This document shows positions 1 through 33,833 of a stretch of DNA of 33,833 bases, in pieces. The stretch spans positions 1-33,833 of the forward strand of contig NZ_JADGFC010000013.1 in assembly GCF_016744025.1 (NCBI RefSeq), in the 5' to 3' direction. The DNA comes from Sulfurimonas sp. (GTDB taxonomy: Bacteria; Campylobacterota; Campylobacteria; Campylobacterales; Sulfurimonadaceae). The position numbers and the translations under genes are program-made. The notes beneath the pieces are model-generated. The model had not been told where the DNA came from. It did not search any database and was given only the letters and a program-made list of their open reading frames with translations. Position 1 is the first letter of the stretch. Every line of letters begins with the position of its first letter.

Positions 1-202
1 AAATTATATCATTTGCTACTTTGTTTTTTACCATTAGTATAGTTCTGATTTTATTTCCTCATTTGATTTTTTCTATTGCTTTTTGGTTTTCAGTTATGTG
101 TCAAAACGCTTATGAAATGTTAATTAGTTGCTTATGAAATGTTAGTGTGTATAAAAACCAATGATAAAGAGCCTTATATACTCACTTTTTAAAAGAAAAT
201 AA
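1..202. other. Candidate left end of the prophage and host junction
   Basis: No gene is visible here. Positions 1-96 are T-rich and featureless and are probably host DNA. Two tandem copies of GCTTATGAAATGTTA begin at 108 and 130, exactly 22 bp apart, which is the length of a MuA-binding site. A TG dinucleotide, the usual first bases of a Mu-type end, occurs at 97 and at 99. The second copy continues as AGTGTGTA, which reappears inverted at the other end of the window (33705-33717). The exact tip is not certain because I could not find an identical 5-bp target duplication at both ends. Confidence 0.55.
108..151 (+). repeat. Two adjacent 22-bp transposase-site-like repeats (left end)
   Basis: The units are 108-129 and 130-151. 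They share the first 15 bases, GCTTATGAAATGTTA, and then diverge. MuA binds 22-bp sites, and the R1-R2 sites of Mu abut in the same way, so these are the best candidates for end sites bound by the transposase encoded at 28040-30148. The core CTTAYGAAA recurs at about 33402-33410 and a variant lies inverted near 33705-33736. Confidence 0.55.
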
Positions 203-733
203 TTATTTGTTTTCTAGTTCTTTCTTCTTTTTAAGAATACTACTTATTATACTTTTTCCTGCTTTAGCTTTAAATGTTTTGTTAATATTAGTAGTAGCAA
301 TTATTTGTAACGTATCAATATCATGCTTCATGGCAAATTTTGCCATATTTTCAATCCAGTTTAGTTTGTTACCGATAAAAGATATATCGATATTTATATC
401 TTCATTTTCCAAGATAGTTTTTGGTACATTATCTATAGTTGAGCCATTTGTATTTTGAAGTAAAGTTATTTTCTTTTTTCCTTTACCTATTGTCCACCCT
501 ATATTGTTTATTTTTATTGGTCTTGTTCCTATATTTACAATATGAATTAAGCACACTTCCTTATGCCCTGACTCATTAGAAGAAAGAAGAGAATTTGTTT
601 CAGCACTAATCTTTAACTTTACTCTATTATTGCTACTAGCCAACCAAAGAGATGTAATTACAGCTCCAACAGTGCCTATAGCTGCAATCCAAGTACCTAT
701 CACACTTAATATATTTAACGTTGTTACTTCCAT
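203..733 (-). CDS. Hypothetical protein with one N-terminal membrane segment
   Basis: 176 residues. I do not recognise a named family. Residues about 7-32 form one hydrophobic segment (ILSVIGTWIAAIGTVGAVIT), followed by a basic, mostly beta-predicted soluble domain and a lysine-rich tail, so it is probably anchored in the inner membrane with the soluble part in the cytoplasm. The start at 733 has AAAGG six bases upstream. It begins immediately after the stop of the repressor gene, so the two are almost certainly co-transcribed and expressed in the lysogen. Small membrane proteins in this position often affect superinfection or host surface traits, but nothing in the sequence proves that here. 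Confidence 0.75.
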   Translation of the reverse strand: MEVTTLNILSVIGTWIAAIGTVGAVITSLWLASSNNRVKLKISAETNSLLSSNESGHKEVCLIHIVNIGTRPIKINNIGWTIGKGKKKITLLQNTNGSTIDNVPKTILENEDINIDISFIGNKLNWIENMAKFAMKHDIDTLQIIATTNINKTFKAKAGKSIISSILKKKKELENK

Positions 734-734
734 T

Positions 735-1385
735 TTAAACCTTTAAAAATACTCCACAAACTCTACCAATAATATGAACCTCATTTACATGTAAATATAT
801 GTCTTTGTATAACTTATTGGAAGACTTCAGGATGATTTTATCATTTTTTAACTCAATATTTTTTAAAAATAAACCATTATTTGTATTTATTGCAAATATT
901 CCATCTTTTGTGATATTTATTTGATTCTTATCTATAAATACTAGACTATCATCCCTTATATCAGGCTCCATACTTTCACCAAAACTCTTTAACACCTCTG
1001 TATATTTATAGCTGCTATTTATATGATCTAAAATAGTTTTATCAATAATTAAAGGTATTGGTTCACACTCATAATTAAAAGAGCCTCCTCCTGTTGATGC
1101 AAGTATATTATTTTGATATTTAACTATAATATAATTAGAAGTTGAATCAATAAGAGACTCTGGTAACTGGTTGAAGAAGAACCAGTTTATAGATATATTT
1201 CTTTTAGCTAAAAAACTCATAATCTCATAGTATGGAATGCTGTGATTCCTAGTTTTTTGTTTTCTAAAGTTATCATAATCTATTCCAAGAGATAAAGCTA
1301 TATCTTTATCAAATATTTTTTTATTTCCTAACTCTTTAGAAAGTATATTTTTTAGTTTTTCTATTATGTCTTTGTAGTTTAGCAT
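735..1385 (-). CDS. CI/LexA-like repressor with S24 peptidase domain (left-end copy)
   Basis: 216 residues. Residues about 1-75 form a phage CI-type helix-turn-helix domain (DIALSLGIDYDNFRKQKTRN). Residues about 90-214 are an S24 self-cleaving dimerisation domain with the nucleophile Ser138 in GESMEPD and the general base Lys175 in LFLKNIEL. The region aligned with the usual Ala-Gly cleavage site reads ASTGGG (residues 96-101), so the residue before the scissile Gly would be Thr. It likely represses a promoter in 1574-1680 and its own operon. Its start overlaps the stop of the upstream gene as TAATG, indicating translational coupling. A second, different S24 repressor lies at the other end (31257-32021). 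Confidence 0.88.
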   Translation of the reverse strand: MLNYKDIIEKLKNILSKELGNKKIFDKDIALSLGIDYDNFRKQKTRNHSIPYYEIMSFLAKRNISINWFFFNQLPESLIDSTSNYIIVKYQNNILASTGGGSFNYECEPIPLIIDKTILDHINSSYKYTEVLKSFGESMEPDIRDDSLVFIDKNQINITKDGIFAINTNNGLFLKNIELKNDKIILKSSNKLYKDIYLHVNEVHIIGRVCGVFLKV

Positions 1386-1573
1386 TACTTTATAGAACTT
1401 GGTATATTTTTATATGCATAGCATTCTCTAGTAAGTATATAGCATTTTTTATTTGTATAAATATATTCTGAATCAAAGTAGTCACAATTGCCACATTCCA
1501 TGTATATTTTTTTTAAAAACTTTTTCTCGTTAGGATTTTCCTTTATATAATCATAAATATTGGCTTTTTTCAT
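1385..1573 (-). CDS. Small cysteine-rich protein
   Basis: 62 residues and not recognised. It is charged at the N terminus and carries Cys in ECGNCDYF (CxxC) plus three further Cys in KKCYILTRECYAY. This pattern could bind a metal such as zinc. A strong ribosome site (AAGGAGC, six bases before ATG) supports the start. It is the first gene of the leftward operon with the S24 repressor, so it may act as an accessory regulator or antirepressor-like partner. That role is inferred from position only. Confidence 0.7.
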   Translation of the reverse strand: MKKANIYDYIKENPNEKKFLKKIYMECGNCDYFDSEYIYTNKKCYILTRECYAYKNIPSSIK

Positions 1574-1680
1574 ATTATTGCTCCTTAAACATTGAGTTAT
1601 TTTATAGTAAAACTCATCATAATTTTGTTAAAAATATTTACTTATGATAATATTACGTAAAATTTATAAGAAGGAAGCAA
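1574..1680. promoter_or_regulatory. Divergent promoter region of left-end repressor operon and lipoprotein
   Basis: 107 bp between genes reading away from each other. It contains an imperfect inverted repeat around 1593-1614 (GAGTT...AAACTC) and an inverted pair TTTAC...GTAAA at about 1637-1661, both reasonable operator candidates. A TATAAA-like -10 for leftward transcription can be read at 1601-1606, and a GATAAT-like element for rightward transcription at about 1645. No perfect -35 is present. These assignments are predictions. Confidence 0.4.
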
Positions 1681-2250
1681 GTGAAAAAAACATTTTTATC
1701 ATTAGTGGCAGTATCGTTAGTTTTTACAGGTTGTGTAACAAAACAAGCCAATATAGAAAGAGAAATTCTTGAAAAAGATTTAATTAAATATGATAATAGT
1801 AAACATGTTATTGGGAATAAAAACAGTGCTATTAAGACGTTAGTTTATACAGAAAATATAGAAGGTAAAGATGATAAAAAAATAATTTTTTATATTGACA
1901 AATTACCATATACAGCAAAATTTAATCTTTGTGAAGATAAGAAAGCATATCGTGATTTTGAATCGGTTGTAACAAATAAAAAAACAGGTGCAAAAGCACC
2001 AGTATATTTTACAAGTAAAGTTGATTGTGCTAGTTCTATTATTATCTCAAAGTATAAAGACAATTTTGAAGCAGTAATAAATTTTAAAATGCTTAATGGT
2101 TTTAGAGTTGCAAAAATAGGTGATTTTGACAAACTATTACCATATAAAACACATTTTGAAGTATCTTCTTTATTGTTAAAAAATAATATAGAAAAACAAA
2201 TACTTTCAAGAGGTATTAATGAGTTTACATATTTTCAATTTTTAAAATAA
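1681..2250 (+). CDS. Putative lipoprotein
   Basis: 189 residues starting at GTG with AAGGAAG just upstream. The N terminus has KK, a hydrophobic stretch and a lipobox ending at Cys18 (VFTGC), so it should be lipidated and exported. The rest is a lysine-rich soluble domain with Cys residues in NLCEDKK and VDCASS that could form a disulphide in the periplasm. I do not recognise a family. It is a stand-alone gene facing away from the left repressor operon and ending in a terminator shared with dam. A lysogenic-conversion (moron) function is plausible but unproven. Confidence 0.75.
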   Translation: MKKTFLSLVAVSLVFTGCVTKQANIEREILEKDLIKYDNSKHVIGNKNSAIKTLVYTENIEGKDDKKIIFYIDKLPYTAKFNLCEDKKAYRDFESVVTNKKTGAKAPVYFTSKVDCASSIIISKYKDNFEAVINFKMLNGFRVAKIGDFDKLLPYKTHFEVSSLLLKNNIEKQILSRGINEFTYFQFLK

Positions 2251-2261
2251 TTATATTTGAT

Positions 2262-2280
2262 GAGGCACGAAAAGTGCCTC
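2262..2280. terminator. Bidirectional hairpin between lipoprotein and dam
   Basis: GAGGCAC and GTGCCTC form a perfect 7-bp stem around the loop GAAAA. The hairpin lies between two converging genes and can serve both. The last base of the stem is the last base of the dam stop codon. It has no long T-tract on either side, so efficiency is uncertain. Confidence 0.7.
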
Positions 2281-3062
2281 TAATAATTCGTTATAAACAC
2301 CTCTTTAACACTCTTATTCTTTTTATGTACATTCTTACCAAGCGTATATTCAATCTCCTTAGTAGTACTAATATTAAAGCCTTTGTACAGTTCTCTCACA
2401 AGTTCACAATCGTTATAACTAAGTAGAAACTTACCTTTACATGTAGATAATAGATCAGCTAAAAGCTCATGCTCTTTTACTCCAAATCCCCCTGTATTTT
2501 TATAATAACTTTCTGTACTTACATATGGAGGATCTAAATATAAAAAAGAGTCTGGTTTATCATAAAGTTTTATTAGCTCTTCAAAACTTTTGTTTTCTAT
2601 AGTTACACCTTTAAGCCTTCTAGACCACTTTGCATATGACTTATATATATCCTTTGGCTTTCTACCACTTTTGGCACTCATAGCGAAGTTGTCACCTTTG
2701 CTACCAAATGATTGCGTTAGTCTATACAAATAGAAAGCAGCTGCTTCAATTTTGTTTCTTGGTTTTAACCTGTTACGTTTGATATTATCAAATAATTCTC
2801 TTGATATGAGTAATTGATTTAGATAATAAGAGAGTGTTTGAGGGTTAGTTCTAATGCAACGATGAAGATTTATAAGCTCTGAGTTTATGTCATTTACTAC
2901 TTCAAATTTTGAGGGTTCTTTTGCATAAAGTACACTAAGTGCTCCTCCAAAAACTTCTATATATGTTGTATGATTTTGAGGAATTAGATCAATGATATCC
3001 TTAGCAAGTTTAGATTTGCCACCTATCCACCCAAATGGGGCTTTTAACTTTGTTGACTGCAT
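2280..3062 (-). CDS. dam: DNA adenine methylase (Dam/D12 class)
   Basis: 260 residues. It transfers a methyl group from S-adenosylmethionine to N6 of adenine in DNA. Motifs: FGWIGGKSKL at residues 10-19, the AdoMet-binding YIEVFGGALSVL at 34-45, VNDIN at 56-60 and the catalytic DPPY at 177-180, all typical of the D12/Dam family. GATC specificity is likely but not proven. I chose ATG at 3062 because AAGGA lies upstream at good spacing and the conserved domain begins within ten residues. An in-frame start further upstream would overlap the D gene and add unconserved residues. As last gene of the tail operon it would be made late, the same position in which Mu carries its mom modification gene. 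Confidence 0.92.
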   Translation of the reverse strand: MQSTKLKAPFGWIGGKSKLAKDIIDLIPQNHTTYIEVFGGALSVLYAKEPSKFEVVNDINSELINLHRCIRTNPQTLSYYLNQLLISRELFDNIKRNRLKPRNKIEAAAFYLYRLTQSFGSKGDNFAMSAKSGRKPKDIYKSYAKWSRRLKGVTIENKSFEELIKLYDKPDSFLYLDPPYVSTESYYKNTGGFGVKEHELLADLLSTCKGKFLLSYNDCELVRELYKGFNISTTKEIEYTLGKNVHKKNKSVKEVFITNY

Positions 3063-3138
3063 TTGTTTTTCCTTGTACCAAAAAGTCACTTTTTTAAAGA
3101 AAAAGTAATTTATTAGATAAAATTTTATTGCAGTCAAC
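3052..3138 (-). promoter_or_regulatory. Possible start-codon-sequestering leader of dam
   Basis: In the mRNA, GUUGACUGCA (3138 down to 3129) is perfectly complementary to UGCAGUCAAC (3061 down to 3052). The second arm starts at the U of the dam AUG. Pairing would close a loop of 67 nt that holds the ribosome site. The first arm begins 20 nt after the stop of gene D, so ribosomes finishing D could affect folding. The pairing is seen directly; the regulatory role is inferred. Confidence 0.4.
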
Positions 3139-3157
3139 TTGGGAGAGGTGGCTGTGT

Positions 3158-4099
3158 CTAGTTTTCTATTTCTATATCTATATTCCAACCGCTTGAATCA
3201 AGCTTATGATTAACACTTTTTATGAGATACTCTCCATCATCTTCTATAGTTCCTTTTAAGTCTAAGATTCCTCCAGCATATAAAACAAAACCATAAGAAC
3301 TAATTGAGCCTAATTTTGTACCAGCATTTGCTTTTTGGAGCGAAGCAGTTGCTTTTAGTCTTGCATCAGCTTCATTTTCAAAACTATCTTTTATAACCTT
3401 TATAGGCTCACCAAAACCTACTGTTATACTCTTTTGTTTGTTCTCTTTAGTATCTCTCCATAGAGCTTTACATGAGTTATATAGAGTTTTATTTATGTTT
3501 TGAATACTGATAGTCGAATTTTCATTTACTTCTAAAGTGAACCTTGGTAAAGAGGTGCTTTTTTTGTTGTCCTTTATCTTTTTTTTAAAAACTATTTTTT
3601 GATTTTTTATTGAAAAAAGAGCATGATACTCATCAGCTAATCTTTTTAAAAAGTGTAAATCACTCTCACTGGTCTGCTCTACATGTAAAACAAATATATC
3701 CTCAAAATCACTTACTACTTCAAGCTCATGTCTTAATGCTATCATTTGAACTATCTTTTTTATAGATATACTCTCATAACTAAGACTTCTTTTGATCTTC
3801 AAGTTTTTAGAAAAATCAGTTGCAGTTGCTTTTACTTCTATACACCTACTATTCCCATCTTTGTAAGTAGAACTTTGTACTTTAAATATTCCACAAAAGA
3901 AGAGACCATTCTCTTGGGTACCTAACCAAAGTTTTAGCTCATCCTCATACTTTGGTTTTTTGAAACTTCCCTCTATAGTTAAACTTATCTCATCACTTAG
4001 ATCACCAGCTTCATCTTTAAAGGTAATGCTTGAACTATTAAGATTAATGTTGTCTGTTACATCTTTGTTATTGGCTAAGAGTTTAAATATTGGTTTCAT
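3158..4099 (-). CDS. D: Tail hub protein gpD (phage late control D family)
   Basis: 313 residues, the usual size for the P2 gpD/late control D family. These proteins form the hub that connects the tail tube to the spike, with a fold like T4 gp27. Family-like features include an early beta-rich domain (LWLGTQENGLFFCGIFKVQ) and the motif EQTSESDLHFLKRLADEY, which closely resembles the family's Q..ESD..FL.RLA.E signature. It sits at the end of the tail-gene order U, X, D as in P2. Confidence 0.9.
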   Translation of the reverse strand: MKPIFKLLANNKDVTDNINLNSSSITFKDEAGDLSDEISLTIEGSFKKPKYEDELKLWLGTQENGLFFCGIFKVQSSTYKDGNSRCIEVKATATDFSKNLKIKRSLSYESISIKKIVQMIALRHELEVVSDFEDIFVLHVEQTSESDLHFLKRLADEYHALFSIKNQKIVFKKKIKDNKKSTSLPRFTLEVNENSTISIQNINKTLYNSCKALWRDTKENKQKSITVGFGEPIKVIKDSFENEADARLKATASLQKANAGTKLGSISSYGFVLYAGGILDLKGTIEDDGEYLIKSVNHKLDSSGWNIDIEIEN

Positions 4100-4100
4100 T

Positions 4101-4301
4101 TCAATCCCAAAGTGCTGGGGTAGTTTTTTCTTTTGTAGGTACCTCTACTTCACTAAGTTCCACTTCATCTCCAGCTTCTAAAAAGAGTTTTTCATTCAAG
4201 TGTGAATTTTCTTGAATAACTAATTCCAAGTTTTCTAAACTACCATAGTGAGCGAAAATAAGCTCATCAAGTCTTTGTTTACTTGTTACGACTACTTTCA
4301 T
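4101..4301 (-). CDS. X: Tail protein X (P2 gpX family)
   Basis: 66 residues. It has the LysM-like gpX pattern (RLDELIFAHYGS, then NPHL-type NSHLNEKLFLEAGDEV). gpX helps assemble the tail at the tube end. I chose ATG at 4301: AAAAGG lies eight bases upstream and the ATG overlaps the stop of gene U as ATGA. A GTG three codons earlier lacks spacing for a ribosome site. It lies one base from gene D. Confidence 0.88.
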   Translation of the reverse strand: MKVVVTSKQRLDELIFAHYGSLENLELVIQENSHLNEKLFLEAGDEVELSEVEVPTKEKTTPALWD

Positions 4302-4663
4302 GAGTACCACCTTTTTAGTGTAATAGTGAATCCCTGTTTGATGAATTCACCACTTTTTAAAAAGATACTCATATCTCTTTTTATATTTACTATAACTACA
4401 TTTATACTAGTTGCATTCACAAAAGATAAAACAACTGGTTCTTGTTTATTTCCTATTTCTATTAGATTATTAAAGCTATCAACTTTTTTTAAAATCAGAG
4501 TGCCACTAAATGTAAAACTTTCATTTGATTTCCCAACAGCTTGAAGTTTTGCATGATTGCCTATGCGTTTGCTCTCGCTCCAGTCATAATTTACCTCATG
4601 ACTTATAGTATCAAACTGAGTTTTATTCATTTGAAATTTAAAATTACCTATCATCCCAAGCAT
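4298..4663 (-). CDS. U: Tail protein U (P2 gpU family)
   Basis: 121 residues. It begins MLGMIGNFKF and carries the gpU-like segment YDWSESKRIGNHAKLQAVG, then FTFSGTLIL, all characteristic of the phage P2 GpU family. gpU is a tail-completion/terminator component. It is placed directly after the tape-measure gene and overlaps X by four bases, matching P2 order. Confidence 0.9.
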   Translation of the reverse strand: MLGMIGNFKFQMNKTQFDTISHEVNYDWSESKRIGNHAKLQAVGKSNESFTFSGTLILKKVDSFNNLIEIGNKQEPVVLSFVNATSINVVIVNIKRDMSIFLKSGEFIKQGFTITLKRWYS

Positions 4664-6472
4664 TTATTCATCCTCATATTGTCTATTCCTTTGATTATGT
4701 TCATGCTCTTTTATAGCTTTTATTACATCTACATTATTTGTAGGACTAGTAACTACTATATGATAAGTAGGTGTATTGTGAATCACTTTTGAACTACCTT
4801 GATTACTTCTATTATTGTTATAAATAAGCTGATTAGAATTTGATATATTAGATGATAGAACATCCTTTTGTATGTTTTCTATACTTGTGTTATTTGCTTT
4901 AGAGCTAACAGGTTTTACAGTCGCACTAATATCTCCACCAAGTCCAAAAAATGAACTAATAGAACTAATTATCTCTGTAACTGCTCCTATTTTTGACTCA
5001 AGCCAGTTTAGTACAGGTTCAGCTGCTGTACCAATTCCATCCCATAGATTTATGAAGAACTCACTTATTGGTTCCCAATTATCATAAATAAGATATGCTG
5101 CAGTTGCTATTGCAGTTACTGCAAGTCCTATTGGATTGGTTAAAAATGCAGAGCTTACAACTTTTATGGCAGTGCCTAAAAACCCAAATGAACCTGTAAG
5201 CAAACCAATACCTCCAGATAAAAAAGGCATTGCCATACCAACTGCTCCAACAACAACACCTACAGAACCAAGAACTGTTAAAAGACCACCAATAACCGCT
5301 ATTCCTGTAAATATAGTAGAAGATAACTCTTCATTCTCTTCCATCCAGCTTGAAACACTTTTTACAACCCCACCAATAGTTTCACTAAGAGAGAGTGCCA
5401 AAGGAGCAAATGCACCACCTATTAAAGTAGATACATTATTCATCTGTTGACCTAGTATCACAAACTCTTTACCTTTATTTCTAGCTTTTGCCATTGCTTT
5501 TACATTATTCATCGTGGCATTTTCTAACTCTTTTTGAGATTTTGTTAAATCATAAGTTTTATCAACTAAAGCATTTACTATTTTTACAGCCTCACCAGAT
5601 CCAAAAGCATCTTTAATCTCTTTTTGAGCAGCTAAAGTACCTAACCCATCACCATATTTATCTTTTATTTTTTGTAACACCTGAACCATGGGCAACATTT
5701 TACCTTCACTATCAGTGAAGCTAAGACCTAGTTTATCTTGTGCTGAACTTGCACCATCCAAAAATGCACGATAACCAGTTGCTGCTTCACTTGCGGTTTT
5801 AAAAGCACCTTTTGCATTACCAATTATTGATAATTCTTCACTAAGCGATACACCCATTTTTTTAGCTTGAGCCCCTATATTAGAGATTCCCAAAGTTAAA
5901 TCACCTCCATCAGTTCTAAATGCTAGTGTTGCTCGGGCTATTTGTGCGGACATTCTCTCTCCAAATTCAAAATCATCTTCATTGGCATTTTTAAAAATAC
6001 CATAACCTAATGCAAATAATTCAGTCATTTCTCCAGTAGTAGATTTTGTAGCGGAAGCAGTTAAAGCTGATAGCTTTGTAAACTTAGCTACACCCTCATC
6101 AGTAAGACTAGATATACCACTTTTTATATCGTATGAAGCTTTTATAAATTCAGGAGCAGTAGTACCAGCGAACTCGTTTGAAAACTCTCTTGCACTTTTA
6201 GTTATAGCTTTTATTCCACTATCGTCAATGCCTAAAGACGCTATATCACCTTGAGCTGCTGCTAAGTTTTGATAATCATTTAGTGCACTTTTTAGTGGGG
6301 CTGTAATAGCCAAACCAAGTGCAAGTGAAGCAGTTCCAAGTTTAGTTATATTAGCACTTACAGAGCCTATTTTACTATCAAGCTTATCAAGATTTGATGA
6401 AGATGAAGCAAGAATAGGAGAGAGTTTATCAGTGGCACTAAGTATAATTCCTAATGTAAGTAATGTACTCAT
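4664..6472 (-). CDS. T: Tail tape measure protein
   Basis: 602 residues, short for a tape measure, implying a tail well under 100 nm by the usual length rule. Residues about 60-330 match the TP901/P2 gpT-type core (AREFSNEFAG, SYDIKSGISSLTDEGV, LGLSFTDSEGKMLPMVQVL). A hydrophobic, glycine-rich region follows (about 385-465), as expected for the part that contacts the host membrane. The C terminus is Asn/Ser-rich and charged. The start overlaps the end of the E' frame as ATGA, so translation is coupled to the chaperone region. Confidence 0.93.
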   Translation of the reverse strand: MSTLLTLGIILSATDKLSPILASSSSNLDKLDSKIGSVSANITKLGTASLALGLAITAPLKSALNDYQNLAAAQGDIASLGIDDSGIKAITKSAREFSNEFAGTTAPEFIKASYDIKSGISSLTDEGVAKFTKLSALTASATKSTTGEMTELFALGYGIFKNANEDDFEFGERMSAQIARATLAFRTDGGDLTLGISNIGAQAKKMGVSLSEELSIIGNAKGAFKTASEAATGYRAFLDGASSAQDKLGLSFTDSEGKMLPMVQVLQKIKDKYGDGLGTLAAQKEIKDAFGSGEAVKIVNALVDKTYDLTKSQKELENATMNNVKAMAKARNKGKEFVILGQQMNNVSTLIGGAFAPLALSLSETIGGVVKSVSSWMEENEELSSTIFTGIAVIGGLLTVLGSVGVVVGAVGMAMPFLSGGIGLLTGSFGFLGTAIKVVSSAFLTNPIGLAVTAIATAAYLIYDNWEPISEFFINLWDGIGTAAEPVLNWLESKIGAVTEIISSISSFFGLGGDISATVKPVSSKANNTSIENIQKDVLSSNISNSNQLIYNNNRSNQGSSKVIHNTPTYHIVVTSPTNNVDVIKAIKEHEHNQRNRQYEDE

Positions 6473-6890
6473 CTGCTCTCCTTTCTTGGCATAAAATAGG
6501 CTTTTTCAAGCTCTAAAGCTTCTTTGAAATACTCTTTTAATTCATGAAGATACATATTTAATTGTTCGTTTCTTCCAAAATGCAGCCAATGACCTATCTT
6601 GGAAGTAACTTTGATAATATCTTCAGGATAAATTACAAAAAAGCTTTTAACTCTTTTTGCATTTGCATCAACTCTTTTGCTCCAAATTCATCCATCTCCT
6701 CAGTTGACGCATTAAGTGAACATAAATTTGATACAAGCGTATAATCTCTTATAACTGGATCCTCTATATATGAAACTGCTCTTAAATCTTTGGCTTTTGG
6801 TACTCTCATGGTTACTTCACTTAACTCTTTTCCACCTACTATAATTGGCTCTTCAAATACAATTTTTTTATTAATTCTTGACATTTTCAA
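6469..6890 (-). CDS. Tail assembly chaperone E+E' (frameshift product)
   Basis: A -1 shift at the heptamer T TTT TTG (minus strand, plus-strand positions 6636-6642) joins the 85-codon E frame to an otherwise startless 55-codon frame and gives a 140-residue fusion. After the shift the protein reads VIYPEDIIKVTSKIGHWLHF and ends at a TGA overlapping the tape-measure ATG. P2 and lambdoid phages make their tape-measure chaperones the same way, and P2 uses this same slippery heptamer. The extension (EYFKEALELEKAYF) is helical and charged like GpE'. The zero-frame stop TAA follows the heptamer directly. Confidence 0.85.
6633..6890 (-). CDS. E: Tail assembly chaperone E (unshifted product)
   Basis: 85 residues. 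It resembles the small P2 gpE-type tail assembly chaperones: a short beta start (VFEEPIIVGGKELSEVTMRVP), then a helical domain of the K.AKDLRAV..I..P type. It lies exactly between tube FII and tape measure T, where this chaperone belongs. Its start overlaps the FII stop by four bases. It is expected to coat the tape measure during tail assembly and to be absent from the mature virion. Confidence 0.88.
   Translation of the reverse strand: MKMSRINKKIVFEEPIIVGGKELSEVTMRVPKAKDLRAVSYIEDPVIRDYTLVSNLCSLNASTEEMDEFGAKELMQMQKELKAFL
6636..6642 (-). promoter_or_regulatory. -1 ribosomal slippery site T TTT TTG
   Basis: Read on the minus strand, the zero-frame codons GCT TTT TTG TAA contain the canonical X XXY YYZ heptamer immediately before the E stop. 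Re-reading one base back gives GTA ATT TAT CCT and opens 55 codons. No other explanation fits the coding-looking stretch 6469-6632, which has no start of its own. Confidence 0.85.
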
Positions 6891-7378
6891 CTCCCTACTA
6901 TGTTTCTGACTTCAGCCAGTAGATCTTTACCAGCAATTTCACATTTCAAATTTTCATGATCAATATCTACTACAACTTTGTTGTTGATTTCATGAGTATA
7001 AACCTTCAGCCCTTTTTGAGTTATCTTTACATCTAAAAACTCTCCAGCTTTTGCTTCACCATATTCAAGGTCAAATGCACCTTTACATGTAAACTCTAAA
7101 CTCTCTGTTTTATCTGCAGTTTTTATTGCCTTTTTTAAAATAATTTCAGCATTATCTAACTTTGCAAGTTCTGCATATATTGCAGTGGGTAAAGCTTTAA
7201 AAGTGATACTTGTATCTAAACTTTCAACAGCTCCATAAGTAACACTTCTCTCTCCAACAGCAGTGTTTTGAGTTAGTCTCTTTTGTTTTATTGCTGGAGA
7301 TGTAAAACTCTCAGCAATTCCTATGCTTCCTATACCATTTATAAAAGCATTAACTTCTGCTATTACACTTCTATTCAT
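6887..7378 (-). CDS. FII: Major tail tube protein FII
   Basis: 163 residues, close to the P2 FII length. It has the family start (N.FINGIGSIG.AES), a central TYGAVESLDTSITFKALP segment and a beta-rich C terminus ending in a helical EVRNIVG. It polymerises into the inner tube of the contractile tail. It follows the sheath gene by four bases and overlaps chaperone E. Confidence 0.92.
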   Translation of the reverse strand: MNRSVIAEVNAFINGIGSIGIAESFTSPAIKQKRLTQNTAVGERSVTYGAVESLDTSITFKALPTAIYAELAKLDNAEIILKKAIKTADKTESLEFTCKGAFDLEYGEAKAGEFLDVKITQKGLKVYTHEINNKVVVDIDHENLKCEIAGKDLLAEVRNIVGS

Positions 7379-7382
7379 AATC

Positions 7383-8549
7383 CTATGCCTCCTCTATAAT
7401 TTTATAAACTAATGGTGCATATCTATCAACTCTATTGAAAGTTACGCAAATCAACTTTGGGCTTGGCATTTCTTGAGAGTCAATTACAAAGTAAAATTCA
7501 CCTGCAGTAATCCTTTCAGGTGTTGTGCGTTTAATATCAAGAAAGATATTAAATCCAAGCATCACTTCATCTCCAATAAGACCATTCATAAAACCTCTTA
7601 AAGATTTTTTAGCAGCACTTAAAGCAGCCAAGTCTTTATCAACTGCCCAAAATATTCCTTCTAAAACAGCAGCTGCTGCTAAATCAAAGATTCTAACTCT
7701 TCTTGCATCTTGCCAAATAGGATCAGCATCAGTTGTAGCATACTCCCAAGTTCTAATTCCCTTATACGAGATAAAACTAGTAATCTGTTTTTCTGTTAGT
7801 GGATCAGTCTCATCTAAAGCTCCAGCATAAAATTCACTTGGAGATTTTACACTACTAACAGGCAAGACTCTATTTGATATAGATTTGGAATAACCAGTTT
7901 TACCCTCGCCATCTACATATACTCTAAGCCAAGCTAATATTACACCACTGTCATAATAATCTGTTTTAGACTCAGTTGTGTTCCAGAGTCCCAAAGATGT
8001 TTTTACTAGAGTAACTCTATCACTTCCAAATGCTTCTCTTCTTGTAATAGCATCACCATTGTCATTTGCATCCAAATCTATAAAAGTTCTTGCTTTTAAA
8101 GAGTTACAAACAGAGATAACTGCATTTGCTATATCTGTATCTCCTATGGCATGATCAGCAACTGTTATAATATCAGGCTTAAAACCAATAGCACTCTGTG
8201 TGGAACTTGCAAGATTTATACTTCCTGCAGCACTTTTTAAAGCATTTGTAGCATTGATGATATTTGTTTTAGTTGCTGCATCATCAGTACCCTCATTTGC
8301 TACACTTAGGATAGTTGGAACAATGCAAGGAAACTGATCAACTCCTACGTTAAGATACTTAATCATATTCCCTGTAGTATGTGCTTTTATAAGATCACTT
8401 TCAATGGCTGCTTTAGGACTATCAAAATAGTAAAGTCCAGCTTGTATATTACTTGTTACAACAAGAGCTATGGGTAGTGTTGATGTGACACTTATGGGTC
8501 TAGCACTATCACTTTTTATTTCTGTTACGATACCTCTTTTAATACTCAC
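7383..8549 (-). CDS. FI: Contractile tail sheath protein FI
   Basis: 388 residues, normal for P2-type sheaths. Recognisable segments are the N-terminal core strand (ARPISVTSTLPIALVVTSN), the middle AFGSDRVTLVKTSLG and the C-terminal VRIFDLAAAAVLEGIFWAVD followed by VMLGFNIFLDIKRTTPERIT. It forms the outer sheath that contracts on infection. Together with FII, J, W and V it shows a myovirus tail. Confidence 0.94.
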   Translation of the reverse strand: MSIKRGIVTEIKSDSARPISVTSTLPIALVVTSNIQAGLYYFDSPKAAIESDLIKAHTTGNMIKYLNVGVDQFPCIVPTILSVANEGTDDAATKTNIINATNALKSAAGSINLASSTQSAIGFKPDIITVADHAIGDTDIANAVISVCNSLKARTFIDLDANDNGDAITRREAFGSDRVTLVKTSLGLWNTTESKTDYYDSGVILAWLRVYVDGEGKTGYSKSISNRVLPVSSVKSPSEFYAGALDETDPLTEKQITSFISYKGIRTWEYATTDADPIWQDARRVRIFDLAAAAVLEGIFWAVDKDLAALSAAKKSLRGFMNGLIGDEVMLGFNIFLDIKRTTPERITAGEFYFVIDSQEMPSPKLICVTFNRVDRYAPLVYKIIEEA

Positions 8550-8591
8550 TTGGTCTCCTTTTTACTCTGTTTTACCACGTACAATAAAAAT

Positions 8592-8936
8592 CTATTCGGT
8601 TTTTGTAGAATTTATATCTACAGTTAAAGGCTTTTTTGCTTTTAGGTACGCTTCCCATTCAATCATAAATTCATCTGTGACTGCGTCTACTTTTGCATTG
8701 TATTTTTCCATAGCTGTTTTTTTTGTGACGGCACCTCTTAACATGTCGTAACCAGTGGCAACTCTATCTACATTTTTAAGTGATTCCATAGTTTTTTCAC
8801 TTATCAAGTCTTTATTTTGTTTGACTACTTCTTTACTGCCTTTGTAAACTGCTTTACCTACATCATAAACCCCATCAGTGGCACAACCACTAAACCCAAT
8901 CAAGGCAATAATTACCATTAAAAATATTTTCTTCAT
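8592..8936 (-). CDS. Small phage lipoprotein (possible outer spanin)
   Basis: 114 residues with a clear lipoprotein signal: MKKIF, hydrophobic run, GFSGC with Cys18 as the lipidated residue. The mature part is helical and charged (YKGSKEVVKQNKDLISEKTM). A lysis-stage outer-membrane spanin would look like this, but no inner-membrane partner gene is adjacent, so lysis is only one option. It overlaps the DUF1353 gene by four bases and precedes the sheath gene. Confidence 0.7.
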   Translation of the reverse strand: MKKIFLMVIIALIGFSGCATDGVYDVGKAVYKGSKEVVKQNKDLISEKTMESLKNVDRVATGYDMLRGAVTKKTAMEKYNAKVDAVTDEFMIEWEAYLKAKKPLTVDINSTKTE

Positions 8937-9340
8937 CTAATTTCCTTTTTGTCATTTTTTCTATAATTGTTATAAGCTACATGCCCACCTATTCTTAAAC
9001 CCTCTCTAATCCCAACTCTTCTCCACCACCAAACACTTGTAACGTTACATGATTCTTTTAAGACATCATCACAAATATCTTGTGGATGTTTTCCCTCTCT
9101 ATACATTTTGTCGTGAATTATAAAAGGAAATGAAGCTTTTCCATCTTTAGGAATGATGTTTTGGAATATCTGAGGAATAGAACCTAAATCAGTTTTAAAT
9201 CCAACTTCTACAACTATCTCTTCATCTAATATTTCAGAGTAATAAGTAAGCGTTTGCTGGAGAGTTCGAATTTCTCCCTCGATTGGAAGTTCTATTAGAA
9301 GTGTTTCTTGTTTAAAGTGTGATTTCATATTAGTTGCCAT
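8933..9340 (-). CDS. DUF1353 family phage protein
   Basis: 135 residues. It carries the family pattern GFKTDLGSIPQIFQNIIP, then FPFIIHDKMY, then a WWWRRVGIREG helix, which identifies DUF1353. The exact role of this family in phages is not settled. It is embedded between fibre-assembly and lipoprotein genes. GGGGGAG seven bases upstream supports ATG at 9340, which overlaps the end of the upstream gene. Confidence 0.85.
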   Translation of the reverse strand: MATNMKSHFKQETLLIELPIEGEIRTLQQTLTYYSEILDEEIVVEVGFKTDLGSIPQIFQNIIPKDGKASFPFIIHDKMYREGKHPQDICDDVLKESCNVTSVWWWRRVGIREGLRIGGHVAYNNYRKNDKKEIR

Positions 9341-9992
9341 GCCAAATCTCCCCCATGTTTATCATTCCAGCTCGTAATGCCTGAACTATACTTTCAACCA
9401 TAACTTTATGTGATTTATTGTCAGCTCCAGTCCAATCAATAGTTTGAGTTTTATAAGTAACTTCATAAGCACTAGCAGGAGTTTCACCGACTGATACTCT
9501 ATAGTTATATTCTGCATTTGCAAGTGATACTATACGGTTCATTCTGTCCATGCTTTTTTCATCTGTATCGTAAAGAATAGTATGCACTTCTGATGTGCTT
9601 TTAGAAATTAGTAAATTTTTGTTTTGTTTTGTTTTTTCTAATTCTTTCTCTTTTTTTAAAACTAGATTCTCCGTCCAAATTAATCCATCCCATTTATCAA
9701 ACTCTTTTGGTTTTAACAGAGTAAAACCCTCCTTAATTGCTCCTAAATAATTAATTTCTAGTGCTTGTTTATTAAGAGTTGAATAAGCAGTTTTACCTCT
9801 GTTGTCTTCTACATGTTCCCACTTATTTAATTCAATATTAAAACAAATTGTAAAACCATCTTTACTAGCAATAATTTTTTCTATAGTTGCATTTGATGGA
9901 ATTAAATACTTTCCTTTTTCAAGAGGATTTGCACTTGCATTTGTTTGAGATAAAAACTCTTGTGTTTTTTTATCATAATTATATATTTTCAT
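9330..9992 (-). CDS. Tail fibre assembly protein-like (DUF4376-type C terminus)
   Basis: 220 residues. The N terminus (MKIYNYDKKTQEFLSQTNAS) and GFTICFNIELNKWEHVEDNRGKTAY resemble tail fibre assembly proteins, in which a fibre-contacting stretch is followed by a helical region. The C terminus (SKSTSEVHTILYDTD...RMNRIVSLA) resembles DUF4376. It lies immediately after the fibre gene, as such chaperones do. It probably helps fold or attach the fibre. Confidence 0.72.
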   Translation of the reverse strand: MKIYNYDKKTQEFLSQTNASANPLEKGKYLIPSNATIEKIIASKDGFTICFNIELNKWEHVEDNRGKTAYSTLNKQALEINYLGAIKEGFTLLKPKEFDKWDGLIWTENLVLKKEKELEKTKQNKNLLISKSTSEVHTILYDTDEKSMDRMNRIVSLANAEYNYRVSVGETPASAYEVTYKTQTIDWTGADNKSHKVMVESIVQALRAGMINMGEIWHGN

Positions 9993-10003
9993 TTTATATA
10001 TCC

Positions 10004-11005
10004 TTAATATTTAATACAATGCATAATCGCGATGTTTCTTGGTCGTGTTTCTGCTCCAGTTCTTGGTTCTCCATTAATACCATCAGATATAATCGTTAAT
10101 AAAGTTCCGTTAAGTGTTCTGGTTGTATCATAAATTCCGCCGTCGCTATCAGCTTGAGATTTTATACCGCCTTGCGAATTTCCTATTGTATGTCCTTGAA
10201 ATTGGTCTCTTTGCGTTGTACCTATATCTCTACCTATATCAACACCTCTTCCATTATCCCAACCTCTAATAAATTCACCTCTTAAATCAGGAATTTTGAA
10301 AGTAGTTAAGCCATCTCCTACACCATAAACCTCTCCTATTACAGCAAATAATTTTGCATAAGCAGTTCTTGAGATTAAGGCCCCGTTACATTCTAAAAAG
10401 CCATTTGGCACACTAGCACTAGAAAAAGGTAGAACAAATCCTGTAAGGACTCCTTCTATAATTAAATTTCCACCACCAAGTAAACTGCCACCATTAACAG
10501 TTTTTATATTTGTTCCACTTATTAAGTTTGGTTGTCTAGTATTTAATCCCTCATTGACAAATTCACGAGTTGCTAAAACGATTGATGGATCTATTTGCAG
10601 AGTAACTGAATCAACACTAGATACTTCAAAAATCATTTTGATAAATATATCCTTTGCGACATTATCTGCCATTACTGGCTTAAACGTTTCAGGATAGTTT
10701 CCAACTGCAATTAAATCTCCATCCGCATCATATATACCAACTTCTCTTACCCAAAAGTTTCCCTCGTTCGATGGTATATATCCAACTGCTACTATCCAGT
10801 TAGCATTATTTTCATCTACTTTTAGATCATTCAAATCTGTTCTATAAACCTCATTTACTAAAGTAGTTTGATTTGCGTTTGGCATAGGCACAGTTCCATT
10901 ACCATCACCTATGGCAATTTGTGTTAATTTTATAGTTGTTTTATTAGCTGTTGCAGTTGCTATTTTGTTAGCACCTACTTGCGTCAATAGTGTTAAATAC
11001 TGCAT
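10004..11005 (-). CDS. H: Tail fibre protein (gpH-like, with collar domain)
   Basis: 333 residues. Residues about 1-150 match the P2 gpH-type N-terminal attachment domain (LTQVGANKIATATANKTTIK, then NFWVREVGIYDADGDLIAVG). Residues about 185-265 match the phage collar/receptor-tip domain (GFVLPFSSASVPNGFLECNG, then FKIPDLRGEFIRGWDNG). The C terminus ends ETRPRNIAIMHCIKY, the usual end of this fold. It is short, with almost no shaft, and likely determines host range. RBS AAGGAGC precedes the ATG. Confidence 0.92.
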   Translation of the reverse strand: MQYLTLLTQVGANKIATATANKTTIKLTQIAIGDGNGTVPMPNANQTTLVNEVYRTDLNDLKVDENNANWIVAVGYIPSNEGNFWVREVGIYDADGDLIAVGNYPETFKPVMADNVAKDIFIKMIFEVSSVDSVTLQIDPSIVLATREFVNEGLNTRQPNLISGTNIKTVNGGSLLGGGNLIIEGVLTGFVLPFSSASVPNGFLECNGALISRTAYAKLFAVIGEVYGVGDGLTTFKIPDLRGEFIRGWDNGRGVDIGRDIGTTQRDQFQGHTIGNSQGGIKSQADSDGGIYDTTRTLNGTLLTIISDGINGEPRTGAETRPRNIAIMHCIKY

Positions 11006-11008
11006 ATT

Positions 11009-11617
11009 TTAAGCTCCTTTTGGTTTTAGCACTATGCTTTCTATCATGTAAAAAGTAAGTGCTATATTCTCTTTTAAACTCATATTTATATCTTCTATCA
11101 CTTGTGGTAGTATGGTTACATCCTCACTACTTTGTGTAGTACAAGCATTACTCATCAACCCACTGCTTTTCATATTTATAGTTATGCCACTTAAGTGGGT
11201 ACTAACTCTTTTTGCATAATCTATAAGTCTTATAGTTTTATTTAAGTTAGCCTCAGTCACTGGTTTTTTATTTGCTTCAATTATTATTTTATAAGTACCG
11301 GGTACTCCACTATGTTTATTCCAAGGTTCTACTTTTATGTCTTTACCATATATTGCTTCAGAAGCTTTTTTGACTGCATAAGATGTACCTATATATTTTT
11401 TAATTTCTCTTGCGTTTTGAAGGTATGTTCTTGCTTCATTTTCATCAAGACCAGCAATATTTATATCAAGGCTTAAAGCTAAATGTTCTAGTAATAATAT
11501 GTCACACTCAAGAGGATTTACACTCACTTTTTTTACATTAAATTTTGATAAAGTAATTTCTCCAACTTTTTCTACATCTCTTTGTTCTTTATTTTCTCTT
11601 AGAGGAATTATGCTCAT
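11009..11617 (-). CDS. I: Baseplate/tail protein I
   Basis: 202 residues, the usual size for P2 gpI. It contains ALSLDINIAGLDENEARTYL and VKKASEAIYGKDIKVEPW, which match the family's pattern of a helical repeat followed by an aromatic-rich segment. gpI is a baseplate wedge component that links J to the fibre. It overlaps J by four bases and is followed by the fibre gene, as in P2. Confidence 0.9.
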   Translation of the reverse strand: MSIIPLRENKEQRDVEKVGEITLSKFNVKKVSVNPLECDILLLEHLALSLDINIAGLDENEARTYLQNAREIKKYIGTSYAVKKASEAIYGKDIKVEPWNKHSGVPGTYKIIIEANKKPVTEANLNKTIRLIDYAKRVSTHLSGITINMKSSGLMSNACTTQSSEDVTILPQVIEDINMSLKENIALTFYMIESIVLKPKGA

Positions 11618-12714
11618 AAATTTGCCTCTTGAACACTTATATTAATAGCAGTTATATCTATATATTCATCTGCTAAAACAGATATATCGGTATTGGTACC
11701 AAGAACTACTTTATATACACCACTTATGTGCATTTTTGATATTATTGAGCTATATGGCAAACTCTCACCTATTTTAAATTTATTATTAAAATTTTTATTT
11801 ATAAGAGTTATGATTTCTTTTTGCTTTAATAGATCAAAAAGATCTATAGTTGCACTAAGTGTTACCTCTTTAGATTTAGCAGCTTTTACAGTTACCTCGT
11901 CACAAAAAGCTTGAACTTTACTCTCTCCAGTTAATGCAGTGTTTACATTAGCTACTACTTCACTTTTATTCTTATGAGCTAAAACTATTACATCTACTTT
12001 CATGGGCTCTGGTGAAATAACTTCTACATCAAATACTCTCTCATCAGAACTGTAAGCAAAAAACTTATAAGCATCTTTTCCTCCAGCAGTTGAGTACCTA
12101 TTAAGAGATAAAATAGCTCTTTTGAAAAAATCCTCATCACTTTCAACATCACTACCACCACTAAAATTTTCCAAAGCTTTTGGTGTTAGAATGTAAGGAA
12201 ACGGTGATATAACTATTTCTGTTTTAATGCTAGAGCTTTTAACTTTTAAGTTAAGTTGAACTTTACCAGTTGCTTCTAACTCTCCTGCTAATATAGTTAT
12301 ATTTTCATCAACGTACGAACTTTGATTTTTCACATCACTAAGTTCCAGTCCTTTTGGAATTATAATATCTACACTTAAAACACTCTCTAGTTCAAACTTA
12401 TATGTAGCTTTAGGCTCAGCGCCCTCAAGTCTAAGTTCACCACCATAAAATCCAAAAACAAAATTATCTAAATTCTCTTTTGAACTATAATGAGGTAACA
12501 TCTCTTTTATTGCTTGATTAAACATATTTCTAAGAAACATCTCTTTATAAGAAAATGCTTCAATTTGCATCATGTTGGCATCACTCTCAATTGGAATCCA
12601 CTCAGGATTAATGCTCTTCATCAAATCAACATTTTCTTGTATAATTTCTTCTATACTTATAGTTGTAAATATCGTAGGTTCAGGTAGGTTTGTAATCAAT
12701 TCTTTTAACTCCAT
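11614..12714 (-). CDS. J: Baseplate assembly protein J
   Basis: 366 residues. It has the gpJ/gp47 wedge-protein pattern: SFSYKEMFLRNMFNQAIKEM-like N-terminal helix (here EAFSYKEMFLRNMFNQ), then GGSDVESDEDFFKRAILSLN and the STAGGKDAYKFFAYS motif that is highly conserved in this family, followed by EVISPEPMKVDVIVL. It is a main structural component of the baseplate wedge. It is coupled to W by a TAATG overlap. Confidence 0.93.
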   Translation of the reverse strand: MELKELITNLPEPTIFTTISIEEIIQENVDLMKSINPEWIPIESDANMMQIEAFSYKEMFLRNMFNQAIKEMLPHYSSKENLDNFVFGFYGGELRLEGAEPKATYKFELESVLSVDIIIPKGLELSDVKNQSSYVDENITILAGELEATGKVQLNLKVKSSSIKTEIVISPFPYILTPKALENFSGGSDVESDEDFFKRAILSLNRYSTAGGKDAYKFFAYSSDERVFDVEVISPEPMKVDVIVLAHKNKSEVVANVNTALTGESKVQAFCDEVTVKAAKSKEVTLSATIDLFDLLKQKEIITLINKNFNNKFKIGESLPYSSIISKMHISGVYKVVLGTNTDISVLADEYIDITAINISVQEANL

Positions 12715-13064
12715 TAGAAACCTCCCATTAATGTTTCAACACTATATTTGTCAAAATCTATACTGGTATAAACTTCATTTTTAGTTGCATTAAGTTTTGT
12801 TATATTTACTCCACTTGGATTTAGTCTTTTATCCCAAGGAATATGATTTTCATCATAAAAAGCTTCTAAAGTAAATTTTTTAAACTTTAATCTCCACTCA
12901 TCATCCATATTCCCATCAATCAGCGTGTAAAGCTCACTTCCAAAATAAGGTCTCACAACTCGTGAACCTAGATTTGTTGAAAGTATCCTATTGAAACTTT
13001 CTTGTTCAGAAGCACTAAAAAACTTTGTATTTGAGCTTGAGTTTAAATATATGCTTTTCATCAT
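12714..13064 (-). CDS. W: Baseplate wedge protein W (gp25-like lysozyme family)
   Basis: 116 residues. The stretch RILSTNLGSRVVRPYFGSEL is typical of the gpW/gp25 family: turn, arginine-rich strand, then FGS. gp25-like proteins initiate sheath assembly at the baseplate. It overlaps V and J by a few bases each, and the order V-W-J-I matches P2. Confidence 0.92.
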   Translation of the reverse strand: MMKSIYLNSSSNTKFFSASEQESFNRILSTNLGSRVVRPYFGSELYTLIDGNMDDEWRLKFKKFTLEAFYDENHIPWDKRLNPSGVNITKLNATKNEVYTSIDFDKYSVETLMGGF

Positions 13065-13732
13065 CTTGGCTGTGCTGTAGCACCATCACTACAAGAGTGA
13101 GAATGATCAGTCACATTTCCTTTTTCATCAAATATTTTCTTTTTTGTTTTAATATCACAATTAAATTCAGCAGCTACAGCTCCATCAGCTGATGGTTGAA
13201 CTTTCATACCGCCATTAGCACTAAATAAATCCGTTACTGTTAGAGTTCCTTTTACAAGTGTTGTTGATTCTATGGTTGTGTTATCTGCTTTCACATAAAC
13301 AGTAGTTGCTTTTATATTCGCATCAACACAAAATATATTAATAGTTTTTACTGCATCTATTTTTAATACGTTTGCTTTAGTGTCATATGTGAGTTTAGTA
13401 CCATCTTTAAATTCAATTACAGCAGTATTCTCATTTGCTTCACTTGGCTCTTTACAGCCTCTATTAAAAATGGAGCGAAGTATAAAACCACGATTTGCAT
13501 TACCAAAAGGACTTAAAACTAAAACCTGCTCATTAACTCTTAAAGGTATAAAAATCCTAGCAAATGAGTTAGCTAGAGAGATAACTGGTAAAAATGCAGT
13601 TACTCTTTTTTCATCTCCATCTTCATCAAGTATTACTCTAGCTAAGGCTTTACCATCTTTGCTTTTTGTTTGAGATATAGTTCCAATTTGAACTATATTG
13701 TTTAGTTTTCTTAGTATTTCTGAGAGCTTCAT
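13061..13732 (-). CDS. V: Baseplate spike protein V
   Basis: 223 residues. An N-terminal OB-fold domain (KDGKALARVILDEDGDEKRV, LRVNEQVLVLSPFG) is followed by a beta-helix-like spike with repeated strand/turn units (about 115-190). Near the C terminus lies DHSHSCSDG; an HxH pair at this place binds iron at the tip of P2-type spikes. It forms the membrane-piercing needle at the tail end. Confidence 0.9.
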   Translation of the reverse strand: MKLSEILRKLNNIVQIGTISQTKSKDGKALARVILDEDGDEKRVTAFLPVISLANSFARIFIPLRVNEQVLVLSPFGNANRGFILRSIFNRGCKEPSEANENTAVIEFKDGTKLTYDTKANVLKIDAVKTINIFCVDANIKATTVYVKADNTTIESTTLVKGTLTVTDLFSANGGMKVQPSADGAVAAEFNCDIKTKKKIFDEKGNVTDHSHSCSDGATAQPR

Positions 13733-14001
13733 TTTCTTAACAACTCTAAAATGGAATCATTCTGTTTTTTTAGATCTGCTAAAGAGTTATCAATATGCTT
13801 CATCTGATTTACATATAATTCTTTAGCAACAAATATTTTTCTAGCCTTATCCTCGGTAATTACATTTTTAAAGGTATCTTCTATTCTTTTAATTTTTGTT
13901 ACATTCTGTTTAGTCATAAAAGTATTGGTTGCAAAACCAGAGACAAGAACAATAAAACCACTTATAAGTTGCCATAAACTAATAGTCATTTGTATCTCCA
14001 T
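13729..14001 (-). CDS. Small membrane protein with coiled coil
   Basis: 90 residues. One hydrophobic segment (about 7-28, LWQLISGFIVLVSGFATNTF) is followed by a basic linker and a long helix with heptad-like spacing (IDNSLADLKKQNDSILELL). The charge after the membrane segment suggests the helix stays in the cytoplasm, which argues against an inner spanin. I prefer ATG at 14001, with AGGA eight bases upstream, over the GTG at 14016, which has no ribosome site. It is the first gene of the tail operon. Function unknown; a holin or lysis accessory role is possible. Confidence 0.7.
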   Translation of the reverse strand: MEIQMTISLWQLISGFIVLVSGFATNTFMTKQNVTKIKRIEDTFKNVITEDKARKIFVAKELYVNQMKHIDNSLADLKKQNDSILELLRK

Positions 14002-14166
14002 ATTTGCTTTCCTCACATAACTTTTTTTAATAAACGTATTTTATTTAAAGAGCACAGAAACAATAAAGACAAGCAATTCAGAGATTAATTTCTGAGAATA
14101 ACTTCGCTAGATTGATACCTATCATAAGACCTATAATTCAGCTAAATTAAAATTATGAGGTTATAA
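14002..14166. promoter_or_regulatory. Divergent late control region
   Basis: This is the only gap from which both the tail operon (left) and head operon (right) start. It contains a near-perfect 18-bp palindrome at 14078-14095 and a rightward TATAAT at 14132-14137. A leftward AATAAAAT-type -10 can be read around 14036-14045. No good -35 is paired with the rightward -10 (TTGATA lies only 14 bp away), as expected for activator-dependent late promoters of the Mor/C type. Confidence 0.6.
14078..14095. promoter_or_regulatory. Palindromic candidate binding site for the Mor-like activator
   Basis: TCAGAGATTAATTTCTGA is symmetric except for one base pair. It lies between the two divergent late operons. 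Mor and C of Mu bind imperfect dyads next to weak promoters as dimers, so this is the best site for the activator encoded at 22557-22820. The symmetry is observed; the binding is inferred. Confidence 0.45.
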
Positions 14167-14583
14167 ATGATTGGTGATTTTAAAGCGGCACTTATATTGG
14201 AATTAGACAAAGATGAGTTAAATGCAGAGACTTATTTTGGAGAGTTAGCTGATCCTAAAAACTTTAAAGTAAATTTAAAAGCATCACCACTTATTCTAGT
14301 TGATTACGTAGGGGATAAACCAGTTAATCCTCTAAAAAAAGAGCATAAGTTTAACCTATATATAACTCACATTTCATACTCAAAAAACAAAAAAACAAGA
14401 ATTTCCAAACACAATGAAATTTATGATCTATTAAAAGACATAGATAAGAAAGTTGCTCTAAAAAGCTTTGTTGGTTCAGAACCTATTGTAGTTGGAAAGT
14501 CAGAAAAAATATATGATTCAGTTGTAAGTGCAGGGTATTTAACTGTTTTTACAAAAGAAATTAGTGTTGTATTAGACAATTAA
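14167..14583 (+). CDS. Mu gp37-like protein (DUF1834)
   Basis: 138 residues. It resembles the DUF1834/Mu gp37 family in length, in the start (GDFKAALILEL) and in the middle FNLYITHISYSK, followed by a LLKDIDKKVAL helix and a C-terminal strand pair. In Mu this protein is a tail-connection/terminator component encoded near gp36. It opens the rightward operon, with GAGG and an ATG right after the late control region. Confidence 0.68.
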   Translation: MIGDFKAALILELDKDELNAETYFGELADPKNFKVNLKASPLILVDYVGDKPVNPLKKEHKFNLYITHISYSKNKKTRISKHNEIYDLLKDIDKKVALKSFVGSEPIVVGKSEKIYDSVVSAGYLTVFTKEISVVLDN

Positions 14584-14595
14584 AAGGAGAATTAT

Positions 14596-15405
14596 ATGAA
14601 TAAAACACTTATTGCATGTAATATTTTATTTGCTTTGGGTAAAACCCAAGATAATAATAAATTATATGATTTAAAAATAGCAGTTACAGGAGAGTGGAAA
14701 GGTCATGCAAATGGACCATTTAAATTAACACTTGAAGACTTAGAACAAATTAAAACTAATTTTGAGAATATGGGCATTGATATTGTTGCAGATTTTGAAC
14801 ATGCTTCACTTTGGGATAATAAAGCTCCAGCAACAGGTTGGATAAAAGAGTTATTTATAAAAGGTGAAGAGTTATGGGCAAAAGTTAAGTGGTTAGACGA
14901 TGCACTAGAACTTATTCAAAGTGAAAAGTATAAATATATTTCACCTGTACTAGATCAAAGAACCATAGATCAAGTTACCGGTGATGATATAGGTTGGAGT
15001 CTACACTCTGTGGCATTAACTAATCGCCCTTTTTTTGAAGAGCTTGGTGAAGTGATAGCAAATAAAAAAAATCATAATAAGGAGAAAATAGATATGGATC
15101 CAAAAGATAAGAAAAAAATGGATGATCTTGAAGCTGAGAACAAAGATCTAAAAAAAGATAAAGAGGCTAATGAAGCCAAAAGAGTAGAGGGAGAAGTAGA
15201 TGCTGCAATTGCAGCAAAAAAAGTTCACCCTGATCAAAAAGCTGATTTACTAGCATTTGGAAAAACAAATAAAGAGGGTTTAACTAATTTTCTTGATAAA
15301 GCAAAAAAGATAGTTGAAAAACCTGAAGGTGACATGTTTGTAAATAACAAACAAGGTGGTGAACAACTTGATGTACTTAAATTAGGAGGAATTGATAATG
15401 GGTGA
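14596..15405 (+). CDS. I: Head maturation protease with scaffold domain (Mu I-like)
   Basis: 269 residues. Residues about 28-160 match the Mu-like prophage I protein: GEWKGHANGPFKLTLEDL, then DFEHASLWDNKAPATGWI, then YISPVLDQ and the LTNRPFFEEL end of the domain. The rest is lysine/glutamate-rich and helical, as in a scaffold. The protease cleaves scaffold during capsid maturation. An internal start at 15094 can make the scaffold part alone. RBS AAAAGGAG supports the upstream start. Confidence 0.9.
   Translation: MNKTLIACNILFALGKTQDNNKLYDLKIAVTGEWKGHANGPFKLTLEDLEQIKTNFENMGIDIVADFEHASLWDNKAPATGWIKELFIKGEELWAKVKWLDDALELIQSEKYKYISPVLDQRTIDQVTGDDIGWSLHSVALTNRPFFEELGEVIANKKNHNKEKIDMDPKDKKKMDDLEAENKDLKKDKEANEAKRVEGEVDAAIAAKKVHPDQKADLLAFGKTNKEGLTNFLDKAKKIVEKPEGDMFVNNKQGGEQLDVLKLGGIDNG
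15094..15405 (+). CDS. Internal in-frame scaffold protein (Mu Z-like)
   Basis: 103 residues, in the same frame as the protease gene. ATG at 15094 has AAGGAG nine bases upstream, a better ribosome site than many true starts in this operon, and it falls exactly at the protease/scaffold junction (residue 167). The product is a charged coiled coil (LEAENKDLKKDKEANEAKRV). Mu makes its scaffold Z the same way, by internal initiation within I. Confidence 0.75.
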   Translation: MDPKDKKKMDDLEAENKDLKKDKEANEAKRVEGEVDAAIAAKKVHPDQKADLLAFGKTNKEGLTNFLDKAKKIVEKPEGDMFVNNKQGGEQLDVLKLGGIDNG

Positions 15406-15733
15406 ACTTACAGGCTCTAGTATAAAAAACATCTCTGTAAAAAGACAAAGCGATGTGGTGATTAAAAAGACTTTAGCAGTATATGCAACAGTAAATGTTG
15501 AAGCAGATACCATTTTAAAACCTGGACAAGTTTTGATTACAATTGATGGTGGTGACACATTTACAGTTCCTGCTGATAATGCAGCAGAGCCAAATGGTAT
15601 TTTGTGTGAAAATATTAGTAAGACTGGTAAAAGTGAAGTTCTAGTTGTAGGAATTGTTAGAGAAAAACATCTTGATTCTTATGTTGCAGATTATAAATTA
15701 CATCTGTTTGCAAATAAAATTATTTTAAAGTAG
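15398..15733 (+). CDS. Putative capsid decoration protein
   Basis: 111 residues, rich in beta strand. The pattern DTILKPGQVLITIDGGDTFT, PNGILCENISKTGKSEVLVVG and a closing strand resembles head-decoration proteins of the lambda gpD/HDPD type. It lies directly between protease/scaffold and capsid, which is where this gene sits in many phages. I chose ATG at 15398, with AGGAGGA seven bases upstream, over TTG two codons earlier. It overlaps the end of the protease gene by eight bases. Confidence 0.75.
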   Translation: MGELTGSSIKNISVKRQSDVVIKKTLAVYATVNVEADTILKPGQVLITIDGGDTFTVPADNAAEPNGILCENISKTGKSEVLVVGIVREKHLDSYVADYKLHLFANKIILK

Positions 15734-15742
15734 AGGTAAAAA

Positions 15743-16723
15743 ATGAACATTTTAGAAATTATGAAACTATGGACTTTATCAACTATGCTTAAAGCCATTG
15801 AACAAACCAAAGAAGCAAGTACTTTTGTTTATGATAGATATTTTAAAACAAAAGCAGAAGGTATTTTAGGTCAAACAGCAGAACTTAAAATAAAAAAAGG
15901 TGCTGGGATTGTTCTAAAAACCATTGCTCCTGGTGCGGATAGATTAGTTAAAGATATGGGTGATGTCTTTCTTTTAACAATTAAACTCCCCCGCTTTGGT
16001 TTAAGCGATCAAATTCTTGCTCATGAAATAAATGAATTTGAGAGTTTAGAAGGTAAGGCAAAAGTAGAATCAGTTAGTCAAAAAATTGCTAAGATTTTAA
16101 AAGAGCATAAAAATGACTATATGACAACTATTGAATATATGTGTACTGGTGCTTTGTTTGGTAGAGTTGTTGATGGAGAGGGCAAAATACTTTTAGAGTT
16201 CAATACAACTGCTCCAAAAGTAGAGTTTAAAAATAAAGAAATTACTAAAGTTCTTAATGAAATAGATGATGCTCTTGTAGATGAGTTAGGTAAAGAAGTA
16301 CCTTATGAAGTACTAGCTTCAAGAACGTTTTTAAATAGATTAGCAGCAAAGGCTTTGGCAGCTGATTTATTTAAGTCAAACGAGGCGAAATGGGTTAAAC
16401 AAGCTGACAATAAAAGAGTATTAGAAATACAAGGTACCACTTTTATTCCATACAATCCATCTTTTAAAGATGAAAATGGAAATAAAAAGCAGTACATTTT
16501 AGATGGAGAAGCGATTGTGATTCCGACAAGTGAAGATGTTTTCCATTTTATATATGGTAGAGCAGATCATACAGAGGCTTTAAAATCAGCACCAAAACTT
16601 TTCTTTGCAGCAGCACCTGAAAAGTTAGGCAAAGGTAAAGGTTGGGGAATTGAAACAGAAACAAAACCACTGCCTTATTGTGTTCGTCCAGGAGCATTAA
16701 TAAAACTGAAATTTAGTGCATAA
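15743..16723 (+). CDS. Major capsid protein (lambda gpE-like)
   Basis: 326 residues. The order protease, decoration, this gene and the length identify the HK97-fold capsid subunit. The sequence resembles the lambda gpE-type capsid family: an early FVYDRYFKTKAEG, the DRLVKDMGDVFLLTIKLPRF segment, and the C-terminal GWGIETETKPLPYCVRPGAL. Mu's own capsid T is a different family, so this head is not Mu throughout. It is followed at once by a strong terminator. Confidence 0.85.
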   Translation: MNILEIMKLWTLSTMLKAIEQTKEASTFVYDRYFKTKAEGILGQTAELKIKKGAGIVLKTIAPGADRLVKDMGDVFLLTIKLPRFGLSDQILAHEINEFESLEGKAKVESVSQKIAKILKEHKNDYMTTIEYMCTGALFGRVVDGEGKILLEFNTTAPKVEFKNKEITKVLNEIDDALVDELGKEVPYEVLASRTFLNRLAAKALAADLFKSNEAKWVKQADNKRVLEIQGTTFIPYNPSFKDENGNKKQYILDGEAIVIPTSEDVFHFIYGRADHTEALKSAPKLFFAAAPEKLGKGKGWGIETETKPLPYCVRPGALIKLKFSA

Positions 16724-16724
16724 C

Positions 16725-16750
16725 GTAAAAGGGCTTTTAAGCCCTTTTAC
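16725..16750 (+). terminator. Strong hairpin after the capsid gene
   Basis: GTAAAAGGGCTT and AAGCCCTTTTAC pair over 12 bp with two bases between, beginning two bases after the capsid stop. The GC-rich core and the flanking A and T runs fit an intrinsic terminator that can work in both directions. It would limit read-through into the terminase and portal genes. Confidence 0.75.
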
Positions 16751-16832
16751 CCTTAAAGACGATAAATGTATCGTTTAAACTTAGTTTTTGATTTTTAAAC
16801 ACGTTTTAAACACCATTATGAGGATTTTAAAG
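16751..16832 (+). promoter_or_regulatory. Gap after the capsid terminator with repeated TTTAAAC
   Basis: The 80-odd bases before the next gene hold TTTAAAC at 16774-16780, 16794-16800 and 16805-16811. If the terminator is efficient, a second promoter for the terminase-portal genes should lie here. No convincing -10/-35 pair is present, so partial read-through is also possible. Confidence 0.3.
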
Positions 16833-17240
16833 ATGATTACCAATGAAGATTTACTAAAAGAGATAAGTGAACAAGAACTACTTGAACTTTCTGACATAAA
16901 TGCAACAGGAGAGTTGAATCAAGATGTGATTGATGATGCTCTAAATGATGCTATCTCTTTTATAGAGTCTTTTATAGTTCTACCAGTTGATCCTACAACA
17001 CTTCTAAAGAAGATAACTACTGACTTAACTATCTATGAGTTAAAAAGGAAAAATGGTTTAGTAAGTGATGAAGACAAAGAATTAAAGAAAGAGAATGAAG
17101 CATATCTGACAAAGATGAGCAATGGAAGGCTTATAACTCAAAAAAGAGCAGATACAAGTTCTAGTATTCCAGATGAGAATAAATCTTTTGCTTTTAGACA
17201 TAGAGCTACAAGAAGAGTAAAGAAAGAGGGTTTTAGGTGA
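16833..17240 (+). CDS. Mu gp36-like protein (DUF1320)
   Basis: 135 residues, the normal size for DUF1320/Mu gp36. It has the start MITNEDLLKEISEQELLELS, then DDALNDAISFIESFIVLPVD and DLTIYELKRKNGL, which correspond to the family's conserved helix and D.ARY.L motif. It is a head-tail connector-type protein. I chose ATG at 16833, with GAGG nine bases upstream. Longer in-frame versions add unconserved residues over the repeat region. Confidence 0.78.
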   Translation: MITNEDLLKEISEQELLELSDINATGELNQDVIDDALNDAISFIESFIVLPVDPTTLLKKITTDLTIYELKRKNGLVSDEDKELKKENEAYLTKMSNGRLITQKRADTSSSIPDENKSFAFRHRATRRVKKEGFR

Positions 17241-17740
17241 AGCTAAATAATGCAGAACGAAATAAATTATTAGCACGTTCATTATTTGTAGATGCAAATA
17301 AAGGGTTTAAAGATATAGCTAATACTTTGGGAGTAGGTGAAAAGACTATTTCTAATTATAAAAGTAAAGATAAAAAAGATGGTTTCGATTGGCTAACACT
17401 AAGAGCTTCAAAATGTATTCAAAAATCACATAAAGATAAAGAAAATATGTATTCTATGTTTGTTGATTACATGTATGATTCATTAAAAGAGATCAGAGAG
17501 AATGAAGAGCTAAAGCCTGAAGTAAAAACGCAATTAATAGTTTCACTTGGTGACAGCTTTTCAAAAATGCGAAAAGTAGCAAGTGCGGAAGACCCAGAGG
17601 CTTATAAATTAGGAATTGTTAAGCATACTATAAAAACAGTTTTAGAAGCTTTAAATAAAGCCTTACCAAAAGAGTGCATGGAAGAAGTTGTTTCAATCAT
17701 TTACTCTATACAAGAAGAGTTAAGTGATGTCTCTATTTAG
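17237..17740 (+). CDS. Small terminase-like protein (DUF1804, Mu gp27-like)
   Basis: 167 residues. A helix-turn-helix (GFKDIANTLGVGEKTISNYK, about 23-42) is followed by DGFDWLTLRA, the characteristic DUF1804 segment, and a helical oligomerisation domain. It should recognise phage DNA ends for packaging with the large subunit. It starts at GTG overlapping the previous stop as GTGA, with AGAGGG upstream. Confidence 0.8.
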   Translation: MKLNNAERNKLLARSLFVDANKGFKDIANTLGVGEKTISNYKSKDKKDGFDWLTLRASKCIQKSHKDKENMYSMFVDYMYDSLKEIRENEELKPEVKTQLIVSLGDSFSKMRKVASAEDPEAYKLGIVKHTIKTVLEALNKALPKECMEEVVSIIYSIQEELSDVSI

Positions 17741-19451
17741 TAAAACAGAATTATACGCATTTCTTGAAGATGCAAATCAAGGTGCATTAGCTGCTGGACT
17801 AAATCAAACACAAGCACAAAAGATAACTAGAAAAGCTTTTAAGAATTGGCTTAGTGATTACACTTCCGTGTTAAAAGAGCAAATAAAAGCCACTAATGCA
17901 CTAAACCCAAAAGATAAAGACACGAGGGTAAAAAGGCAATTAAACGATTTTCACTTTTTTAGACAGACTTATTTTCCTCATTATTATACGCTTGCTGGTA
18001 AGTCTCTACTTCAAGAAGATTTAGAAAATACTTATTTTAAAATAGCTGATAAGAAAAAATTACAAGGTTTAAAATTTGCAAAAGCGGCTCCTCGTGGCAA
18101 TGGGAAAAGTACAGATGCTTCAAGAGTATTTCCTATTTGGTGCATTGTAAATGATTTCAAAAAGTTTATAACTATGTTCTCTGATGCGATAGAGCTTTCA
18201 GAAATTCTTATAGAATCTATTAAAGCTGAATTGGAAGAGAACGCAAGATTAAAAGCAGATTTTCCTCACGCTACCAATATTGGTAAAGTATGGAAAATTG
18301 GTGAAATAGTTACTAGAAACAATATAAGACTTAAAGGTTATGGTAGTAGCAAAAGAGTAAGAGGTGTTTTTCATGGTGCTTTTAGACCTGATCTTACCAT
18401 TATCGATGATTTAGAAAATGACACAAATGTTCGCAGTCGTAAACAAAGAGATAAGCTTGAAGATTGGTTAGACGAAGCGATTGATAACTTAGGAAGCGTT
18501 GACGGTTCTATGGATATACTTTATATAGGAACTATCCTTCATCGTGATTCTGTTTTATCAAGAAAGCTCAAGTTAAAGTTTTGGAATCCTGTTGTATTTA
18601 GAAGCCTAATCTCTTATCCAACAAATATAGATATGTGGGATGAATATGGAGATATCTATAGATATAATGGTTTAGATGAAGCTCACAACTTCTATCTTGA
18701 AAATAAAAAGAAGATGGATGAGGGAGCAGTACTACTATGGGATGCTATCAAACTTGAACTTCTCATGCAAAAAAGAGCATCTAATGCTAAAGCTTTTCAA
18801 AAAGAGCAGCAGAACAATCCAAACTCAGAGAATCAGAAGTTTGACTCAAGCAAATTTATAAAAATTACACATACACAAATGCCAAAACTTGACAAGATAT
18901 TTTTATATGTTGATGCCAAGGGTGATAGCGTTGTTGGTGACTTCTGTGGATTCATAGGAGCTGGCTTATGTAATGCTACTCAAAAGCTTTATGTATTTTA
19001 TAGCAATATGAAAAGAATAAAAGGTAAGCCTGTAGTCACTGAGACTATTAGACTTTTGAAAACAATGAAAGTGTATTTACTAAGTGGAGATAAAAACGGT
19101 GGTTTTTATATGCTTAGAGATTGGATAAAAGATGAAGCTTTTCGTCAAGGTGTACCTATGCCAAGTACTAAGTTTATACATCATACTGACAACAAAGAAG
19201 ACCGAATGGGAGAGTTAGAATTTCCTTGTGATGAAGGAGATATTATCTTTGTAGGAGATCATCATGACCTTTTTGCACAAATGGATGATTTTCCTGAAGC
19301 GGACCATGATGATTTGCATGATCCACTCTCAGCAATATATAGACTAAGTAAATTAAGAAGACTAAAAAAAGATGCTAAAAGTGGTGGACGTAGAACTAAT
19401 GTAAGGCATCAAAGACCAAGAAGAAATAGAGCTACAAGGAGCAGAAGATGA
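17727..19451 (+). CDS. Terminase large subunit (Mu gp28-like)
   Basis: 574 residues. The ATPase part shows Walker A APRGNGKST (about 121-129) and Walker B DLTIIDDLE (about 222-230). The nuclease part shows IFLYVDAKGDS (about 391-401) and a late acidic cluster DHDDLHDP, both expected metal ligands of an RNase H-fold nuclease. It packages prophage DNA by headful cutting into host sequence in Mu-type phages. The C terminus is very basic (RRTNVRHQRPRRNRATRSRR). It overlaps both neighbours. Confidence 0.93.
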   Translation: MSLFSKTELYAFLEDANQGALAAGLNQTQAQKITRKAFKNWLSDYTSVLKEQIKATNALNPKDKDTRVKRQLNDFHFFRQTYFPHYYTLAGKSLLQEDLENTYFKIADKKKLQGLKFAKAAPRGNGKSTDASRVFPIWCIVNDFKKFITMFSDAIELSEILIESIKAELEENARLKADFPHATNIGKVWKIGEIVTRNNIRLKGYGSSKRVRGVFHGAFRPDLTIIDDLENDTNVRSRKQRDKLEDWLDEAIDNLGSVDGSMDILYIGTILHRDSVLSRKLKLKFWNPVVFRSLISYPTNIDMWDEYGDIYRYNGLDEAHNFYLENKKKMDEGAVLLWDAIKLELLMQKRASNAKAFQKEQQNNPNSENQKFDSSKFIKITHTQMPKLDKIFLYVDAKGDSVVGDFCGFIGAGLCNATQKLYVFYSNMKRIKGKPVVTETIRLLKTMKVYLLSGDKNGGFYMLRDWIKDEAFRQGVPMPSTKFIHHTDNKEDRMGELEFPCDEGDIIFVGDHHDLFAQMDDFPEADHDDLHDPLSAIYRLSKLRRLKKDAKSGGRRTNVRHQRPRRNRATRSRR

Positions 19452-20848
19452 TGAAAATAAGAAATTTAATACCAAAGAAATTTAGAGCTATGGGCTCACT
19501 TGTAAAAAACTCAAAAAGTGAGAAAAGACAAATTACTAAATTAACCAGTAAACACAAAGATATACTTAAATCTCTTTTTGATCTTCCTGTAAGTTCAAAT
19601 TGGTTAAGTGATATTGAGATAGATAAGATAGAGAGAGATAGTACCGTTACAGCAGCTAAAGGAAGCAGAAAAGCTCATGTACTTAAAAAAGAGATTTTTA
19701 TTACATGTAAAGATGATGTTATAAGAGAAAAACTTGAGAGCATTTTTAACTATGATACTTTAGATTCAATTCTAGATACTCCATATCAGGGCATAGGAGT
19801 TTTTGAGTTGAATTGGGAAGAGCATGAGTACTATCTTTATCCTACACTTGTAGAGAGAAATTACAAAGAGTTTATTTTAGAAAATAGTGTTTTAAAGTTT
19901 GCTGCTGATGGTATGCCTGAAAACATTATGGACCACAAAGCTTTGCATGCAGTTTATAAAGCAAAACCTTTAAAACCTTATGGGCAACCTCTTTATAATC
20001 CACTGTTTTGGCTTATAGAGTTTAAAAATGCTTCATTAGAGTTTTGGGTTGAATTGCTTGAAAGATTTGGAACGCCTTGGGTTATATCTAAAACAGAGGG
20101 AGACAAAGAACTCTTAGCAGATGAGATATACAACATGCTTGGAGGAGATGGTGCAGTCTTGGATTCAGATGATTCAATTGAAATAGTAACAGCAAAAGAT
20201 AAGGGTGATTTTAAAGAGATTATAGAATACATAGATAACCAAATAAGAGAGGTAATTTTAGGAGGAAATCTAACAGGGCAAGTAAAAGGTGGTTCACAAG
20301 CAGCTGCTACTGTACACAATACAATTAGAATAGATCTTGCACGAGCAGATGAAAATATTGTAAATAAAATTATTAAAAATGTAATAGACTCATTTAAAGA
20401 GCTCAATCAAATAAGTGATGAAATCACAGGGCGACTCAAAGATAAAGAAGATGTAAATAAAAACTTAGCAGATCGTGACAAAATAATTTCAGATATGGGT
20501 TATATACCAACACAAGAATACATTGAAAAAACCTATAATATTCAAGTAGAAAAAAAACAGAGTGAACCAAAGGTATTTCCAAACTCAATGAAAGCTTTTT
20601 CTTTAGACTATCAAGATGAGTTACATATACAAAGCTCAAAAATAGATACAATTGACCCACTAACATTTCAAAAGCAAATTATACAAGCTACCAATACCTC
20701 TAATTCTTATGAAGAAGCCTTTGATAACTTAGCAGCACTCTATCCTAAAATAGATACTGCTGATTTGGAAGATAACCTTTTTAAATACATTGCAAACTCT
20801 TCAATTCTTGGAGTCTCTGAGGTAGATGAAGAGAATCCAAATGGTTAA
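19448..20848 (+). CDS. Portal protein (DUF935, Mu gp29-like)
   Basis: 466 residues. It contains RDSTVTAAKGSRKAHVLKKE, then GIGVFELNWEE, FWVELLERFGTPWVI and the glycine-rich VILGGNLTGQVKGGSQAAA, all characteristic of the DUF935 portal family. It forms the dodecameric ring through which DNA enters and leaves. The start overlaps the terminase stop by four bases and the 3' end overlaps the MuF gene. Confidence 0.93.
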   Translation: MMKIRNLIPKKFRAMGSLVKNSKSEKRQITKLTSKHKDILKSLFDLPVSSNWLSDIEIDKIERDSTVTAAKGSRKAHVLKKEIFITCKDDVIREKLESIFNYDTLDSILDTPYQGIGVFELNWEEHEYYLYPTLVERNYKEFILENSVLKFAADGMPENIMDHKALHAVYKAKPLKPYGQPLYNPLFWLIEFKNASLEFWVELLERFGTPWVISKTEGDKELLADEIYNMLGGDGAVLDSDDSIEIVTAKDKGDFKEIIEYIDNQIREVILGGNLTGQVKGGSQAAATVHNTIRIDLARADENIVNKIIKNVIDSFKELNQISDEITGRLKDKEDVNKNLADRDKIISDMGYIPTQEYIEKTYNIQVEKKQSEPKVFPNSMKAFSLDYQDELHIQSSKIDTIDPLTFQKQIIQATNTSNSYEEAFDNLAALYPKIDTADLEDNLFKYIANSSILGVSEVDEENPNG

Positions 20849-22001
20849 GTTTGACTTTAATCTTGCTCCTAAAGAGGCTATAAAGTATCTTCAGAACAAA
20901 GGTTATAAGTTGAGCTTTGATTACAACGAGATACAAAAGGCAGCACATCACAAAAGCTTTACAGTTGCAAAGATAACTAGACTTGATTTATTGCATGATG
21001 TGTTCACTTCTTTAGATGATTCACTAAAAACTGGTAAACATTTTGATGATTTTAAAAAGGAGATAGTGCCAACTCTTCAAAAGAAAGGTTGGTGGGGTAA
21101 ACAAGATATCATAAACCCTCGTACGGGAGAAGTAAAAACTATAGATATTGGTTCAAGAAGATTAAAAAATATCTATGATACCAATATGAGAGTATCTTAT
21201 GCTCAGGCTCGTCATAAACAGATGAGAGCACTTCCTTTATCAGTTTACTGGAGATACCAATCAGCATTATTAGAAAGCACAAGAGATAAACATGCTGCTA
21301 TGCATGGAACTATAAAACATAGAGATGACTCTTGGTGGAATACCAACTATCCACCAAATGGTTGGGGTTGCAAATGTAAAGTTACCGCTCGTTCACTCAA
21401 AGAGATTGAAAAAAAAGGATGGAAGATTGAAAAAGGGAGTTCATCAAACATAGCCTCAAAAGATTGGGACTACAATGTAGGAGATACAAGTAAAGTATCA
21501 CAACTCTCAAAGATAGACTTGGATAAAAGCTTAAGTACATTAAGCACTCTAAAAAGTATCAAAAAAGATAGCTATAAAAACCTTAGTGAGAAAGAGCTAG
21601 AGAGTAAATTTTATAAAACAATGGGAATAAAAGAGGGAGAGATATTCATTGATAAAGTAAATGACCCTATGATTATAGATAAATCTTTGTTTCTAAGTGC
21701 AAGTGGACACAGTAAAATAAAAAAACAAAATAGACATTTATACTTAGATGAAATAGCAAAAACTATTAAAGAACCACATGAAATATATTTGGAATTTGAT
21801 GTAGGTAAAATTACTGGAGAAAAGAGAGTTTTAAAAAAAATGTTTAGATATCTAAATGATGATGGTAAACAAAGAGCCTTACTCGTTATCTTTGAATATC
21901 TGAAAGATAAAACTCAAGGAGTAAGTGCTTACTATGTTAAAGAAGCTACACAAGTAAATAAAAGAAGATTTGAAAAACTAATATATAAAAAAGAGGACTA
22001 G
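20841..22001 (+). CDS. MuF head morphogenesis protein with C-terminal PBECR-like nuclease domain
   Basis: 386 residues. Residues about 30-215 are the Mu F/SPP1 gp7 domain, ending in the conserved YPPNGWGCKCKVTARS. After a Ser/Lys-rich linker, residues about 255-385 resemble the phage Barnase-EndoU-ColicinE5/D-RelE-like (PBECR) nuclease domains: DPMIIDKSLFLSASGHSKI, RHLYLDEIAKTIKEPHEIYL, then KRVLKKMFRYL. Such MuF-linked toxin domains could be delivered with the DNA. The next gene is a structural protein, not an obvious immunity gene. ATG at 20841 is preferred (AAGAGA upstream); ATG at 20826 with GAGG is also possible. Confidence 0.85.
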   Translation: MVKFDFNLAPKEAIKYLQNKGYKLSFDYNEIQKAAHHKSFTVAKITRLDLLHDVFTSLDDSLKTGKHFDDFKKEIVPTLQKKGWWGKQDIINPRTGEVKTIDIGSRRLKNIYDTNMRVSYAQARHKQMRALPLSVYWRYQSALLESTRDKHAAMHGTIKHRDDSWWNTNYPPNGWGCKCKVTARSLKEIEKKGWKIEKGSSSNIASKDWDYNVGDTSKVSQLSKIDLDKSLSTLSTLKSIKKDSYKNLSEKELESKFYKTMGIKEGEIFIDKVNDPMIIDKSLFLSASGHSKIKKQNRHLYLDEIAKTIKEPHEIYLEFDVGKITGEKRVLKKMFRYLNDDGKQRALLVIFEYLKDKTQGVSAYYVKEATQVNKRRFEKLIYKKED

Positions 22002-22101
22002 ACACCAATTTCTCCTTACCTTTGCACGATGTGGTGTATCATTGCTCATTCCGTAAGGCATATCCTCTTCTTTATAAAATTATACAACAAAGGCTAATAA
22101 T
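22002..22101. other. 100-bp intercistronic gap with folded element
   Basis: Between MuF and gpG, CCTTAC (about 22015-22020) and GTAAGG (about 22053-22058) can pair around an inner GCA..ATG/CAT.TGC stem. The opposite strand has a 27-codon frame starting at 22061 with AGAAGAGG upstream and running into MuF (to 21978). The gap is unusual in an operon whose other genes mostly overlap. No function is established. Confidence 0.35.
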
Positions 22102-22560
22102 ATGCAAATAAGCATAGGCGTTCAAGGCTTAGATAAAGTTCAAAAAAAGATACAAAACATAAGTAATAAAGCCAAAGATACTACACCTCTTATGGCAGAA
22201 CTAGCTAATCATCTTTACAATACAGTTCAAGATAGCTTTGATGAACAAAAAAGCCCAGATGGCATTAGCTGGAATCCTATTAAAAGTTCTACGCACAAAA
22301 GAAAAAATGGCTCTCAAAAAATACTCTATAAATCAGGTCACATGCAAGACTCGCTCAATACTACTCATAACAAACATAGTGCAACCATAGGCTTAAATGC
22401 TACAAAAGGTGGTTATCCTTACCCAGTAATACATCAATTTGGAACAAAAGATGGAAAGATTGCTGCTCGTCCTTTTATGCCTATAAAAGAAGATGAGAGT
22501 TTATATGACAATGTTAAAGAAGAATTAGAGAAAATTATTGAGGAATATATGAAGCTTTAA
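22102..22560 (+). CDS. G: Virion morphogenesis protein (Mu gpG / P2 gpS-like)
   Basis: 152 residues, the usual family length. It shows QDSFDEQKSPDGISWNPIK, then ILYKSGHMQDSLN and the highly conserved C-terminal YPYPVIHQFGTKDGKIAARP-type motif (here GGYPYPVIHQFGT, IAARPFMPI). The protein joins tail completion and head assembly. It is the last gene of the rightward operon, and its stop overlaps the Mor-like gene on the other strand by four bases. Confidence 0.9.
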   Translation: MQISIGVQGLDKVQKKIQNISNKAKDTTPLMAELANHLYNTVQDSFDEQKSPDGISWNPIKSSTHKRKNGSQKILYKSGHMQDSLNTTHNKHSATIGLNATKGGYPYPVIHQFGTKDGKIAARPFMPIKEDESLYDNVKEELEKIIEEYMKL

Positions 22561-22820
22561 AATAGACTAGGGTTTCGAACTTCTTTAGTTATGTCATAAA
22601 TTTGCCTCTCAGTTAAGTCATATTCACGAGCCAGTATTTTAACAGTAGATTTATTTTTATATTTTTGAATTATTTCTGCATTACGCATAGTTGTTTTATA
22701 AGAAGGAATATAGAAGTTTGAGCCACCAAACTCTTTTATGGTGGCTTTTTTATCAGTAGTTGGGAGTTTTATGAAGTCAAAAAACTCTTCAAACATATCA
22801 TAACTTGTAATAGTTGTCAT
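22557..22820 (-). CDS. mor: Mor-type transcription activator
   Basis: 87 residues. The conserved pattern of the Mor/C family is present: EFGGSNFYIPSYK (about 30-42), then NAEIIQKY and a C-terminal helix-turn-helix, AREYDLTERQIYDITKEV (about 62-79). Mu Mor is about 130 residues, so the N-terminal dimerisation part is short here. It should activate the late promoters at 14.0-14.17 kb. I chose ATG at 22820 because AAGGGGAG lies seven bases upstream. It is the last gene of the early operon. Confidence 0.85.
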   Translation of the reverse strand: MTTITSYDMFEEFFDFIKLPTTDKKATIKEFGGSNFYIPSYKTTMRNAEIIQKYKNKSTVKILAREYDLTERQIYDITKEVRNPSLF

Positions 22821-22893
22821 ATAATACTCCCCTTTGTTTTGAAAGAAGTATAACAAAAAATATTTCAAATTACAATATTATTTAAGTTTTATT

Positions 22894-23307
22894 TCAATTT
22901 GTAAGTTTGTTTAGGGCGATTATTAGCTTTGTTCCTTTACCTTTGAGTATATCGTCTAAGCGTTTTACATCTCTTTTTGTTATCTTAGAAGCAAAAGAAA
23001 GTAAAGCATTTTCACTTTTGTCTCTAGCTTTTAGTTTCCATAAAACTCGTATTTTTTCTTTTTGTGCTGCTGTAATAAACTCTACTCCAACTTCTGTTTT
23101 ATTTATAACAGCTATATCACTCACTTTTCTCTCACAAAATTGTAGAAGTAGTTTAAGTTCATCTATACTCATATCAAGTGTGCTGCTCTTTCCAAATCTA
23201 CTTTCCATAAAAAGTAGTCTCTCTTCTTTTTCGTTAAATACGTTTTTAGAGTTTATATGTATTTGGCGTACAAGCATTTTTTTTAATGCTGTTTGTTTTT
23301 GTGTCAT
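22894..23307 (-). CDS. gemA: GemA/gp16 family protein (DUF1018)
   Basis: 137 residues. It resembles Mu GemA (gp16): an N-terminal IHINSKNVFNEKEERLLFME region, LDMSIDELKLLL, then QKEKIRVLWKLKARDKSENAL and a C-terminal IALNKL helix. In Mu this protein modulates host gene expression and relates to DNA supercoiling. AAGGAAG precedes ATG. A long hairpin fills the gap upstream. Confidence 0.85.
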   Translation of the reverse strand: MTQKQTALKKMLVRQIHINSKNVFNEKEERLLFMESRFGKSSTLDMSIDELKLLLQFCERKVSDIAVINKTEVGVEFITAAQKEKIRVLWKLKARDKSENALLSFASKITKRDVKRLDDILKGKGTKLIIALNKLTN

Positions 23308-23325
23308 ATTCTTCCTTTTTTTCTT

Positions 23326-23388
23326 TACAACCGCTACAACCGTTACAACCGTGTTGATGGGGCGGTTGTAACGGTTGTAACGGTTGTA
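23326..23388 (-). repeat. 26-bp hairpin built from three 9-bp iterations per arm
   Basis: Three copies of TACAACCGY at 23326-23351 face three copies of CGGTTGTAR at 23363-23388, with 11 bases between. Only one of 26 pairs is not Watson-Crick, and it is a G-U in the RNA. It lies between the RepA-like gene stop (23389) and the gemA ribosome site and fills that gap. No U-tract follows, so a terminator is less likely than an RNA-processing or protein-binding element. Confidence 0.85.
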
Positions 23389-24300
23389 CTAAATTACACT
23401 ATAAATAATAGGTTTGCCTTTTTTCTCTTGATGTTTTTTCCAAAATCTATCATTAAATTTTTCAAGGATATCTCTTGCTGTCTTATCTGTTTTTTCATAC
23501 CCTATATGTTTAAGTAGTTCGGTTTGTCCTAGTCCACTAGGGTTTTTCTTTAGAGCTTCTTTCCCTTTTCTAACAAATTCTTCTTCATACTCACTCATGG
23601 TTGCATATATCTCATCTATCATAGTAAGCTCTAAAGTCGCAGTATCGACAGTAAGCCCAACATCTTTTACAAGCGTTCTAGCATGGGTAACATTGAGCAT
23701 AAAGTGAAGCTTATTCTCTTCTCTAGCTTTTTGTATCATCTCATATACGTTATCTGGAGAGTTAATGAAAACTTGAACTCCAGATATAGTTCGTCCAGCT
23801 TTTGTAGCATGGTGCATGATGATAACAGTCGCTCCTGCATCTCTAATATTCATCATGATCTTCATGAACTCTACTGATTGAGATTTACTATCTGTATCAA
23901 CAAAATCCTTAGTAGTCTCAAATATAAATGTATACCCTTTATAGTTTCCAGCAGTTGCTTCTTGATCTATCATTCTTAGATATTCCATTGCCGTACAATC
24001 AATCTTAGAGCGACTTACATATTCAATTTTTGGATGAACAATGAACTCATTATTTATAGATCTCTCTTTAAGTGAACTAAGACCGTTATCCATATCAATA
24101 TAAAACACACCTTTAACATCATCCCTTTGTACTAAAGTTGTTGTTATGCCATACCCTAACCATGTCTTGCCCTGTTTTGGAGGAGAGTAGATGAGATTTA
24201 TACTATTGCTATATAGAAAATCTTCTATATATGCTTTTTTCTCATCTAATTCAAAATCTTTTCTCTCAAGAGTACTACCTCTTAGAAAATTAAAACCCAT
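23389..24300 (-). CDS. RepA-like RecA-fold ATPase
   Basis: 303 residues. Walker A SPPKQGKTW at about 39-47; a second strand YTFIFETTKDF at about 123-133 where Walker B should be, with Glu rather than the usual Asp; then VIIMHHATKAGRTISG, matching the HH.K sensor segment of RepA/RecA-like hexameric helicases (AAA_25 type). The C terminus looks like a winged helix (GLGQTELLKHIGYEKTDKTARDIL). It may be a helicase or loader in phage replication. Mu has no homologue I know of at this position. Confidence 0.8.
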   Translation of the reverse strand: MGFNFLRGSTLERKDFELDEKKAYIEDFLYSNSINLIYSPPKQGKTWLGYGITTTLVQRDDVKGVFYIDMDNGLSSLKERSINNEFIVHPKIEYVSRSKIDCTAMEYLRMIDQEATAGNYKGYTFIFETTKDFVDTDSKSQSVEFMKIMMNIRDAGATVIIMHHATKAGRTISGVQVFINSPDNVYEMIQKAREENKLHFMLNVTHARTLVKDVGLTVDTATLELTMIDEIYATMSEYEEEFVRKGKEALKKNPSGLGQTELLKHIGYEKTDKTARDILEKFNDRFWKKHQEKKGKPIIYSVI

Positions 24301-24329
24301 ATCAAACCTTTCTTATCTTATAATCTCAA

Positions 24330-24353
24330 TAGAGCCTTACATCTAAGACTCTA
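24330..24353 (-). repeat. 24-bp palindrome, copy 1
   Basis: TAGAGC-CTTACATCTAAG-ACTCTA, a nearly symmetric sequence five bases after the stop of the zinc-finger gene and before the RepA-like gene. It differs by one base from copy 2 at 25677-25700, which sits in the same relation to its neighbours. Confidence 0.8.
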
Positions 24354-24358
24354 TGAAG

Positions 24359-24676
24359 CTACCCTAAAACTTCTTCTTCACAATGCTCTTTGCATTTAGA
24401 GCAAACACCAGTGTTTATTTCTATAGGAGCTTTGCAACAATTACTTACAACTTCGAGAATAACTTTGTTAATTAGAGTATTCGCAATTTCTTCAACGTCA
24501 ATAATCCAAGATTCATCATTTATGCAAATGTACAAGTTTTGTGATTGCATAGCTCTTGATACTGTGCATTCAATTCCATCAGTTTTTGCATTTAACCACT
24601 CTTCATTAAATTCTGTAAGAGTACCTTTTCTTGCCACTACTGTTAAAGTAACTTTTTCAGAAATAACAGCACTCAT
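24359..24676 (-). CDS. Hypothetical protein with C-terminal zinc-finger-like motif
   Basis: 105 residues. The first 80 are beta-rich and unrecognised. The end reads SNCCKAPIEINTGVCSKCKEHC, a Cys pattern (CC...C..C...C) expected to bind zinc. The start at 24676 overlaps the endolysin stop as ATGA; a longer version from 24688 is possible. It lies between the endolysin and the RepA-like gene and may bind nucleic acid. Confidence 0.72.
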   Translation of the reverse strand: MSAVISEKVTLTVVARKGTLTEFNEEWLNAKTDGIECTVSRAMQSQNLYICINDESWIIDVEEIANTLINKVILEVVSNCCKAPIEINTGVCSKCKEHCEEEVLG

Positions 24677-25026
24677 CTTGCATCCCATCTAGCTTTGCCA
24701 TCTCTAACATCAAGATGGGTTCTACCTTTGTATCGTCCTATTCCAAATTTATTAGGGTACTCACTCTCTAAAAAACTAGCTACAACACTTTCATGTACAT
24801 CTTTAACTCTAAAATCAACAGCTTTACCTAGTATGTGTTGTGAACTCTCAGCTCCTCCAATGCTCTTATTGTGTTTAGCACATCTACAACCACTTGTTAT
24901 AATGACAGGCTTCTCAAAAGTAAATCTTACATGCTCTAAAGCATCATGTACATCTATATCCACTACATCAAATCCGCATCCACATTTACAAGCAAATTCA
25001 TTTCTATCAAAAAATCTACTATGCAT
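24673..25026 (-). CDS. M15-family peptidase (endolysin)
   Basis: 117 residues. Zinc ligands of the M15A peptidases are present: His64 and Asp71 in SSQHILGKAVDF and His104 in THLDVRD. The N terminus has FACKCGCG and the middle ITSGCRCAKHN, both typical. It cuts peptide cross-links in peptidoglycan and is the likely phage lysin. It has no signal peptide, so it needs a holin or other release. It is unusual that it lies in the early operon, not with the late genes. Confidence 0.9.
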   Translation of the reverse strand: MHSRFFDRNEFACKCGCGFDVVDIDVHDALEHVRFTFEKPVIITSGCRCAKHNKSIGGAESSQHILGKAVDFRVKDVHESVVASFLESEYPNKFGIGRYKGRTHLDVRDGKARWDAR

Positions 25027-25028
25027 CT

Positions 25029-25646
25029 TTACACTCCTGCAATATCTAAAACAATTGTTTTCATATCACCATCAAGCTTCTCATCTTCTCTTTGCTTGAA
25101 TCTTATGTATGATTTAGTTCCAGCTATCTCTGTTGCATCATCAATCATAGCCATAGCTTCTAGCCATTTTTTATGAGTAATTGGATAGCTTTTTAAAGAT
25201 AAGATTTGTTTAACATCAACTTTTCCATTTTTAACATCAAAGCTCCTAGTTATGAGTGTTCTTATCTCTGCATCTGCATGTTCTGTTTTCTCAGCCAAGT
25301 ACTCATCTATTTTCTCTTTTGCTAAAGTTAGCTTCTGATCAAACGTAATAAGCTTTGCAATTTGAATTTGAACTTCACTTACTCCATCAAAGCTTTTTAG
25401 TGTCACTGAGCCACTCTTACTTACTATTCGTGACATGTCATACTTTTGTCTTAGTAAGTCATTAAAACTATAACACTGCTCAAATGCACTCTCTTTAAAC
25501 TCTTTGATGGTTTGTTTTACATCTGTAGCTTCACTCACGAGCTTTATTACAAGCTCATCCTCTAACTGTTTGTCAGCTGGTACCATGTCAGGATGAATAT
25601 ACTCACCTTGTTTATTCATAAACCAACCATTGTCATTTTTTGCCAT
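25029..25646 (-). CDS. DUF3164 family protein
   Basis: 205 residues. It begins with a NGWFMNKQGEYIHPDMVPAD segment and has a long helical middle, then ILSLKSYPITHKKWLEAMAMI, all typical of DUF3164 proteins of Mu-like phages. Their function is unknown. It is preceded by the second copy of the 24-bp palindrome and a TAAAGGAG ribosome site. Confidence 0.85.
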   Translation of the reverse strand: MAKNDNGWFMNKQGEYIHPDMVPADKQLEDELVIKLVSEATDVKQTIKEFKESAFEQCYSFNDLLRQKYDMSRIVSKSGSVTLKSFDGVSEVQIQIAKLITFDQKLTLAKEKIDEYLAEKTEHADAEIRTLITRSFDVKNGKVDVKQILSLKSYPITHKKWLEAMAMIDDATEIAGTKSYIRFKQREDEKLDGDMKTIVLDIAGV

Positions 25647-25676
25647 ATTTATCTCCTTTATTTTTTTATGACTCCA

Positions 25677-25700
25677 TAGAGCCTTACATGTAAGACTCTA
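25677..25700 (-). repeat. 24-bp palindrome, copy 2
   Basis: TAGAGC-CTTACATGTAAG-ACTCTA: symmetric except one position on each side of the 12-bp core CTTACATGTAAG. It begins six bases after the stop of the gene at 25707-26261 and precedes DUF3164. In RNA it would form a hairpin in the gap between two genes. Confidence 0.85.
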
Positions 25701-25706
25701 ACAATC

Positions 25707-26261
25707 CTAATAAAACCCAATTTTTAAACCTTGCATCTCTACTGTATAATCTGCATATTTTTTGTTGCTATTGTCTAGCAAAAAAGGAATGAATCCTTTT
25801 GATACAAAACCTATAAAAGCTTTAGAAAGTTTAAAAAGTTTATGATTTCCTACTCTCTTATGCTCAAAGCTCATCTCTTTGCTTCTATCCCAATAGTGGA
25901 GTTTATCTACACCTAATCCTAATCCATCATTGAGTGCAGTGTAGGTGTAATACTCACCAAGATTGATGCATTCATGTGCTACCTTTTTATATTTAAGAGG
26001 TAGTGAATCTATTCTTACTACTGCTGTATGTCCCATTTTTTCAATTTCAACACCAACTATTTGCTGAAATAAAGAGTTAGTTACGCCAGCCTTTTTATAA
26101 AGCTCTTGCAGTAAAACGTACCCTTTAAAAATTTTCATTTTTTTGTCCTCTATACTTCTATATATTTTTTTAAACTCACCTTTTTGCATTAGTATTTTTT
26201 TAGGATTTATAAATACTGCATTAGGTGTTTGCATACCTGGTATTAATTTCCTCTTTTCCAT
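25707..26261 (-). CDS. Hypothetical early protein
   Basis: 184 residues and not recognised. It is basic and mixed alpha/beta. KGYVLLQELYKKAGVTNSLF followed by QQIVGVEIEKMGHTAVVRID could form a small DNA-binding fold, but I see no clear motif. No signal or membrane segment is present. The start overlaps the end of a 40-residue membrane protein gene, so the two are co-translated. It is probably an early regulator or host-interaction protein. Confidence 0.75.
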   Translation of the reverse strand: MEKRKLIPGMQTPNAVFINPKKILMQKGEFKKIYRSIEDKKMKIFKGYVLLQELYKKAGVTNSLFQQIVGVEIEKMGHTAVVRIDSLPLKYKKVAHECINLGEYYTYTALNDGLGLGVDKLHYWDRSKEMSFEHKRVGNHKLFKLSKAFIGFVSKGFIPFLLDNSNKKYADYTVEMQGLKIGFY

Positions 26262-26365
26262 CTTCTATTACCTTTTATTCGTCTATATCTTAAAACTATT
26301 TCTTCGCCTATAGCCCAAATACCAACTATTACTAAAATTCCTAGACTTAAATATATTTCAGTCAT
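26243..26365 (-). CDS. 40-residue membrane protein
   Basis: A short gene reading MTEIYLSLGILVIVGIWAIG and ending RYRRIKGNRRWKRGN. One hydrophobic helix (about 4-20) is followed by a very basic tail, so the C terminus should be cytoplasmic. GAGGAG lies six to ten bases upstream of ATG at 26365, which directly follows the stop of the XRE gene. It overlaps the next gene. Possible roles include a holin-like or exclusion peptide; none is proven. Confidence 0.65.
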   Translation of the reverse strand: MTEIYLSLGILVIVGIWAIGEEIVLRYRRIKGNRRWKRGN

Positions 26366-26674
26366 TTAAAGCTCCTCACATTTTTTACATAATTCTTTAA
26401 CACTCATGTAGATTCTGTCTTTGTGGATTTTGTTAGCTTTACTCCACTCTTTATAACGACTACACACATCTATATGTATGACTCCTAAAGTAGGACACTC
26501 TATCTCTATGTTTTGGAAAGAAGAGAACGTATCTTTTACCTTTTCTAGTATCTTTTGAGGGTTTGGATAGGTTCCTTTTATTATCCTATTTATTGAAGCT
26601 GGACTTACCCCTGTTCTTCTTGCAACTTCTCTTTGTCCATGCTCTTTACAAATTCTAATCAAAAGCTTTTTCAT
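26366..26674 (-). CDS. XRE-family DNA-binding protein
   Basis: 102 residues. Residues about 10-40 are a helix-turn-helix (HGQREVARRTGVSPASINRIIKG, split here as two helices). The C-terminal half has Cys in IECPTLG, DVCSRYKEW and LCKKCEEL that may bind zinc. It probably regulates early transcription, perhaps like Ner or Cro. The start overlaps the upstream gene by 20 bases. Confidence 0.82.
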   Translation of the reverse strand: MKKLLIRICKEHGQREVARRTGVSPASINRIIKGTYPNPQKILEKVKDTFSSFQNIEIECPTLGVIHIDVCSRYKEWSKANKIHKDRIYMSVKELCKKCEEL

Positions 26675-27269
26675 ATCTTTTGCCTTTAATTAGTTTTTCT
26701 CTTAGCTCAGGTATTTTCTCAATATGAACATAAAAAAGCTTCCTTCTATTTCTTCTCACAATAGGAATTATTGGTTCAATTACTCCTGCATTTATAAGCT
26801 TTGTCCACCAATTTTTAATCGTACTTTCAGGAAGACCTGTTTTTTTACACACTTCTATTTTTGTTATCTTAGTCTCTGTTAAACTATCAATCAAAGTTAG
26901 CAGTTGCCTTGATATTGGTAAGGTAAGTAATTTTGATTTTTTTACTTTCATATTTTGTACATGAAATATTTCTTTTGTATTACGATCACGAACGATTCTT
27001 TTATTTATTCGTGGTGCTTTTACTCCAGTGTTTTTAACAAGAGTAAAGGTTGAATTTTGGTAAGGTCTTATTCTTTCAACTTCTTTTATATATCCAACAG
27101 CCCTAAGATTCCAAATGATATTTTTTAAACTTTCATATCCCATTCCAGTAATAATCATCACATCAGTTATTTTAAAGGTTCTATTTCTCCTCATATAGTT
27201 CCAAACTTTTTGGTTATATGAGATAGCCCTATTATAAATTAAAGGTTCATTACTTTTTGTTGTCGCCAT
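26655..27269 (-). CDS. Winged-helix DNA-binding protein
   Basis: 204 residues. Two helix-turn-helix-like regions can be read: FKITDVMIITGMGYESLKNI (about 32-51) and TKIEVCKKTGLPESTIKNWW (about 134-153), each followed by strand-like wings. The C terminus is basic. I chose ATG at 27269 (GGAG six bases upstream), which overlaps the end of B by 20 bases. It follows A and B and may help replication or early control. Function is inferred from fold only. Confidence 0.75.
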   Translation of the reverse strand: MATTKSNEPLIYNRAISYNQKVWNYMRRNRTFKITDVMIITGMGYESLKNIIWNLRAVGYIKEVERIRPYQNSTFTLVKNTGVKAPRINKRIVRDRNTKEIFHVQNMKVKKSKLLTLPISRQLLTLIDSLTETKITKIEVCKKTGLPESTIKNWWTKLINAGVIEPIIPIVRRNRRKLFYVHIEKIPELREKLIKGKRYEKAFD

Positions 27270-27957
27270 ATTCTGCTCCACTATTTTTAAATGTTTTTAA
27301 ATCACATTTTTCTATTTCATTTACTAAACAATATTTTTCTAATCTTAAGAGCATGACTTTTATTTGTCTAAGATTTTTATATTTGTTCCAAAAATGCTTT
27401 AATAAATCAGGCTCAATCATAATCTCACTCAATTCGCAAAACTTTTCTATATCAGCTTTACATATGGGTAAAAACTCCACAAACTCTACTATGCGAGAGT
27501 AGAAGTGTTTGTATTTTTTTAACTTTCTATTACTCTCTTCCATACCTACAAAAAAGACAACCACACCACTCTCATCGTGTATGTCTCTAAACATTTCTAA
27601 AACTTCAAATTTGGTACTTCTTAGAAGAGCATCTATCTCATCAACTATAATGATACGAGGGTCACTTAGTAATGATTCTAAGGCTCTTTTATACTTAACT
27701 GGAGAGTGTCCTGTTGTATCAAGTCCTAACTCTTCACATAGTTCAGTTAAAACACTTGTTTTACTCCATGTTTGTACAGCTCTAAGGAGTATTGCATTCT
27801 CAACAGTTGCTACTTTTTCTAGTCCAAATGTTTTACCTAAACCAAAGTGTCCAAATCCTAGTCCCATTTTTGGAGCAGTTCTTGGTAAGTCCTTTAAACT
27901 TTGCACTGCTTCAAAAAGTTTGCTATAATTCGATGTTGTTACGAATTCCTCTTTCAT
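27250..27957 (-). CDS. B: MuB-like transposition ATPase
   Basis: 235 residues, shorter than Mu B (312). Walker A GHFGLGKTFG at about 36-45 and Walker B RIIIVDEID at about 101-109 identify an AAA+ ATPase of the AAA_22/MuB type. VFFVGMEESNRKL (sensor region) and FYSRIVEFVEF follow. It binds target DNA and delivers it to the transposase, and gives target immunity. The N-terminal DNA-binding domain of Mu B is missing, as in other short B proteins. Confidence 0.92.
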   Translation of the reverse strand: MKEEFVTTSNYSKLFEAVQSLKDLPRTAPKMGLGFGHFGLGKTFGLEKVATVENAILLRAVQTWSKTSVLTELCEELGLDTTGHSPVKYKRALESLLSDPRIIIVDEIDALLRSTKFEVLEMFRDIHDESGVVVFFVGMEESNRKLKKYKHFYSRIVEFVEFLPICKADIEKFCELSEIMIEPDLLKHFWNKYKNLRQIKVMLLRLEKYCLVNEIEKCDLKTFKNSGAEYGDNKK

Positions 27958-27976
27958 AATTATCCTTTATTAAATT

Positions 27977-28029
27977 GTCTTTTCTTCTAAAAAGACTTAA
28001 ACGATAAGTAAGAGGAGTTCTTACTTATC
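27977..28029 (-). promoter_or_regulatory. Two hairpins between transposase A and B
   Basis: Hairpin one: GATAAGTAAGA/TCTTACTTATC at 28003-28029, 11 perfect pairs with loop GGAGT. Hairpin two: GTCTTTT/AAAAGAC at 27977-27996, seven pairs. They fill most of the 82-bp gap between A and B. They could stabilise or process the mRNA, or cause partial termination. Confidence 0.7.
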
Positions 28030-28039
28030 TATTAAACCT

Positions 28040-30148
28040 TTAACTACTTTTTTGTCTTGTGTAATCTTCATAAGCTAACTCATATACAGCTAGATTTTTA
28101 TCTTTTAATGCTTCATCTTTTTCATTCCACTTATCATTTTCTAAAGCCCATAAAAATCTTTCATAAAAGCTTTTAAATGCAGGTCTTCCAGATGGAAGAA
28201 GTTTGACTGGCATATCGTCTTCGTCTTTTTGAGTAAAGTCATAACGATTTGAATCTTCTAGCGAATTTTTATCAATAGCTTCAATAGTTTTACCATCACG
28301 TATCAATCTATCTACCGCTTCAGTATGTTTAATAACTGTAGGAGTTTGGCTTTCAACTAGATCACTTACATCTTCAATTCTATTTAGTATTGTGATGTCA
28401 TTAATGCTTTCTGATGCTTTAACAATTTTGTCAAGCTGTCGCATAAGTGCAAGTGATTTTTTTCTAGCTTTTCGTACTTTATATCTACTCTCTCCCATAT
28501 GCTCCAAGTCTTCAGCTATACAGATAAACTCCATCTTTTCGTTATAAACTAAAACGAAACCCATATCTTCAGGAGCCATTATGTGTACATATTGACCTGT
28601 ATACTCTATAAGTTCAAGATGAGCGTATTGGCAACCATCATATGCAATGCCTTTCTTACCAACTCTTCTTATGACACTCTCACCTAGGAGTAGATCCAGC
28701 ATTCTTTTATCAGGTATGGATTTGACTATAGAGTTACAAGAATTCCACTTATTGATTGGGCTCGTTTTTATACCACTATGAACTCTTTGTTCATACATTT
28801 TCAAGTTCCAGTTGTCAATCCACATTGCAAGTTCATCAGCACTCAAAGCTAAGTTTAGCTCTAAGCCTATGTTCTCTTTTTTGAGCTTCCATGCATCTCT
28901 CCAAGCTTTTTTCTCTTCATCACTTTTTAACTTTTGTTCTTCTCTCCACTTCTCTTGAGACTTTATTTTTTCACTAAAGCTTTTTCTTGCTTGTATTTCA
29001 GAACGCTGTGCTACATTGTGACCAATGTATCCTGGTATTTGTTCAAATAGTTCTCTTGATAAAGTTCCAAAAACTCTTTCTACATGAGGCTTGCACTCTC
29101 CACTAAATGGAGGTACAATTACCATATTGATACCAAGGTTTAAGCACATACTTTCAAAGTGATTTGAAGTATAATCCTTACCGTTGTCAATAACTACATT
29201 TTCAGGAATACCAAGTTTTAGTATGGCTTTTCTAAGAAGTTGGCTTATTGAGTAAGAACTTGAAGTCTCACTCATATGAAATATAACTCTTCTTGTATGT
29301 ATATCAAGAGCAGCAATGATTGCATATCTTTTTCCATCGTTGCATATAACATCAGCTGGAGTAGAGTCAAGCTCCCAATATTGATTCCTATACTTAGCTT
29401 TTGCACTCATATTTCCATATGCTGCTAAGTACTTGTTTTTAGCACTATCAGGTGACTTACTAAACTCATATAGAAGAGGGTTTAGTCTTTTCCACTCTTT
29501 GTAGTAGTTATTAAGTACATCATAACTAGGCATACTCTCACCAAAACCATGACACATGTTTCTATATACTTCACGCATAACAGGTCTATTAGATTTTAAA
29601 AAGTATCTTTCCGATACCTCTTTTTGTTCTTCACTTAGAGCTTTAACACCTCTTCTTGCACCTCTACTATCTATAAAAGCTTCAACTACATTAGTACCTT
29701 TTGCTTTAGTATCACGATACTTTTTATACCAATCATAAAGTTGTTTAACACTCACATGACCTAGCTCATCAAATTCTAAACTATTTTTTAAAGTAAGTTC
29801 CAACCAATTTTGAACATTTAAACTATCATTTCTTTTCATGTAGAACTCTATGAGTTTACATTTTAGAACTGCAAGCTTTTGTTTAACAGGAGTAGCTAAA
29901 AGATACTTTTGTGTAAAAGTTGCTCTTGATATGTTAGTAGTTTGTTCTATTTTTTCTTCAGCTTTGATACCTTGCTCTTTTAGTTTGTCTTGGTATCTTT
30001 GTGGTAAGTCTTTTAGTTGGTAGTGTTTAACTTTTTTTGATGAGTTTTTAACTTCTTTGAGTTCAAATGTTATATTCTTTAAAGCTTTTGATGAAGCTTG
30101 CTGGCTAGTATCTAGTAACTCTATCAGTTTTTTTTGTGTAAGCTCCAC
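28040..30148 (-). CDS. A: MuA-like transposase (DDE/rve)
   Basis: 702 residues, similar to Mu A (663). The N-terminal part holds helix-turn-helix DNA-binding regions. The catalytic triad is visible as Asp261 in ELDSTPADV, Asp321 in VIDNGKDYTS and Glu357 in KPHVERVFGT, a D-D-35-E spacing. A C-terminal region (about 560-702) would contact B. It cuts the prophage ends and joins them to target DNA during integration and replication. It starts at GTG with GGGAG seven bases upstream. Confidence 0.95.
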   Translation of the reverse strand: MELTQKKLIELLDTSQQASSKALKNITFELKEVKNSSKKVKHYQLKDLPQRYQDKLKEQGIKAEEKIEQTTNISRATFTQKYLLATPVKQKLAVLKCKLIEFYMKRNDSLNVQNWLELTLKNSLEFDELGHVSVKQLYDWYKKYRDTKAKGTNVVEAFIDSRGARRGVKALSEEQKEVSERYFLKSNRPVMREVYRNMCHGFGESMPSYDVLNNYYKEWKRLNPLLYEFSKSPDSAKNKYLAAYGNMSAKAKYRNQYWELDSTPADVICNDGKRYAIIAALDIHTRRVIFHMSETSSSYSISQLLRKAILKLGIPENVVIDNGKDYTSNHFESMCLNLGINMVIVPPFSGECKPHVERVFGTLSRELFEQIPGYIGHNVAQRSEIQARKSFSEKIKSQEKWREEQKLKSDEEKKAWRDAWKLKKENIGLELNLALSADELAMWIDNWNLKMYEQRVHSGIKTSPINKWNSCNSIVKSIPDKRMLDLLLGESVIRRVGKKGIAYDGCQYAHLELIEYTGQYVHIMAPEDMGFVLVYNEKMEFICIAEDLEHMGESRYKVRKARKKSLALMRQLDKIVKASESINDITILNRIEDVSDLVESQTPTVIKHTEAVDRLIRDGKTIEAIDKNSLEDSNRYDFTQKDEDDMPVKLLPSGRPAFKSFYERFLWALENDKWNEKDEALKDKNLAVYELAYEDYTRQKSS

Positions 30149-30149
30149 C

Positions 30150-30371
30150 TTATTTCTCCCACGGTAACTTGCCTATCCATATGCCATCATTTTTAAGTTG
30201 TACTATAACTCTTCTTGTAGCCCCATCTCTCTTAGTTCCATCACCTTTCAAATCAAGAACTTGATGCAGTATTTTAGGGTCAGCTCTACAAGCCTTGGCA
30301 TATTTACTTTTTATCAAAAACCGCCCCTCAAACCTCTCTCTCAAACTCATATCTCTTATTTTTGTTCCCAT
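30150..30371 (-). CDS. Small basic early protein (possible Ner-like regulator)
   Basis: 73 residues. KSKYAKACRADPKILHQVLD could form a helix-turn-helix; the remainder (RDGATRRVIVQLKNDGIWIG) is strand-like. In position it matches the ner slot directly upstream of A, one base from its start. The sequence is not clearly Ner. AAAGG precedes the ATG. It may be a DNA-binding early regulator; this is inferred from position and charge. Confidence 0.7.
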   Translation of the reverse strand: MGTKIRDMSLRERFEGRFLIKSKYAKACRADPKILHQVLDLKGDGTKRDGATRRVIVQLKNDGIWIGKLPWEK

Positions 30372-30372
30372 A

Positions 30373-30630
30373 TCAAACCTTTATTTTAAAATTTAAGTAA
30401 GTACCAACAACTCCTGCAATTAAATAAAAAGTAACTACTATATAGTTGCCTTTCATAAATGCACTTATACCAATTGCTGAACTAACTAACCAAGAACTTT
30501 GAATCAAAAATGTAATAAACATAGACTTGATAATCTGCTCTTTAACTATCACTCGTATACCAACATGCTTAAAAAATATTAATAACATTTGAGATATAAA
30601 TACAACTATAATTTGTATTATCTCATCCAT
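30373..30630 (-). CDS. Small three-helix membrane protein
   Basis: 85 residues. Hydrophobic segments are at about 3-20 (EIIQIIVVFISQMLLIFF), 35-52 and 58-80 (VTFYLIAGVVGTYL). Size and topology would suit a class I holin, and the phage has an unsecreted endolysin, but it lies in the early operon and there is no motif to prove it. I chose ATG at 30630, with GAGGAAA upstream. It overlaps the previous small gene. Confidence 0.68.
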   Translation of the reverse strand: MDEIIQIIVVFISQMLLIFFKHVGIRVIVKEQIIKSMFITFLIQSSWLVSSAIGISAFMKGNYIVVTFYLIAGVVGTYLNFKIKV

Positions 30631-30781
30631 ATAAATTATTTCCTCGTAGCCTGTTACAAGCATCATTAAACATTATTTCCTCAAGCTCTTCTCTTTTCTT
30701 TTTCTCCCTCTCATAAGCTTTTTTATACTTTTGTATATCTTTTGCCATATTGACTATCAATTGAAATACACTATTTTTCAT
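30623..30781 (-). CDS. 52-residue charged helical protein
   Basis: A short gene starting MKNSVFQLIVNMAKDIQKYK and continuing as a highly charged helix (YEREKKKREELEEIMF). AAGGAG lies eight bases upstream and the ATG overlaps the preceding stop as ATGA. Its end overlaps the start of the next membrane protein. No known family. It is probably a coiled-coil early protein. Confidence 0.65.
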   Translation of the reverse strand: MKNSVFQLIVNMAKDIQKYKKAYEREKKKREELEEIMFNDACNRLRGNNLYG

Positions 30782-30966
30782 CCGATATACTCCTTGGTTT
30801 TATTGAAGGCTTGCATAGCCTTATCCTCTTTGTCAAATGTATTTATGACCTCAGTGTCTCCATTTAAATCTTCAAAAGAAAGCTCATAATAATTTTCAAC
30901 TAAATCTAAAACTAAGTTACAATTTTTACCCTCAAAATATTTTTGATTTTCTCTATTTTCACTCAC
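30778..30966 (-). CDS. Small acidic early protein
   Basis: 62 residues and not recognised. It is acidic, with alternating strands (CNLVLDLVENYYELSFEDLN) and a C-terminal helix (KAMQAFNKTKEYIG). It is the first gene of the early operon, about 218 nt from the predicted transcription start. GTG start at 30966 with AAGGA seven bases upstream. Confidence 0.65.
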   Translation of the reverse strand: MSENRENQKYFEGKNCNLVLDLVENYYELSFEDLNGDTEVINTFDKEDKAMQAFNKTKEYIG

Positions 30967-31151
30967 AATTCATTCCTTTCATATTTAGTAAAAAACCTTA
31001 TATGTAAAGCTTTTTATTAAATATGAATTCCCCTATATCACAGTCCTACTTCGGGATTACCATTAAACTAGACAACATAACTTCACAGTTATTCGTTTGC
31101 GTGATTTCTAGCTAAAAATTTAAAGAACATAAAACAAAATATTTTCGTTTA

Positions 31152-31160
31152 TGCTATAAT
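31152..31160 (+). promoter_or_regulatory. Repressor promoter -10 (rightward, extended)
   Basis: TGCTATAAT matches the extended -10 consensus TGnTATAAT. No clear -35 lies upstream, common in Campylobacterota. Its start would be near 31167, so it would face the early promoter and read through its operators. Confidence 0.55.
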
Positions 31161-31190
31161 TATTCTTGTAATAATGAATAACAATAATGA

Positions 31191-31219
31191 ATTGTAGTAC
31201 AAAATGAAAGTATTGTCAA
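31191..31219 (-). promoter_or_regulatory. Early promoter (leftward)
   Basis: On the minus strand TTGACA (31219-31214), 17 bp, then TACAAT (31196-31191): an almost perfect sigma70 promoter that points at the transposase operon. Transcription would start near 31184. A repeat AAAATGAAAGT lies in its spacer and a second just upstream of the -35. Confidence 0.8.
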
Positions 31220-31233
31220 GCCAAAATGAAAGT
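31201..31233. repeat. Paired operator-like repeats AAAATGAAAGT
   Basis: Two identical 11-bp copies at 31201-31211 and 31223-31233, 22 bp apart, bracket the -35 of the early promoter. They are the best candidate repressor operators. They also resemble the ATGAAA core and 22-bp period of the left-end transposase sites. Confidence 0.6.
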
Positions 31234-31256
31234 TTTATTTAACAAAAGAGGTTCAA

Positions 31257-32021
31257 ATGGAAAATATAAAAGAGATATTGAATAGATTATGCCTATTTTA
31301 TGGGGTTTCGAATAATAGAAAATTATCTGAAAAAATAAATATTAACTATAATACAGTGAGTACTTGGATAAAAAGAGATAGTATTCCTTATGAAAAACTA
31401 CATAAAATAGTACAAAAAGAAAGTATTTCTTATGATTGGCTCCTAACAGGGAAAGGAGAAATGTTTTTAAAAGAGGAAAATGACAGTACTATTGTTTTAG
31501 GAAATGATAATGTAACAGTGAGCGGTAAAGGTAGCAGTATTAATCATTCATTTAATGCTAAGAAAAAAAAGAAAAAAGAAAATTTTACAGAGATAGTAAG
31601 TATTCCATATTTAGAAAATACATATGCATCAGCTGGTCATGGTGCAATCAACTATGATGAAGCACCTCACCCTATGAGTTTTGATAAAAACTTTTTACAA
31701 AGACATTTTGGATTGGTATCTTTTAAAAATCTTCATATTATTAATGCTATAGGTAATTCAATGGAACCTACTTTTAAAGAAGGTGAGTTACTGATGATAA
31801 ACCCTTTTGAAAATGAAAACATGTATATAAAAGATGGTGGTATATATGTCATTTCTTGTAATAACAGTGTATTGGTAAAAAGAATAAATCATAATCCTAT
31901 TAGTGGTAAAGTTACACTAATAAGTGATAATAAAGAATATGATGATATACCAATAGAAAAAAATGAGTTTGAATTATGCAAAATAATAGGTCGTGTTGTA
32001 GGACACTTTGATAAAATTTAA
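31257..32021 (+). CDS. Main CI-like S24 repressor
   Basis: 254 residues. N-terminal CI-type helix-turn-helix with the family ending SIPYEKLHKI...SYDWLLTGKGEMF (about 42-70). A flexible linker contains GNDNVTVSGKGSSIN and a KKKKKK run. The S24 domain (about 112-252) has cleavage pair Ala126-Gly127 in YASAGHG, Ser168 in GNSMEPT and Lys208 in VLVKRI, so RecA-stimulated self-cleavage is expected. It should hold the early promoter off and keep lysogeny. RBS AGAGG before ATG. Confidence 0.92.
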   Translation: MENIKEILNRLCLFYGVSNNRKLSEKININYNTVSTWIKRDSIPYEKLHKIVQKESISYDWLLTGKGEMFLKEENDSTIVLGNDNVTVSGKGSSINHSFNAKKKKKKENFTEIVSIPYLENTYASAGHGAINYDEAPHPMSFDKNFLQRHFGLVSFKNLHIINAIGNSMEPTFKEGELLMINPFENENMYIKDGGIYVISCNNSVLVKRINHNPISGKVTLISDNKEYDDIPIEKNEFELCKIIGRVVGHFDKI

Positions 32022-32032
32022 AAAGGTAGAAG

Positions 32033-32593
32033 ATGGCTGATGTTAAAGGAAATGATAATTACACGATTGATGGAAATAATAGTCATATAGGGGATAAAAT
32101 TCACAATATAGATACAATAAATATAATCAATGTTAAAAATGAAAATAAAGACGTAGTAAAACAAAGGAGAATAGAACCTTTTTTTAAAATAGGTCTCATA
32201 AAGACACCATTTTTTAATCAATTCTTTTTTTATTCTTTTGTAGTTATTTCTTTATCCTTGTTAACTATATTTAATATGTTTAGATTTTCATTTGCGATGA
32301 TATTTCCAATTTATTTAGCATTGCTAATAGGAGCATATTGGTTACATGGTAAATTATATATTAGATTTTTTGATATGGTGTATATAAAAGAAGATGAAGT
32401 TACGAAAGGGGATATTTCTTATTTATATGAAAAAATAAATCCCGATAGTATAGAAGTAGATAATAGTGGAAAGATTCATTTTGGTTTTGTTGATAGTACA
32501 GAGAATAAATCATTTGATATGAAAAGTAATGCAGCTAGCTTATTGAAGTATAAAATTAAAGAATATCATAAGTATAAAAAGAAGGAAGAATAA
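32033..32593 (+). CDS. Membrane protein with GNDN/GNNS N-terminal motif
   Basis: 186 residues and not recognised. The N terminus reads VKGNDNYTIDGNNSHIGDKI, an Asn/Gly-rich repeat related to the linker of the neighbouring repressor. Two membrane helices follow (about 62-85 and 88-106), then a charged cytoplasmic-type domain. It is eleven bases after the repressor gene, with AAGGTAG upstream, so it is expressed in the lysogen. Superinfection exclusion or defence is a reasonable guess, not shown. Confidence 0.75.
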   Translation: MADVKGNDNYTIDGNNSHIGDKIHNIDTINIINVKNENKDVVKQRRIEPFFKIGLIKTPFFNQFFFYSFVVISLSLLTIFNMFRFSFAMIFPIYLALLIGAYWLHGKLYIRFFDMVYIKEDEVTKGDISYLYEKINPDSIEVDNSGKIHFGFVDSTENKSFDMKSNAASLLKYKIKEYHKYKKKEE

Positions 32594-33352
32594 ATGATAA
32601 AGAAAAACATTCAAGTTTCTGGTTTTACACAAGCACAGAGATTAAAAGACTTAGAAAAAATCAAAACAAAATATTTAAAAAAAGATTATAAATTTATTGA
32701 ATATATAGATGATGGTATCACTAAGTCAATAGCTATATTTGAAGTTGATGAAAAAATTATAAAAAAAGAGAAAAATAAAAAAATAACTATAGCAGTTGTA
32801 TCACTATTAATAATAGTTTTTTTTATTTTTTCTACAACTAAAGAAACTAATTTCTTAGAAAAAACAAATAAAGAGGCACAATCATTATCACTTCAAAGAT
32901 TGGAAAATATATCAAAAGATTACGTTCAAAGTAAACAAATTTCAGAATCATATGGTAAAAGCTTCTATAATTGCTTAGGACAACTCATTTGGGAAAAAGA
33001 TGAAAAGTTAACAATTAATAAAATGCTAGATTGGTGTTATATAGACTATGAAAAAGCAGACAATCATCAAATGAAGCAATACTATAATACAGCAAAATTA
33101 ATGAAAGATATTAGCCCTTGGGATGGTAGCTATAAACCTTTTGAGGACTATATTAAAACTATTATGACTAACTCAAATTCATATGAACATGAAAATACAA
33201 AAATCAATTTTGTTTATTATGGAGCTGATAGACCTCACATGCAAGTTAGAACGACATTTAAGGGTACAAATGCTTTGGGTTGTGTTGTTAGTAATAGTAT
33301 GTCAGTAAAAGTAGATGCGATAACAAATAAACTTTACGATATTTCAAATTAA
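32594..33352 (+). CDS. Single-pass membrane protein
   Basis: 252 residues. A basic N-terminal domain (QAQRLKDLEKIKTKYLKKDY) is followed by one helix at about 84-101 (ITIAVVSLLIIVFFIF), then a 150-residue exported domain with Cys in FYNCLGQLIW, DWCYIDY and ALGCVVS. The C-terminal VKVDAITNKLYDIS resembles small beta domains. It follows the previous gene with no gap (AAGGAAG upstream) and ends the lysogenic operon. Function unknown. Confidence 0.75.
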   Translation: MIKKNIQVSGFTQAQRLKDLEKIKTKYLKKDYKFIEYIDDGITKSIAIFEVDEKIIKKEKNKKITIAVVSLLIIVFFIFSTTKETNFLEKTNKEAQSLSLQRLENISKDYVQSKQISESYGKSFYNCLGQLIWEKDEKLTINKMLDWCYIDYEKADNHQMKQYYNTAKLMKDISPWDGSYKPFEDYIKTIMTNSNSYEHENTKINFVYYGADRPHMQVRTTFKGTNALGCVVSNSMSVKVDAITNKLYDISN

Positions 33353-33833
33353 CTATAATTCTTATTTAGATACTTACTTTTTAGGAGCAATTAATTAGTT
33401 TACTTACGAAAGTTGTATTGGTTGTATTGCTTAGGTTGTATTGCACAACTTTACAACCGTTTTACCTCAACTAAAAACTGGGCAATTTTTCCAATTTTAT
33501 TTCCATTATAAAGATGCTTAAAAAGCCCAACATATAGTAATAGCAGTAAGTTTACAAAGAATAAAATTTCAAGTATTTTTAGAAAAAATAGACACAAACC
33601 AATCAACGATGTAAAAAACTAACCACTAACCTTTCTACAACCGACAACCAAAACCCCCACAAACCCCCACAAAACCGAACCAAAAAGAATAAATCCGCAA
33701 ATTTTACACACTCACATTTTCAACACACCCTCACATTTATTTTTTGATGCTTCCTGTAGTTCATTTTGTTTTTGATATTTTTAGTTTTTATCAACTCTTT
33801 TCACCACTTATAAGTATGCTTTTTATACTATTT
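33353..33833. other. Non-coding right end with repeats and candidate prophage terminus
   Basis: 481 bp without a convincing gene. In order: a site TTAATTAGTT-TACTTACGAAAG at 33391-33412 related to the left-end repeats; three GTTGTATTG copies at 33412, 33421 and 33435 with an inverted TACAACC at 33452; TACAACCG again at 33636; a tandem AAACCCCCAC at 33651-33670; and TACACACTCACAT at 33705-33717, inverted relative to 139-151. The terminus probably lies near 33735 (CCTCACA), though a site up to 33763 cannot be excluded. Confidence 0.55.
33705..33736 (-). repeat. Inverted transposase-site-like sequences (right end)
   Basis: On the minus strand GAAAATGTGAGTGTGTAAAA aligns with GAAATGTTAGTGTGTATAAA at the left end; 12 of 13 bases of the core ATGTKAGTGTGTA are identical. 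A second ATGTGAG follows 19 bp outward. This opposite orientation at the two ends is what a Mu-type element needs. Confidence 0.5.

Follow-up and report, generated by a model that had tools for sequence, protein, structure and literature searches.

A predicted pseudoknotted small RNA accompanies active-type PBECR2 domains on the MuF head proteins of Mu-like phages

The stretch of Sulfurimonas sp. DNA analysed here (the window, 33,833 nucleotides in all) carries a Mu-like transposable prophage that encodes MuA- and MuB-like transposition proteins, a Mor-like activator and a CI-like repressor, together with a structural set of terminase, portal, major capsid, tail and baseplate genes. Gene F (20826..22001, plus strand) encodes a minor head protein of 391 amino acids that matches phrog_220 (minor head protein) over nearly its full length (E 1e-74). 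It combines an MuF domain (residues 61-186; 21006..21383, plus strand; PF04233 Phage_Mu_F, 66.6 bits, E 4e-18) with a C-terminal PBECR2 domain (residues 266-388; 21621..21989, plus strand), and PF18810 recognises the latter with 61.5 bits when the whole of F is searched and 64.5 bits (E 1.3e-17) when the domain is searched alone, the curated Pfam cut-offs being 29.6 bits for PF04233 and 27.1 bits for PF18810. A first-pass annotation of this DNA had proposed a PBECR-type nuclease-like domain fused C-terminally to MuF and starting at 21603; the profile search bears out the fusion and places the start close to that position.

MuF-PBECR fusions have already been described. The available text of Iyer et al. 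(2017; PMC5512222) describes their phage-head cargo as a BECR-fold domain predicted to be an RNase that works without metal, names host, phage or CRISPR RNA as possible targets and treats Mu F as an inactive relative; window F has the domain architecture given there (PF18810 PBECR2, PF18819 MuF_C). An AlphaFold2 model of the PBECR2 domain, built from 23 aligned sequences, is confident (pLDDT 83.7, pTM 0.80) and predicts a helix (model residues 51-66) followed by a long sheet (strands 70-77, 84-96, 99-109, 115-122 and 135-139), as expected for a BECR core. The structural check that the first-pass annotation had suggested came out in two ways, with a confident helix-plus-sheet model on the one hand and no solved nuclease matched by fold on the other. 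Searches of the PDB by sequence and by fold gave no significant match and no solved BECR nuclease, the best fold match in BFVD was a phage polyvalent LPD3 protein (E 1.7e-3), and the fold search as a whole returned phage polyvalent proteins only and no nuclease. This lowers confidence only in the nuclease fold, a match of that kind not being a defining feature of PF18810.

The domain keeps the residues by which the active-type form is recognised. K297, K300 and R303 (21714..21734, plus strand) make up a basic cluster at the N-terminal BECR helix and ahead of it, and S367 (21924..21926, plus strand), at a position occupied by serine or threonine, is predicted to provide an active-site alcohol. 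In the model R303 lies in the helix and S367 in the fourth long strand (115-122), and arginine and histidine replace each other at position 303 among relatives. Matching by position, we assign R303 and S367 as the probable equivalents in the window of the active-site residues set out in the available text of Iyer et al. (PMC5512222). H295, which belongs to an SGH motif, was considered as a catalytic histidine and rejected, as it varies among close relatives and sits in a low-confidence loop.

Of 399 genomes of the order, 39 encode a PBECR2 domain that scores above the cut-off, whereas none of 14 control genomes does, and among named Mu-like phages the domain is present on the F proteins of RcapMu, RR1-B and JBD25. 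Values of dN/dS (NG86 omega) are about 0.03-0.2 for most pairs in the C-terminal domain and the MuF part alike, which indicates that the domain is maintained by purifying selection. Similar MuF parts nevertheless carry PBECR2, a MuF_C-like domain, an unclassified domain or none at all, and the relatives with another or no C-terminal domain imply that MuF can there fulfil its role in the head without it. In six loci (L006, L009, L029, L444, L453 and L460) the C-terminal domain is of an unclassified kind (...YSLIP.ML...), adjoins a long F-G gap and may represent an undescribed BECR-like family. Locus L013 (1501-2943) encodes an F-like protein whose long C-terminus resembles ADP-ribosyltransferases by eye (TFRGF, EDE) and gives only a weak DUF6070 match in Pfam. 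F proteins with a different C-terminus at L007/L027, L441, L443 and L462 are followed by gaps of 216-247 nt, and that of L027 contains a small ORF that may encode an immunity protein and offers a useful contrast to the PBECR2 type. In Gastranaerophilales (L045, 4772-5584), a D12-class adenine methyltransferase gene, identified by family match, is inserted between G and a short F that has no C-terminal domain; L041 and L048 resemble L045 in sequence. The genome from which the window comes also encodes a second, contig-truncated MuF protein (contig C160, 3-497) with 65% identity over the first 166 amino acids, which belongs to another Mu-like prophage and has its C-terminal domain missing from the assembly, and a weak, contig-truncated PBECR2-like domain with an SGH motif (contig C73, 32-259) that scores 20.9 bits, below the cut-off.

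The gene that follows F in the window is G, which encodes a tail completion and virion morphogenesis protein of 152 amino acids (22102..22560, plus strand; PF05069 Phage_tail_S, E 6e-20; phrog_26, E 3e-26). The first-pass annotation had identified this gene as gpG and had noted that an adjoining immunity gene is missing, and on both points the present analysis agrees with it. G is also the first ORF after F in most PBECR2 relatives, as a rule behind a gap of 90-117 nt, and in Mu, RcapMu, RR1-B and JBD25. F and G are separated by 100 nt in the window and usually by 84-130 nt in the PBECR2 relatives. A coding role for the window gap was rejected, since its plus strand holds no ORF of at least 40 amino acids before G. 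This arrangement departs from that of the MuF polymorphic toxins (Jamet et al., 2017; PMC5576092), with which window F shares a MuF N-terminus, a variable C-terminal domain and a temperate phage as host. As in that class, the MuF domain is encoded within the DNA-packaging module of a temperate phage and different C-terminal domains are found on a conserved MuF part. However, 89.4% of the MuF polymorphic toxins are followed by a small ORF taken as the immunity gene (PMC5576092), whereas the ORF that follows window F is the structural G and the gap holds a predicted RNA.

A protein immunity gene could instead lie elsewhere in the prophage, as the annotation had suggested for the two genes at 32033-33352, which would make F a classical MuF polymorphic toxin. 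These genes adjoin the CI-like repressor gene (31257-32021) and could be expressed in the lysogen. Against this, homologues of the 32594-33352 product occur in three genomes of the same genus (G035, G083 and G089) that have no F homologue, and neither product has an immunity or defence match: that of 32033-32593 is DUF5392-like with hydrophobic stretches, and that of 32594-33352 belongs to PHROG 3403, of unassigned function, with a second copy on contig C145 of the same genome. We therefore rejected immunity at this site, and consider distant protein immunity scarcely credible. The best candidate for the missing immunity is an RNA in the F-G gap, which the annotation did not foresee; its alternative proposal, that PBECR2 might be an effector that acts on entry, may equally apply.

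The RNA gene is predicted on the minus strand at 21984..22073, where it overlaps the last codons of F. It is preceded by a promoter with 10 of 12 consensus matches (TTTGCA-18 nt-TATAAT; 22079..22108, minus strand; -10 box at 22084-22079), and a scanning tool likewise detected a minus-strand promoter in the window and in RR1-B. The ends are placed, by inference, about 7 nt past the -10 box (5') and at the U-run specified by the AAAAAA of F at 21987-21992 (3'). Four helices can be drawn on the minus strand: a closing helix P0 (21991-21997 with 22063-22069), a pseudoknot helix (ACACCA at 22002-22007 with TGGTGT at 22032-22037), helix P1 (CCTTAC at 22014-22019 with GTAAGG at 22053-22058) and a core hairpin P2 (22027-22031 with 22040-22044) whose minus-strand reading contains a single A.C mismatch. 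The gap RNAs of the window and of eight relatives gave no match above threshold in Rfam.

Comparison with related loci supports this structure. Own partners were compared with swapped partners in 13 Campylobacterota-type variants, and P0, the pseudoknot helix and P1 each show compensatory change that was equalled in 0 of 2001 permutations, the helices having been split by eye with a bias towards the own partner. An automatic permutation test on 25 Campylobacterota sequences found 16 distinct versions of the pseudoknot helix (0 of 5000 permutations). The alphaproteobacterial phages of the RR1-B type have a like layout on the minus strand, with a promoter and an intrinsic terminator; here the hairpin 1 loop and that of the terminator pair with each other and show double changes (CG:7/UA:7 and GC:12/AU:2), 98.7% of cells being paired (0 of 500 shuffles). 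RcapMu has the F-G gap and a minus-strand promoter, and RR1-B has both of these and the intrinsic terminator. A single closing helix common to all clades was rejected, as it is present at low GC only and absent from the high-GC set. Sigma-70-like minus-strand promoters at the G end of the gap are over-represented in both sets, with a score of at least 9/12 in 55% of high-GC and 58% of low-GC gaps compared with 2-6% on the plus strand, 3-23% in shuffled sequences and 8% in short-gap controls. The gaps also fold more stably than controls from coding sequence, and of the two strands the minus is slightly the more stable. Several Campylobacterota G.U pairs suit the plus strand better than the minus, so that the assignment to the minus strand is firm for the alphaproteobacterial type and less so for the window. 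Judged by sequence comparison, the F-G gap would hold a pseudoknotted RNA partner of the kind that accompanies type III toxins.

The presence of this RNA follows the state of the PBECR2 active site. We compared gaps of at least 60 nt with shorter ones for 139 distinct F-PBECR2 proteins that have a G gene, collected by similarity to PBECR2 or MuF and not as a random sample, the gap lengths depending on G starts projected from a profile. R or H at 303 and S or T at 367 are both kept in all 124 proteins with the longer gap and in 2 of the 15 with the shorter one (Fisher 1.6e-16, with kinship ignored). Serine or threonine at 367 is found in 124/124 and 5/15 proteins, respectively. The two short-gap proteins that keep both residues lack K297, so that each of the 15 lacks at least one of K297, K300, R303 and S367, where R303 and S/T367 had been chosen beforehand and K297 and K300 were picked once the contrast was seen. 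F262, D276, P317, E319, R381 and Y387, which look structural, are kept in both groups, whereas K297, K300, R303 and S/T367 are kept mainly together with the gap. On a tree of the MuF part, all 6 of the independent pairs on supported branches agree (9 pairs over all branches; p of about 0.03), so few being the independent losses of active site and gap. In JBD25 both are lost.

F proteins without a C-terminal domain either lack the gap, as at the Campylobacterota-like loci L438 and L439, or are followed by an inserted Dam-like methyltransferase gene. In one pair of Sulfurospirillum loci, a divergent tract between highly identical flanks covers the end of PBECR2 and the adjoining gap, which holds a different RNA type, as if the two had been exchanged together. 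Gaps of similar size also adjoin other, unclassified C-terminal domains and the gap RNA is therefore not specific to PBECR2, but the idea that it is unrelated to PBECR2 was dropped once the cases with a short gap or no domain had been tabulated. As the RNA is lost with the active site and is absent without the domain, the simplest reading is that it exists because of the RNase. It might be argued that PBECR2 has no catalytic activity and serves as a structural or RNA-binding module, the role proposed for Mu F, whose related MuF_C is predicted to be inactive in the available text of Iyer et al. (PMC5512222), and viable phages such as JBD25 do have PBECR2 without active-site residues. The window, however, keeps all four contrast residues in a domain under purifying selection, and a dead module seems to us improbable.

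Comparison between loci shows the joint presence and loss of RNA and active site, as it does the domain, its purifying selection, the RNA structure and the promoter, and these observations lead to the following model. F is a structural head protein of a Mu-like phage and would have an active-type PBECR2 endoribonuclease in an interchangeable C-terminal effector slot; from what has been proposed for the family, this domain would travel in the head and enter the recipient by injection along with the DNA. Its partner would be a pseudoknotted small RNA of about 90 nt, presumably transcribed from its own minus-strand promoter in the F-G gap, that most likely binds the RNase domain and keeps it inactive in the lysogen or producer. 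A type III-like RNA antidote would in this way take the place of an immunity gene for a protein, and any recipient that lacks the RNA would be exposed to an active RNase. The role of antidote is the best supported because a producer or lysogen would otherwise be unprotected and because pseudoknotted RNAs neutralise the endoribonucleases of type III systems (PMC5086642). We put the chances at about even that MuF-PBECR2 is a head-borne RNase effector of the active type and has a cognate small RNA, which most likely serves as an antidote of this type.

It is conceivable that the RNA acts on expression instead, as a cis-antisense RNA or as part of the mRNA where F meets G. Such an element would limit F, or set the F:G ratio, in phages whose F carries an active RNase, in a type I-like manner and without binding the protein. 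The RNA overlaps the last codons of F and lies upstream of the G start, the G.U pairs of the Campylobacterota type favour a plus-strand mRNA element, and its loss where F lacks an active RNase also fits. Yet the RNA falls for the most part beyond the coding region of F, the feature conserved between clades is structure rather than antisense complementarity, and the RNA has its own promoter and terminator; such a regulator is on balance unlikely. The association with an intact active site would also fit if the RNase used the RNA as a cofactor or guide or cleaved it as a substrate; the RNA might, for instance, be packaged together with F. Type III RNAs are indeed processed by their own toxin (PMC5086642). 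That the RNA has a promoter of its own on the other strand points to expression independent of the late operon, at a time when an antidote would be required, and we regard a cofactor or substrate as distinctly unlikely.

The antidote proposed here would work like that of the type III systems ToxIN, CptIN and TenpIN (PMC5086642), with which the F-RNA pair shares a predicted endoribonuclease and an adjoining pseudoknotted non-coding RNA, but the pair is not type III in layout or toxin fold. In type III systems a repeat RNA lies upstream, on the same strand and in the same operon, with a terminator between RNA and toxin, whereas the window RNA is single-copy, downstream and on the opposite strand with its own promoter; the type III toxin is a ToxN-like protein of another fold, whereas the predicted toxin of the window is a BECR-fold domain on a virion protein. 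We found no report of an RNA partner in the openly accessible literature on MuF or PBECR domains, and the available text of Iyer et al. (PMC5512222) on MuF-PBECR fusions does not mention one, whereas RNA loci of the window type track the state of the active site. We tentatively propose, at somewhat less than even chances, a new class of toxin and antidote in which a capsid-borne MuF-PBECR2 RNase has as its immunity a pseudoknotted RNA antisense to the 3' end of its own gene, a pair that would be widespread among the Mu-like phages of both Campylobacterota and Proteobacteria and would disappear when catalysis is lost.

A predicted small RNA locus that has no match in Rfam is now described, and RcapMu and RR1-B are named laboratory phages that carry this type of gap. 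The active form of PBECR2 becomes recognisable from sequence, through K297, K300, R303 and S/T367 together with the RNA. The RNA of MuF-PBECR2 phages offers a possible answer to how phages with a predicted RNase in their heads avoid harming themselves without an adjoining immunity gene.
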